Shown here piece after piece: positions 1 to 64,000 of a DNA stretch of 64,000 nt. Every line of letters begins with the position of its first letter. The stretch's first letter is position 1. The notes below the pieces were generated by a model. That model was not told the DNA's origin. It did not search any database and saw nothing but the letters and a program-made list of their open reading frames with translations. This DNA comes from Thiotrichales bacterium. GTDB lineage: Bacteria > Pseudomonadota > Gammaproteobacteria > HK1. The translations under genes and the position numbers were made by a program. The DNA lies in the NCBI GenBank assembly GCA_026709935.1, contig JAPOSC010000081.1:1-64000 (forward strand). The letters are read 5' to 3'.

Positions 1-2
1 GG

Positions 3-89
3 TTGATGGAACTCCCCCCGCTGGCGGTCATCATCGGCATCACCATCGCCCTGGTCGCCCGGTACCTGCATCCGTCGATCGGGAGTTGA
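3..89 (+). CDS. C-terminal fragment of a membrane protein (5' end outside window)
   Basis: Open frame from the window edge: LMELPPLAVIIGITIALVARYLHPSIGS*; hydrophobic helix. Confidence 0.4.
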   Translation: MMELPPLAVIIGITIALVARYLHPSIGS

Positions 90-162
90 CGGATCCACAT
101 CGAAGTAACACATCGGTGCACATGGAACGGATCCGAATCGCATGCTCCATCTCCGGGCAAGG

Positions 163-1500
163 TCAGCCCCCGCACCGATCCATCAGATGCACGAACGACC
201 CCATCACGCGGTCCACCCGCAAACCCGCGTCGCCCAGCGGCTCCAGCTCCGCGTTGAAGGTTCGGAACAGGGGCGCGCCCCGAACCTCGGTCAGCACCGA
301 TGCGAAGTGAAACTCGTGACCACGAAAGCGGGTGCCGCTGCTTCCGAGCCCCCCGTCCTCCGTCAATACCACCTCGCGGTAGCCGAGACTGAGGCGCGGT
401 GACTCGAACGAGGTCGCCACCGGTAGCAGACCGACCATCCGATGCGAGACCCCGGTGCCGTCGACGAGTCGCTCGCCCAGCACCATGTATCCACCACATT
501 CGCCGTAGACGACGGCGCCGCGCGCCGCGCCGCGCACCAGGCCCGACTTGAACCTTCCGGCGGCGGCCAACCGGGCCGCATGCAGCTCCGGGTATCCGCC
601 CGGGAGATACACCGCGTCCGCGTCATCGGCCGGCGACTCGTCGGCGAGCGGCGAGAAGAAGCAGAGCTCGCAACCAGCCCGGCGCCAGCCATCCAGCACG
701 TAGGGGTAGCAGAACGCGAACGCATCGTCGCGGGCCACCGCGATGCGCCGGCCGAGCAGGGGCAGACCACCGAACACCGGCGGACCGGGTCCGTCCTCCG
801 ATGGGGCGATGCGCGCCGGTTGGGCTGCGGCCAGCAGGGCGCCGGTATCCACCTCCGCACCGACCTGCGCGGCCGCCCGCGCGAGAAAGCCCTCCAGATC
901 CGGGTGCTCGCGCGCCTGTACCAGACCGAGATGACGATCCGGCAGCACCAGACATTCGCTGCGGGTAACGCAGCCGAGCACCGGAATGCCCGTCCGCCGT
1001 ATGGCCCGGCGCAGCAACGCCCCGTGTCTTGCGCTGCCGGTACGGTTGAAAATGACGCCCGCGACCTCCACCCCGGGGTCGAAACTCGCGAAGCCGTGCA
1101 CAAGCGCAGCCACCGACGCCGCCATGCCCGAGGCGTCGACCACCAGCACCACCGGCCACCCGGTCCGACGCGAGAGATCGGCAGCCGAACCGCACCCGTC
1201 CGGGGCGCCGTCGAACAGCCCCATCACTCCTTCGACCACGACGACGGCCGAATCGCGCTGCAAGTCCGCGATCAGCCCCGACAGCGTCCCGTCGGACATG
1301 GACCAGGTATCGAGGTTGTGGCAGGTCCGCCCGCTGGCCGCGGCGTGGTAGGCGGGGTCGATGTAGTCCGGCCCCACCTTGCCGGATGCGACGGAGATTC
1401 CCGCATCGCGCAGCCATCGCAGCATCGCGAGCGTCAGGGTGGTCTTGCCGCTCCCCGACCCGGGCGCGGCGATGATGATTCCGCGGCTCATGACCGACAT
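163..1500 (-). CDS. cbiA/cobB: Cobyrinate a,c-diamide synthase
   Basis: N-term MSRGIIIAAPGSGSGKTTLTLAMLRWL (P-loop) and C-terminal glutaminase-like GGYPELHA...YGECGGYMVLGE. Confidence 0.93.
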   Translation of the reverse strand: MSVMSRGIIIAAPGSGSGKTTLTLAMLRWLRDAGISVASGKVGPDYIDPAYHAAASGRTCHNLDTWSMSDGTLSGLIADLQRDSAVVVVEGVMGLFDGAPDGCGSAADLSRRTGWPVVLVVDASGMAASVAALVHGFASFDPGVEVAGVIFNRTGSARHGALLRRAIRRTGIPVLGCVTRSECLVLPDRHLGLVQAREHPDLEGFLARAAAQVGAEVDTGALLAAAQPARIAPSEDGPGPPVFGGLPLLGRRIAVARDDAFAFCYPYVLDGWRRAGCELCFFSPLADESPADDADAVYLPGGYPELHAARLAAAGRFKSGLVRGAARGAVVYGECGGYMVLGERLVDGTGVSHRMVGLLPVATSFESPRLSLGYREVVLTEDGGLGSSGTRFRGHEFHFASVLTEVRGAPLFRTFNAELEPLGDAGLRVDRVMGSFVHLMDRCGG

Positions 1501-1517
1501 TCTGTCTACAATGCCGG

Positions 1518-2606
1518 ATGGCCCGCAAACCATCCGCACCGCTGCGCCGGGGCTGGACCACCGGCGCCTGCGCAACCGCGGCGACCAAGGCGGCGTGGAC
1601 CGCGTTGCTGACGGGCGAGTTTCCGGACCCCGTGCGCATCACACTGCCGAAGGGACAGCAGCCCGCCTTCGCCCTCGCCACCGAACGCCTTGATGCGCAC
1701 TCCGCGCTCGCCGGCGTCGTCAAGGACGCCGGCGACGACCCCGACGTGACGCACCGGGCGCTGATCTGCGCGGAGATCCGCCGAGCCGGCGCCGGCGAGG
1801 GCGTGGTGTTCCGAGCCGGGTCCGGCGTCGGAACCGTGACCCTGCCGGGGCTGCCGGTCGCGGTCGGGGAGCCGGCCATCAACCCGGTCCCGCGACGGAT
1901 GATGCGCGCGGTAGTCGAGGAGGTGGCGACCACGACCGGAACACCCCCCGATGCCATCGTCGAGATCTCGGTGGTCGACGGCGAGCGATTGGCGGAGAAA
2001 ACCTGGAACCCGCGACTGGGAATCGTCGGCGGGCTCTCGATCCTCGGTACCACCGGCGTGGTGGTCCCCTACTCGTGCTCGGCCTGGATCCACTCCATCC
2101 ACCGCGGCATCGACGTGGCACGCGCGGCCGGCTACACGCACGTCGCGGCCTGCACCGGCTCCACATCGGAGCGCGCGGTGCAGACGCGGTACGGCCTGCC
2201 AGATACCGCCATGCTCGACATGGGCGACTTCGCGGGCGGACTGCTCAAGTACCTGCGCCGCCATCCGGTGCCGCGACTGACCATCGGTGGAGGCTTCGGA
2301 AAGCTCTCCAAGCTCGCGATGGGACACATGGATCTCCACTCCGGGCGCAGCCAAGTCGATCTCGCGCGCCTGGCCGCATGGGTGCGGGAGCTCGGCGGCA
2401 GCCCGGAACTCGCAGACGAGGTGACGAGAGCGAACACCGCGAACCAGGTCCTGCACGCGGCCGGCGCCGCCGGGTTGCCGCTCGCCGACCGGGTGGCGAG
2501 AGAAGCCCGCGCCCGGGCACTGTCGGTGCTCGACGGCGGGACGGCGATCGAGGTCATGGTCTTCGATCGGCAGGGAGGGTTGGTGGGCCGAACGGATGGC
2601 TTCTGA
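1518..2606 (+). CDS. cbiD: Cobalt-precorrin-5B C1-methyltransferase
   Basis: RRGWTTGACATAATKAAWTAL and GGFGKLSKLAMGHMDLHSGRSQVD are CbiD hallmarks. Confidence 0.95.
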   Translation: MARKPSAPLRRGWTTGACATAATKAAWTALLTGEFPDPVRITLPKGQQPAFALATERLDAHSALAGVVKDAGDDPDVTHRALICAEIRRAGAGEGVVFRAGSGVGTVTLPGLPVAVGEPAINPVPRRMMRAVVEEVATTTGTPPDAIVEISVVDGERLAEKTWNPRLGIVGGLSILGTTGVVVPYSCSAWIHSIHRGIDVARAAGYTHVAACTGSTSERAVQTRYGLPDTAMLDMGDFAGGLLKYLRRHPVPRLTIGGGFGKLSKLAMGHMDLHSGRSQVDLARLAAWVRELGGSPELADEVTRANTANQVLHAAGAAGLPLADRVAREARARALSVLDGGTAIEVMVFDRQGGLVGRTDGF

Positions 2607-2864
2607 GGCGCACGCCTCTCAGCGAGCAAACGGGAAAACCGGACGGATTGTGGGACGCAGGACTCTCGGCAAGCCGTCGGGAAGGGAAGACGTCCGCGTC
2701 GCAGAGCAGCCTCTGTTCCGGGTCCTGGCGCACGGTTCCCGGCAAGCCGTCGAGAAAGTCGGTCGCGCTTCGAGGCACGCGCTTCTCAGCGGACTGGCGG
2801 GAAGAGCATGGGAATTTCGAGTCCCACGGTCCCCGGCGAGCGGTCGGGAAGGTCGGTCGGATTC

Positions 2865-3620
2865 TTGAAGCGCACAGTGCTCATTCTGGGCGGCACCGGC
2901 GAGGCGGTGCGCGTTGCGCGGCGGCTCGCGTCGCGGGCGGATTGCGACGTGATCACCTCGCTCGCGGGCCGAACCCGTCACCCGACCGCGGTTCCGGGCC
3001 GAACCCGCTCCGGCGGGTTCGGCGGCATCGAGGCTCTGTCCGCCTACCTGACGGCGGAGCGCGTGTCCGCGGTCGTGGATGCGACCCATCCCTACGCGGC
3101 GACCATTTCGAAACATGCGAGGCTGGCCTGCGACGCGCTCCGCGTCCCACGAGTCCAGCTCCGGAGGCGCGCCTGGTCACCGGTCGAAGGGGACCGGTGG
3201 ACCGGGGTCGCCGACCTGGAGGCAGCGCCCGCTGTCGTCGCAGGGAGCCGGATTTCCCCGCAGGGCTGCGTGTTCCTGTCCACGGGCGTGCGAGATCTGG
3301 AAGTCTTCAGCACGCTGAGGGAGACCAGATTTCTGGTCCGGCGCGTGGACACACCCCCGACGCCCCTACCCCTCGCGCGAGCGCGGGTGATCACCGACCG
3401 CGGACCGTTCTCATTGGAGAACGAACGCGCCATCTTCCTCGAACACGGCGTGGAGTTGCTGGTGAGCAAGAACAGCGGCGGCACCGCCACCTATCCGAAA
3501 CTTGCAACGGCCCGTGCGCTCAATGTCCCGGTAGTCATGATCGACCGCCCGCCCCCGGAACCGGGCCCCGGCGTCGAGACCGCGGAGGAGGCCTTGCACT
3601 GGCTCACGCAGCTCTTCTGA
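2865..3620 (+). CDS. cobK/cbiJ: Precorrin-6A/cobalt-precorrin-6A reductase
   Basis: TVLILGGTGEAVRVARRL...VVDATHPYAATISKHA...LLVSKNSGGTATYPKL; start codon (TTG at 2865) uncertain. Confidence 0.9.
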   Translation: MKRTVLILGGTGEAVRVARRLASRADCDVITSLAGRTRHPTAVPGRTRSGGFGGIEALSAYLTAERVSAVVDATHPYAATISKHARLACDALRVPRVQLRRRAWSPVEGDRWTGVADLEAAPAVVAGSRISPQGCVFLSTGVRDLEVFSTLRETRFLVRRVDTPPTPLPLARARVITDRGPFSLENERAIFLEHGVELLVSKNSGGTATYPKLATARALNVPVVMIDRPPPEPGPGVETAEEALHWLTQLF

Positions 3621-3702
3621 TGAGGCGCGTCACACGGCTCGCGTCGGACCGGCGGCCGAACCCGATCCGCGCCGATCACCGGTCGACGACCGCCCGAGGC
3701 GT

Positions 3703-3963
3703 TGTTCAATCGGCAACATCGCCTACTTCTCGAACTTCATCGAAGGCACCGAGTTCGCCGTCGACGAGGCCGCCGACATCGTGTTCCGCGGCGCCGTACC
3801 CGATGAACGGCCCGCGGATGCGCACGATATCCTGGGCACCTGGCGCATCGTCTCCGACGATGGGGAAATGCGTCGGACTCCCGCTGATTCCAGGACACTG
3901 GAAGCGCTGCTGACCGCCCGTCACGCATCGGTCATGGAGGGTCGTCCCGACACTCGGCCCGGC
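3703..3963 (+). pseudogene. Fic/DOC-family protein remnant
   Basis: Frame with GNIAYFSNFIEGTEFAVDEAADIVFRGAVPDERPADAHDILGTWRIVSDDGEMRRTPADSRTLEALLTARHASVMEGRPDTRPG; no start, no Fic core motif. Confidence 0.6.
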
Positions 3964-4041
3964 GCGAGCTCGAGGAGTGCAACGCGTTCCTCGATTCGAG
4001 TGTCGCCGAAGCAGAAGGCAGGCGACTCTGGATGCCTGGCC

Positions 4042-4097
4042 CGAAAATTACACCGATTCACGGCCACGGACGCGAATCGGTGTAATTCTCGGGCTGG
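4042..4097. repeat. Long imperfect palindrome (REP/MITE-like)
   Basis: gcccgaaaattacaccgattc / gaatcggtgtaattctcgggc, 21-bp arms with one mismatch and a ~14-nt loop. Confidence 0.8.
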
Positions 4098-4233
4098 CCG
4101 AACGGAATTCAACAAGCAGCTCGCGAGGCTTGAGGCCGCCGCCGATCGCGCTTGGCGAAAGGATCTTCAGGGGTTTGCATCGAATGCGAACGTCAAGCTG
4201 TTGATCGCGCGTTCAGCACTATCCCCCCGACGG

Positions 4234-5010
4234 TCAGTCGGCGCGCCCGCGTCTCTTCTTCGGTCGCAGCAGGTGAAAGTGGGTGGCGTCGTACAGTTTG
4301 CTGTCACCGTAATCGGATGACGCCAGCACCCGGCCGACCAGGATCAGCGCGGTGCGGCGGATGCGCTCAGCCTTGACGGTGCGATGCAGCGCGTCCAGTC
4401 GGCAGCGCAGAATCAGCTCGTCCGGCCAGCTCGCGCGGACCGCGATGACCACCGGGCAGTCCGCGCCGTAGTGAGGGATGAGGCTGTCCTCCACATGGCG
4501 GGTATTGCGCGCGGAGAGGTGGATGGCGAGCGTCGCGCCCGAGCGCGCGAGCGTTTCCAGGGTTTCCCGGTTCGGCATGTCGGAGCTGCGCATCGTGGTG
4601 CGGGTCAGCACCACGGTCTGGCTGATGCCGGGCAGGGTCAGCTCCTGCCCCAGCGCCGCCGCCGCCGCGGCGTAGGCCGGAACCCCCGGGGTGATGTCGT
4701 AGTCGATTCCAAGCTCGGCCAGCCGGCGGATCTGCTCGCCGATGGCGCCGTAGAGCGAAGGGTCGCCGGAGTGCACGCGGGCGATGTTCTTCCCGGCCCG
4801 ATGCGCGTCGTGCATGCACGCAATCAGCGCGTCCAGAGTCATGTCGGCGGAATCGAGCACCATGGCGTCGGCGCGCGCATGGGCGACCACCGCGGCGGGA
4901 ACCAGCGATCCGGCGTAGAGCACCACGTCGGCCGCCGCGATCAGATCCCGCCCGCGCAGGGTGAGCAGATCCGGGGCGCCGGGGCCGGCGCCGATGAAGT
5001 GCACGGTCAT
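4234..5010 (-). CDS. cbiF/cobM: Precorrin-4/cobalt-precorrin-4 C11-methyltransferase
   Basis: MTVHFIGAGPGAPDLLTLRGRDLIAAADVVLYAGSLV...RVHSGDPSLYGAIGEQ. Confidence 0.95.
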   Translation of the reverse strand: MTVHFIGAGPGAPDLLTLRGRDLIAAADVVLYAGSLVPAAVVAHARADAMVLDSADMTLDALIACMHDAHRAGKNIARVHSGDPSLYGAIGEQIRRLAELGIDYDITPGVPAYAAAAAALGQELTLPGISQTVVLTRTTMRSSDMPNRETLETLARSGATLAIHLSARNTRHVEDSLIPHYGADCPVVIAVRASWPDELILRCRLDALHRTVKAERIRRTALILVGRVLASSDYGDSKLYDATHFHLLRPKKRRGRAD

Positions 5011-6800
5011 GCCGGCGCCTCCGAGCCGCGTTTCACCCGGTAGCCCCGTGGGGTGTAGACATGCCCACCGGTCACGCGCGTTTCGGTGGAGCCGACGATG
5101 AGCAGGGTCATCATGTCGACCGACGCCTGATCGAGGTCTCGCAGACTGGTGATGGTGACCGCCTGCGCATCACGCCCGACTGCCCGGGCGACGATGACCG
5201 GCGTGGCGGGCGGGCGAGCGGCGGCGAGGATCTCCATGGCGCGGGCGAGACCGCAGCGCCGACGATTGGAGGCGGGGTTGTACAACGCGACGACGAAGTC
5301 GCCGTCCGCCGCCGCCCGGAGCCGCTGTTCGATGACGGGCCAGGGCGTCAGCAGATCCGAAAGTGAGACGGCGCAGAAATCATGGCCCAGCGGCGCGCCG
5401 GCAAGCGCCGCCGCCCCGTGCATCGCGGACACGCCCGGCACCACGACGATCTCGCTCCGGCGCCAGTGCGCAGATTCCGCCGCTTCCAGCCGTTCGAACA
5501 CCAGGGCCGCCATGGCGTACACGCCCGGATCGCCGGAGCAGACGAGTGCCACCCGATGGCCCTCGGCCGCGAGCGCGAGGGCGCGGTCCACCCGCTCCGT
5601 CTCCTCACCCAGCCGATGGTGGTGCCGCCCCTGGCCCGGAACCGCCGGCACCTGATCGAGATAGCCCCGGTAGCCGACGAGGTGCGCGGCGTCGCGGATG
5701 GCCCGGTCGGCGGCGGGGGTTCGCCAGGCGGGTGCGCCCGGCCCAAGCCCGACCACCGTCAGCATCCCCCGGGCCCGGCCGATTCGCGCGGCGTCCACCG
5801 GAGACCGCGCCTCGGCAATCGCGCAGGTGGCCCGCTTCGACTTCGTTTTCGCAACCCGCAGGGTGCCGTGCTCGCCGGCCGCGGCCAGTGCGGCCGCCTC
5901 TGCCACGCCGTGGCAGCCGACTTCCCGGAACACCGTCTCGGACGGGTTGGCGAGACGCGGCGTCTGGGCTTCGAGCATCGCGGGGTCGAAAAACCGCGCC
6001 GGGAGGGCCAGCGACTCGGCCAGCGCGTGCAACGCCGGCTCGTCCATCTTGAGATCGACGGAGAAGATGCCGGCCAGCGATCGGGGCGACAGCCCGGCGC
6101 CGTCGAGCGCGCCCTCCACCAGATCCGCCAGCTCGCTCTCCGCGACGCCGCGCTCGCAACCCACCCCCAGCGCGAACCGCCGCCGGTGGTACACCAGCGT
6201 GTCCTTATCCCCAACATCCGGCGCATCGGTCACCCGCACCGCAAGCGCCGCGTCGGACCTGAACTCGACGCCTGAATGCTCCAGCCAGGCGGCTTCCCCT
6301 TCCATCCGACACGGCTCTCCGGACAGCAACCGGGCCATGAACGACTTGCAGTGGTGCGGGTTCGCGAGGACCCATCCGGCGGGTGGGTCGTCGAGGGCTA
6401 CCCGCCAGCGGACATCACCCGTGGTGGTGACCGCCGCCGGCACGCCGAGCGCCTCGCCGAGACGGCGAGCGATCGCGTTGGCGCCGCGGTGGCCGCCGAG
6501 CAGCGGCACCACGGCACTGCCGTCCTCCGCCACGGCGACGACCGCCGGCTCCCCACGCTTGTCGGCGAGCACAGGCGCGAGGGCTCTGATCAGAATGCCG
6601 GCGGCGCATACCCCCACGATGTCGGTCCCCTGCGCGAACAGCCGTCGCAGCTCGGCGCCGACATCGTCGAACGCGATGTCCGGGCCGGACACCCGGGGCG
6701 CGTAGCCGTGAATCCGGGCGCCCGGCCGGCAATCCCGGATGTGTCCGGCCACCTTCAGGCCGGCGTCGGTCAGCACGACGATGGCGGCGGCTTCAGGCAT
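5007..6800 (-). CDS. cbiG-cbiH: Fused cobalt-precorrin-5A hydrolase / precorrin-3B C17-methyltransferase
   Basis: N-term CbiG (MPEAAAIVVLTDAGLKVAGHI...GVCAAGILIRALAP...GCERG) followed by SAM methyltransferase (LTVVGLGPGAPAWRTPAADRAI...VCSGDPGVYAMAALVFE). ORF track start at 7385 trimmed. Confidence 0.9.
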   Translation of the reverse strand: MPEAAAIVVLTDAGLKVAGHIRDCRPGARIHGYAPRVSGPDIAFDDVGAELRRLFAQGTDIVGVCAAGILIRALAPVLADKRGEPAVVAVAEDGSAVVPLLGGHRGANAIARRLGEALGVPAAVTTTGDVRWRVALDDPPAGWVLANPHHCKSFMARLLSGEPCRMEGEAAWLEHSGVEFRSDAALAVRVTDAPDVGDKDTLVYHRRRFALGVGCERGVAESELADLVEGALDGAGLSPRSLAGIFSVDLKMDEPALHALAESLALPARFFDPAMLEAQTPRLANPSETVFREVGCHGVAEAAALAAAGEHGTLRVAKTKSKRATCAIAEARSPVDAARIGRARGMLTVVGLGPGAPAWRTPAADRAIRDAAHLVGYRGYLDQVPAVPGQGRHHHRLGEETERVDRALALAAEGHRVALVCSGDPGVYAMAALVFERLEAAESAHWRRSEIVVVPGVSAMHGAAALAGAPLGHDFCAVSLSDLLTPWPVIEQRLRAAADGDFVVALYNPASNRRRCGLARAMEILAAARPPATPVIVARAVGRDAQAVTITSLRDLDQASVDMMTLLIVGSTETRVTGGHVYTPRGYRVKRGSEAPA

Positions 6801-6964
6801 TCCCCGGCCCCACAAGGCGGTCAAGCTCACCGGTCGAACCGGGTTTGTGGCTCTCCACCGGATGCTCCGTCGCGCCCACCCGTCGGCACGAGTGTCGCGC
6901 ACAAGGCTCGGGGGAAGGACTCCGATCCGAATGCCGTTCGATGGGCACCCCGATCGCCACGGCG

Positions 6965-7672
6965 TCACCCATCCCAGGCGTTGCCGCGGGCGTGGAGCAG
7001 GATCATGGAGAAGTACGGCGCGGTGTCCCCATCGACCTCGGCGAGCGGCAGGATTTTTTCGCTCGCCATGGTCGCGTGCTCGACGTAGCGGGCCTGCGCG
7101 GTCAGGCCCATCCCCTCGATCACGGTCCGCACCCGCGGCAGGTGCCGGCCAACCTTGATGATCGCCACCGCATCCACGTCGCGGATGCGCTGCGCGAGCG
7201 CCTCGTCGGGGAGCGTGGCGGGAAGGACGGACAGTACGTCGTTGCGGGCCGCGAGCGGCGCGCCCAGGGTGGCGGCGCACGCCATGAGCGACGACACCCC
7301 GGGGACAACCTCCACCGCATGGCGCTCGGCCATGCGCCCGAACAGGTACATGAAGGACCCGTAGAAGAAAGGATCCCCTTCGCACAGCATGGCCACGTCG
7401 CGCCCGTTGTTCAGGTGCCGGCCAAGCTCGACCGCGGCGCGATCGTAGACATCCCGGGCGGGGAAGCGCGCCGCCACCATGGGCACCCGGATGCAGAGTT
7501 CCTCGTGGTGTCCATCCAGATGGCCGGCCACGATGCCGCGCACCAGGCTCTCGCCATTCTCCGGGGCGGGATAGGCGAGCACGCGGGTACGCTCCAGAAT
7601 CCGGAGCGCCTTGAGAGTGATCAGCTCCGGGTCGCCGGGGCCGACACCCAGGCCGTACAGCGTACCCTTCAT
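6965..7672 (-). CDS. cbiL/cobI: Precorrin-2/cobalt-factor-2 C20-methyltransferase
   Basis: MKGTLYGLGVGPGDPELITLKALRILERTRVLAYPAPENGESLVRGI; trimmed from longer ORF. Confidence 0.93.
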   Translation of the reverse strand: MKGTLYGLGVGPGDPELITLKALRILERTRVLAYPAPENGESLVRGIVAGHLDGHHEELCIRVPMVAARFPARDVYDRAAVELGRHLNNGRDVAMLCEGDPFFYGSFMYLFGRMAERHAVEVVPGVSSLMACAATLGAPLAARNDVLSVLPATLPDEALAQRIRDVDAVAIIKVGRHLPRVRTVIEGMGLTAQARYVEHATMASEKILPLAEVDGDTAPYFSMILLHARGNAWDG

Positions 7673-8910
7673 CACCCGCCTCCGCTTCCCTTCGTCACCG
7701 CAAGTTGGGTGACCGGCATCAGCGGGCGCCAGCCGCGATAACGCCCGAGCGGCTCGCAGCGGGTGATGGCGATGCGGGTCAGCCGGCCGCCGTGGATCCG
7801 GTGCCAGCGGTCGAGGACCGCCTCGCCCTCGACCGACACCACGTTGGCCACCAGGCGTCCGCCGAGCCCGAGTGCGGACCAGCAGCGATCCAGCAAGTCC
7901 GGCTCGGTGATCCCGCCGCCCACGAACACGGCGTCGGGAGCTTCCAGCCCTTCGAGGGCTGCAACCGCGCGTCCGTTCACGACCTCGAGGCCCGGGGTGC
8001 CGAGCACGGCGCTGTTGGCGGCGATCATCGCGACGCGGCCGGCATCCGGCTCGATGGCAACGGCGCGGCAGGCGGGGTGCCTGCGCATCCACTCGATGCC
8101 GATGGAGCCGCAGCCAGCGCCGATGTCCCACAACAACTGCCCGGGCACCGGACTCAGCGCCGCCAGCGTGATCGCCCTGACCTCGCGCTTGGTGAGCTGA
8201 CCGTCATGCTCGAAGTGTTCGTCCGCAAGGCCCGGGGTGCGCGGCATCAGCGGTGCGCCGGGATCGGCCACGCACTCGATGGCGATCGTGTTCAGATCCG
8301 CCACCGCTTCATGGGCGTCATGGGCGTGATGCGCTGCGTACGCGCCCGCGGTCGCGGTGTATACCCGCTCCTTCTCGCCGCCCAGGTGCGACAGCACTGT
8401 GAGCCGGCTCCCGCCGTAACCTCGTGCGAGCAGCATCCGCGCGACCTCGCCGGGGGTCCCCGCATTCGCACTCAGCGCCAGCAACCGGACGCCGGGCTGG
8501 ACGAACGGATGCAGCAGCGCCGGCGGCCGTCCGTGCAGGCTCAGGGTCTGCACACCCTGCGCCGCCCAGCCGAGGCGCGCGCAGGCGAGGCTGAACGCGG
8601 ACGGGGCGGGAACGATCCGCACCGCTTCCAGCCCGAACCGCTCGACGAGGACGGAGCCGACGCCGTAGCAGGTCGGGTCCCCCGTCGCCAGCACGCAGAC
8701 CGCCCGGCCGCGGAGCCGTTCGAGGGTCTCGCCCAGGGCGCTGAACGGTTGGGGCCAAGGAATCCGCTCGTGCTCCCCCGGTCCCAGCCGGTCGAGATGC
8801 CGCCGCCCGCCCACCACCACCCGGGCCCGCTCGACCACCGCGCGGGCGGCGGGCGCCAGCCCATCCGGACCGTCGTCGCCCATCCCCATCACCGTGAGCC
8901 AGGGACTCAT
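7672..8910 (-). CDS. cbiET/cobL: Fused precorrin-6Y C5,15-methyltransferase (decarboxylating)
   Basis: MSPWLTVMGMGDDGPDGL...LATGDPTCYGVGSVL and CbiT part TKREVRAITLAALSPVPGQLLWDIGAGCGSIGIEWMR. Confidence 0.95.
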   Translation of the reverse strand: MSPWLTVMGMGDDGPDGLAPAARAVVERARVVVGGRRHLDRLGPGEHERIPWPQPFSALGETLERLRGRAVCVLATGDPTCYGVGSVLVERFGLEAVRIVPAPSAFSLACARLGWAAQGVQTLSLHGRPPALLHPFVQPGVRLLALSANAGTPGEVARMLLARGYGGSRLTVLSHLGGEKERVYTATAGAYAAHHAHDAHEAVADLNTIAIECVADPGAPLMPRTPGLADEHFEHDGQLTKREVRAITLAALSPVPGQLLWDIGAGCGSIGIEWMRRHPACRAVAIEPDAGRVAMIAANSAVLGTPGLEVVNGRAVAALEGLEAPDAVFVGGGITEPDLLDRCWSALGLGGRLVANVVSVEGEAVLDRWHRIHGGRLTRIAITRCEPLGRYRGWRPLMPVTQLAVTKGSGGG

Positions 8911-8965
8911 GGAGCCGCTGGCCCGAAAATCGCGGGAGCCACCTCCGACATGTCGAGCCGGAGCT

Positions 8966-9607
8966 TCATCCAGCCAACGGACCGGAAAGTGCGTTCACCG
9001 CCGCCGCCGCCATGGCACTGCCGCCCCGGCGACCGAGCAGAGTGACGAAGGGGATGCCCAGTCCCGCTTCCACCAGGGCGCGTTTCGATTCCGCGGCGCC
9101 GACGAAGCCGACGGGAAAGGCGAGGATCGCCGCCGGTCGCAGCTCCGGCGTGTCGGTCAGTGTCTCCAGCAGCCGGAACAGCGCGGTGGGCGCGTTGCCG
9201 ATGGCCACCACCGAGCCCGGCAGGTGCGCGCACCACAGATCCACGGCGGCCGCGGAGCGGGTGGTGCGCTCGCGCCGCTGGATCTCTCGCGCACGGGGGT
9301 CGTTCAGGGTGCATCGCACCGTGTTCGCGGCCGGCAGACGCGCGCGGATGATACCGCCGGCCACCATCTCGCAGTCCACGAGCACGCCGGCGCCGGCGCG
9401 AAGCGCATCCGCTGCGGCCTCGACGGGCGTCCCGTGCCACCGAAGATCGCCCACGATGTCGGGCATCCCGCAGGCGTGCACCAGCCGATACGCGAGCGTC
9501 ACCAGCGCCGGGGGCAAGGCGCTCACGTCCGTGGCTTCCGCCACCCGCTGCGCGGACAGCCGATAGATGGCCTCGGGGTCCCGAGCGTACTCGTAGCCGC
9601 GGCTCAT
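8966..9607 (-). CDS. cbiC/cobH: Precorrin-8X methylmutase
   Basis: MSRGYEYARDPEAIYRLSAQRVAEATD...LVHACGMPDIVGDLRW...GFVGAAESKRALVE. Confidence 0.94.
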   Translation of the reverse strand: MSRGYEYARDPEAIYRLSAQRVAEATDVSALPPALVTLAYRLVHACGMPDIVGDLRWHGTPVEAAADALRAGAGVLVDCEMVAGGIIRARLPAANTVRCTLNDPRAREIQRRERTTRSAAAVDLWCAHLPGSVVAIGNAPTALFRLLETLTDTPELRPAAILAFPVGFVGAAESKRALVEAGLGIPFVTLLGRRGGSAMAAAAVNALSGPLAG

Positions 9608-9788
9608 GGCCCCAGCGCCGGAAAACGCATCGGCGCCGAATCTCGATACCGTCGCCCTCCGGGGGCTCCTGTCACCCTCGTCGCCGGCATATCTCTCATG
9701 CGCGGGAATCCACCGGCTGTCATTCATGCATCCCGGGCGGTGCGACTCAAGCGTGGACCGCTTGTCCATTGCTCAATCAATGGCTCAT

Positions 9789-10871
9789 TCAGTCGCCGGC
9801 CATGCTCCGCGGACCATGGGGATGATCGGCGTGCGGGTAGGGATGGTGGCCGTGGGGATGGGCGTGTTCGTGATGGTGGCCGTCGTGGCCATGGGGATGA
9901 TCGTGCCCGTGGTGGTGGCCGTCGTGACCGTGGTGATGATCGTGTTCGTGGTGGTGGCCATTGCCATGGGAGTGGCCGTGAGAGGGCGCGTCGTTGCCCG
10001 TGCCGATCCCCTCCACGTGGTGATGGTGACTCTCCTGCGGCAGCCCCACCTCCGCCTCGAAGCCGAGGATCTGCGCACGGTACTTGCAGAGCTTGCAGTT
10101 CATGTTGTTCTCGCCGTTCAGGATCTCGTGAACGCGATCCGTGAACGCATCGAGCACCATGGGGTGATCGTTGAGGTAGCCGGCCTTGAGGAACTCGATC
10201 TCCGGGTGGTCGGCCGCCACAGTGTCGGTGTGGTCGTAGATGCGCTTGACGAGCACGCCGGTGAACAGGAAGTACGGAAAGACGACGAGGCGGCGGTAAC
10301 CGAGTCGGGCCGCGTGACGCAGTCCGGGCTCGACCAGCGGGAAGGTCACCCCGGAGTAGCAGACCTCGCCCCACCCGAACCCGAAGCCCTCCCACAGCAT
10401 GCGCATGACCTTGTTGATGTTGGAGTTGGCGTCGGAGTCGGAGGTGCCGCGCCCGACCACCACCAGCATGGTGTCGTGCCGCGGCACATCGTCCCTCGCC
10501 CGATCCAGCGCCTGCTGGATGCGATCCCCCGCCGCTTTCAGCATCTTCGGATCTATGCCGAGCTCGCGCGCGTAGCGGATCTCCATGCCGGGATGCGAAA
10601 CCTCGTAAGTGCGCAGCACCGACGGGATGTCGTTCTTGGCGTGGCCGGCCGCGAACAGCATGCCGGGCACCGCCAGCACCAGGTCGTGCCTCGCCGCGTG
10701 CAGCTTGTCCAGACCGTCGCGGATGATGGGCGTGGCGAACTCCAGGAACCCGCTCTCGACCTGGTACTGTGGCAACCGCTCGCGCAGGCCTCGGGCGACG
10801 GCGTCGAACTCCGCGACTGCGTTCTCGTCACGGCTGCCGTGACCGCAGATCATGACCCCGATCTTGCTCAT
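9789..10871 (-). CDS. cbiX: Sirohydrochlorin cobaltochelatase with Fe-S-type CxxC motif and His-rich C-terminal tail
   Basis: MSKIGVMICGHGSRDENAVAEFDAVA...NCKLCKYRAQILGFEAEVGLPQESHHHHVEG...GHSHGNGHHHEHDHHHGHDGHHHGHDHPHGHDGHHHEHAHPHGHH. Confidence 0.93.
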   Translation of the reverse strand: MSKIGVMICGHGSRDENAVAEFDAVARGLRERLPQYQVESGFLEFATPIIRDGLDKLHAARHDLVLAVPGMLFAAGHAKNDIPSVLRTYEVSHPGMEIRYARELGIDPKMLKAAGDRIQQALDRARDDVPRHDTMLVVVGRGTSDSDANSNINKVMRMLWEGFGFGWGEVCYSGVTFPLVEPGLRHAARLGYRRLVVFPYFLFTGVLVKRIYDHTDTVAADHPEIEFLKAGYLNDHPMVLDAFTDRVHEILNGENNMNCKLCKYRAQILGFEAEVGLPQESHHHHVEGIGTGNDAPSHGHSHGNGHHHEHDHHHGHDGHHHGHDHPHGHDGHHHEHAHPHGHHPYPHADHPHGPRSMAGD

Positions 10872-10921
10872 GTCGTGCTCTCCTGGTTTCGTCCGATGCC
10901 CTGTGGTCTGATGCCGCAGCC

Positions 10922-11908
10922 ATGAGTGGTTCCGGGCTCGAACTTCACGTCGTGCTGGCGGCGCTGCTCATCGATGCCGCGGTGGGTGATCCCGCGTGGT
11001 TCTATCGGCGGGTACCGCATCCGGTGGTGGCGCTCGGCAAGCTCGTCGAACTGTCGGAACGTTGGCTGTACCGGGCGTCGCCCCGCTGGCTCTGCGGGCT
11101 CGGTGGCGCCGCGACGGTGGCGGTGGTGGTCGGAGCCGGCGTCGCGGCCGGCTGGTCCATCGAGCGTTTCCTGATTGCGCGCTGGCCCCATGGCTGGGTG
11201 CTGGAAGGAGTGATCGCCAGCACGTTGATCGCCTTTCGCGGGCTCCACGATCATGCCCTCGCGGTGGCCGACGGGCTCGACCGGAGCCTCGACGCGGGCC
11301 GGGAGGCGGTGAGCCACATCGTCGGCCGCGACCCGGCGAGTCTGGACGAGGCGGGCGTCGCGCGCGGCGCGATCGAATCGGTGGCCGAGAACTTCTCCGA
11401 CGGGGTGGTGGCGCCGCTGTTCTGGTACGGACTGGCCGGGCTGCCGGGGCTCATCGCCTACAAGGCCGTCAACACCCTGGACAGCATGATCGGGCATCGC
11501 ACCGAGCGCTACCGACACTTCGGCACCGCGGCGGCACGGCTCGACGATGCGGTGAACTGGCTGCCCGCCCGCCTCGCGGGCCTGTACTTCGTGGCCGCGG
11601 CCTGGCTGCGGCCCGGCGCGAACGGCGCCCGCGCCGCGCGGGTGATGGTGCGCGACGCCGGGAAGCACCGATCGCCGAATGCCGGCTGGCAGGAAGCCGC
11701 AGTTGCCGGCGCGCTCGACCTCGCCCTCGCCGGCCCGCGACGCTACCGCCACGAGACCGTCGACGACGCCTGGATGGGCGACGGTCGCGCCGAACTCGAC
11801 GCCGGCGACATCAGGCGCGCGCTCCATCTCTACATCACCGCCGGCACGCTGGTCGCGGCGACCTTGGCGACCCTGGCGACCTCGGCGGCGCTCGGGTGGC
11901 TCATCTGA
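10922..11908 (+). CDS. cbiB/cobD: Adenosylcobinamide-phosphate synthase
   Basis: [28 protein letters not shown]...[30 protein letters not shown]. Confidence 0.95.
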
Positions 11909-13353
11909 AGGACGGCGTCGAGGTCCAGGCTCGATTCCAGATGCTCGGCGAGGGCATCGAGCGTCGACTCGATCCGATGCTCGAAGGCGAGGCCGGATGC
12001 GGCCCGGCCGCCGAGGCGTTCGAGGAACGCGGCCCTGAACCCGTCGCTCGCGAACAGGCCATGCAGATAGCACCCCATGACCCGGCCATCGGCGGAGACC
12101 GCGCCGTCCGGCCGCCCGTCGAGATCCAGCATGGGCGCCGACAGCGCGGGGCCGGTCGTTGCCCCCACGTGCATCTCGTACCCCCGGACCGGCCGTCCGC
12201 TCAGGCGCTCGGTGCCGCTCACCTCGACGAGCCGCTTGGCGCCGGCGAGCACGGTATCGAAATCGAGGAGCCCGAGCCCCGGTGCCTCGCCCGGCTCGCC
12301 CTCGACCCCGTCCGGATCCCGGATGACGCGCCCGAGCATCTGGTAGCCACCGCACAGCCCCAGCAGCCAGCCGCCCCGGCGCAGGTGCGCCCGGATGTCC
12401 ACGTCCCAGCCCTGCGATCGGAGGAAACGCATGTCGCCGATGGTCGCCTTCGAGCCGGGCAGGACCACGAGGTCGGCGTCGCCCGGCAGGGCGTGACCCG
12501 GCGCCACGAACCGCACCTCGACTCCGGGCTCGGCGATCAGCGGATCCAGATCGTCGAAGTTGGCGATGCGCGAGAACACCGGGACCGCGGCCACGAGGGC
12601 CGCGTCGGGCCGGGTCTCGGCGTGGCGACCCACCGCCACCGAGTCCTCCGCTGGCAACCGGTGCGCATGCTCGAAGTACGGCACCACCCCGAGACACGCG
12701 AGGCCGGTCCGGCGGCCGATGACCTCGATGCCGGAGTCGAAGAGCCGGATGTCGCCGCGAAACCGGTTGATGATGTAAGCGCTCACTCGCTCCCGTTCGG
12801 CCGGTGACAACAGCGCCATGGTGCCGACGAGGCTCGCGATGACCCCGCCCCGGTCGATGTCGCCCACCAGCGCCACCGGCACGCCGGCGGCCTCGGCGAA
12901 CCCCATGTTGGCGACATCGCCAGCGCGCAGGTTCACCTCCGCCGCGCTGCCGGCGCCCTCCACCAGGATCAGGTCCGCGTCATGGCCCAGACGCTCGAAC
13001 GATTCGAGGATGCGCGGGAGCAGATCGCCCTTGAGACGGTAGTACTCCCGGGCGCGGGCGTTGCGCCAGACCTCACCCTGCACCACGACCTGCGAGCCCG
13101 CATCGGTCTGGGGTTTGAGCAGCACCGGATTCATGTCGCGCGACGGCGCCACGCCACAGGCCCGCGCCTGGAGCGCCTGCGCGCGCCCGATCTCGCCGCC
13201 GTCCGCAGTCACCGCCGCGTTGTTCGACATGTTCTGCGGCTTGAACGGGCGCACCCGCAAACCACGGCGGCTGAACGCGCGACCCAATCCGGCCACCAGC
13301 AGAGACTTGCCGACATCGGAGCCCGTGCCCTGCAGCATGAAGCTGGCCGTCAT
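11830..13353 (-). CDS. cobQ/cbiP: Cobyric acid synthase
   Basis: [59 protein letters not shown]...[10 protein letters not shown]; 3' end overlaps convergent cbiB by ~79 bp. Confidence 0.95.
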
Positions 13354-13383
13354 GGCTCAGCGACTCCCGGCGACGGGCACGGA
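13351..13383. repeat. 33-bp direct repeat, copy 1 (overlaps cobQ start codon/leader)
   Basis: catggctcagcgactcccggcgacgggcacgga, 30/33 identical to 13577-13609. Confidence 0.75.
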
Positions 13384-13576
13384 TCCGACTGCATTTGCCG
13401 CGTTGAATGCAGCCAAGGGATAACTCGGGGGTAGCTCGGAATGCTCGCCGCCGCTCGCTTCGCAAGCTCGTTCCGGACCGTCGAATACGCCGGCGCGTCC
13501 GGACTCGTGTTCGCCTTGCCAGTCCAGCTATCTCCGCGCCTTCGCTCACAACCTGAGGAGACATGCGGGCGGGCGC

Positions 13577-13609
13577 CATGGCTCACCGACTCCCGGCGGC
13601 GGGCGCGGA
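13577..13609. repeat. 33-bp direct repeat, copy 2
   Basis: catggctcaccgactcccggcggcgggcgcgga. Confidence 0.75.
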
Positions 13610-13627
13610 GGCAGTGCGCGTGCGCGC

Positions 13628-14278
13628 TCAAAACTCGATGCCCTTCTGCGCCCGGACCCCGGCCCGGAACGGGTGCTTCATCATGGTCATCTCGGTCACC
13701 AGGTCGGCCGCCTCGACCAGTTCGGGCTTGGCGTTGCGGCCGGTGACGATGACGTGAAGCATCTCCGGCCGGTTCGACAGAAACTCGACCACTTCGGCCA
13801 GGTCCAGATAACCGTAGCGAAGCACGATGTTGAGCTCGTCGAGCAGCACCATGTCGTACTTGGGGGCGTCCCCGCGTGACGCCTCGATCATCCGCTTCGA
13901 AACCTCCCACGCGTTCTCCGCGGCCCGGATGTCGCGAGCGCGGTCCTGCGTCTCCCAGGTGAAACCCTCGCCCATGGTGCGGATCTCGACCTGATCGGGG
14001 AACTTCTCCAGTACCGCGCGCTCGCCGGTCTGCCACTTGCCCTTCACGTACTGGACGACACCCACCTTCAGGCCGTTGCCAAGCGCGCGCACCACCAGCC
14101 CGAACGCGGCCGTGGACTTCCCCTTGCCCTTGCCGGTGTGGACGATGAGCAGACCCTTCTCGATGGTCTTGCTGGCCAGAATCTTGTCGCGCGCAACCTT
14201 GCGCTTGCGCGCCTTCTCGTTCGCCCGGCGGTTGACCTCGTCTTCGGTGACTGCTTCAGCGGGGAGCTCGTCGGTCAT
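13628..14278 (-). CDS. cobO: Cob(I)yrinic acid a,c-diamide adenosyltransferase
   Basis: MTDELPAEAV...KGLLIVHTGKGKGKSTAAFGLVVRALGNGLKVGVVQYVKGKWQTGE...LLDELNIVLRYGYL. Confidence 0.95.
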   Translation of the reverse strand: MTDELPAEAVTEDEVNRRANEKARKRKVARDKILASKTIEKGLLIVHTGKGKGKSTAAFGLVVRALGNGLKVGVVQYVKGKWQTGERAVLEKFPDQVEIRTMGEGFTWETQDRARDIRAAENAWEVSKRMIEASRGDAPKYDMVLLDELNIVLRYGYLDLAEVVEFLSNRPEMLHVIVTGRNAKPELVEAADLVTEMTMMKHPFRAGVRAQKGIEF

Positions 14279-14604
14279 GACCATCTCCATCAGGTGGCGG
14301 GGCGGGGTGGGGAACCAACCGACCCGCAACATGTGTCCTCGCCGGCTACGCGCACTTCCCGAAGGCAGCCGCGCTACCGGCGCCGCGCACGACCCGGAGC
14401 CCGGCCCGCAACATGGCCCGCACCATGGCAATGACGTTGGCGACGATGCACGCCCGCGGGAACTCGGGGGGCGAGAACGATGGGGGTTTCGGCATGCTCT
14501 CCTCCTCCATCTTGCCGAGGATCAGCATGCGACTCCCGAAAGGAAGGAGCAGAGCGGAACGCGCCCTGTCCACAAGTCGCCCGCATCACCTGCCCGTAAC
14601 GCAG

Positions 14605-14860
14605 ACTCCACTGGAATCAGGCCGGTCTCCGGACTCGCGGCAGTGCCGGTTACCCGGCCTGCTCGCCTACCGTTGCGGGGGCAGTGTCGGAATTGCGATT
14701 CCGGCCCGGATTTCCTGGCCCGGATTTCTCACCAGCTTGCGGCCGCGTCCTCGCTCGCAACCTGGTGAGAAATCCGGGCCGGCGAGCATCGCGCACCGAC
14801 TTCCCGTTTCATCCCGGACGGCCCTGGCAAGCCGCCCGTCGGACACCTGATTCCGGGAAC
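14605..14860 (-). ncRNA. Cobalamin (B12) riboswitch with expanded loop
   Basis: Reverse strand reads GAAACGGGAAGTCGGTGCG ... TTCCGACACTGCCCCCGCAACGGTAGGCGAGC ... GAGTCCGGAGACCGGCC, the conserved cobalamin-riboswitch blocks, upstream of the minus-strand cob genes. Confidence 0.9.
14717..14780. repeat. 19-bp perfect inverted repeat inside the riboswitch loop
   Basis: ggcccggatttctcaccag (14717-14735) / ctggtgagaaatccgggcc (14762-14780). Confidence 0.9.
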
Positions 14861-14913
14861 GCAGTCTGTAGTATCCCCCTCGGGACTGTCAACGAAACCT
14901 CGGAGGACGGGAA

Positions 14914-16113
14914 ATGAAGATCACGGCGCTCGAGACGATCCGGCTCGACGAGTTTTCGAACGTGCTGTGGGTGCGAGTGCATACCGACGAGGGCCTCACC
15001 GGGCTCGGGGAAACGTTCTTCGGGGCCCAGGCGGTGGAGGCGTATCTCCACGAATCCGCGGCGACAAAGTTGCTGGGCCGGGACCCGTTCGCCATCGAGC
15101 GCATCGGGCGGGACCTCACGCCCTACATCGGCTTCGCCGGCACCGGCGCCGAGACCCGGGGGCGATCCGCCGTGGACATCGCGCTCTGGGATCTCTTCGG
15201 CAAGGCGACCGGACAACCCGTCTACCAGTTGCTGGGGGGCCTGAGCCGGGAGCGGATCCGCACCTACAACACCTGCGCGGGCTACCGCTACGTGCGCAGT
15301 CGTCCCGACTGGGGGACCGACGACTGGGGGCTCGACGGAACGGCCGAAGGCCCCTGGGAGGATCTCGACGCCTTCCTGCACCGGGCCGACGAGCTGGCGC
15401 AGAGCCTGCTGGAGCAGGGCATCACCGGGATGAAGATCTGGCCGTTCGACCACGCGGCGCTGGAGTCCGACGGCTACTGGATTTCACCCGCGGACCTCGA
15501 TCGGGCGCTGGAGCCGTTTCGCAGGATACGCAGTGCGGTCGGCGACCGGATGGACGTCATGGTGGAGCTGCATTCGCTGTGGCGGCATCCCGCCGCGGTG
15601 AGGATCGCGGCTGCCCTGGAGCCCTTTGACCCCTTCTGGTTCGAGGATCCGGTTCGCATGGACAGCCTCGCGGCCCTGACCGACTATGCCTCGAAGACCC
15701 GCGTTCCCATCTGCGTGAGCGAGACCCTCGGCGGCAAGTGGGCGTTCCGCGATCTGCTGGAGACCGGCGCCTGCGGCATTGTGATGCCCGACATCTCCTG
15801 GTGCGGCGGCCTGACCGAGGCCCGCAAGATCGCAGCGCTGGCCGACGCGTATCACCGGCCGATCGCCCCCCACGACTGCTCGGGACCAGTAGCGTTCATG
15901 GCCTGCGTGCACCTCTCGCTCAGCGTCCCGAACGCGCTCGTGCAGGAGTCGGTGCGCGCGTTCTACACCGGCTGGTACCGGGAATTGGTGACCCAGATTC
16001 CGGTCATCGAAAACGGCTGGATCCTGCCCCCGGAGGGACCAGGACTCGGCACGGAGCTACTCCCCGACCTGCACGGACGGAAGGACGCACATGTGGTGGT
16101 GAGCCGGGGGTAG
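14914..16113 (+). CDS. Mandelate racemase/muconate lactonizing enzyme family protein (enolase superfamily)
   Basis: MKITALETIRLDEFSNVLWVRVHTDEGLTGLGETFFG...GMKIWPFD...FWFEDPVRMDS...PISPHDC-like PIAPHDCSGPVAF. Confidence 0.9.
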   Translation: MKITALETIRLDEFSNVLWVRVHTDEGLTGLGETFFGAQAVEAYLHESAATKLLGRDPFAIERIGRDLTPYIGFAGTGAETRGRSAVDIALWDLFGKATGQPVYQLLGGLSRERIRTYNTCAGYRYVRSRPDWGTDDWGLDGTAEGPWEDLDAFLHRADELAQSLLEQGITGMKIWPFDHAALESDGYWISPADLDRALEPFRRIRSAVGDRMDVMVELHSLWRHPAAVRIAAALEPFDPFWFEDPVRMDSLAALTDYASKTRVPICVSETLGGKWAFRDLLETGACGIVMPDISWCGGLTEARKIAALADAYHRPIAPHDCSGPVAFMACVHLSLSVPNALVQESVRAFYTGWYRELVTQIPVIENGWILPPEGPGLGTELLPDLHGRKDAHVVVSRG

Positions 16114-16216
16114 TTGCGGGAGGAAAGCGATGCGCACATCGGCAGCGATGGCATTTCGGCGTCGTTCGCCCGGCGGTGCGATACTCTCCCCGCTTGGGCC
16201 ACACAACTAATCTGCG

Positions 16217-16420
16217 ATGCCACGCAAGATACGGCAGCTTTTCGCCGACCTGCGATCGTCGGGGTTCGTGGAGATCGGAACCGGAGGAAAGGGCTCTCAC
16301 CGGAAGTTCCTGCATCCTGAATTTCCGGGTGCGGTGACGTTGAGCGGAAAACCAGGGGATGACGCCAAACCATATCAGGAGCGGCAGGTCCGACGCGCTG
16401 TCGAGGAGGTGAACAAGTGA
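16217..16420 (+). CDS. hicA: HicA-like toxin
   Basis: MPRKIRQLFADLRSSGFVEIGTGGKGSHRKFLHPEFPGAVTLSGKPGDDAKPYQERQVRRAVEEV; HicA fold with GSHRKF. Confidence 0.85.
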   Translation: MPRKIRQLFADLRSSGFVEIGTGGKGSHRKFLHPEFPGAVTLSGKPGDDAKPYQERQVRRAVEEVNK

Positions 16421-16638
16421 GACCGAGTGACCGATACCACAAGTGGATCGAGTGGAGCGATGACGATGATGTCTACCTGGGGCTTTGCCCGGACGTCATT
16501 ACGGGAATCCACGGGGATGACCCCATTCGCCTCTACGACGAGCTCTGCACCGTCATTGATGCAGTGCTGATCGATCTGGAGCAGTCGGGGCGGGTTCTGC
16601 CGGAACCACTGACCCGTCCCATGAGAGAGGTGGCCTGA
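16417..16638 (+). CDS. hicB: HicB-like antitoxin
   Basis: KWIEWSDDDDVYLGLCPDVITGIHGDDPIRLYDELCTVIDAVL; overlaps hicA by 4 bp (GTGA). Confidence 0.8.
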   Translation: MRPSDRYHKWIEWSDDDDVYLGLCPDVITGIHGDDPIRLYDELCTVIDAVLIDLEQSGRVLPEPLTRPMREVA

Positions 16639-16769
16639 CGGCGGGTGATCGAACTGGTGTCGCTGCACATCATCCGTCGCTTTGCGCGATGGACGCAACG
16701 TCCCGGCCGCTGCGGACTTCCATGAGGCGAGCATCCCGTTCGCGTCTGTGTAAATCGGGCTGAATCCAG

Positions 16770-18398
16770 ATGAATTTCGTTGATCTCTTCATGTGGTTCG
16801 GGAATTTCTCCGGGGAATCGGTCGTCAAATTCATACTCTCACTCGCGCGTTCGCTCACGGACGAGCACAAGCCTGGCTGGATATCGGTCGTCCTGGTCGT
16901 GGCGTTGGTGGGTCTGTCGCTCTGGTACTACGTCGTCACCCGGCGCTTCGTCGGTGCCGTGCGGTCAGTGCGGGCGATTCTCCGCACTGAGGGAGATCGC
17001 AAAATCACGCGAGATCGTCTCGTCGATATCGACCGGGAATTCGCGCAGGCACGCACGCAGGGACCGTTCTATGGACGGCTGGAGCGCGCGTGGCGGGAGT
17101 TCAAGGAGACTGCGCTCCCGCCGTTGGTGGATTCCGGGGTGCTGCGCAACACCGTGCGACCTTTTGTCTTCTTCAACCGTGAAGATCTCGGTCTGGAAGC
17201 GGGGATATGGCGGCAGGTGCCGGCCTTGTTCGTTTCCGTCGGACTGCTGCTGACTTTTCTTGGTTTGGTTGCGGCCCTTCAGAAAACCGGCCAGATCCTC
17301 CAGCCCGACACGGGCACGACTGACCCTAGCGCCACGGTGAATGCCCTGAAAGAGCTTCTCACCATCGCGAGTGCCAAATTCATCATGTCACTGACGGGAC
17401 TGGCCTGTTCAATCGTCTTCACCGTCGTTTTGAGGCTCTCGACGAAACGCAAGGATGAGGCGCTGCACATGCTCTGTGCGGACATCGAGCGCGGCTGTGA
17501 CTTCATGAGCGAGCAGGACGTGCTTCGCGAAATGCTTGCACAGGCGAAGGAGCAGACGACTCACCTCCAGGCATTCAGCACGGATCTGGTCGCTCAGGTT
17601 GCCCGACCGCTCAAGGAGGATCTCCCGAACGCTATCCGAGAGTCGATCGGCCAGGCCATGCAGCCCGTCATTGACAACATCTCCCGGGGCACCAATCGGG
17701 GCATCGAATCGTTGGTGGAGAGTGTGAGCGGGCAACTCGTCGAAGGAGTCGAGGGTTCGGTCCGCGAGATGAAAGTCCTCATGGAAACCGTCTCCACCCA
17801 GCTCGACAAGGCGGCCGGGCGGCTCGACCGCTCGTCGGAGACGATGGCCGGGAACGTGGACGAAGCGATGGGCTCCCTCGTCGGGAGTGTCGGACGTCTC
17901 TCAGCCGGCATCGACGACTCCACCACTCGACTCGGGAAGTACGCGGAGTCCATCGAAGGCAGCGCCACCATGGTTACGGCATCGAGTGAACAGCTTCGGG
18001 AGTCGAGTGAATCGCTCTCGGATGCGACCGGTCCGATCCGCGACTCGATTACCGAGATACAGGCTTCCACTCGGTCCATGCGCGAAACCTCGGAGCGTAC
18101 GGAATCGATCCTTCGGCACGCACACGAAGTGATCGAGGCGTCCCATATCTCGGTGCAGGACGGGCTGCGCACACTGGACCGGTCCGTGACCGAATTCAGG
18201 GAGGTCATCGGCCGCTATCGCGAGATCGACGACCATCTCGGTGATGCCTTCACGCAGATCGAGACCGATCTGCAGGCGAGCATCGAGGGGATTGGCGCGT
18301 TCAAGCAGAAGGTGAACGAGGAGTTCGGGCGCGCACTCAATCGGCTCGAGGCGGTGATCGCGCAAGCCGAACCGTTCGTCCCGGTATCCGAAGAGTAA
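16770..18398 (+). CDS. zorA: Zorya protein ZorA (MotA/TolQ/ExbB-like channel with long coiled-coil tail)
   Basis: TM segments, GIWRQVPALFVSVGLLLTFLGLVAAL and FIMSLTGLACSIVFTVVLR, long helical tail; first gene of a ZorABCD order. Confidence 0.9.
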   Translation: MNFVDLFMWFGNFSGESVVKFILSLARSLTDEHKPGWISVVLVVALVGLSLWYYVVTRRFVGAVRSVRAILRTEGDRKITRDRLVDIDREFAQARTQGPFYGRLERAWREFKETALPPLVDSGVLRNTVRPFVFFNREDLGLEAGIWRQVPALFVSVGLLLTFLGLVAALQKTGQILQPDTGTTDPSATVNALKELLTIASAKFIMSLTGLACSIVFTVVLRLSTKRKDEALHMLCADIERGCDFMSEQDVLREMLAQAKEQTTHLQAFSTDLVAQVARPLKEDLPNAIRESIGQAMQPVIDNISRGTNRGIESLVESVSGQLVEGVEGSVREMKVLMETVSTQLDKAAGRLDRSSETMAGNVDEAMGSLVGSVGRLSAGIDDSTTRLGKYAESIEGSATMVTASSEQLRESSESLSDATGPIRDSITEIQASTRSMRETSERTESILRHAHEVIEASHISVQDGLRTLDRSVTEFREVIGRYREIDDHLGDAFTQIETDLQASIEGIGAFKQKVNEEFGRALNRLEAVIAQAEPFVPVSEE

Positions 18399-18404
18399 CG
18401 TGCG

Positions 18405-19463
18405 ATGGCGATTACGGGGCTACGACGCCGGCACGCCGAGGAAGAAGGCGAGTCCGTCTTCGTCTCGATGACGGATCTCACCGTCTCCTTCCTGTTCATC
18501 CTCCTTGTACTTCTCGCATTCTTCGCCACGCAGGTTCGGCCTGACCAGCCTGAGAAGACGGTTCCGCTCAGTAAACACGAGGCACTTGAACGCGAATTCG
18601 AAACTGAGCGTAAGGAACGGCAGGTGCTGGCCGATCGTCTCACCGAAGCCAACGCCGCCAAGCATCGGCTCGAAGTGGCGCTTTCGAACGAGCGACGCCG
18701 CACGGATATTCTCAAGGCCGATCTGGCGAGAGCGACCGCCACCATCGACACGCTTTCGGCCGAAGTCGCCCAGCCGCCGGATCCTGACCCTCTCGCTGCT
18801 TATATCAAGGAAGGCTCTGAGACACGCGCGAGGCTTCTCGATAGCTTGGCGCAGAGGCTCCGCCGCAGCATTCCGGAGATCCAAATCACCGTTCGCAAGC
18901 GTGAAGGTGTCATTCGCTTTCACACCGACAAGTTGTTTGACACCGGGGAGTGGCGTATTCCAAAGGGCAGTCCCGCCGAGCGGGTTGCGCACGCGATCGG
19001 CGAAGCGCTTGCCGAGACGCTTCCCTGTTACACGCTGTCTCCGATCGACGTTCCCTGTGAAGGCGCTGTGGTCGCCATCGAGACCATCCAGATTGAAGGT
19101 CATACCGATGACGTTGGGCTCAGCCAGAAGCTTCAGCAGCGCGAGAATATGCTTGACAACTACGATCTCTCGGGGCGGCGAGGCGCCGAGACGCTGCGCG
19201 TCATGACGCGCGACCGACCTGATCTTGAGCTCAACAAGTACCTCAACCTGCGTGGACAGCCGGTGCTCTCCTTCGCCGGGTACGGAGAGACCCGACCCAT
19301 CAATAAAGAGAACTCCGATGAGGCGAGAGCGCAGAACAGACGTATCGACATCCGCTTCATCCTCCAGACGCCCCGCAACGATCTCGAGGTCGAACAGATT
19401 CGATCACAGCTCACTCGCCGGCGCGCCGACCTTCCCAACGTGATCGACGAGAGTCGCCCATGA
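18405..19463 (+). CDS. zorB: Zorya protein ZorB (MotB/OmpA-like peptidoglycan binding)
   Basis: MTDLTVSFLFILLVLLAFFATQV TM, OmpA-type IQIEGHTDDVG...LSGRRGAETLR...FAGYGETRPI...RRIDIRFIL. Confidence 0.92.
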   Translation: MAITGLRRRHAEEEGESVFVSMTDLTVSFLFILLVLLAFFATQVRPDQPEKTVPLSKHEALEREFETERKERQVLADRLTEANAAKHRLEVALSNERRRTDILKADLARATATIDTLSAEVAQPPDPDPLAAYIKEGSETRARLLDSLAQRLRRSIPEIQITVRKREGVIRFHTDKLFDTGEWRIPKGSPAERVAHAIGEALAETLPCYTLSPIDVPCEGAVVAIETIQIEGHTDDVGLSQKLQQRENMLDNYDLSGRRGAETLRVMTRDRPDLELNKYLNLRGQPVLSFAGYGETRPINKENSDEARAQNRRIDIRFILQTPRNDLEVEQIRSQLTRRRADLPNVIDESRP

Positions 19464-20845
19464 CCTCGCTGTCGCAGCGTCTGAGGAATGGCAGCCCGAT
19501 TGCATGGCGTTCCATGCCGGAGGAGCCCGTCGAGGTGCAGAGGGCGGCTGCGAGCATTGCTCGGTGCTGGCCTCACGTGGAAGCCGATACGGTGGAGACA
19601 AACCCTGAGCAACTTGTTGAGGACGCAGATCGTCGGCTCCGTGAGAACGATTGGGGCGACTTTTACTGGACGGACGTGGATCGCGCCGCGCGGGCGCTGA
19701 TCGACATTGATTTGTGGCGTCAGGCGCGGTATGCGGATCTGCTCCGCTTCCTTCTCGATCAAGTGCGCCCGGAGGTGAATCGGCCGTATCTGCGCACGTT
19801 GTTCCGGAAGTACATCGAGACGTTCGAACCGAATTCGAGACTTACTCGGGTGCTCGCTCCGGTGCTGAAGGTTCACTGGCGTGAAGCGGACTTGCCCGTC
19901 GAGGCCCTGGTCACGCAGTTTCGGATCTTCGATCTCGATCCTTCGCCGGCAGGGGTCATTGCGGCGTTCATGGCCGGGCAGGACGACCCCTTTGCTGCGC
20001 TGCGCGCTCTCGGGGTGGAAGCACCGCACGGACCGGGGCTCATCGCGGCCGCGCATCCGTTATTCGTCACTTCCCTCGCGCCTCGCGTCGCGAAGGGGGA
20101 ATCTGCCGCCGCCCGCACGCTGCTGTCCTGGCTGAAACCCGGTCGCGAGCATGAACCGCTTCAGGGAGCCGGGGCTGCGCAGGTTATCGACGCACTACTC
20201 GAACCGTGGGAGAAACGGGCTCCGGATGCGGATCTTCAGCGCCTGATCGAAGCGCACCTGCTCGCCGCCTATGGCGATCCACGTATTGATTCGTCTTCGT
20301 CTGGTGTGTGGTGGCCGTCCATCTCCGGCGTTGCCAGACGTGTGATTCTCCAGTGGCTTGCGGGGGCCACGATCGAGGTTTTCTTCGACATCGTGACGCG
20401 GGCGGTGAAGGGAAATTCCTCCGGGTATATGTGGCCGAAGCGCAGGAAACTATGGAAGGAGTTATTCGACGAAGACCGAATCACTGAGGCCTGGTTTGCG
20501 CTGAGTGAGGCTGGTGTCCGGGTGGCGGAACATCGTCAACGCAAACAGGAGATACCGCTGGCGTTCGGTCGTAACTGCTCTCGGACGTCGCAGGACCGAT
20601 CCAAATGTCTCCTGATCATGAAGGTTCAGGGGCGCTGGGTCGTGGAGGGATCCCACATCTTTCCGACATGGATATTCCCTCCAGGTGACTTGTCCGTCTT
20701 TGCACCCTATGAGTCTTCCTACACTTGCGAGCTGTTCCGCGATCTATTCCATGACATCCGATGTCCAGAACGACCTGAAGAACGCATTAAGCACTGGCCG
20801 CACGATACGTGGCGCAACAAGGTGTTGACGGCCCTCATGCGATGA
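19460..20845 (+). CDS. zorC: Zorya protein ZorC (EH-signature family)
   Basis: Position between zorB and zorD, 4-bp overlaps both sides, C-term SYTCELFRDLFHDIRCPERPEERIKHWPHDTWRNKVLTALMR. Confidence 0.85.
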   Translation: MTSLSQRLRNGSPIAWRSMPEEPVEVQRAAASIARCWPHVEADTVETNPEQLVEDADRRLRENDWGDFYWTDVDRAARALIDIDLWRQARYADLLRFLLDQVRPEVNRPYLRTLFRKYIETFEPNSRLTRVLAPVLKVHWREADLPVEALVTQFRIFDLDPSPAGVIAAFMAGQDDPFAALRALGVEAPHGPGLIAAAHPLFVTSLAPRVAKGESAAARTLLSWLKPGREHEPLQGAGAAQVIDALLEPWEKRAPDADLQRLIEAHLLAAYGDPRIDSSSSGVWWPSISGVARRVILQWLAGATIEVFFDIVTRAVKGNSSGYMWPKRRKLWKELFDEDRITEAWFALSEAGVRVAEHRQRKQEIPLAFGRNCSRTSQDRSKCLLIMKVQGRWVVEGSHIFPTWIFPPGDLSVFAPYESSYTCELFRDLFHDIRCPERPEERIKHWPHDTWRNKVLTALMR

Positions 20846-23800
20846 TCAACCTCGGTCACACCTACGACGACGAGCATGTCGTCTTCACCGCAAAGCACCC
20901 GTCCCCGGGCTTCTTCGCGCGAATGCTCCGCACGAGCACACCTTCGCCTGACCTCGACGAATGGGCTGCGGGTGATACTGCACGCTGCGACGGTCTAGGA
21001 GCGCTTCGCCAGTATGGCGAGATCCACCCGGACACGGTGCGTATCGAGGCCGATCGTGTCGTCGCTACGCACGCCGCCGTCGCAGCGCTGACCGCAGGAC
21101 AGGCTCGATCCCTGGGGCTCCCCGGCCGTTCGCCCTTCGCGCTTGCCGCCGATACGAGCGGCGTCATCGGCTCGGCCGACTTCGAGCTGCATGCGCACTG
21201 GACCGACGCCGATCGCGCCGTGGTCGCCCGTCGGCGCGGTGCGTTCCTCGAAACGGCGCAAGGGACGTTTCTCATTCCCGACCCCCAGTTCTCGCTCGTG
21301 GAGCTTGCCGATGGGTTCGAGGCGGGCTCGGTCGGCTTGCCGGATCACTGGGACGCGCTTGCGCGGTTCCGTCGTCTTCTCGACTCCGACCACGAGAGCA
21401 ACGAGTCGGCCGAGATGAGCACGTTCCTCCGCGACCTTCGCATCTACACCGGCACCGCCCTTTCGTTGGCTCTGACCGGTACGGCAGACGACCTGGACTT
21501 CGATCCGGTGCTCTTCGACCCGGAGGCCATGAAGGCGGCCGAAGAGGATGGCAGGGTGCTCTCGGAGCAGAACGGAATCCTGCCGGCGGAGCTTCTCGAC
21601 ACCTTTCAGTCGCATGCACAAACGGGCTTCAGAACGTTCGATGCTGCCAAGCGGAGCTACCTCCTCGGCCGACGGAGCTATCTCATCATCGATGACGATC
21701 TGGAGACCGCGCTTCAGCTCGTGAGAGAGATGCAGCAGGCGGGGCCGGCGGAGCGACGGGCCTTTGCTGCCAATCCTCGCGCGGCACTTGCAGAGCGTCT
21801 TGCCGCGCGGGCCGATGGCGCCTCCGCCGACGCGGATGGTGACGACATCGACGAAGATATCGAAGCGCGGGTGGCGGATTTGTTCATCGAGACGCCGGAG
21901 TACGCCGACCGCGCGATCGGGATTGGTCTCTGGCAACCGCCCAGGCTGGAGTTTCTCCCCCGTCCTTCGAATGAGTGGCTGCCGGAGAGCTTCGCTCTGG
22001 AGCTCGGTGGGGTGTGGGTCAATCTCATGCCCGAGACAGTCACGGGGTTGCGCGCCGAAATCGAGGCCGCGATTGCCGAGGGCATCTCCCACGTCTCGTA
22101 CCAAGGGAACCGGATTCCGGCGACCCCCGAAGTCCGCGAGAAGCTCGCGAGCGTTGTCGGGACGCAAGCCCCCGAGCCGACCCCACCGGAGGAGACCTCC
22201 GATCCTCGCAGCGGTAACGATGAAGAGCGTCCTGACCGTACCGTGGTCATCGTTCACGAGAATTTCGTGGAGGAGAACTGGGCGCCTCAAGGTTCAGCGC
22301 GTGAAGGGGCTGCGGTCGATGTACCGGATTCGATCCGTACATCACTGCTCGATCACCAGCGCGAAGCACTGGAGTGGCAGGTCGAGGGGTGGCGCGCCGG
22401 TCATCCCGGACTCCTGAACGCTGACGATCAGGGGTTGGGGAAGACGCTTCAGACCCTGGCCTTTCTCGCGTGGCTGAAAGCTCGGATGTCCGAAGCACCT
22501 GACGACGAGCGACGCCCCGTGCTGGTTGTCGCCCCGACGGGGTTGCTCCGCACCTGGCAGGCTGAGGAGGAAAAACATCTGACGGGGACCAGGCTCGGGG
22601 CGCGCATCGATGCCTATGGGCCGGGCCTTCGAGATCTCCGCGCCCCCGGCCTTGCCGGCCGTGATACCGATGATGGTGCACCCCGACTTGCCTTTGAAGC
22701 GCTTCGGGCTTCGATCGAACGGGGCAGCGGTCACGAATGGTGGGTGCTGACGACCTACGAGACATTGGCGAACTATCAGCACAGCTTTCGGAATATCCAC
22801 TTTTCCGCTGTCGTCTTTGACGAGATCCAGAAAATCAAGAACGCCAAGACCTTGATGGCCCTCGCGGCGAGAGGGGTTCGCGCCGATTTCCGCATAGGCC
22901 TGACCGGGACTCCACTCGAGAACCATGTCGCCGATCTGTGGGCGGTGATGGACGCGGTGGTTCCGGGCCGTCTGCATACGCTCAAACAGTTTCTGGAGAA
23001 ATACGGCGAGGTCACCGAGGAGAAGATGCGCGAGTTGCATGCGCGAGTGTTTCGTCCCATCGAAGCTCCCGACCGTCGCTATCCGCCCGTCGGGCAGCGC
23101 CGCCTGAAGGAAGACGTGCTCGCCGGCCTTCCTCGCAAGGACTTCCGGGTGTATCCGGCGACGATGCCTTCAGTCCAGGCCCAAGCCTACGAGCTTGCCC
23201 GACAGCACCTCGTGGATGGTGCTCGCGGTGCCGCGTTGAAGCTGCTTCACCACATCCGTGGCGTCTCGCTTCATCCCGAGCCTCCCGACACGGTGCAGGA
23301 TGATCTGGAGGTCTACTTCGCGCGGTCCGCACGGTTCGATTCGGTCCGCCGCATCCTGGGCCGCATTCATGCCCGCGGCGAGCGGGTGCTGATCTTCACC
23401 GAACATCGCAGGATGCAGGCGTTTGTCGCGCAGTGGATCCGCTCGGAATTCGGGCTTGACGAGGTCCGCATCATCAACGGAGCGACCACCATTGCCGGGC
23501 GGAGGGCCTGCATTTCGGCATTCCAGAATCATCTGGAGAGCGACGGTGGCTTCGACGTCCTGATCTTGTCCCCGCGCGCCGCCGGCGTGGGCCTGACACT
23601 GACAGCCGCGACCCATGTCATTCACCTCAGCCGATGGTGGAACCCTGCCGTGGAGGAGCAGTGCAACGATCGTATCTACCGGATAGGGCAGAAACATGAT
23701 GTCACCATCCATTTGCCCCTGGCGATTCACCCCGCCCACCGGGAGCGCTCCTTCGATTGTGTCCTGAACGATCTGATGCGCCGCAAGCGCTCACTTGCTC

Positions 23801-24270
23801 GCGCGGCCCTGTGGCCACCTACTTTGAGCGACGTCGACAACGCCGCCTTGGTGACGGAGATGAGTGGTGCCGATGCGTTCGATCCCACCGAGATCGACAG
23901 TCTCGACTGGCACGGCTTCGAACACTGGATCGTCGTTCGGGCACGTGAGAGCGGCGACTGGGAAGCATCGGAGACACCGAGATCGGGTGATGGTGGAGCG
24001 GATGCCCTGCTACGGCACCGTCGCCGGCGCGCCACCGTGGCCCTGGTTCGGGCGAAGCACACGACCCAGCGTGATCGTCCTGCCGGAGAAGCAGCGGTCC
24101 GCGACCTGCTGCGTGCACGAGACCGATATGCTCTGAAACATCCGCAGTTGGTCGCGATTACAAATGCAGTCGGATTCACCGATGATGCTCGTGCACTTGC
24201 GCTGGAGCACGAGGTCGCGCTTGTCGATCGCGATCGACTCGGCTTGTGGCCGAATCATGTTCTCGCGTGA
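20842..24270 (+). CDS. zorD: Zorya protein ZorD (SNF2-type helicase with C-terminal nuclease-like domain)
   Basis: LLNADDQGLGKTLQTLAFLAWL, VVFDEIQKIKN, GLTGTPLENHVADLW, LSPRAAGVGLTLTAATHVIHLSRWWNPAVEEQCNDRIYRIGQ; ATGA overlap with zorC. Confidence 0.92.
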   Translation: MINLGHTYDDEHVVFTAKHPSPGFFARMLRTSTPSPDLDEWAAGDTARCDGLGALRQYGEIHPDTVRIEADRVVATHAAVAALTAGQARSLGLPGRSPFALAADTSGVIGSADFELHAHWTDADRAVVARRRGAFLETAQGTFLIPDPQFSLVELADGFEAGSVGLPDHWDALARFRRLLDSDHESNESAEMSTFLRDLRIYTGTALSLALTGTADDLDFDPVLFDPEAMKAAEEDGRVLSEQNGILPAELLDTFQSHAQTGFRTFDAAKRSYLLGRRSYLIIDDDLETALQLVREMQQAGPAERRAFAANPRAALAERLAARADGASADADGDDIDEDIEARVADLFIETPEYADRAIGIGLWQPPRLEFLPRPSNEWLPESFALELGGVWVNLMPETVTGLRAEIEAAIAEGISHVSYQGNRIPATPEVREKLASVVGTQAPEPTPPEETSDPRSGNDEERPDRTVVIVHENFVEENWAPQGSAREGAAVDVPDSIRTSLLDHQREALEWQVEGWRAGHPGLLNADDQGLGKTLQTLAFLAWLKARMSEAPDDERRPVLVVAPTGLLRTWQAEEEKHLTGTRLGARIDAYGPGLRDLRAPGLAGRDTDDGAPRLAFEALRASIERGSGHEWWVLTTYETLANYQHSFRNIHFSAVVFDEIQKIKNAKTLMALAARGVRADFRIGLTGTPLENHVADLWAVMDAVVPGRLHTLKQFLEKYGEVTEEKMRELHARVFRPIEAPDRRYPPVGQRRLKEDVLAGLPRKDFRVYPATMPSVQAQAYELARQHLVDGARGAALKLLHHIRGVSLHPEPPDTVQDDLEVYFARSARFDSVRRILGRIHARGERVLIFTEHRRMQAFVAQWIRSEFGLDEVRIINGATTIAGRRACISAFQNHLESDGGFDVLILSPRAAGVGLTLTAATHVIHLSRWWNPAVEEQCNDRIYRIGQKHDVTIHLPLAIHPAHRERSFDCVLNDLMRRKRSLARAALWPPTLSDVDNAALVTEMSGADAFDPTEIDSLDWHGFEHWIVVRARESGDWEASETPRSGDGGADALLRHRRRRATVALVRAKHTTQRDRPAGEAAVRDLLRARDRYALKHPQLVAITNAVGFTDDARALALEHEVALVDRDRLGLWPNHVLA

Positions 24271-24403
24271 CGGACGTGCCCCGTGGGTCGTCGATCAAGA
24301 CACTCGCCGGTCAGACTGAGAGCCAAGAGCGGGAGCAGGCAGTCGAAGCCTCAGATTGGTCGACTGAAGCAATCTCCTGCTCAGCCGCCCCACGAACCTC
24401 GGC

Positions 24404-24631
24404 TCAGCGCTCATGCAGATCGTCCCGGGTCCATGTGGCACCACCCCGAGCAGACTTGCTGGATCGGGACAACGCAAGTAGCCGCTCACAGGCTTCCGCT
24501 CGGTGTCGATTCACCCCGGCATATGCCGTCAAGTACTCCCGAATCACCGCGTTGACAGAGGTGTTCTCCCGAGCCGCCCGAATGCGGGCGCGCTTCAGGA
24601 TGTCGTCGTCAACCTCGATCGTCGGGCTCAT
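24404..24631 (-). CDS. VapB-like/RHH antitoxin-type protein
   Basis: MSPTIEVDDDILKRARIRAARENTSVNAVIREYLTAYAG...ATWTRDDLHER; ATGA-coupled to upstream ATPase gene. Confidence 0.75.
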   Translation of the reverse strand: MSPTIEVDDDILKRARIRAARENTSVNAVIREYLTAYAGVNRHRAEACERLLALSRSSKSARGGATWTRDDLHER

Positions 24632-25830
24632 ACCCAGTGCTCCACCGGCTGCGAAAGGAACTCCTCGACGCCGATCCCGTCGTCGCCGACAAGCAGGAAG
24701 CGGGTCGGCCGAAAGGCGCTGGCGAAGGCGGCCATGCCCGGCGGGGTGCCGCGAGCGCGCCCGCTCTTGACCTCGATCGCCGTCACTGCCCCGCCCGCGC
24801 GAACCACGAAATCCACCTCGCGGTTGCGGTCGCGCCAGTAGAAGACCTCGCATGTGCCGGCGGCGGCCGCGTTCGCAAGATGGGCGCCCACCGCCGATTC
24901 GACCAACCGTCCCCAGAATTCGGGATCCGCGCGGGCCTGGGCCAGGGTGAGGCCGCAGCCGGCGGTCATGAGAGCGGTGTTGAGCACTTGCAGCTTCGGG
25001 CTGGAACTTCGTCTGCGCACCGCGGCTCCTGAATACTTCTGCAACCCCGCCAGCATGCCCGCGCCCGCCAGGAGATCGAGGTAGTGGGCGAGAGTCGTGG
25101 TATTCCCCGCGTCCTGGAGTTGGCCCAGGATCTTCGTATAGGACAGGATCTGGCCCGAATAAGCGCATCCCAACTCGAACAGCCGACGCAACAACGCCGG
25201 CTTGTCCACTCTGGAGAGCAGCAGAACATCGCGGGCGATAGTCGTCTCGATGAGCGAGTCGCGGATGTAGCTTGACCACCGCACGGGCCGCCCCGCGAGC
25301 GGCGCCGCGCCGGGATAGGTGCCGTAGAACAGGAACCGATCGAGGGACCATCCGAAGGCGGCCTGCATCTCGAAGAAGCTCCAGTGCGGCAGGTGCAGGC
25401 GCTCGAAGCGCCCCGCAAGACTCTCGGTGAGACCGCGCCCGATCAGAAGCTGCGCCGAACCCGACAGCACCACCTTGAGCGGCCGTCCGCTCCGGGTGTC
25501 CTCGTCCCACAGGCGTTTGACGGCCTCCGCCCAGTTCGGTGCCTTCTGGATCTCGTCCAGGACGAGAAGCGCGCCCTCCGGCCCTGCTCGCTCTGCCATG
25601 AGCCTTGCCCCGTCCCACTGCTGTGCGATCCACTCCGGACCGCGCAGAGTAGGTTCGTCGGCGCTGGCGAAACGGCGGGCCGATCCGAACTGCTCCGAAA
25701 CCTGAACGGCTAGGGTCGTCTTGCCAACCTGCCGCGCCCCGGTGACGATCTGGAGGAAGCGCCGCGACTCGCGCAGACGGGACAGCAGTTGTGCCGCTTG
25801 TGGCCGTTGGTATGACGATTTACGCAACAT
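24628..25830 (-). CDS. AAA ATPase with DUF4143-type C-terminal domain
   Basis: QIVTGARQVGKTTLAVQVSEQFG, GALLVLDEIQKAPNWAEAVKRLWDED, LSGSAQLLIGRGLTESLAGRFERLHLPHWSF, FYWRDRNREVDFVVRAGGAVTAIEVKSG. Confidence 0.9.
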   Translation of the reverse strand: MLRKSSYQRPQAAQLLSRLRESRRFLQIVTGARQVGKTTLAVQVSEQFGSARRFASADEPTLRGPEWIAQQWDGARLMAERAGPEGALLVLDEIQKAPNWAEAVKRLWDEDTRSGRPLKVVLSGSAQLLIGRGLTESLAGRFERLHLPHWSFFEMQAAFGWSLDRFLFYGTYPGAAPLAGRPVRWSSYIRDSLIETTIARDVLLLSRVDKPALLRRLFELGCAYSGQILSYTKILGQLQDAGNTTTLAHYLDLLAGAGMLAGLQKYSGAAVRRRSSSPKLQVLNTALMTAGCGLTLAQARADPEFWGRLVESAVGAHLANAAAAGTCEVFYWRDRNREVDFVVRAGGAVTAIEVKSGRARGTPPGMAAFASAFRPTRFLLVGDDGIGVEEFLSQPVEHWV

Positions 25831-25839
25831 ACTGCGTAA
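25820..25839. promoter_or_regulatory. Inverted repeat spanning the ATPase start codon (possible operator)
   Basis: ttacgca-acatac-tgcgtaa, perfect 7-bp arms, centred on the ATG (25828-25830, minus strand). Confidence 0.4.
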
Positions 25840-26074
25840 TTTTACTCAGTATCATGAGCAAATTAAACGCTGCCGACAGGCAGTCATCATTCTTCCAAAA
25901 CTAACCACAATGGTCCCAGAGCAAGTTTTCGGCGTGGCCGCTAGATGGATCGATTCGACTCAGCGGGGAACACGCCCGTCCGCCCGCGGGCATCCGCGCC
26001 GCTGATGAAGTCTTTCGCGGGGAAACTGTATCGATATACAGTCCGCGCAGCGCAAAGGCAGGAGACGACCGGAC

Positions 26075-26290
26075 ATGCGCGACACGCTTGCCGGACCGGT
26101 GATTACCGACGCTCAGGTCGAGACATACCGCGAGAAGGGCTTCGTGGTTGTCGAGGACATCTACACCTCGGGAGAGGTGGCGCGCATGGGCACGGTACTC
26201 GACGAGATCCTGGACTCTGCCCGGGGGTTACAGACGCACGACGAGGTCTACGACCTGGAGCCTTCCCACGTGCCCGACCCCCTGCCTGGA
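26075..26290 (+). pseudogene. Truncated phytanoyl-CoA dioxygenase-like (PhyH) gene
   Basis: MRDTLAGPVITDAQVETYREKGFVVVEDIYTSGEVARMGTVLDEILDSARG, then frame loses similarity. Confidence 0.55.
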
Positions 26291-26387
26291 CTCCGGGGGG
26301 AAGCAACCCGACTCCGGGAGCGCCGCCGGAATCCGAACCCCACGGCTTCGGCCTCCTTCACTCGAACCGGGAGGGAAACGAAAGAGA

Positions 26388-27416
26388 ATGGCCCGGAAGA
26401 TTCCCGCGACAGTGATCACCGGATTCCTCGGCGCCGGCAAGACCAGCATCATCCGGCACCTGCTGGAGAATGCGAACGGGCAGCGCATCGCGCTCATCAT
26501 CAACGAGTTCGGGGACATCGGCATCGATGGTGAGATCCTCAGGGGGTGCGGCATCGAGGACTGCGCGGACGAAGACATCCTCGAGCTCGCCAACGGTTGC
26601 ATCTGCTGCACCGTGGCCGACGACTTCATCCCCACCATGGAGGCGCTGCTCGGCCGCGAACGCCAGCCGGACCGGATCGTCATCGAGACCTCGGGCCTCG
26701 CCATGCCCAAACCCCTGGTCAAGGCGTTCAACTGGCCCGACATCCGCACGCGGGTGACGGTCGACGCGGTGGTGACCGTGGTCGACGGGCCGGCGGTGGC
26801 GGATGGCCTGTTCGCCTCCGATCCGGCGGCGGTCCGGGCCCAGCGCGAGGGCGACGACGCCCTGGAGCACGAGAGTCCGCTGGAGGAGCTGTTCGAGGAG
26901 CAGCTCGGCTGCGCGGACATGGTGGTCATCAACAAAGCCGACCGGCTGGACGGCGAGGCGCTCGGCTCCGTCACCGCCGAGGTCGAGGGGCAGCTTCGGC
27001 CGGCAGTCAAGGTAGTGACCGCCGCCCACGGTGCGGTGGACCCGGCGGTGCTCCTGGGGCTGGGTGCGGCGGCGGAAGACGATCTCGATGCCCGCCCTTC
27101 CCATCACGACGGCGTGGATGACCACGACCACGACGACTTCGACACCTTCAGCGTGGAGGTAACGGACGCGCCGGACGCGGATGAGCTGCTGCGCCGCCTG
27201 CGGGCCGCCATCGTCGAACATGATGTACTGCGGGTGAAGGGCTTCGCCCACATTCCGGGACGCGACATGCGCCTGCTGATTCAGGCGGTGGGCGGGCGCC
27301 TCCAGCACTACTACGACCGTGACTGGCGCGAGGGGGAAGAGCGCCGCACGCGGCTGGTCGTCATCGGCCGCAAGGGACTGGAGGAGGCCGCGATCGGGCA
27401 GATGCTGGGCGGCTGA
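26388..27416 (+). CDS. cobW: CobW/COG0523 GTP-binding protein
   Basis: KIPATVITGFLGAGKTSIIRHLLENANGQRIALIINEFGDIGIDGEILRGCG...LANGCICCTVADDF, His-rich linker, C-term CobW domain. Confidence 0.95.
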   Translation: MARKIPATVITGFLGAGKTSIIRHLLENANGQRIALIINEFGDIGIDGEILRGCGIEDCADEDILELANGCICCTVADDFIPTMEALLGRERQPDRIVIETSGLAMPKPLVKAFNWPDIRTRVTVDAVVTVVDGPAVADGLFASDPAAVRAQREGDDALEHESPLEELFEEQLGCADMVVINKADRLDGEALGSVTAEVEGQLRPAVKVVTAAHGAVDPAVLLGLGAAAEDDLDARPSHHDGVDDHDHDDFDTFSVEVTDAPDADELLRRLRAAIVEHDVLRVKGFAHIPGRDMRLLIQAVGGRLQHYYDRDWREGEERRTRLVVIGRKGLEEAAIGQMLGG

Positions 27417-27587
27417 ACTCAGGCTGCCGCCGACCCCGCCACCGCCCTGCCGGCGCAAGGCAGGGCCATGCGTTCATTTCACTTTCCTCGGAGCCTCGGA
27501 ACGAAGCCGTGGAGCCCGTCCCGTATCTGGCAGCGGGTAGACACGGGCATCGCCGAACGTCGGTCAGGCGAGCTCGGACGGGGTGGT

Positions 27588-27637
27588 TTGGTGGGCCGTG
27601 TTGGAATCGAACCAACGACCACCTGATTAAAAGTCAG
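27588..27637. repeat. Distal attachment site; 3' fragment of tRNA-Lys
   Basis: ttggtgggccgtgttggaatcgaaccaacgaccacctgattaaaagtcag, identical to 58403-58452. Confidence 0.95.
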
Positions 27638-27870
27638 CACGTATATACGGATAAGATACTGATTTATTACCAGTATTTATCAGGAATTCTGGATATTCCC
27701 ACCTTTAGAACCACCTTCACAGCATGGATTCGGCAAGAACCGCGAGGAATCGGTGAGACTGTACCGAACCGTCACGGGTACGTACACTCACCTTCAGGCA
27801 GCGTGCCCGACCGCAGAGCCGTTCTGCGGGGAAGGCGATGCGGAGCCAGCTTTCCATCAGGAAGCCACGT

Positions 27871-28207
27871 CATGACATGGGTTCAGACGGCAACGCTGAT
27901 CGTGTCCATCGTCGCCGCCGTGGCGGCGGGCACCGGGGTCATCGTGTTGAGTGTGAACGGGATTCACTCGCAAGTTGCCGCGCTCCAGACTCAGGCCACC
28001 GCCGACCGGGCCGAAGCCGCCGCCGACCGTCGGGCATGGCAAGTGTCGATGGACGCCTTCCGGGAGAAGGCGGACGCCGACCGGGAAGCGTTCCGGGCGC
28101 AAGCCGAAGCCGATCGGGAAGCGTTCCGCGGGGAAGTACGTCGGCTCAGTGAACGGCAAGCACGCGTCGAAGGCGCGTTGAGCACCGCTGCGATTCGCTC
28201 GCCATAA
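27871..28207 (+). CDS. Small membrane-anchored coiled-coil protein
   Basis: MTWVQTATLIVSIVAAVAAGTGVIVLSVNGI then heptad-like QAEADREAFRGEVRRLSERQARVEGAL. Confidence 0.6.
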
Positions 28208-28213
28208 GAGCCG

Positions 28214-28490
28214 GCACCTTTCGACACTCACGCCGCCGCCGTTGCCGCACCGCGCAATGCCGGCCTCGACGAAGCGCCCGCCGTCGCCATCGTGAACGTG
28301 GCTCGCGATGTGGCCGGTGCCGGCTGGACCGAATTCGCCACGAAAGCCGAACTCGCCGAAGTGAAGGCCGATCTTGCTGGCGTACGTTCCGAACTCGCGG
28401 CCATCCGGTGGACCATCGGGTTGCTCGCGGCTCTCATGTTCGCGATCGGCCTTCGAGAGTTCGGGATTCGGCACTTGTGCAGGCGGTCGC
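28214..28490 (+). pseudogene. DUF1640/CCDC90-like coiled-coil protein, start codon not found
   Basis: FDTHAAAVAAPRNAGLDEAPAVAIVNVARDVAGAGWTEFATKAELAEVKADLAGVRSELAAIRWTIGLLAALMFAIGL. Confidence 0.5.
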
Positions 28491-28578
28491 GGCCGCAGGC
28501 TTGCGCCGCTGGGGGGCCGCCTCACCCGGCCCGCCCCCCCGAACATCCACAACGACGGAGGCGCCCGGTTGGCTGCGC

Positions 28579-28815
28579 TCAGACGAGGCCGAACAGCTTG
28601 GCGGCGATGGCGAGCACCAGGGCAGCGAGGAAGCCGAACATCCAGCGCACTTCCGAGCGGAACGCGGCGAGTTCGACTTTCGTGGCGAGTCCGTCATGGT
28701 CTGCGCTCGCGGCCTGGCGCATTCCTTCAGCGATGACTTCGGCCTGGTCGGCGTCGATGCCAGTGGCCTTGAGCTCGCGGGCGACAGCGAGCGGATTGAA
28801 GCTGGTGGAGCGCAT
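28579..28815 (-). CDS. DUF1640/CCDC90-like membrane coiled-coil protein
   Basis: SFNPLAVARELKATGIDADQAEVIAEGMRQAASADHDGLATKVELAAFRSEVRWMFGFLAALVLAIAAKLFGLV. Confidence 0.75.
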   Translation of the reverse strand: MRSTSFNPLAVARELKATGIDADQAEVIAEGMRQAASADHDGLATKVELAAFRSEVRWMFGFLAALVLAIAAKLFGLV

Positions 28816-29025
28816 GGCGGCGCTTCCGGGACGTGGCTACGGCGGAGAGTGTAACCGGAACGCGAAGAATCGCCCCCTATGGCGCTGAAACCGGATTCCT
28901 GCCCGGGAACCGACGACGAAAGCGACCATGACGCACCCTGAGCGGAACGCACGGCCCGGCAAGCTGCGGCAGATCTGCCATCGCCGCGGCCCAAACCGAG
29001 CGGTCAGCGCGTCATCACGGATGAG

Positions 29026-29200
29026 GTGATCGAGGGACTACGACCCAAGGCGGGCTCGACGCGGGTTCGTGCACTCGAATGGCTCGGGAAGCACATCGCC
29101 ATGTGCACGGAACGGCTTGCGGTCAAGGATGACTACGGCGGCCCGCGCGAGGTTCGGATTACGCTGATGGCACCGGTCGGGAGCGAGGCGCGGTCAGGCC
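29026..29200 (+). pseudogene. Terminase small-subunit-like fragment
   Basis: VIEGLRPKAGSTRVRALEWLGKHIAMCTERLAVKDDYGGPREVRITLM. Confidence 0.4.
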
Positions 29201-29593
29201 GCCCCGAAGTGAGATATCCTCTCGCCGTCGGCCCGGTTCCGCGGACCGCGCCGACACTCATCACTGAGAGGAGCGGAGCAATGCGACGTATTCCCCCTCG
29301 ATTGCCGATGGCAACACGCAAAAATACCGGGTCGCGAGCAACGGCAGTTTCGCTTCCGTAACCCATTCGGACAATGATGGCGGGGTGCAGTCCCCGGCGT
29401 GTCGGTAACGGCAATCGGGCGGTGGTGCGGGCTACATCTCGGATTACCCTTTCTCACCGCCAGTGCCCGATGGACGAGGAGTGCGCTCCCCGTTCCTGAT
29501 AGGGCCGAGGGGTAGTGTGCGCCGGGTGGCGCGGTACACTCGCCACCCGGCTGCGGCCGAAGCGCTCGATTCCCTGTAACCGGAGAGACTGCG

Positions 29594-29878
29594 ATGTCCG
29601 CTGCGACCAGCTTCAACGCGCTCGCCATGGCGCGCGAGCTCGAAACCACCGGCCTTGAGCGCCGCCAGGCCGAAGCCATCGCCGAAGGGATGCGTCAGGC
29701 CGCGAATGCCGACCGTGACGCGCTCGTCACGAAAACCGATCTCGCCGCGCTCGAAACCCGGCTCGTGAAGTGGGGATACGGTCTCGGCGCCGCCGTGGTC
29801 GCCTTGACCGTCACCCTGAATGCCGGGCTGATGTACGCCATGCTCCGGGTGCTCCCGCTCGCCGGGTCGGGGCCGTAA
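29594..29878 (+). CDS. DUF1640/CCDC90-like membrane coiled-coil protein
   Basis: SFNALAMARELETTGLERRQAEAIAEGMRQAANADRDALVTKTDLAALETRLVKWGYGLGAAVVALTVTLNAGLMYAML. Confidence 0.75.
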   Translation: MSAATSFNALAMARELETTGLERRQAEAIAEGMRQAANADRDALVTKTDLAALETRLVKWGYGLGAAVVALTVTLNAGLMYAMLRVLPLAGSGP

Positions 29879-29879
29879 C

Positions 29880-29990
29880 CTCAAAGCGCGAGCGCCTTCA
29901 ACCCGCTTGCCGTCGCACGCGAGCTCGAAGCCACCGGCATCGAGCGCTGTCAGGCCGAAGTCATCGCCGAAGGGCCGCGTCGGAGCGGTG
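29880..29990 (+). pseudogene. Remnant of another DUF1640-like gene
   Basis: SAFNPLAVARELEATGIERCQAEVIAEGPRR directly after the previous copy. Confidence 0.55.
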
Positions 29991-30056
29991 GCGGTGGGCC
30001 GTGCGGTAGACTCTCGCTGCCGAAATGGCACTCACCACCGAGAAAGGAGCGAAACC

Positions 30057-30872
30057 ATGCGACAGAAATTCACCCCCCCCCCCCCCCGAGGTTTACGGGT
30101 TGAAATCCGCCGACGCGTAGGCACGACACTCGCGGCTGCCGCGCTGGCGGCGACGGTGATGGGGTCCGGACAGTCCCTCGCTCAGGGCATTCCAACGATC
30201 GAATTTGCCGATGTGTTTGGCCTCACTGACTGCCGCGGCGGTACCTGCCCGGAAGAAATGATGGTCTGTCCGAGTAACATCAACGTCGGAGTCGAAGGCG
30301 GCCGCCCGCCCGGCCCGAGCACCGGTTTGACGGTGCGCGTCCTTGCCCTGACGCGTTCCGGCCATGACCGGCTGCGGGATTACGGGGTACCAGTCTATTT
30401 GGACGAAATGGACACACGGACGATCCGATCCAGCACAACCAGGATCATCCCGGCGAACTCATCCAGTTATCTTCCCGCGCAAGCCACGGACCCGATCTGC
30501 TGGAGAAACGATCACCTCGACACTGGAGACAGCGAGGTTGAGGTCGTTATCGTCGGCGGAGCGGGCTACCGGGTGAATCCGGCAAAGAACAGCATAATCT
30601 TCACCATCACCGAGGACGATGACTGCGCCAATCCAGGAAACCGCACTGTCTACGTGCCAATCGGCGGAAACATGAACAACACGTGCGTGTGCAGGACCCG
30701 CGCGGTGGCGGCGGAACTGTATCCAGGGTCGGTTCAGCAGGCCGACGGGACGGACTGGGATCACAGCATCGATGATTACTACGTCACGATCAACGGCAAC
30801 CGCTCGCTGCGGAGCTCGAACGATTCCTCGAACTACTGCCCGGAGTCACCCTATCAGGGGCCGGGAACATAG
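30057..30872 (+). CDS. Predicted secreted Cys-containing protein, possibly phase-variable
   Basis: MRQKFTPPPPRGLRVEIRRRVGTTLAAAALAATVMGSGQSLAQG signal peptide with C15 tract at codons 6-11. Confidence 0.65.
   Translation: MRQKFTPPPPRGLRVEIRRRVGTTLAAAALAATVMGSGQSLAQGIPTIEFADVFGLTDCRGGTCPEEMMVCPSNINVGVEGGRPPGPSTGLTVRVLALTRSGHDRLRDYGVPVYLDEMDTRTIRSSTTRIIPANSSSYLPAQATDPICWRNDHLDTGDSEVEVVIVGGAGYRVNPAKNSIIFTITEDDDCANPGNRTVYVPIGGNMNNTCVCRTRAVAAELYPGSVQQADGTDWDHSIDDYYVTINGNRSLRSSNDSSNYCPESPYQGPGT
30073..30087. repeat. Homopolymeric C15 tract in coding sequence
   Basis: Fifteen consecutive C read directly. Confidence 0.9.
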
Positions 30873-31251
30873 TGACTGACACGCCCCGGTTCGGAGCCGG
30901 CTTCGGCCCTGAAGCCGGCTCCGGATTCGGGGCGCCGGCCCCCTTGCCGAGTCTCCCCGGTCACGAAATCGTGCACGAAGCCACTGGATGCCCAGTGCGC
31001 GCACCACCAGCGACCTTGCACAGGGACCAGATAGGTCCGATAAATTCCGGACGGCATTCGGAAGAATGTGGGACGGACCCGCTCTTCGCCCATCCCCGGC
31101 ACAGGAAGACGCATTCAGCGCGGATGCATCACGGCTTGACGACGGCCAGCCAGATCTACGCGTCTTCCGGCCTGTCCGTCCCCCTGATCGGCGGCGCGTC
31201 GGCCCCATGACCAGGTGCCAATGGGGAAGGGTTCGGCCCTGAACGACGCTC

Positions 31252-31407
31252 TCAGAGCACGGCGGCGACGGCTTCGAATACCCCGAACTGTTTTCCCACG
31301 ACCAGCAGTACGAACGCACCGACGACCCGAAGCTCGATCCGAAGCGAACCGATGGCGGAATCAAGATCGGCTTTCGTGGCGAGCGCGTCGAAGGTGCTTT
31401 CGGTCAT
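31252..31407 (-). CDS. Short DUF1640-like protein (51 aa)
   Basis: Hand translation: MTESTFDALATKADLDSAIGSLRIELRVVGAFVLLVVGKQFGVFEAVAAVL*. Confidence 0.55.
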   Translation of the reverse strand: MTESTFDALATKADLDSAIGSLRIELRVVGAFVLLVVGKQFGVFEAVAAVL

Positions 31408-31551
31408 GTCGAAGTGTCCGTGCAACGGCCAGTTTCACGCTGCGGGGAAGGTCAGCGCACCGGAACATGCACCACCCGGGCCCTCGGCCCGGGTGGGCCA
31501 CAAGGCCACGGGGCGACTGTGGCCGCCCCGCTGCCTGTCCAGGCCTTCAAA

Positions 31552-32019
31552 TCAGAACCCTGGGTGGATGAGGCCCACGGCTTGCCACTTGAATGGGTTC
31601 AACTCCACGCTCCCCCCTTGGATGTCCGCCAACGGATTGATGGCCAGACCGACCATGACCACTTCAGCCACTTCCGTATCATCCCCGTCCGCAATCGTCT
31701 GCACGGTGAAGGTCTTCTCGGTGTCCTCCCCGAAGAAGAACAGCGACCCTCTGGATGCCACGAAGTCCTTGCCCGGCTCGGCATCACTGCCGGTATGCGA
31801 ATTGGCACTGGAGGCGGTCGCCCAATAGATCTGGACTTCGGCGGGGCCCTCCTTGGTGACCGTGAACTCGATGGCGTCGCCTTCGAGCCCGAAAAATAGC
31901 GACTTGCTGAAACCGATCATGGTCACGCCGTCGTCCCCGTCGTCCTGCGCCGTCGCCATGGCGGGCAGCAGCGGGAGGGCGCCGGCCAGGGTCAACGCGA
32001 CAATCTTGAGCATCTTCAT
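31552..32019 (-). CDS. Secreted protein with Calx-beta-like segment
   Basis: MKMLKIVALTLAGALPLLPAMATAQD signal peptide; PGKDFVASRGSLFFFGEDTEKTFTVQTIADGDDTEVAEVVMVGL. Confidence 0.65.
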   Translation of the reverse strand: MKMLKIVALTLAGALPLLPAMATAQDDGDDGVTMIGFSKSLFFGLEGDAIEFTVTKEGPAEVQIYWATASSANSHTGSDAEPGKDFVASRGSLFFFGEDTEKTFTVQTIADGDDTEVAEVVMVGLAINPLADIQGGSVELNPFKWQAVGLIHPGF

Positions 32020-32085
32020 GGATGGCTCCTTGGTCTGGTGGTTTGCCTGACAGCCCGAGGGGGCTGACGGGATGGAATGTTTGCA

Positions 32086-32103
32086 CCCCCCCCCCCTCCC
32101 CCC
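32086..32103. repeat. C11-T-C6 tract upstream of the Calx-beta-like gene
   Basis: cccccccccccTcccccc, 67 nt upstream of the minus-strand start at 32019. Confidence 0.85.
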
Positions 32104-32544
32104 GTCCAGAACGATTTTCCTATCGGGGCGATAAGAAAAGATGATGCGCGCCCCAGGGGCACTCGGTGTGTCCAGGGCACGCCTGAGCCGAGTGCCTACA
32201 TCCGACGGGGCGACTCCGGGAGACGGACTCCGGCCCAGGGTGCGACGACCTGGAGAATCGACCCGACCGTGAGCAGGACGGGGGCCGCGCCGTCATGGGT
32301 GGCAACGGCGACCCAGGACCGCGCCATGCGAAGCACCAAGCCGCATTCGCCGCACATCCCTTTCACCCTGCGCGCCCCCTGCTTCGGGCGCTCCGGAGCT
32401 CGCGCCCCGAGCCGGACGTGACCGGCGGGAGGGTCAGACCGGCCCGTTCGAAGCGCATGGGCCGGAGAAGGTCCACAGCGCGAGCCAGCCTAGCCTCGCG
32501 CTGAATCGGTGTCGTGGTGTGCGCAGTCATGGCGTGCGCTGCGA

Positions 32545-33420
32545 TTACAGGTACTTCGCGACGGCGCCCCGCTCGGCCCGCGCACCGGCAGAGTAGTGCG
32601 CGACCATGCGACTCGTCTTCCAGGCTCCGGCGAGCATCACTTCCTGCTCGCTCGCGCCGCGGGCGGTGAGCTCGGAAGCCAGTCCGATCCGTCCCGAGTG
32701 CGCGGAGAGCTTGCGCGTGATGCCCGCGGCCCTGGCGGCGCGCTGGAACCGCCGGCCGATGGTCTGCGGGTCCCGCCCCCCGAACACGCTCGCCTCCGGG
32801 GCCGCATCGGCCGGGCGAAGCGCGCGCAGCGCTTCGGCAAAGCCGTTCTTCACCAACCGGATATCGGTCTCCGCGCCGTCGCGGTTCGTCTTCGAGGTGC
32901 GCACCCGGATCTGAAGAGTGCCATCCGTGCCTTCCTCAACGTCGCGCCATTCGAGCGCGGCGACTTCCGAGCGGCGCATCCCCGCCATGAACAGGCACGC
33001 GACGATGGCGCCGTCGATCGGCTTCTTCGCAAGCGTGACGATCCGGATCGCTTCGTCATAGGTGAGCGGCGACGCCTGACCGCGGCCCCGATCGGCGCCG
33101 TCCTCGGCCAATCGCTTGAGCGTATCGCGGGTGCGCTCCCCGGCCGGTGACGGGCGCCCCGTCTTGCGCGCGAGCCAGCGAACCGCCGCGACCGCCAGCT
33201 TCAGCGTGCCCGGCGATGCGCCCTGCGCGAACCGGTCGGCGAGGTAGCGCGCCATCGTGGCATCCGTGGGGGTGTCGTCACCGTGCCACTCGGCGACGGC
33301 GGCCAGTGCGATCCGGTACGCGCGGCGGGTGTTCGGGGCGAGCGCATCGAGGGCGATTCGGGCGGTTTCGGCCTGCTCGGGACTGAGCGGGCCGGCAAGG
33401 GTGGTCAGTGTGGAAGTCAT
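32545..33420 (-). CDS. XerC-like tyrosine recombinase
   Basis: ALAPNTRRAYRIALAAVAEW...LFMAGMRRSEVAALEWRDVE...LSAHSGRIGLASELTARGASEQEVMLAGAWKTSRMVAHYSAGARAERGAVAKYL; R..HxxR..W..Y. Confidence 0.88.
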   Translation of the reverse strand: MTSTLTTLAGPLSPEQAETARIALDALAPNTRRAYRIALAAVAEWHGDDTPTDATMARYLADRFAQGASPGTLKLAVAAVRWLARKTGRPSPAGERTRDTLKRLAEDGADRGRGQASPLTYDEAIRIVTLAKKPIDGAIVACLFMAGMRRSEVAALEWRDVEEGTDGTLQIRVRTSKTNRDGAETDIRLVKNGFAEALRALRPADAAPEASVFGGRDPQTIGRRFQRAARAAGITRKLSAHSGRIGLASELTARGASEQEVMLAGAWKTSRMVAHYSAGARAERGAVAKYL

Positions 33421-33506
33421 GGGGGGCCTCCGTCGGGGCGGGATGGCCTGCTCCTGCGCTCTGCGTAGAGCGCAGTGACTGGCCATCCCGGTGCCCCGCG
33501 GCATCG

Positions 33507-34094
33507 TTACAGCCACCCGCGTTCGACGAAGGAGACGTAATCCCGCTCACCGATCACGATGTGGTCGAGGAGCCGCATATCCACCAGTTCAAGTGCCCCC
33601 TTCAGCTTGTGGGTGATCGCCTTGTCGGCATTGCTCGGCTCGGCGACCCCGCACGGGTGGTTGTGCGCAACCATGACGGCCGCGGCGTTCAGTGCCAAGG
33701 CTCGCTTGACGACTTCGCGCGGGTGCACGCGCGTACTGTCGATGCTCCCGCGAAACATCTCCTCGACCGCGATCACGCGGTGTCGGTTGTCGAGGAACGC
33801 GACCGCGAACACCTCGTGCTCAAGGTCCCGCAGTCGCCTCCTGAACATCCGTTCCGAATGCGCCGGAGATGTGAAGGACTCGCCGCGCGAGATGGTCTCC
33901 TGCTCCCATCGTTCGATGAGCCGGAACGCGGCGGCGACGGCGGGATCGGCGGCCTTGCGGGCGGCCCGCACGGTCGAGAAGTCGGCCCGCGCGCCAATGG
34001 TGGCCAGATCGGCGGCGAGATCGGCGCCGCCGTGGGGGAGGGGCACGCCGCCGGCAACGGAGGCGGGCGCGTCTTCGGTTCGGATAGCTGACAT
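33507..34094 (-). CDS. RadC-like JAB/MPN domain protein
   Basis: VFAVAFLDNRHRVIAVEEMFRGSIDSTRVHPREVVKRALALNAAAVMVAHNHPCGVAEPSNADKAIT. Confidence 0.92.
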   Translation of the reverse strand: MSAIRTEDAPASVAGGVPLPHGGADLAADLATIGARADFSTVRAARKAADPAVAAAFRLIERWEQETISRGESFTSPAHSERMFRRRLRDLEHEVFAVAFLDNRHRVIAVEEMFRGSIDSTRVHPREVVKRALALNAAAVMVAHNHPCGVAEPSNADKAITHKLKGALELVDMRLLDHIVIGERDYVSFVERGWL

Positions 34095-34112
34095 GGGGCG
34101 CTCTCCTTCGGT

Positions 34113-34364
34113 TCACTGCGCAGTGATTTCGCACGAGCCGAGCAGGAAGCAGATGTACTTCTTGCCGCTTGCGACGAGGATGGCGTTCGGGTTGGTGCGG
34201 TCCGGCTTGACGACTTCGCGCTTGTAGACCTCGCGCCACTTGCGGGAAGCCTTCGCGGAAATGCACGTCGATCTTCCTGAGTAGACGGTGAGGTAGACCG
34301 TCAGACCCTCGCGCCATCTCGCGTGCATCCATTCGATGGCGATTTCTCCGCGTGTTTGCTGCAT
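34113..34364 (-). CDS. Hypothetical small protein
   Basis: MQQTRGEIAIEWMHARWREGLTVYLTVYSGRSTCISAKASRKW...; adjacent to radC-like gene. Confidence 0.45.
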   Translation of the reverse strand: MQQTRGEIAIEWMHARWREGLTVYLTVYSGRSTCISAKASRKWREVYKREVVKPDRTNPNAILVASGKKYICFLLGSCEITAQ

Positions 34365-34528
34365 GGTGGATTTCTCCGGTTCCGGCGGGAGGGCCGTATT
34401 CCATGAAATGCCCGACAAGTGACATTATCAGTCATTTTCTGAGGGGATGTCAACCCCTTTATCCAGGACATGAGTCCACCCTTTATCCGTGATATCTTCA
34501 GAGCACTTCAACCAGAGAAATTGCACAC

Positions 34529-34738
34529 ATGAAACGACGGGAATCACAGTATCCGATACGGCTTGCGGTCAACGTGGATACGCGGCTCGCGGCGCGGCTC
34601 GAAGATGCGTCAGAGCGCTACGGCATCGCGCGGGGTGTCATCATGCGCCGAGCGATTGAGCACGGCCTGCGGGCGGCGCTGGATGGACTGCGCAAGCAGG
34701 CGCGGGACATGGGGGGCGGAGAGCGGGATGCGCCATGA
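34529..34738 (+). CDS. Ribbon-helix-helix-type DNA-binding protein
   Basis: MKRRESQYPIRLAVNVDTRLAARLEDASERYGIARGVIMRRAIEHGLRAALD. Confidence 0.7.
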   Translation: MKRRESQYPIRLAVNVDTRLAARLEDASERYGIARGVIMRRAIEHGLRAALDGLRKQARDMGGGERDAP

Positions 34739-36020
34739 ACGCGCCGCCGGCAGTCGCCCCCCTGCCCGGTCCGGGCGGCGCCGGTCGCGGCGACCTCGCC
34801 GCGACTCCGGGACCGGGCGGCGCATCGAGGGCAATGCGGGCAGCGGAACTGGTCTACGCGCCGATCTCCGGTGCCCGCCGGCTCCGTGGTTCGTCGGTGT
34901 GGATCCGGACCGATGCGCGCGGCATCGCGGCGCATCGCCGGTGACGGGCGCATCCCCGAGGGCCGGGAAGTATTCGCGGTCGCGCTTGGGGGCGACACCG
35001 GCACCGGCTGGCGGGTCGATGCGACGGGCGTCGAGGAAGCGCGGCGCATGGTGCACGGCACGGTGCTGCGGGTGCATGCGTGCTGATTGTCCGAACTGCT
35101 GGTGTGGACGGCGCCCCGGTATCGGGCCTGCGACTTGGGCGGCGCCGACTTCGGCCCGGAGTGGGTGCGGCTCGCGGCGGAGGGCAAGACATGACCGCGC
35201 CGATCGCAGCCGACGGCCGGCTCGCAGCCGATCCGTGCCCCCTCTCGACCCGCACCGGAGCCGCCATGATCGCGGCCCGGCTCGCGAACCGGCGACGGTT
35301 ACCGGCTTCGGCAACCCACCAGATCCCACGAAACCGCTTGAAATGAGCCCAATCGAGCCTCCAGAAGGCTCCGAACCGCCCGCGCGAGGGCATTCGGCGG
35401 CCTCGATGGCCATCGACCCCTGAGCGGTGCAGCAAAACGGCGTGCAGATCGGCGAGCGCGTGGGGAGTGCATCGACTATGCCGCGTTGTTCGGTGATGCG
35501 CATGTGCACTGTGCACAGTGTCGGGCCCGCATCGCGACGGCAGATCGGCGCTGGCGGACCGATGCCCGCACCGGAGCGGCACTCCAGGTGCGTATCGAAG
35601 CCGCGGCAGCCGGGGGGTGCGGCTGACCGCAGCCGAAATCGCCGAGCTCACGAGCGCCATCATCGAGCGGCGGCGGTGATCGGCGCGATGGGCAGGGGGG
35701 CGCAGACGGCTGGACGGGCGGCGGACGCGGGTGACACCCGGAGCGCGGAACCCTTTTTTCGAGGATGGGGGGTAGGGGGTTTAGCTCGGAAGGGGGTCTA
35801 GGGCGGGGTTCGGCGGGACTCCGCCGCTCTCATAGTGATACCTACCGCGTCACACGGTCCGCCGCCAATCCGAACCGGGCGGTAGGGGGTTTAGCTTGCG
35901 CGCGCCCGCGTGGCAGACCGCCTGTGTGCGCTCCCGTGAGCGGAGTCCCGCGAACGGGGGGGCGGGGCGGACAGCCCTTCCCCCCGGACGGGGCCCGCCG
36001 GGGGGAAAGACTGAGAGGGC

Positions 36021-36731
36021 TCAGTGAAACGTCAGGCCGATTTCAGCGGAGTGGCGCCCGTGGGTGAGCTCCAGCCCATCGATGTCGGCATCGGCGGTGG
36101 CGAAGTAGCGATACCCGAGTCGCACCCCCTTGTAGGTGATGCCGGCCATCACCTGCCACGCGAAGACGACGGCCTCGTCGGTGACGGTGGTGATCAGGCC
36201 GCGCTTCAAGATCCCCACATCGGTGGTCACGTCCACTTGGTGCAGCGCCACGCCGAGTCCGACCCCGAGGTAGGGTGAGGGTCCGCCCTCGCCGAACTCC
36301 CCGTAGGTGTTGACCATGAAGCTGGTGGTGGCGACATCGCCGAGCGCGGGGGCGGACGATTCGTAGTTGTTCGGGTCGCTGCGCAGCCACACGATGGGGT
36401 AGCCGTCGGGGGTCGAGAAGTCATCGGTCTCGGCGCGGTAGTAGCCGAGTTCGAATTCGATCCCGCGTAGCTGGCCCACGGGAGCGAAGCCGTAGGCCGC
36501 GGCGATCCCGAAGCCGGAGGCGGTGGTGAGATCGATGACGCCGGGGTTGTTGTCCGGGTTGCCGGCGCCGGCGTTGCGCACCGTCTCGGTGGCCGGCATC
36601 CCCAGTGAGAGCGACACGTCGAAGTACGGCTGCCGTTCGGCGAAGGCGGCAGGCGCCAGAGCAAGGGCACAGAGGCTGGCAGCAATCCGTCTCATGCGGT
36701 TCTCCTGCGTCGAGGGCGACCCCGAAGGCAC
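36021..36731 (-). CDS. Outer-membrane beta-barrel protein
   Basis: MRRIAASLCALALAPAAFAERQPYFDVSLSLG signal peptide; GYYRAE...PYLGVGLGVALHQVD...AEIGLTFH terminal aromatic. Confidence 0.7.
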   Translation of the reverse strand: MPSGSPSTQENRMRRIAASLCALALAPAAFAERQPYFDVSLSLGMPATETVRNAGAGNPDNNPGVIDLTTASGFGIAAAYGFAPVGQLRGIEFELGYYRAETDDFSTPDGYPIVWLRSDPNNYESSAPALGDVATTSFMVNTYGEFGEGGPSPYLGVGLGVALHQVDVTTDVGILKRGLITTVTDEAVVFAWQVMAGITYKGVRLGYRYFATADADIDGLELTHGRHSAEIGLTFH

Positions 36732-36819
36732 CCGTCACGTTGGGCCGAATCGCAGGTGGCGCACTCGGCGGGGCCTGACCGCCCCGCCGCATCGCCCTGA
36801 TCTCGTCGGCGATCCTTGC

Positions 36820-37083
36820 TCATTCGGGGTTGTCCCGCTGCATGGCCCGGATTTGATCCGCGTAGGGGTTGTCCGGGTGCTCGGCCGGCAGCTCACCGAA
36901 GATCTCCATAGCCATTCGTCGCCCGTTAGGGTCGTTGGCCGGCACCGACCGGCGCACGGCCTCGCGCACACTGAGCTTCGGATACTTCTCGTTGTCTTCT
37001 TCGTTCTTGCGCAGCATCTCGTCGAGGTTCGCCTTCGCCGCCTCCATGCGCTTGCGCTTCTCCGCCAGCTTGGCGTCCTCCAT
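36820..37083 (-). CDS. Hypothetical small charged protein
   Basis: MEDAKLAEKRKRMEAAKANLDEMLRKNEEDNEKYPKLSVREAVRRSVP; ATG abuts the stop of upstream lipoprotein gene. Confidence 0.55.
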   Translation of the reverse strand: MEDAKLAEKRKRMEAAKANLDEMLRKNEEDNEKYPKLSVREAVRRSVPANDPNGRRMAMEIFGELPAEHPDNPYADQIRAMQRDNPE

Positions 37084-38420
37084 CACTCTTCCCTCCTCGC
37101 CCCGAACGCGCCCGTGAGGTTGCCGGTGGCGGCGTTCTCCCACCGGAAGGCTCCGGTAACGGCTTCGTGGCCGGTGCCGCGGAACTGTGCGTCGAACCCG
37201 ACCCATGCACCGCCCTGCGTGGCTTGGATGTAGTTCCCGTCCACGCGGATGCGGGTCGAAAGGTCCGGCCCCCACGATGCCCCGCTGGCCGTGAGGTCGG
37301 TGAACGCGGCCGTGCCGTTCATGCTGGCGATGTCCACGGTGAGCCCGGCATCACCCTCAACGGCGGCACCCGCATCGGAGTACCCGACCATCGTGCCGTC
37401 CCAGGTGGCGGTGCCGGTTAACCCGGAACGGGCAAGCGGCGTCGTCGGCACCGGTCCTTCGTCCCATGCCCGTGTCCACTGTGTGCGGTACTCGACGCCG
37501 AAGCGGGCCGTGCCGCCGTCCGTGGTCACTTCGCTGTGCAGCGTCGGGATGGTTGCAGCCCACGGGCCGAGCGAGGCAGGGTTGATATCGTCGGGGAGCG
37601 GGCCGTTGCTGTAGAGCGAGTAGAGGGCCATCAGTGCCTCTCCATCAAGCCGGTAAAGCCGCTCCAAGCTGGCTTCATCGGGTGAAGGGCCGCAGTCAAC
37701 ACGGGTGATGGTCGTCGAGCAGTCCTGCGTGGTGACATGCTGCTGCATCCCCAGCGCGTGCACGAACTCGTGGACGATGAGGCCGAATGTTCCTTGTCCC
37801 GTGGAATCGGAGTCAGCATTAATCAGGACTTGAACACTCTCCAAGGCCGAACCGGCCGTACATCTAAAAGGGCCTTCAAACGTGCAGTGAGGGTTGTATC
37901 TTGCCTGGCCGGCATAGCGCGGGTGGTACGACATGGAGAGCACATAAATCACGCCATCTGGAACGTCCTCGACCCAGTAGGTGTCTCCCTCATAGAGGTC
38001 AATCCCCGGACGCGGCGCGCGTGGGGATACCGTACTCGGCGCACCCATGACCATGCGGGATTCCAACGGGAGCCAATCATTGATGAGGTCAACGGCCTTC
38101 GCGATCAGGCGGTGGAATTCGGGCTCGGCAGATGCCTCGACACTCACCACGGGCGGACGAGTCCAGATGGGCATTCTGTGTTTCACTTCCCGCGAGCGGT
38201 CAGAGGCGTGGTACTTCAGGTAGTCGATCAGGTCGGCCGCAGGAGTACCTTGGATGGTGGTACGCGAGGTCGTCACTGGCCCGGGTGGAGTGGGGGTCGG
38301 CTCCGCGATCGACTCGGTAGTGGAATCAGGCTGGACATTGCTGTTGCCGCCGCCCCCGCCGCCACATCCGGCGACGAGGACGACTCCCGCGACAAGTACG
38401 GTGAGGATGGTGGTACGCAT
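37083..38420 (-). CDS. Lipoprotein with metzincin-like zinc motif and TbpB-like C-terminal region
   Basis: Lipobox VLVAGCGGGGGG; HEFVHALGMQQH; C-term GTATWDGTMVGY...GTGHEAVTGAFRWENAATGNLTGAFGARREE. Confidence 0.7.
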   Translation of the reverse strand: MRTTILTVLVAGVVLVAGCGGGGGGNSNVQPDSTTESIAEPTPTPPGPVTTSRTTIQGTPAADLIDYLKYHASDRSREVKHRMPIWTRPPVVSVEASAEPEFHRLIAKAVDLINDWLPLESRMVMGAPSTVSPRAPRPGIDLYEGDTYWVEDVPDGVIYVLSMSYHPRYAGQARYNPHCTFEGPFRCTAGSALESVQVLINADSDSTGQGTFGLIVHEFVHALGMQQHVTTQDCSTTITRVDCGPSPDEASLERLYRLDGEALMALYSLYSNGPLPDDINPASLGPWAATIPTLHSEVTTDGGTARFGVEYRTQWTRAWDEGPVPTTPLARSGLTGTATWDGTMVGYSDAGAAVEGDAGLTVDIASMNGTAAFTDLTASGASWGPDLSTRIRVDGNYIQATQGGAWVGFDAQFRGTGHEAVTGAFRWENAATGNLTGAFGARREE

Positions 38421-38523
38421 TTGGTGGTTCTCCGTGTCGGGTCATGTTGGCGGCTGCGTAAAGGCGCGGATATTCGGCGAACAGCCTTCGTGAGCTGACT
38501 CTGCCGGGTCGTCTAGACCTATC

Positions 38524-39515
38524 TCACTCACGTGCGGCACCGAACGCGCCCATGATGTTGAAGCTGTAACCGGGATCGCCCCTGCTCTCGAAGACTCCGC
38601 CCACCTCCTCGTGATTCGGGCCGTAGAAGCGACCGCTGATACGCCCGGATACAAGTTGGGTAGTCGAGAATGAGCCTCCTTGTACACGGACGCCATGCCA
38701 TTGGATGTCGGATCGTCGCGTTGCGGCATCAAGGTCGTACATCTGCGTGAACGCGATATCGACATTCGGAAGCTGAAATCTGTTCCCTATGTCGAAATCA
38801 ATACGCGCCTGCCCCTGAATAGTATTTCCAGCCGTCTCGCTCAAGCTCACATCCACGCCTGCGACGATGCCAGTCCAGGTCGCGGTGCCGACCGCGGGGT
38901 TCGTCTCAGGGGCCTCCCCATAAGAGTACGAATACAGGAGTCCCCACTCGTCGAGCTCGCCGCCAATGAACTCAATTCCCTCAACCCCAAACGCACTGTA
39001 ATCCAGCCAACCGCCGTAACTGGCGGAATTGAAGGAGTTCTCCACATCAGTGGTCGCCGCAAGCCTCACTCCTGACCGTTGGCCGGTCGGATGCACCCGA
39101 TGTCCTGACTCTGGCTGATTCGCCGCAGTGGCGAGATCTGAATCGTGATTGCTTCTATCCCCCCTGTACCGTCAGCGGTGGCGCGGTAGCATGTGTCACC
39201 CACGCACCGGACTGTCTGCGGATAGAACAGATCGTCCTCCGCTTGCGGATCCGGGTTCACATATAGCCAGTCCGAAAGCAGGAATGTGTCGGCGCGCGCC
39301 AAGATGGATCTTTCGTGCGCTTCAAGCTGTGCGGCTGTGAAAGTGGGGGCAGACAATCTTCCCGCTTGGCGGGCCACGGCTGCGGGCACCGGGGATTCTG
39401 ATGCGGATGGCCGCACCATTCCCCCGCCGCTCTCGCCACCGCCGCCACCACTGCATCCAGCGACAGCGACGAAGACGACTCCCGCGAAGCACGCGGTACT
39501 GAGTGTGGAGCGCAT
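38524..39515 (-). pseudogene. TbpB-like lipoprotein, split by an apparent frameshift near 39070-39096
   Basis: N part MRSTLSTACFAGVVFVAVAGCSGGGGG...SQDIGCIRPANGQE*; C part in another frame ...HPTGQRSGVRLAATTDVENSFNSASYGGWLDYSAF...GRISGRFYGPNHEEVGGVFE...MGAFGAARE. Confidence 0.65.
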
Positions 39516-40184
39516 GTGGTGGTTCTCCCTGTGCTTTGTTCGCATCGGCGCCCCCGGAAAGGGGCGCCGGGCCGTGCGAACGCCAGCACAGGGATGTGTG
39601 GAGTCCTGCTTATTCACCCGGGGCCGGGTCATGACTCCCTGCCCACTGGTGGGTTGTTGTATTCGCAGGAGACCCGACAACGGGTCCCTGACTGGCATTC
39701 GCACGGCCGGTATACCGCATCCGCTCGCGCGGCTCAATGCAGCGTTCTCTCGAAGCTCGCCCTCGACTCCCCCGGCATCGGTGGGCTCCCGCGTCAGTGC
39801 GGACGCATTCCGCCGCTTACCACCCGTCCGGCAAGGCCGCTGGGGCGGGGGTGAATGCAGAGGGGCCGGGCCATCGGTCGCATCCGGCCAGCACTGGGGC
39901 AGGATGCAGTCGCAGGTTAGATGGGGCGGAAATGCAGTCTTACCCTTTCAAGATAAGCATGAATCCGCGCAGTGACGATGAGTGGCCAGTGAGAGTAGAA
40001 ATCGGACACTCGCGGGCGCATGGCGTGGCTTGCTGGCCGGAGCGTTCGCAATTCTGCCCCTATATGTAAGTGCCCTCGCATGCCAGAAAACGGCAACACG
40101 GGCCCGCCGAAAAATCGGCGGGCGCGGGTCTGAAGATGGTGCTGTTCACCGCGCCGCGCTGGGTGCCTGATCCAGACCACCAAC

Positions 40185-40208
40185 CTCGCGCGCGCGTGCG
40201 CGCGCGAG
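40185..40208. repeat. Alternating CG near-palindrome (potential Z-DNA/cruciform)
   Basis: ctcgcgcgcgc-gt-gcgcgcgcgag. Confidence 0.75.
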
Positions 40209-40243
40209 TAATGGCCATCGGGGCCATCGGGGGCACCGCCCCA

Positions 40244-40278
40244 CGAAGTGGCGCCCGATGGCGTCGGGTGCCACTTCG
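40244..40278. repeat. 15-bp imperfect inverted repeat
   Basis: cgaagtggcgcccga-tggcg-tcgggtgccacttcg (one mismatch). Confidence 0.75.
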
Positions 40279-40374
40279 ATCGTGAACGCGGCTCTGTCAG
40301 TGACAGGGGTCCGCACCATCCACGCCACGGCTGAACGCACTGCAGCCATGGCCCAAAGCCGGGCATCACCGGGG

Positions 40375-40761
40375 ATGACCCGTGGGGCCGGCCTGTGCAT
40401 CGCGTGCCTCATGCTAGCCCTGGAATCCGTATCCGCCGCGCCCCGGTATCCCGAGGGATATCCCGGCCGGACGTGCGAGGAAGTCATCCCCAGGCAGCAG
40501 GCACTCGGCTTTCGAATCGTGCCCGTCGTCGATGCCCAAATCGTCCAGGGCGGCGCGCTCGATGCCCTCACCACCTCGGACGGTCGGACATGGACCTTTC
40601 CCGAGCCGCGCCGGTTTCCGCTCGGGGGGACGTTCCTCGACTATGCGGCCGGGATGCAGGCAGGTCACGGCTTCGTCGCCGTCAATGATGCGACCGAAAC
40701 GGTGGGGATCTGGGGGACGTACGGACGGTTCTGCTGGAACTGGGTACTGCACGGCCGATAG
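40375..40761 (+). CDS. Predicted secreted hypothetical protein
   Basis: MTRGAGLCIACLMLALESVSAAPRYPEGYPGRTCEEVIPRQQALGFRIVPVVDAQ. Confidence 0.5.
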   Translation: MTRGAGLCIACLMLALESVSAAPRYPEGYPGRTCEEVIPRQQALGFRIVPVVDAQIVQGGALDALTTSDGRTWTFPEPRRFPLGGTFLDYAAGMQAGHGFVAVNDATETVGIWGTYGRFCWNWVLHGR

Positions 40762-40811
40762 CGGCGGGTGACGGGGGTGACTCCGGACGCATCTGTGACG
40801 TCGGTCGGCCG

Positions 40812-41309
40812 ATGCGCCACCCTCGACGGTCTTCGAAACACGGGTCTGGAAAGGTGCACCCCATACGAGCCCTTCTGATGTGCTGCTGCCTCTGTGGCGG
40901 CGCGCAGGCCGATGCGGGCGCGTGGCAGAGTGAGCTCAAGTCACACACGCTCTCCTGCCTCAGCGAGGGCCCGGAGGTGTGGGGCGAGCGCATCACGCAC
41001 GCCTTCCTCGGCCTTGTGGGCGGTCGGCCGTATGCCGATGCCATCCCCACGGGCGGACAGACCTACGGTCTCGACTACGCTTATGTCGTCATCCGCCGCG
41101 GCCAGATTTACATCGGCTTCGACAACGGCACGCCGGGCGAGCGAGTGGCGGTGGCGGACAAGGACGGCGACGGGCGGGTCGATGCCCAGCGCACGCCCTT
41201 TCGCGAGCGCCTTGCGCCATTGGAGGCCCAGCTCCTGTACTGCCGGTGGGGGCTGTTCTTTCTGGGGCGCCACGGTCTGTACGCCGGACCGCATGCAAAT
41301 CCCCACTGA
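40812..41309 (+). CDS. Predicted secreted hypothetical protein
   Basis: IRALLMCCCLCGGAQADAGAWQSELKSHTLSCLSEGPEVWGERITHAFLGL. Confidence 0.5.
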   Translation: MRHPRRSSKHGSGKVHPIRALLMCCCLCGGAQADAGAWQSELKSHTLSCLSEGPEVWGERITHAFLGLVGGRPYADAIPTGGQTYGLDYAYVVIRRGQIYIGFDNGTPGERVAVADKDGDGRVDAQRTPFRERLAPLEAQLLYCRWGLFFLGRHGLYAGPHANPH

Positions 41310-41618
41310 CCGGCCGGTCGAGGGATGACGCGCCCGCCCCTGATTGCCGGACATACAGAGGACGACTGCGGGCCGTCCTTGAATCATACGACGGATTACC
41401 TGGTGGTCGGCGTGGGAGAAGTCATCCGCGCCCGGTTGCTTCACGTCCGGTCAGGCGCCGCGGTCGAGCAGTACGGCACCGTGGATAGCTTGCTCCGCCT
41501 TGATGGTGTGCGGCTGAAGTACACGGCCGATGGCGTCCTGCTCAGGTGGTGGTCGCCGCCATCGGGACCGCTCGGTCGGACTCGACCTCGTTGCCACCAT
41601 GCGGCCCGTCATTGCGAG

Positions 41619-42305
41619 TCATCCCTTCGCGGAATCGTCCGCTCCGGTATCGCCCAGCGACTTGAGCAGCTTCATCGCAATCGGAACGGCCTTCTCCAGC
41701 CGCTCGGCGCCATCTTCTTCGACCGACTGCTTGCGGTCCGGGATGTTGTGGACGGTCTGGAGGAGCATTTTCAACAACTGCGGGTCGCCGCCCCGGTATT
41801 TGCCGGTGTCGGGATCGAGAGCCCCCAGCGCCTTCGCGACCGCCGCCTCGTACAGCACACCAGCCTCTTCTTCGGCAGCGGTCACCGCCACCCGCATCTC
41901 GGGGAACTGATCGATCCAGAATTCGAGGGTGTCTTCGGTGATGCCGAACCGCCGCGCGATCGCCGCCCGCGGGCGGTTGACCGAGAGCGCCCGCGCCAAC
42001 CGGGTCGGGTGGGTGCGCTTGTCGTACCGCACCTTGGGCGCTTTGCGGTAGTGCGCTCGCGTGATCCCCTGGCCGCACAGCGGGCAGTGATGCGGGTGGG
42101 GATGGTCTTCGGTAGGAGTCACACCTGGCACCTGTGCGGCGTCGGCTCGCATGCGTGCCACTTTGGCTTCCCGCGCAATGGCAGCGCGCCGCCTCTCATA
42201 GCACCGCTTGCAAAATCTATCCCCAAGGTATTGAGCGGGCCTGCCGCACACCTTCCCCTCGGGGAAGCCTTGGCACTTGACCGCCTGGACCGTTTCTGTA
42301 CTCAC
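41619..42305 (-). CDS. Zinc-finger/HTH protein resembling a terminase small subunit
   Basis: CQGFPEGKVCGRPAQYLGDRFCKRCYERR, HHCPLCGQ, ARRFGITEDTLEFWIDQFPEMR, GGDPQLLKMLLQTVHNIPDRK; GTG start. Confidence 0.5.
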   Translation of the reverse strand: MSTETVQAVKCQGFPEGKVCGRPAQYLGDRFCKRCYERRRAAIAREAKVARMRADAAQVPGVTPTEDHPHPHHCPLCGQGITRAHYRKAPKVRYDKRTHPTRLARALSVNRPRAAIARRFGITEDTLEFWIDQFPEMRVAVTAAEEEAGVLYEAAVAKALGALDPDTGKYRGGDPQLLKMLLQTVHNIPDRKQSVEEDGAERLEKAVPIAMKLLKSLGDTGADDSAKG

Positions 42306-43183
42306 GATGAAGACCCCGCGATGATCGGATCGGAGAGCCACCACGGGCGCGCTCCCTCTACGATCCCGAAGATGCGCGACGCGGGCTGCCGCAACGCCAT
42401 ACTGTCGCGTTTGCGCGGAATCACCCTGTCGTCGCGGACGAATCGAGCACCCCACAAGACGGACTCACCCAGCGCCATGCGTGGCGACGCCTTCCCCCGC
42501 GACAATCTTGAAATCTGCGATTTGTCCGTGCCGGCCAGTTCGGCAAAGTCCGTGTACGACCATCCCCGAAGCACCACGGAGTCGATGACCTCGCGCCAGT
42601 CAGTCGAGATGTTGAACTGCATGTCGGGCACGTCATCGAGCTTGAGCTTCCACCGAGCGCCATCGAGACGCAATTTCCACTCGCCGACCTCGCCCGCAGC
42701 AATCGCGTCGTGCAATCCCACAAGTCCAAGTGCTACGTCATGCCGGAGATTCGCTTGACGGATGTGAAGCTGTGGCCGGGGCACGTCGAGCCCAGGTCCG
42801 CATAGCCGGCGCAGTTCACGGCCCCCAATGCGGCAACCAAAGCTGAGGTACGCGAATATCTCGGCGACCGTGCGGCGCGTGCGCGTGACCATCCCCTTGC
42901 GCTGTCGCGCCAGCATCGCGACATCCTCAGCGTCCCCGAAGTCGTAGCGCCGCGTGGGAGGGATCCAGCGGTGCGGTTGCTCGATGGTTTCGATGGTCAC
43001 CATCATCAATACGTCGCGGATTCCGGTCACCGCTCGCATCTTACGCGCCCGGGCAACCGCCCGCATCAGGTCGCGCGCCCGACCGCAATCATCGCTGATA
43101 ATAGACGCATTCGCCCACCACCGGAGATGCACGCCACCATACCCTCGACGCCCATCACCGCCTCGGGCAGCGACCTCCCCCAC
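42302..43183 (-). CDS. Hypothetical protein with HTH-like segment
   Basis: Long ORF, ATGA-type junction with the next gene; DFAELAGTDKSQISRLSRGKASPRMALGESV; start uncertain. Confidence 0.5.
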   Translation of the reverse strand: MGEVAARGGDGRRGYGGVHLRWWANASIISDDCGRARDLMRAVARARKMRAVTGIRDVLMMVTIETIEQPHRWIPPTRRYDFGDAEDVAMLARQRKGMVTRTRRTVAEIFAYLSFGCRIGGRELRRLCGPGLDVPRPQLHIRQANLRHDVALGLVGLHDAIAAGEVGEWKLRLDGARWKLKLDDVPDMQFNISTDWREVIDSVVLRGWSYTDFAELAGTDKSQISRLSRGKASPRMALGESVLWGARFVRDDRVIPRKRDSMALRQPASRIFGIVEGARPWWLSDPIIAGSSS

Positions 43184-43186
43184 ACT

Positions 43187-43225
43187 GGCACCGCCCTCGA
43201 TGCCGCGGTAGCGAAGTACCTGTGA
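43187..43225 (+). pseudogene. Tyrosine recombinase 3'-end remnant (copy A)
   Basis: ...TALDAAVAKYL* / gcggtagcgaagtacctgtgatc, matching the 3' end of the recombinase at 32545. Confidence 0.55.
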
Positions 43226-43371
43226 TCACTCCGCCCCGACGCTGAACGGCGCTCAGGGGGGCACTCACAGGCCGCGCAGGGACGAACATTGCTACACTGC
43301 CTTCCGAGGGCGCGTTGCTCGCTGGGGACGCGATCGAATCGCTTGACCACCTGTGATCTGGAGACGCCACC

Positions 43372-43650
43372 ATGACCATCGACACCCGCCACCAAGTGCC
43401 CATGAATCTTACCTTGACCGCTGGAGTCTTATTGACCGTGACCCTGATGGGCTGCACCCCGCCGCCCGCACCGCCTCGATATAACGCTCCTGACGCCGCC
43501 TCAGAGGCGAAATTTAGCCGTGACCGACTGGAGTGCGAGCTTTTAGCTCGCGAGGCTGTGCCCCGCGGGAAGGGATTGCTGTCTCCTCTTCTGATACGGG
43601 AAGACAGACAGCGATTTTTTACGCTCTGCATGGAATCTCGGGGCTATTGA
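43372..43650 (+). CDS. Small lipoprotein
   Basis: LTLTAGVLLTVTLMGCTPPPAPPRYN lipobox. Confidence 0.55.
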   Translation: MTIDTRHQVPMNLTLTAGVLLTVTLMGCTPPPAPPRYNAPDAASEAKFSRDRLECELLAREAVPRGKGLLSPLLIREDRQRFFTLCMESRGY

Positions 43651-43660
43651 AGCCGTCGCT

Positions 43661-43718
43661 ACCGCTACAGTACCGGGATGCGGCCACCGAGCAAAGGGCC
43701 GTTACGAAGTACTTGTGA
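43661..43718 (+). pseudogene. Tyrosine recombinase 3'-end remnant (copy B)
   Basis: cgctacagtaccggg...accgagcaaagggccgttacgaagtacttgtgatc vs cactactctgccggt...gccgagcggggcgccgtcgcgaagtacctgtaatc; RYSTG vs HYSAG and RAVTKYL vs GAVAKYL. Confidence 0.6.
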
Positions 43719-43871
43719 TCGAGATGTCCTCACAGTCCCCGGACCGAGAGCCACTCAGGGGCCGCTTAGGATGCTCAAGGGTCGAACCCTGCCTCTGCGC
43801 CGTCTTGCCTCGGCCGTTGTTAGCATGAACATCACCGGACGCTGCGGACGCGCATCGGTATCATGCTGCCC

Positions 43872-44457
43872 ATGAAGCGTCTCGCCCTTACTCTCACCCT
43901 CGTCGCCGCATGCTGGCTGGGCGGGTATCGCTGCGCCGGACGTGGAGGCGGAGGAACTACCCGAATGGGTTGTCCGCCTTATCCTTGATGCCGAGCGGGG
44001 GACGGCTATAGCTCAGTCCATACTTGGGGGGCTGTATCACTCGGGCAAAGACGTTCCCCAAGATTCCGTCGAAGCCGCCAAGTGGTATCGCCTCGCCGCT
44101 GAACAGGGGCACGCCGAGGCTCAGAGAATGCTCGGAGTGATGTACCACAACGGCGACGGCGTTCCGCAGGACTACGCCGAAGCCGCCAAGTGGATTCGCA
44201 TCGCAGCCGAGCAAGGAGACGCCAGTGCTCAGTACAATCTCGGACTGATGCACGGCAGCGGTGCTCCCCAAGACTATGCCGAAGCCGCTAGGTGGTGCGT
44301 CCGCGCCGAGCTAGGGTTCATTGCCGACACTCAGAGCGAACTTTCTTGGGCCCGCCGCGAAGGTTTTACAGAAACCGAGACAGCGAAAATTCGAATTTAT
44401 CGCGAGCAGCAACAAGAGCAGGCGCGAGAATGCATAGATGCGGCCGTCCGGCCGTGA
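43872..44457 (+). pseudogene. Sel1-like repeat protein with frameshift after signal peptide
   Basis: MKRLALTLTLVAACWLGG in one frame; IAAPDVEAEELPEWVVRLILDAERGTAIAQSILGGLYHSGKDVPQD... Sel1 repeats in another. Confidence 0.7.
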
Positions 44458-44475
44458 CGCTACAGGGAGACCGCC

Positions 44476-44664
44476 ATGACCACCCAGACACGAAGACCGA
44501 CACCGCACAAGATCGCGATCTCGCACCTGAGCTACCAGCCGAGCAAGGCAGGGCTGGAGGAAGACATGCGGGTCGATGCGACGTTCGATGAAGCGGTAGC
44601 GGCCCTGGCGCGACCGGTAAAGAAGCACTACGTCAAGCCGACGAATAAGGTAAGGGCGAAGTAG
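44476..44664 (+). CDS. Hypothetical small basic protein
   Basis: MTTQTRRPTPHKIAISHLSYQPSKAGLEEDMRVDATFDEAVAALARPVKK; RBS-like gggaga upstream. Confidence 0.45.
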   Translation: MTTQTRRPTPHKIAISHLSYQPSKAGLEEDMRVDATFDEAVAALARPVKKHYVKPTNKVRAK

Positions 44665-44891
44665 TGGAGTGGTGGTGGTGCTTTGTAGGTGCAGGAACCT
44701 GCGTTTGTTTTATCGTGATTGCTACGGCGCTGTTTTCTCGGCGGGACGCTCGAATGAGCGCACATAAGATCACGCTCTATGGGACTGAGGAAAAGATCGT
44801 ACTTTGGCTCGGCATCTTGGCGTGGTTGTTCATTTCTCGGGGTGCATTTTTCGGCACGTTTATCTGGCTCGGATTCTACCTAGCGACCTAG
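44664..44891 (+). CDS. Small membrane protein
   Basis: Two hydrophobic stretches (WWWCFVGAGTCVCFIVIATALF; IVLWLGILAWLFISRGAFFGTFIWLGFYL). Confidence 0.45.
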   Translation: MEWWWCFVGAGTCVCFIVIATALFSRRDARMSAHKITLYGTEEKIVLWLGILAWLFISRGAFFGTFIWLGFYLAT

Positions 44892-44957
44892 ATTTCGGCA
44901 CTTTCCTACATAATTCCCCAAAATTGCCTATCGGAAGCTACCGGACGGGAGCACACA

Positions 44958-45250
44958 CCGTGTCCACGACCGCCCTCACCTTCACGGGCGACGCGGGTGG
45001 CACGTTGTCGGCCGAGGCCAGCGACGATGCGCAGTCCGCCATCGCCGCCAACACCCACGCCGCACCTACCGGGGCGCACTCGCCCGGTTCGATGCGGCCA
45101 GCATCGTCGAGGGGCCGCTGTTTCGTCGCGTGCTTCGAAGCGGACACCCGACGAGAGCACGCCTCACCGCGCGGGTGCTGCGGGCCATCATCACCCGATG
45201 GGCCGCCGCGGCTGGCATTGAGGACGGCCGGATCTCCGGGCGCCCGGGCC
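44958..45250 (+). pseudogene. Internally deleted, frameshifted tyrosine recombinase remnant (copy D)
   Basis: LSAEASDDAQSAIAANTHAA then in next frame YRGALARFDAASIVEGPLFRRVLRSGHPTRARLTARVLRAIITRWAAAAGIEDGRISG. Confidence 0.6.
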
Positions 45251-45396
45251 TGCGGCACCCGTCGAGCGAAGTCTACGGGGGGAACATCAAACACAATGCA
45301 GAGTTCGCGCGCTGAGAACGCAAGCACCCCTTGCACCCACAACCCGCGCTGGGCCGATACACTGTGCCGTTCCTCCCCCCACCGCAGGACCAGACC

Positions 45397-45597
45397 ATGC
45401 GCACATCACCACCGGGACGCGCGGCCCATGCCGCCGAGCAGGACGGCATCCAGCGCATCGAAGCCGCCCTCCGGGCGACGCCAGAAGCGGCAGAGGTGGA
45501 TTTCGAAGCAGCACGCCAGCGTGCGCTGGAGCGGGTGCAGTACCACGCGCCTTCGCCGGTCACGCTTGAGCTGCACCGACGACGGAACCTCGCATGA
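45397..45597 (+). CDS. Putative antitoxin of PIN-like toxin
   Basis: Small ORF, overlaps the downstream gene by 4 bp (ATGA). Confidence 0.55.
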   Translation: MRTSPPGRAAHAAEQDGIQRIEAALRATPEAAEVDFEAARQRALERVQYHAPSPVTLELHRRRNLA

Positions 45598-46514
45598 GCA
45601 CACACCCCCCGACACCCGCCATCACGTTCGACACGAACGTCGTCGCCGTCAGCAACACGCGCGTGTTCTGGGCCACGCTCTGCGAAGACATCGGGCAATC
45701 CATGGTACTGACCCCGACCGCGAGCATGGAGGTCGTGCGCAGAATCCTCTTCGAAACCGAACGCGAATGGACGAAAACGCTCAAGACCATCAACCACGAG
45801 CAAGGGCTGGGATGGAGCGCCATCACCGTCCGCCGGCTGGCCACGCTCGCCGCACAAACCGCCCGAGACTGGTTCAGGGACACACTGCGCCAACAAGGGT
45901 CGATCTACGCGAACACCCCACGACGCTCCGCTGAAGTCGAAGCGCTCGAAGCGCGCATCGACGATGCCCTCGACGATGCGATCTTCAGCGACTCGGACGG
46001 CAACGGCGTGAGAGACCGACGCATCGTCGTCGAAGCGATGGCCCGGGGCTACGACATTCTCGCCTCGAACAACATCGCGTCCATCGATCACGGCATGCTG
46101 CGCCATTGGCTGACCACCTGCGGCACCCCGAAGCTCGGGCTGACGACAACCATCGTGCGCCCCGAGCATGCGGAAGAGCGATTGCGCATCGCCTACGACA
46201 GACCGATGCACTGGACGGCCACCGCCGCGGCTCGGGCAAGCGTGACCGACCCGGACAATCCTCAGCAGGCGGCAAAGGAAATGGTCGCATTGCTCGACCG
46301 GTTCGAACAACGCGGCATGGCCGAGCTCAAGATGCGTATCGCCCGAACGATTGAGCAGCCTCAAGCGCTGCGCGCCGTGCTCGCGCAGGTCACACGCCAC
46401 GGCACGAGCCGCGCCATGCGCGCAGAGCAGGCCATGCATGCAGCCGCAACCACCGCGGTATCGACACGCGCAGGCATCGACATTCCTCGCTCGTCAACGG
46501 ATCCTGTGGGATAG
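45594..46514 (+). CDS. PIN-domain-like protein
   Basis: AITFDTNVVAVSNTRVFWATL and DRRIVVEAMARGYDILASNNIASIDH acidic PIN motifs. Confidence 0.6.
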   Translation: MSTHPPTPAITFDTNVVAVSNTRVFWATLCEDIGQSMVLTPTASMEVVRRILFETEREWTKTLKTINHEQGLGWSAITVRRLATLAAQTARDWFRDTLRQQGSIYANTPRRSAEVEALEARIDDALDDAIFSDSDGNGVRDRRIVVEAMARGYDILASNNIASIDHGMLRHWLTTCGTPKLGLTTTIVRPEHAEERLRIAYDRPMHWTATAAARASVTDPDNPQQAAKEMVALLDRFEQRGMAELKMRIARTIEQPQALRAVLAQVTRHGTSRAMRAEQAMHAAATTAVSTRAGIDIPRSSTDPVG

Positions 46515-46670
46515 CCACCGACTCGGCCATGCCACCAGCGACGGTGCCACGCCGCCGTGCAGATGGTTCAGGGCGTTCGAGCAGTTCCGAGCGTACGACG
46601 GACAATGACACCGCGGGGGGTACCATGAACACGACACCCCCCTGAACACCCACCATCACGAGATCGGACA

Positions 46671-49600
46671 TTGAACAACGGATTCGGACACGCGTTGCAG
46701 CACATCCGGGCGACTGCCGGCACCGAAGCGGCGAAGGGACGGCTCTTCGAGCGGCTGATGAAGACCTACTTCGAAGAAGACCCGCTCTACCGGGACCGCT
46801 TCACCAAGGTGTGGCTCTGGCACGAATGGGCCAGCGAACGTTCAGACTTCGACGCCCGGGACATCGGGATTGATCTCGTCGCTCGCGAGCGCGACGGCGA
46901 CCACTGCGCGATCCAGTGCAAGTGCTATGCCCCCGACACCCGGATCACGAAACAAAGTCTCGATTCCTTCATCTCGGCCTCCGCCCGAGCCCCGTTCACC
47001 GCCCGACTCGTCGTCGATACCGGTCACGCGTGGGGCGACAACGCGAGCAACACCATCAAGGGGCTGACGCCGGCGTGCAGCGTACTGCACCACAGCAATC
47101 TGGCGAACGCGTCCTTCGTCTGGCCCGACCTGAACCGACAAGACCCCGAACAGCTCAAGTACCTCGCCGAACCGCTGACACCGCTCACGCACCAGGCGGA
47201 AGCGATCGAAGCGACACTCCAGGGGCTCGATGCGCACGACCGCGGCAAGCTGATCATGGCGTGCGGGACCGGAAAAACATTCACCGCGCTCCGTATCGCT
47301 GAAACCTACGCAGGCACTGGCGCGACGGTCCTCTACCTGGTCCCGTCCATCGCACTGATGGGCCAGGCCATGCGCGAATGGGCGCTCCAGCGCAACGTAC
47401 TCCACCGCTACATCGGTGTGTGCTCCGATGTGAAAACCGCCCACGACGACGAAGACGTCCCGCTCGAAGAACTCGAAATCCCCGTCACGACGAACGCCGA
47501 AGCCGTCACAAAGGCACTCCGCGACCGGCAACACGATGCGATGACCGTCGTCTTCTGCACCTACCAGTCCCTGCCCGTCATCGCCAAGGCGCAGCGCGAC
47601 GGCGTTCCGACCCTGGACCTCGCACTGTGCGACGAAGCACACCGCACCACCGGCGTGGACGCCCCCGACGACCGCACCTCACCGTTCGTCCTCATCCATG
47701 ACGCCCAGCGCATCCGGACTCGGAAACGCCTCTACCTGACCGCCACCCCCCGGATCTACACCACCGGGGCACGGGCCAAAGCGGTGAGACGCGACGCAGA
47801 GCTCTTCTCGATGGACGACCCCGCCATCTACGGCGACGTCTTCTACCACCTGCCCTTCTCGCGCGCGGTCGAACAGAACCTGCTCTCGGACTACAAGGTC
47901 GTCGTGCTCGCGCTGTCCGAGGAGCACATCGAAGGGGCCCTGCAAGCGCATCTCGCCGAGAAATCGAGCGAGATCAACCTCACCGACGCCGCCAAGATCG
48001 TGGGCTGCTGGCGCGCGCTCCAGAACCCCGAAGGCACGACTCCGGGGGCCGAACGCACAGCCCCGTTGACCCGGGCCATCGCGTTCACCAACACCATCGT
48101 GGCCTCGAAACGCCTCGACAAGCACTGGAACGACATCATCACCCAGGCCATCGCACACCTGCCTGAGAACGAACAGGCAAGCGCCCTGCGGTGCCAGACC
48201 AAACACGTCGACGGGACAAGCAACGCGCTCGTACGCAAGGAGCGCATCCAGTGGCTCGAAGGCGCGACGGCCGACGAATGCCGCGTCCTGTCCAATGCGC
48301 GGTGCCTCACCGAAGGGGTCAACGTCCCCGCCCTCGACGCCGTGCTGTTCATGAGCCCGAGAAACTCGCACATCGACATCGTGCAGGCCGTCGGGCGGGT
48401 GATGCGCAAAGCACCGGGGAAGCAATACGGCTACATCATCCTGCCCATCGCGGTGCCCGCATACATGACGGCCGAAGCGGCACTGAACGACAACAAGCGG
48501 TTTGCCCAGGTCTGGGGCGTCCTGCGGGCGCTGCGTTCGCACGACGATCGACTCGACGCCGAAATCAACCAGATTGACCTCAACAAGCGCCGGCCCGAGC
48601 GCATCATCCTGGGGGGAGACGGTGCGCGTGAAGACAGCGCCGCTGACAACCTCTCCTTGCCATTCCCACCGCTCGACCTGCCCCCCGGGGTCATCTACGC
48701 CAAAATTGTCGAGAAGTGCGGGGACCGCAAGTACTGGGAGACCTGGGCCAAGGACGTCGCGGACATCTTCGCCCGGCTCGTCGGACGGATTCAGGGGCTT
48801 CTTGAACACCCCGACAACGACGCGCTCCGCGAATGGTTCGAAGCGTTCCACGAAGAGCTGACCACGACCATCAACACTTCGATCACCAAAGCGAGCGCCA
48901 TTGAGATGATGGCCCAGCACATTCTGACCGGGCCCGTCTTCGAGGCGCTCTTCGAGCACTACGACTTCGCCGGGGGCAACCCGGTGGCGCGAGCGCTAAA
49001 CGAGCTGCGGCAAGATTTCGGCGAGTTCGGGCTAGAGAACGAGACCCGCGACCTCGCGGGGTTCTACGAGAGCGTGCGCCTGCGAGCGCGGGGACTCGAC
49101 AACCCGGAAGCGCGCCAGCGCGTGCTGATGGAGCTCTACGAGAAGTTCTTCGCCACCGCGATGAAGAAGGATGCAGAGCGGCTCGGTATCGTCTACACCC
49201 CGGGCGAGATCGTCGACTTCATTCTGAACAGCGCGGATGCGGTGCTGCGCCAGGAGTTCGGGCGCTCGCTCGGCGGCGAAGGCGTCCATGTCCTCGACCC
49301 CTTCACCGGCACCGGCGTCTTCCTGGTCCGGCTCCTGCAATCGGCGCTGATTGATCAGGTCGATCTGAAACGAAAGTACCGGGAAGAGCTGCACGCCAAC
49401 GAGCTTGTGCTGCTCGCCTACTACATCGCCGCCATCCACATCGAGGAGGCGTTCCGCGGGCGCGTCGGAGACGACAGCGCCCATGAGCCCTTCGGCGGCA
49501 TCGTGCTCACCGACACGTTCAACCTGCACACCGAGCGCGCAGGATTCCCGAGGGACTGGCTCCCGGACAACAGCGAACGCGCCGAGCGCCAGCAGAAGCT

Positions 49601-51643
49601 GCCCATTCAGGTCATCGTTGGCAATCCGCCGTGGTCAGTCGGCCAGCGAAGCTCGGCCGACGACAACCCGAACGTGAACTATCCGGAGATCGAGGGACGG
49701 ATCGCCGAAACGTATGCGGCCCGCTCCACCGCGACGCTCAAGAACAGCCTCTACGACACGTACAAGATGGCCATTCGGTGGGCCTCGGACCGCATCGGCG
49801 AACAGGGAGTCATCGCCTTCGTCACCAACGGCTCCTGGATCGACGGCAACGTGGACTCCGGGGTACGGGCGTGCTTGGCGGAGGAGTTCAGTACCGTCTA
49901 CGTGCTGAATTTGCGGGGGAATGCCCGGACATCCGGGACACGGCGCCGTGCCGAAGGAGACAATGCGTTCGGTCAGGGCTCCCGGGCACCGGTCGCGGTC
50001 ACCGTGCTGGTGCGGAACCCCCATGTCGCCCACACCGGCTGCCGCATCCTCTACCGCGACATCGGGGACTATCTCACCCGCGAAGATAAGTTCGACCGCG
50101 TGCGCGAATGGAGATCGATTGCGGGCATCGACGACTGGCAGGTCATCACCCCCGACAGACACCACGACTGGATCGGTCAACGCGACGCGGCGTTCGCCCG
50201 GCTCTACCCGTTGGGGTCGAAGGCAGCGAAGGCGGGTCGGAGCGACGATGCCGTGTTTCAGCTTTTCAGCAACGGCTACAAGAGCGGGCGCGACGCGTAC
50301 ATCTACAATTTCTCGTGGTACGCCTGCGCCGAGCATGCGCGGATGATGGTAGACGACTATCGCGGTGCCCTCGCGGTGAGGGAGGCGCATCCCGAGTACA
50401 CCATTGACGATGCGGCGAGTCGCCATTCCTCGCATGTGCGGTGGGACCGCGAGTTGAAGAACAATCTGCGCCGAAATAAGACAGTCAGTTACTCGGGAGA
50501 GCGAATCTGGAAAACCCAGTACCGGCCCTTCGTCAAGCAATACTGCTACGTCGACTACGTACTGGTCCAAACAAAATCCCAACAGGACCGCATCTTCCCG
50601 ATAGGAAGCGATGAACAACAAGCAATTGCAAAAGATCTGTTCGCCCCAACGGTGAGCGGTGTTGGCACAGGTGTTGCACCGACCGACCGACCGACCGACC
50701 GACCGACCGACCGACCGACCGACTTCAGGCCAGCCGCGCAATATGCGTGCCCGGCGTGGGGTCAGTCAAACCCTTCTCCGCGATCATGGTCGATACCATG
50801 CCCGACCTGGAGCTGGTGTCGAAGGGGCAATGCTTCCCCCGCTACCGTTACGCACCGCAAATCGCGTCATCTGCACACCGGGACGCGGAGCCACCAAACC
50901 GTTCTCTGTCCTCATCACCGATCGGATGCCCGACCTCCACTTCCTCGAGTTCGGACAATGCTTCCCCCGATGGGTCTACCCCGCCTATCGGGGGTATCTT
51001 TGACGAGGCTCCCACCGAACTCGCACCCGAGGACAACATCACCAACGCCACACTCACTGCGTTCCGAACGCACTATGACGACACGTCGATCACGAAGGAT
51101 CAGATCTTCGACTACATCTACGGCATTCTGCATGCCGCAGACTTCCGCGAACGGTTCGCGAACGATCTGGCGAAGGAGCTTCCGCGTGTGCCCTTCGCGC
51201 ACGATTTCCATGCCTTCGCCGATGCTGGAAAAGCGCTCTCAGCGCTGCACCTCGGCTACGAGCACTGCGCCGAGTACCCGCTGGAGATCGAGTTCAACCA
51301 GCCCGGCACCCCCGAACCGCAGCATTTCCGTATCGGAACACGCAAAATGCGATTCAAAAACCAGGCACAGAGCATCCTCCAGGTCAACGAGCACATCCAG
51401 ATCACCGGAATTCCTCCGGAAGCCCATGAGTATCAGGTCAACGGACGGACCCCGCTGGGATGGTTCATGGATCGCTATCGCATCGTTCAAGACAAGGAGA
51501 GCGGCATCGTCAACGACCCCAATGGGTGGTTCGAACACCCCGAAGATCTGGTGACCGCCATCCGACGCATCGTCCATGTCAGCGTGGAAACGCATCGCAT
51601 CGTACAGGGACTGCCTGAAGCAGCGGAAAAGACGAACGCCTGA
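46671..51643 (+). CDS. Type ISP-like restriction-modification enzyme (nuclease-helicase-methyltransferase-TRD), currently out of frame at a tetranucleotide repeat
   Basis: Mrr-like N-term (DIGIDLVARERDGDHCAIQCKCY), helicase (LIMACGTGKTFTALRIAETY, DEAHRTTG, LTEGVNVPALDAVLFM, QAVGRVMRKA), methyltransferase (VLDPFTGTGVFLVRLL, VIVGNPPWSVGQRS); TTG start; C-terminal frame 50747-51643. Confidence 0.88.
50678..50723. repeat. (ACCG)~11.5 tetranucleotide repeat, 10 full GACC units
   Basis: caccgaccgaccgaccgaccgaccgaccgaccgaccgaccgactt read directly. Confidence 0.95.
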
Positions 51644-51787
51644 CGGGCGCCGATAGCGATTACGAAGTGAAGTGCGACCAGGACCCCTCACCAGGGGGCA
51701 TATCCGCGACCGGCGCAACACCGGGCGAGGGTCGCACGCACCGCACCGGGCTCCGTTCGGGTTCGAGGTAGACGTCGCCAAGCTCGT

Positions 51788-53464
51788 CTACTCGCCATCA
51801 CGCGCCCTCCGGTAGGCATCGCCTGCGCGTTCCGTACCGGGCGGTTGCATCGGCATGGATACCGGCGCGGAGGTGGAATCGGCTCCATTCCCCCTTGCAC
51901 CCCGGCTCCCGAACCGTTGAACCGTTGACGTTCCCTGTTTTTCAGGGTTTTCCGTATCGTCCGAACCGTTGGCGGCGATTTCGGTGTCAACGGTTGGCGA
52001 ATCGCGCAAATGCCTTGTTTCACGGCACGTCAACGGTTCAACGGTCTGAGAACAATCCTCGTCGGAAAGGTAGGCGGCCCACGCCTCGGCGAATGACGCT
52101 CGCTCGTAGCCCTTCGCATCCTTGCCGCCGTCGAATCGAAGCGTCTTCGCCTGGATACCATATTCCGCCAACATCCGCCCGCGAGCTTGCGGCGTGATTG
52201 CTTTCCCGGTCCTCGGCATTGCTGACCATGGACGCTCAGGAAGCTCGATCAGCGCCCTGTCGAGCTCCTTCGATGAGAGACGTTCCGGGTCCCCCATGCG
52301 CTGGAACACTTCGCGTATGTCGGCGAGCAGCATCGTCCCGAGCGTTTCACCATCGGCGACGGCCGCGGCACTCACCGAAAGTGCATAGGCCGCCGCCCGA
52401 GCCAGCATCGGCCAGTCGCCGCCGGCCGCGTCCGCAATCGCAAACAGGGGGCGCCACACTTGCGCGATCCGTCCGATAAGCCTGTCCGTATCCGGATCCG
52501 CATCGCGCAACATCGCCTCGTTGTCCGCCGCCCACCGGGCGCACTTGCGCCGTAAGTCTTCGCCAACGGGGTCGCGGTCGGCGCGAAGCTCGGGAAGCGG
52601 GCGAGTCGCCCGGGTCATCGGGATCACTACCGATCGCGAAGTGAGCATGTCATCCATGCCAGCGAGCTTGCGCCCATTCATCGCCTTCGGCGCGAAGGTA
52701 GAGAAAGTGCGAACCTCGTTCGATTCGCCCACGCACCGATCGACAGCCGCGAGCCGTCGCGTGAAACCAGCGAGTAGAATGCCGCGCATGGGGTCTTCCG
52801 GGCGCCGCTTCAAGAAGTGCTGCGCCTCGTCGAACAGGATGGTCGGACCGTCGCGATCGATCATGCGGAACAGCGCAGCGACCGATGCGTCGCTTGCTGG
52901 CTTCGGCCGCCGCACGATCCAGGACAGCAGTTCCGTGACGCGTGTCTTGCCGGCCTCGCGTTCGGGCGCCGTCACCATCAGGTAAGGAGAAACAGCGAAA
53001 GCAAGAAATACCCACGTGTAGAGCGCCCACAAGGCCACCGCCACCGCACCGCCTTCGGGCAGACTCGCGTAGTGCTCGGCCTTTGCCTTGAGCGCGCCGA
53101 GTAGTGCCGCTCCGACCACCGGGTCCGGCCACGGCTCTGGATCGTCCCATTCGATGGGCCGGCCTTGCCCTCTGTCGCTGCTTTCACCGGAACTCGCTCT
53201 GGTCAGCTTGTCGAAGTCAGCGATCGGGAGGCCGGCGAAGTCCTTGAATGCTTTTCGCAGATTCGCCCGGTCCGCATCCGGCAGCCTGGCGAGCGCCGTC
53301 TGGTGCTCGAACGGACTTCCGGGAAGCGTTTTCGTCCGCTCGATCAGGTCTTCGGGTAGGCCGTTGCGCTTCAAGGCTTCGACGGCCGCCTTGCGTAATT
53401 CACCCTCGGCCTTGGTTGCCTGGATGCCCTTCGCCGTCTCGATGGTCGAGTTCATCTTGCTCAT
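51788..53464 (-). CDS. DUF3631-type ATPase (phage/plasmid replication-associated)
   Basis: SPYLMVTAPEREAGKTRVTELLSWIVRRP, GPTILFDEAQHFLKRR, SRSVVIPMTRATRPLPELR. Confidence 0.8.
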   Translation of the reverse strand: MSKMNSTIETAKGIQATKAEGELRKAAVEALKRNGLPEDLIERTKTLPGSPFEHQTALARLPDADRANLRKAFKDFAGLPIADFDKLTRASSGESSDRGQGRPIEWDDPEPWPDPVVGAALLGALKAKAEHYASLPEGGAVAVALWALYTWVFLAFAVSPYLMVTAPEREAGKTRVTELLSWIVRRPKPASDASVAALFRMIDRDGPTILFDEAQHFLKRRPEDPMRGILLAGFTRRLAAVDRCVGESNEVRTFSTFAPKAMNGRKLAGMDDMLTSRSVVIPMTRATRPLPELRADRDPVGEDLRRKCARWAADNEAMLRDADPDTDRLIGRIAQVWRPLFAIADAAGGDWPMLARAAAYALSVSAAAVADGETLGTMLLADIREVFQRMGDPERLSSKELDRALIELPERPWSAMPRTGKAITPQARGRMLAEYGIQAKTLRFDGGKDAKGYERASFAEAWAAYLSDEDCSQTVEPLTCRETRHLRDSPTVDTEIAANGSDDTENPEKQGTSTVQRFGSRGARGNGADSTSAPVSMPMQPPGTERAGDAYRRARDGE

Positions 53465-54471
53465 ATCGCGCCCCCCGCAAACACGAGCACGTCGCACCAG
53501 TCGCCGACGAAGGGCGGACGTTCGATGGCGACAGACCGACCTTCGTTCATCAACCGCTCGGCGAGGGCAGCAGCCGCAAGCTGTCCGCCGCCTTTCAGAT
53601 CCCGGTCCGCAGCGATGACCACTTCGCGGACGCCTGCCGGAAGTACGACCGCGCGGAGCCCGGACGTACCGAGCGTCGCCCATGCGCCACCGGTCCAGCC
53701 GAGCACGCGCACTGCTGCGGCCGTGGTCTCTATACCCTCCGCGAGCAGCAGTCGGTCATCGACGGGTTCGGAGAGCCGCACCGCGCCGCCGGCGAGGCTG
53801 CCAAGACTGGCCCGCACTGGATCGACGCTCGCCTTGCTGGAACCGTCCAGTGTGAGATACGTCCGCTGGATGCCGAGGAATCGCCCGCTCACGTCCTGCA
53901 CACCGGCGACCAGGCAAGGGTATCGACCGGGCGCGTTCGGATGGCTCAGGGCCGGATGGAACCGTAACGCAGCGGTGCCGACGACATGCCCGACACCGCG
54001 CGCGTCGAGGTAGCGCTTGGCAACGGTGCCGGCGAGCGGGCGCGTTGCGTTCCATACGCGGCGAGCATTACGCCAGGAGTCCCCGCGGCTCGCCGACTGC
54101 GCCGCGCATGGCCTCGCGTCCGCATTGCTTGTCCCGACGGCGGGCGGCTTACCGTACCGCTCAGGGCACGCCATGGCCGGCTGGCCGGGGCATCGCTCCG
54201 GAATGAATCCGCAGTTGGCGAACCATGCGAGCGCCGCCGCCCGACTCCCGCGCTCGCGTTCAATGAGCGCCAGTACGCCGCCCCCCTCCCGGGTCTCGAA
54301 GTCATACCACGTACCGGCCCGATCGCCGGCAATATGGACTGCAAGACTCCCGCGCGTGCCGTAGCGGAGTTCGCACGCTGTGCTCATCCGAGCGCTCGGC
54401 TCGCCGAGCAGCGAACGGGCCACGGGCTCGATGATGCCCAGCCAGTCGATGCGAGGGCCGGGGGCCATCAT
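53461..54471 (-). CDS. Primase/Toprim-domain protein
   Basis: GTWYDFETREGGGVLALIERERG, LLLAEGIETTAAAVRVLGW, EVVIAADRDLKGGGQLAAAALAERL; 4-bp overlap with next gene. Confidence 0.85.
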   Translation of the reverse strand: MMAPGPRIDWLGIIEPVARSLLGEPSARMSTACELRYGTRGSLAVHIAGDRAGTWYDFETREGGGVLALIERERGSRAAALAWFANCGFIPERCPGQPAMACPERYGKPPAVGTSNADARPCAAQSASRGDSWRNARRVWNATRPLAGTVAKRYLDARGVGHVVGTAALRFHPALSHPNAPGRYPCLVAGVQDVSGRFLGIQRTYLTLDGSSKASVDPVRASLGSLAGGAVRLSEPVDDRLLLAEGIETTAAAVRVLGWTGGAWATLGTSGLRAVVLPAGVREVVIAADRDLKGGGQLAAAALAERLMNEGRSVAIERPPFVGDWCDVLVFAGGAI

Positions 54472-54599
54472 AGGACCTCCCGCAAGCGGCTGCACGCGGG
54501 GCCTACGTCCGCGAGACCGCACATCGCCGCGCGCACGCTCGGCTCCTCTTGCGCCCGGTCCGTGCCGCTGGCGGCTGGGCGCGATTCCTTGAGCACGAG

Positions 54600-54812
54600 T
54601 CAGCCTGCCCCAGCGCAGGATTTGCCGAGGAGCTCATTCGCCGTGGGCAGTTCCGAGATCCAACGGTCGATATCCGCAGCGCTCCACGCAACGGAATTCG
54701 CGCCAAGCCGTAAAGGCGGGGGGAAGGTCCCGGCCTTGATTCGAGCGTAGATCGCTGATCGCGATAGGTGGGTGAGCTCCTCTACCTCTCGCCGCTTAAG
54801 CAGTTTTCGCAT
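54600..54812 (-). CDS. AlpA-family regulator/excisionase
   Basis: LLKRREVEELTHLSRSAIYARIKAGTFPPPLRLGANSVAWSAADIDRWISE. Confidence 0.92.
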   Translation of the reverse strand: MRKLLKRREVEELTHLSRSAIYARIKAGTFPPPLRLGANSVAWSAADIDRWISELPTANELLGKSCAGAG

Positions 54813-54852
54813 GACATCGCCCCTCGTCGACCGGCAGCACAGTGCCGCCGTG

Positions 54853-56037
54853 TCACGAGAAGATGCCAGCGGAAACGAGAGGAATCACGGCCCGACCATT
54901 TCGCCGAATTGGTCGGGCCGTAGGGTGCTTGCCCTTACATTGCGCGAGGAAGATTCCTCGGTCCTTCCAGATGTTCAGGACCCTCTTCGCGCTCAAGCTC
55001 TTCGTGGCCGATCCGAACACCTCCGCGCACACGTCGCACGCGGGGCCGGGCTCGCGGTCATTCGTCTGTACCTTGATGCCGCATCGCCTAAGCGCCTGGA
55101 TCGCTTCGCAGATGGCGTGATCTCGGAGCGCATTTTTGGTCCACTTCGCCGCCGTTAAGCCGTTGGGTAGCTTTGCTTTCGGCTTCGCCGCCTTGATCAG
55201 CCACTCGCTCAGCGCATCGCCAAGCGGTTGTCGGTGCTCGCGCAGTATCGCCACCACCTTCAAGAGCGCGTCCCAATGGTCAACGCTTTTCGCGGCCCTC
55301 TCGATGTACTGCACGATGGCGGTCTCATCCGGCGCGAGCACGACGGGAATCGAGTCTGGCTCCGGTTGCGAGCGACGGAACGCAAGATCGGGGATACAAC
55401 TCCAATCTCCGCCGTCGAATAAGCGGTAAGATACGGAATCAGGCGGAAAACCCTTGCGCTCGTAATCGCGCGCAAAGTCTTCGCTCCGATAGCTACACCA
55501 TGTATGGCTCTGCGTCCCGAATACATTGATCAGTCCGGCAGGCACAGCGAGTTTGATGTCCCGCCACTTCCCGCCCCACTCGGGAAGGGCGGGGGGCGGG
55601 TTCGCAATTTGCAACCCCACAAAAACTGTGCATACATCTCCAACGGATTTCCCCTCCTTCAGTGTCAGGCACTGCCCGACGAGAAAAGCTACGTAGTCAG
55701 CGTGCGCTTCGAATGGCATGCTCATATGCAAATTCTTGACGCGCACCACAAGCATCTTGGCATAATTGTCGCCGATAGGTTCTTTCGTCTCTTGGAAGTG
55801 AGATTCGTTCTTTCTGATAATATTTTTGATCTCGAAATGATCTCTATAATACTTACCAAGCGCATAATCCGAATCATTCGCCGCGAGCACGTAGGTGATA
55901 TTCCCGCGATTCCACTTGCCACGTTGAGTTGTGACCGACGGAACAACCAGATCTGGCTCTTCATCCGTAACCGACCCTTCATCGACCGGCGGAACTCCAC
56001 CCTTATCGAGTGCAGATTTGCGGATACTCTTAACCAT
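54853..56037 (-). CDS. Hypothetical protein (394 aa)
   Basis: Long ORF in the colinear replication module; no family recognised. Confidence 0.65.
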   Translation of the reverse strand: MVKSIRKSALDKGGVPPVDEGSVTDEEPDLVVPSVTTQRGKWNRGNITYVLAANDSDYALGKYYRDHFEIKNIIRKNESHFQETKEPIGDNYAKMLVVRVKNLHMSMPFEAHADYVAFLVGQCLTLKEGKSVGDVCTVFVGLQIANPPPALPEWGGKWRDIKLAVPAGLINVFGTQSHTWCSYRSEDFARDYERKGFPPDSVSYRLFDGGDWSCIPDLAFRRSQPEPDSIPVVLAPDETAIVQYIERAAKSVDHWDALLKVVAILREHRQPLGDALSEWLIKAAKPKAKLPNGLTAAKWTKNALRDHAICEAIQALRRCGIKVQTNDREPGPACDVCAEVFGSATKSLSAKRVLNIWKDRGIFLAQCKGKHPTARPIRRNGRAVIPLVSAGIFS

Positions 56038-56103
56038 GTTGATGACTCCCTTTGATTGATATCGACAAGTGGCGGATCCGGGTCGCGCCGGTCAGCCGCA
56101 CCA

Positions 56104-56967
56104 TTACTCCGTATCTCTCTCCTCTTGTGAATGCACTCTTCGCGCCCTTGAGACGTAATCTGGCGGAAACATGGCGGCCTCCACGGTACCCGCAGCCCTC
56201 ATGATTCGTTCGATATCGAGCGACAGAGCCCCGCCGTCCTTGATGTGTTGTGCGAGGTACGAAGCCGACTCCGGTCTTACACCGTGTCTCCGGCAGACGA
56301 TGAAGGCTACGGACTCCGCCTCGATTTCTCGAATCGCCTCTGGCAAGTCGCATCGGTCCGGGATGCGAGGCTTGTGCTTGGCGTCCGCGCCCAGGTGGCC
56401 AAGGTGCAGGTGCGCGAGCTCATGGGCGATGGTGACGAGTCGAGTCTCGCGCGTGTGATTGCGGTTGGCCTTGACTGCGTACCCGCTGCCCGTCCGCTGG
56501 ATGCGTCCGGCGTGCCAGTCGCCCGTGTCGATGTCGGCGATGCGGATGCCCTTTGCTTGGACGGCCGCTACTACCGCCGCCAACATCGCTTCGGAAACAT
56601 CTCCTACCGCAGGGAACGAAAACACGCTGCGCGGGAGCTCCGGCGCATCGGGCAGGGCCTCCGTGTCCTGGATATCGTAGACGAACCCCACCGGCCCGAA
56701 TCGACGCAGGACAACGAGCGGACGCGCATCCTCCTTCACCGTTCGCTTCCACTCGGCTCGCCACTGGGGTGCGCTGGCCGCGAAGCTCAGCCCCGGCCTT
56801 TGCCGGTGCAAGAGCATTGCGTTGTACGGGCCGAAGCGACGCATCTTGACGGCGAACGCGAGCAGCGAGGCATAGTCCTTGCCCGAGCGGTAGATCGCCG
56901 CTTCGTCGAACAATCCCGTCAGGCTTCGGGTTTCGTCTGTCGTTACGCGCATCAGCATGATTCGCCG
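56104..56967 (-). CDS. ImmA/IrrE-type metallopeptidase (ArdC-like context)
   Basis: TRLVTIAHELAHLHLGHLGADAKHKPRIPDRCDLPEAIREIEAESVAFIVCRRHG; exact start uncertain. Confidence 0.82.
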   Translation of the reverse strand, partial: RRIMLMRVTTDETRSLTGLFDEAAIYRSGKDYASLLAFAVKMRRFGPYNAMLLHRQRPGLSFAASAPQWRAEWKRTVKEDARPLVVLRRFGPVGFVYDIQDTEALPDAPELPRSVFSFPAVGDVSEAMLAAVVAAVQAKGIRIADIDTGDWHAGRIQRTGSGYAVKANRNHTRETRLVTIAHELAHLHLGHLGADAKHKPRIPDRCDLPEAIREIEAESVAFIVCRRHGVRPESASYLAQHIKDGGALSLDIERIMRAAGTVEAAMFPPDYVSRARRVHSQEERDTE

Positions 56968-57016
56968 CCGCGGCACTCGTTACGGGGTTGCGTCCACGGG
57001 GTAGCTGGCCGCCCGT

Positions 57017-58270
57017 TCATCGCCCCGCCTCCCGGTGCGCACCGAGGTTCACCACGTCTGCCGGTTGCAGGTCGAGGTAGCGCGCCCATCGCTCCATCAG
57101 ATCGCGGCGCTTCTCGAATAGGTCACTCCGCGCGTAGGCCGCTTCGGCTTTGTCCCTGATGGTGTGGGCGAGGGCCGCCTCGCAAACTTCGCGAGGGATG
57201 TTCGTGCGCTCCTGTGCCCATACCCGGAAGCTCGCGCGGAACCCGTGCGCCGTGGCGTCGATACCGAGTCGGGAGAGCGCCTGCACGAAGCCGCGCTCCG
57301 TCAACGGTCGGCCGCCGCGCGACGGAAACACGAGATCGCTCTGCTTGCTTCGGAGCCCCCGCGCTTCGGCGAGCACATCCAGTGCACGCTGCGAGAGCGG
57401 TACGCGATGCTCACGCCCTGCCTTCATGCGGCTCGCCGGGACGGTCCAGGTCGCTGCCTCAAGGTCGATTTCATTCCAGACGGCGAATCGAACCTCGCCG
57501 GCGCGGGCTGCTGTCAAAACGAGAAACTCGAAGGCCAGCTTCAACACGGGCGCCACGTTCGAGCCTCGAACCGTTGCGATAGCATCCGAAACCTCGTCAT
57601 ACGGGAGCGACCTTTGTGGCGTGCTCGCTCGCGACTGGCGCGGGAGCACCGCCTTGACCGCATCGGCCGGGTTGTCGGGTCGCAGCCCTTGCGCGACCGC
57701 CCATTTGAGCACCGTGCCGATCCGCTGGCGCACGAGCCTCGCGGTCGTTGGCTTCGTGTGCCAGATCGGCGAGAGCACCGCGATCACGTCCTCGGTCGAG
57801 ATCTCGTCCACGCCGTGATCGCCAAATCGGGGGAACACGCACTCCCTGAGCGTTCCGATCCACTGTCCGGCGTGCTTGGTGCTCCGCCAGCCGGGCCGCC
57901 GGAGTTCGTAGACCTTGTGCGCGGCTTCGGCGAAGGTCGGGACGCCACGCGCGCGCTGGCGGTTCGTCTTCGGGTTCCCGCCGTTGCGGACCTCGCGTCG
58001 ATTCACCAGGGCCGCCTCGCGCGCCATCTGCAGCGTCACGACCGGATATCCGCCGAGCCCGAGTTCCTGCCGCCGGCCCCTGACGGTGACTCGCTGCACC
58101 CAGGACTTCGCGCCGGATGGCTGAACCATCAGGAACAAGCCTTGCCCATCAAAGTACCGCCCCGGTACCTTGGCGGTGCGCACGGTCCGCTCGCTCAGTG
58201 CGTTGTGGAGTCGCCGCCCACCGACCTTCTTCCCTTTCGGCGTCCGCTCTTCCACAATCCCACCTTCCAT
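57017..58270 (-). CDS. int: P4-type tyrosine integrase
   Basis: RTAKVPGRYFDGQGLFLMVQPSGAKSWVQRVTVRGRRQELGLGGYPVVTLQMAREAAL; FLVLTAARAGEVRFAVWNEID; ATAHGFRASFRVWAQE; adjacent to tRNA. Confidence 0.95.
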   Translation of the reverse strand: MEGGIVEERTPKGKKVGGRRLHNALSERTVRTAKVPGRYFDGQGLFLMVQPSGAKSWVQRVTVRGRRQELGLGGYPVVTLQMAREAALVNRREVRNGGNPKTNRQRARGVPTFAEAAHKVYELRRPGWRSTKHAGQWIGTLRECVFPRFGDHGVDEISTEDVIAVLSPIWHTKPTTARLVRQRIGTVLKWAVAQGLRPDNPADAVKAVLPRQSRASTPQRSLPYDEVSDAIATVRGSNVAPVLKLAFEFLVLTAARAGEVRFAVWNEIDLEAATWTVPASRMKAGREHRVPLSQRALDVLAEARGLRSKQSDLVFPSRGGRPLTERGFVQALSRLGIDATAHGFRASFRVWAQERTNIPREVCEAALAHTIRDKAEAAYARSDLFEKRRDLMERWARYLDLQPADVVNLGAHREAGR

Positions 58271-58402
58271 TCCACCTTCGAGAACCGGACTCTATGGGAG
58301 CGGATGAGAACGGTCAAGACCCGACCGGAACGGACTTAGAGGGAGACAGCGCGGTAACTTGCTGAAATTAAGGGGATAATTTCGAGTAAGTCACTGATTT
58401 TG

Positions 58403-58452
58403 TTGGTGGGCCGTGTTGGAATCGAACCAACGACCACCTGATTAAAAGTCAG
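58403..58452. repeat. Attachment site inside tRNA-Lys
   Basis: Identical 50 bp to 27588-27637. Confidence 0.95.
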
Positions 58453-58479
58453 ATGCTCTACCAACTGAGCTAACGGCCC
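58404..58479 (-). tRNA. tRNA-Lys (anticodon TTT)
   Basis: GGGCCGTTAGCTCAGTTGGTAGAGCATCTGACTTTTAATCAGGTGGTCGTTGGTTCGATTCCAACACGGCCCACCA on minus strand. Confidence 0.97.
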
Positions 58480-58646
58480 GAGTGAAGTACGTGGGAACCC
58501 GAGGATCATACCCGGCCGAGACGGGGACCGCAGCCAGCAAGAACCAACACCATCAAGGGCCGAGGTCCCAAGCGCCCGGGAACCTGCGCCGGCAACGGTA
58601 GGCACGAGAGTCCCACGCGCGGGGGGACGCGTGGATTCTGGCATAG

Positions 58647-61031
<2,385 letters not shown>

Positions 61032-61212
61032 GCCGCGTCGCGCCCGACTCGTTGCCCGTCAGCACCCCTCGCCCCGGGCCACGGACAGCGACGCAGACAC
61101 CATGAAGCCACTGTGGTTGCCGCCATGGGTCCGCACTATCCGATCTCGCGCAGGGCATGGACCGGTCCGGACAGATGGATACGCTCCTTGCGGGTATCGA
61201 GTCCTCTGGTCC

Positions 61213-62070
61213 TCACACATCGGCCATTGAATCAATGGTCCCGGCGAGCCCTCGAACCACCTCCTCCATGCACCGTCTCGCTCGATCCACGGCTTCGGGG
61301 TCCGGGAGCGGGGGGTGGCCGAGGCGCAGTCGTTCGCGGTGTTCGGCAAGCGTCGTCGACATGAGGATGCCCGCGTTGATCTCCACTTGAACCGCATGTG
61401 AGTCATCGCGGGCCTTGCGCCCGAATCGCCGCGTGATGTAGCCGCCGGCGTAGCCGGGCACGTCGCGTTCGGCGTGAAAACCGTGCGCTCGGAAGCGCTC
61501 CACGATCTCGTCCACGAGGCCGGGAGCAGCCGTTTCACCGCGTCGCGAGCCGATGACCACTTCATGATCGCCCATGCGGCGAGGACTCGCGGTGTGCGCA
61601 TCCAGCACCACCACGGCGCCGAAGCGAGCGGCCGCTTCGTCGACAAGCATGTCGAGCGCGGTGTGGTACGGATCGTAGAAGCGGCGGAGCCGCTCTTCGA
61701 TCGCACCGGGATCCAGCGGCTGCGCAAAGAGCGGCCGATGGTCACGGAGGTGCGTGCGCACGACCCCGCTCCCGGACATGATCTCGCCCCCGTGACGGCC
61801 GAAGTCGTCGCGGCGCCGGTTCACATCGACGAACAGCCGCGAGTAGGGGGTAGCGACCAGACTCGCGCCGGCGTGGTGCAGGTCGCCGTAGATCTCGGAC
61901 GCGAACACGTCGGTATAGCCGCGCGGAAAGGTGTCGTAGCCGGGCTCACGATAGTGCTCCGTCCTCACCCCCGGCAGGGGCTCGATGCCGAAGTGCGGCA
62001 CGCTCACCACCACCGGAACGCGACTCTCCTTCGGCGCGCGCCGGATGATGGGAAACGGTCTGCGCATCAT
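61213..62070 (-). CDS. N-formylglutamate amidohydrolase
   Basis: VPVVVSVPHFGIEPLP...SRLFVDVNRRRDDFG...VVLDAHTASPRRMGDHEVVIGSRRGETA...VQVEINAGILM. Confidence 0.9.
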   Translation of the reverse strand: MMRRPFPIIRRAPKESRVPVVVSVPHFGIEPLPGVRTEHYREPGYDTFPRGYTDVFASEIYGDLHHAGASLVATPYSRLFVDVNRRRDDFGRHGGEIMSGSGVVRTHLRDHRPLFAQPLDPGAIEERLRRFYDPYHTALDMLVDEAAARFGAVVVLDAHTASPRRMGDHEVVIGSRRGETAAPGLVDEIVERFRAHGFHAERDVPGYAGGYITRRFGRKARDDSHAVQVEINAGILMSTTLAEHRERLRLGHPPLPDPEAVDRARRCMEEVVRGLAGTIDSMADV

Positions 62071-62174
62071 GGCGATGTTTCACCTGGTGGCGGGGCGAAC
62101 CGCTACGCTCCTCGAAGAACCGCCGTCATCTCGCGATTGCGCCCGTGATCGTGCCCATAATTGGGCCCGAACCG

Positions 62175-62522
62175 TCAGGGACGGGCGGCGACAACGGTGA
62201 TCTCCACCAGGGTGCCCGGCGCAAGGTCGGCCTGGACGCAGGCGCGCTGGGGCCAGTGCGCGGCATCGCCAATCCACGCGCACCACTCGGCGTCCATCTC
62301 CGCCTTGTGCGCGATGTCGGTGAGATAGACGGTGGCGGAGAGGAGCCGGGTACGGTCGGCGCCGGCCTCGGCGAGGTTGGCCGAAAGCTGCGCGAGGCTC
62401 GCACGGGTCTGCTCGGCCACCGTGGCACCGGGGGCGGTGGCTACCGTGAACACGAGATCGCGCCAGGCGGTCGCACGAGAACGCCCCCGGGCGTCCCCCT
62501 GCCAGCGTTCGATGTCGGTCAT
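62175..62522 (-). CDS. RidA/YjgF-family protein
   Basis: LVFTVATAPGATVAEQTRASLAQLSANLAEAGADRTRLLSATVYLTDI...VQADLAPGTLVEITVVAA. Confidence 0.9.
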   Translation of the reverse strand: MTDIERWQGDARGRSRATAWRDLVFTVATAPGATVAEQTRASLAQLSANLAEAGADRTRLLSATVYLTDIAHKAEMDAEWCAWIGDAAHWPQRACVQADLAPGTLVEITVVAARP

Positions 62523-63532
62523 TCGCTCTTCCTCCCCACCGTCTCCGCGAGCAGGCACAGGATTTCGAACATCATCTGGGCGCCGGTGAGGCCGGTGGTG
62601 CCCGAGGGGTCGAAGGGCGGGGACACCTCGACCACGTCGCCGGCGATGATGTCGAGGCCGCGCAGGCCCCGCAGCATCTGCTGGGCCTCGTAGGTGGTGA
62701 AGCCGCCGACCTCGGGCGTGCCGGTGCCGGGCGCGTAGACGGGATCGAGGCCATCGACGTCGAAGCTCACGTACGTCGGTCCGTCGCCCGCGACCTCGCG
62801 GGCCTTCTCGATCACCGCCGGGATCCCCATCGCGTACAGATCCTCGATGTGGATGACGGTCATGCCGGATTCGTAGCTGAACCCCCACAGCGGCTCGGCG
62901 GGGCCGCGGATCCCGATCTGGATGGTGCGCTTCGGGTCGAGCGCTCCGTCCTCCACCGCCACCTTGAACGGTCCGCCGTGGTGGTGCTTGTGCCCGAACA
63001 GCTCGGGCCCCGTGTCGCAGTGAGCGTCGAAATGGACAAGGCCGAGCGGGCCGCCATGGGCACGGGCCAGCGCCCGCATGATCGGCAGGGTGATGGAGTG
63101 GTCGCCGCCGGCGGTCAGCGGCACGAGGCCGGCCGCGGCGATGCGGTCGTAGTGGCGTTCGATGTCCGCGATGGCCTCGTCGAGCCGGTATACCCCCTCG
63201 ATGAGGACATCGCCGAGGTCGGCGGCCTCGGCCAGATCGTGGGGGCGCACGCCGGTGTGATGGTTCACCACGCCCATCAGCGTGGACTGATCGCGCAGGT
63301 GCCGCGGGCCGTGCCGGGCGCCCGGGCGGTTGGTCACCCCGCCGTCGAACGGCACCCCCACGATGCCGATGTCGATGCCCTCCCAGGTGGATGGTTCCTC
63401 GCGCAGCGGGCGACGCATGAACGTGGCGACGCCGGAGTAGCGGGGCTGATACCGCTCGCCGAAGGCCCGCTTGCGCTCGTCGGGCACGTCGGCGCCGTGA
63501 CCATCGTCACGGCTCATATCGTCGCGGCTCAT
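62519..63532 (-). CDS. Agmatinase/ureohydrolase family protein
   Basis: GVPFDGGVTNRPGARHGPRHLRDQS, PLTAGGDHSITLPI, HFDAHCDTG, VSFDVDGLDPVYAPGTGTPEVGG. Confidence 0.93.
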   Translation of the reverse strand: MSRDDMSRDDGHGADVPDERKRAFGERYQPRYSGVATFMRRPLREEPSTWEGIDIGIVGVPFDGGVTNRPGARHGPRHLRDQSTLMGVVNHHTGVRPHDLAEAADLGDVLIEGVYRLDEAIADIERHYDRIAAAGLVPLTAGGDHSITLPIMRALARAHGGPLGLVHFDAHCDTGPELFGHKHHHGGPFKVAVEDGALDPKRTIQIGIRGPAEPLWGFSYESGMTVIHIEDLYAMGIPAVIEKAREVAGDGPTYVSFDVDGLDPVYAPGTGTPEVGGFTTYEAQQMLRGLRGLDIIAGDVVEVSPPFDPSGTTGLTGAQMMFEILCLLAETVGRKSE

Positions 63533-63786
63533 CAGGAAGCTCCTCGTCGTGGCGGACAACCCGCCCGCGGCATTGTATCGACAACACGGGGAAGCCTGAC
63601 CGCGTCTCGCGCCGCCGAGCGATCGTATGGAAACGCGGCGCTGTCGTACCATGCGCGCCCCGGCGGTCACGGCGAAGGCAAGGTCGCCACGACTCCGGGA
63701 TCGGAAACCGCATCCCCCCGATCCGGCGGCGGGCCTCCGGCCGAAAGCCGCCGTTTCCCATTGCCGCACGAACGAGAGGCGAGACC

Positions 63787-64000
63787 GTGTTCGAATCCTT
63801 CTTTCCGAAACCCAGGCTCTTCTTCCTGTCCTTCGCGATCTGGTCGATCGTCTGCGTCGTATTCTGGTTCTCGCTGGCGCGGGACGCCGGGGAATCGTTC
63901 AGCCTGGGGGGGTGGTTCGGATACGAGTTCCCCCCCGAGCCGCCGGAGTGGGAGGCGTTGCCCGAACTGACCGAGGACGCCGACGAATCGGCCCGCGCCG
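63787..64000 (+). CDS. SbmA/BacA-like peptide transporter, N-terminal part (runs off window)
   Basis: VFESFFPKPRLFFLSFAIWSIVCVVFWFSLARDAGESFSLG. Confidence 0.7.
   Translation, partial: MFESFFPKPRLFFLSFAIWSIVCVVFWFSLARDAGESFSLGGWFGYEFPPEPPEWEALPELTEDADESARA

Follow-up and report, generated by a model that had tools for sequence, protein, structure and literature searches.

Has a riboswitch taken up a copy of its own genome's dispersed repeat, and does it still work with the repeat inside it? This question is raised by a locus on the minus strand of a 64,000-nucleotide stretch of a Thiotrichales bacterium genome (the window), in which an initial annotation, made from the letters alone, had described a cobalamin riboswitch carrying a long hairpin insertion. 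Riboswitches are known to carry variable insertions, whose origin can seldom be traced. In the present case the insert can be assigned to a repeat family that the genome itself contains. The locus also offers a test, set up by nature, of the amount of added helix that a B12-riboswitch T-loop can accommodate. A literature search, mostly of titles and abstracts, found no earlier report of a repeat inside a riboswitch. The riboswitch type and the insertion site are already known, and the finding fits the known tolerance of the cobalamin riboswitch; the novelty lies in being able to show where the insert came from, and in having a second, independent example. In our reading, which we consider probable, this is a working translational cobalamin riboswitch of cobO-cobQ whose L4 helix absorbed the genome's own palindromic repeat.

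A cobalamin riboswitch upstream of cobO and cobQ

A cobalamin (AdoCbl-type) riboswitch aptamer, RF00174, was detected by cmscan at 14603-14865 on the minus strand (63.1 bits, E=2.5e-14; gathering score 31.5), as the initial annotation had proposed. The match spans the full covariance model (positions 1-189), and the RF00174 search found no other cobalamin riboswitch in the 3.78-Mb genome.

All elements described below lie on the same strand. Based on the covariance-model and congener alignments, the P4 5' strand GTCGG (14796-14800) is followed by T-loop residues UGC (14793-14795), the two together occupying 14793-14800. The T-loop 3' residues AAUU (14691-14694) and the P4 3' strand CCGAC (14686-14690), together 14686-14694, were placed by the model alignment and comparison with relatives. 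Following the numbering used by PMC2258182 and by PMC10653944, the stem closed by GTCGG/CCGAC is P4 and its loop is the T-loop L4. The kissing loop L5, the CUGCCCCCGCA loop, comes after P4/L4; the L5 region ACTGCCCCCGCAACG (14671-14685) contains the kissing-loop bases CUGCCC. Folds and congeners delimit an 11-bp P13 hairpin (14579-14606) whose loop L13, GGGCAG (14590-14595), is complementary to CUGCCC, the kissing role of L5 and L13 being taken from PMC10653944. A predicted hairpin that would sequester the ribosome-binding site (RBS) (14492-14530) covers GGAGGAG and AUG (14493-14495). Judged purely by complementarity, both the L5-L13 pairing and the RBS-hairpin platform are present.

The first recognisable downstream gene is the cobO (corrinoid adenosyltransferase) ORF (13628-14431; PF02572, 1.5e-67; NCBIfam), whose true start is probably internal, and the next operon gene is cobQ (11830-13353; Pfam CbiA and GATase_3). 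The same two genes follow in this order in congeners G003 and G004, where the full arrangement is riboswitch-cbtB-cbtA-cobO-cobQ (cbtB and cbtA being named from sequence and position). In the window, cbtB and cbtA are missing between the riboswitch and cobO (14346-14530), and no CbtA family match was found in this genome. A short ORF of 49-60 aa with no family match now begins at the conserved start codon, with cobO and cobQ after it. Since cbtB and cbtA have been lost from behind the riboswitch, the switch could be under relaxed selection.

A 98-nt hairpin in the L4 T-loop

The two P4 strands (14800-14796 and 14690-14686) flank the T-loop residues and the insert. Measured against the minimal T-loop GGUGC^AAUUCC, which minimal relatives carry as GGUGCAAUUCC, the insert is 98 nt long (14695-14792). 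The insertion previously placed at 14691-14795 is real, and its extent is shortened from about 105 nt. The covariance-model alignment, the fold and the congeners place it in the L4 GNR triloop, after the second nucleotide and before the third, a kind of site described in PMC2258182, and it has a 5-bp base stem GCGAT/ATCGC. It lies between the C and the A of the T-loop, with U, G, C, A, A, U and U all left in place; the U-A pair and the GNR triloop are present and GGUGC^AAUUCC is retained.

The fold, the repeat search and BLAST copies identified 14717-14780 as two units of a dispersed palindromic repeat in inverted arrangement. The 19-bp perfect inverted repeat noted earlier was recovered as arms at 14717-14735 and 14762-14780, extending to 25 nt at 96%, together with an additional 14-nt perfect pair (14701-14714 and 14769-14782). 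The insert also contains a 12-nt direct repeat and, from direct repeat D1, a partial third repeat copy AGGAAATCCGGGCC (14703-14716). Folded alone, the P4 arm reaches -73.1 kcal/mol (z=-6.95), with none of 200 shuffles equally stable; its structure is beyond chance. An Rfam hit to mir-4989 (30 bits, below the gathering score of 49) was rejected as a chance match to a long hairpin. A terminator role was also rejected, because the insert is located within the aptamer and has no T-run behind it.

The L4 site in relatives

The insertion site had been described as a normally short loop. This description is only partly right: in the L4 T-loop, a helix is known to interrupt the GNR triloop (PMC2258182), and all five genus riboswitches carry extra sequence there. 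The L4 inserts of congeners G002-G005 are 20, 20, 14 and 28 nt long and form ordinary hairpins without the repeat. We compiled 131 relative loci, of which 43 were preselected for length and 20 more picked for overall length; P4 was resolved in 116. The T-loop A is kept in 116/116 of these, most have an extra L4 helix, and their inserts measure 0 or 9 to 103 nt, although outside the length-preselected set most are 0-29 nt. The P4 arm studied here is the longest of an 89-member sample, itself partly picked for length (120 nt vs a median of 39 nt). The insert studied here is unusual in its length and repetitive origin but not in its position, and L4 inserts of 99-103 nt exist in other species.

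A scan of 84,980 species genomes returned 43 long-arm matches, of which about 39 hold as probable riboswitches. Among the rest, L160 and L171 are pattern artefacts, L152 has no B12 box in the short sequence examined, and L168 is a tRNA-Met and not a riboswitch. The 3' end of this tRNA-Met (L168:3826-3902) fits the B12-riboswitch consensus CTGCCCCCGCAAC, a trap for motif scans. Five cobalamin riboswitches of Herbaspirillum (L135, L151, L157, L164 and L173) have long L4 arms of mostly different sequence, which suggests fast turnover at this site.

Several species of Herbaspirillum, Nitrococcus and Lysobacterales have long L4 arms, indicating that such arms can persist. Together with the perfect pairing of the arms over 19 bp, this recurrence could mean that the insert gained a function of its own, for example by serving as a site for an RNase or a protein, or by tuning folding kinetics or ligand affinity as an added helix. 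We regard this as very unlikely, given that the long arms of different groups share no sequence by eye, that the long arm is absent from the congeners, and that perfect arms are also expected from a recent insertion.

The insert derives from a genome-wide repeat family

The 15-nt core TGAGAAATCCGGGCC occurs at 60 genome sites with at most two mismatches, compared with 2 for the reversed control. A BLAST search with the arm gave 56 matches in the same genome, while matches in congeners were fewer and weaker. The idea of a palindromic element residing within an otherwise intact riboswitch was thus supported by the genome search, and the element is absent from this position in the four congeners. 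The left half of the insert, CCAGGTTGCGAGCGAGGACGCGG, is similar to the tails of other repeat copies, as is the right half, CCAGCTTGCGG; the best reading of the insert is therefore a pair of repeat units in opposite orientation. Elsewhere in the genome, the family also forms tandem arrays (L099:135-463, L093:39-171, L095:686-938 and L089:82-333). Their units alternate in orientation with a period of about 118-119 nt (spacings of about 42 and 77), a BIME-like layout.

The many dispersed short palindromic copies (60 sites against 2 in the control) are as in REP elements. For a REP-associated tyrosine transposase (RAYT), the genome offered one IS200-like TnpA relic only, and no such repeat was found near 19 Y1 transposase loci across the family. 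Because no associated RAYT was found, we call the repeat REP-like only. The relic (L080:1501-1860; G000:C5:18335-18694) has two in-frame TGA codons, and no other Y1 transposase was found in the genome; it was rejected as the mobiliser, there being no repeat copy near the TnpA locus. Neither this genome nor the 19 family Y1 loci yielded a mobilising transposase for the repeat.

A second case was found among the probable riboswitches of the scan. L136, from an uncultured gammaproteobacterium, contains an RF00174 riboswitch (75.1 bits) with CCCTCTCCCGGAGGGAGAGGG in its L4 helix, and this palindrome has about 11 sites in its own genome at two mismatches (control, 0). This suggests that repeat capture was not a single accident. 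The insert of L138 is single copy and that of L153 has two weak partial matches; neither is a clear repeat, and repeat capture is thus not the rule for long arms. A broader proposal, that palindromic repeats settle time and again in the T-loop helix site of riboswitches, act as a general source of variable insertions and sometimes gain a regulatory role, is one we would put forward tentatively, as doubtful.

Is the switch still intact?

The core boxes agree nearly base for base with the three closest congeners, P13 is near-identical in three congeners, and L5 is identical in congeners. The Shine-Dalgarno sequence and AUG are conserved in the congener alignment, and the hairpin over them folds both here and in G004 despite different stem sequences. 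The earlier view that the rest of the riboswitch is intact was upheld, with core boxes, T-loop residues, P4, L5, P13/L13 and the RBS hairpin all present and conserved in congeners. Judged from this conservation, the switch is most likely still functional.

Some observations would instead fit an insertion that damaged the switch, leaving a dead or constitutive leader that drifts neutrally after the loss of cbtB and cbtA. The RF00174 score is the lowest of the five genus members (63.1 bits vs 78-82 in congeners), although the long insert plausibly accounts for at least part of the difference. Nested thermodynamic folds of the whole leader yield little native P4, whose mean pair probability is 0.06 with the repeat and 0.15 without it; such folds leave out the kissing loop, the T-loop tertiary contacts and the ligand, and for this reason do not settle intactness. 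With the core boxes, T-loop residues, L5, L13, P13 and RBS hairpin all matching the congeners, and with RBS-hairpin arms that differ from those of G004 yet still pair, we consider a damaged switch unlikely.

A functional switch that absorbed the repeat therefore remains our preferred reading. Starting from what sequence comparison establishes (the riboswitch, the insert, its repeat family, its absence from congeners, and an intact core and platform), we propose the following history. A standard translational cobalamin riboswitch would control the cobO-cobQ operon, its ancestral L4 T-loop already bearing a short optional helix. Insertion of one or two units of the dispersed palindromic repeat into this helix would have followed, perhaps with a slippage-like partial duplication afterwards. 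Being self-complementary, the repeat would form a long autonomous hairpin that lengthens the optional helix outward. The T-loop U-A pair, P4 and the kissing loop would be undisturbed, and the switch would thus still work: B12 binding would stabilise the L5-L13 pairing and the RBS hairpin, lowering translation. We infer this order of events, a continued B12 response and the neutrality of the insert.

Comparison with known systems

The riboswitch shares its aptamer, its insertion site and a hairpin outside the core with RF00174 members having a helix-interrupted P4 T-loop (Barrick and Breaker 2007, PMC2258182). It differs from them in the length of the insert (98 nt here, 0-29 nt in most relatives) and in the insert being a genome-wide repeat. 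The repeat itself resembles REP and BIME elements in that its palindromic units are short and GC-rich and occur in many copies, in inverted pairs and in arrays; unlike them, it has no REP-associated transposase beside any copy examined, and here it lies within a structured regulatory RNA. A further parallel is L136, an RF00174 riboswitch whose L4 helix likewise bears a repeated palindrome, but the repeat, CCCTCTCCCnnnGGGAGAGGG, is unrelated and the insert is about 57 nt long.
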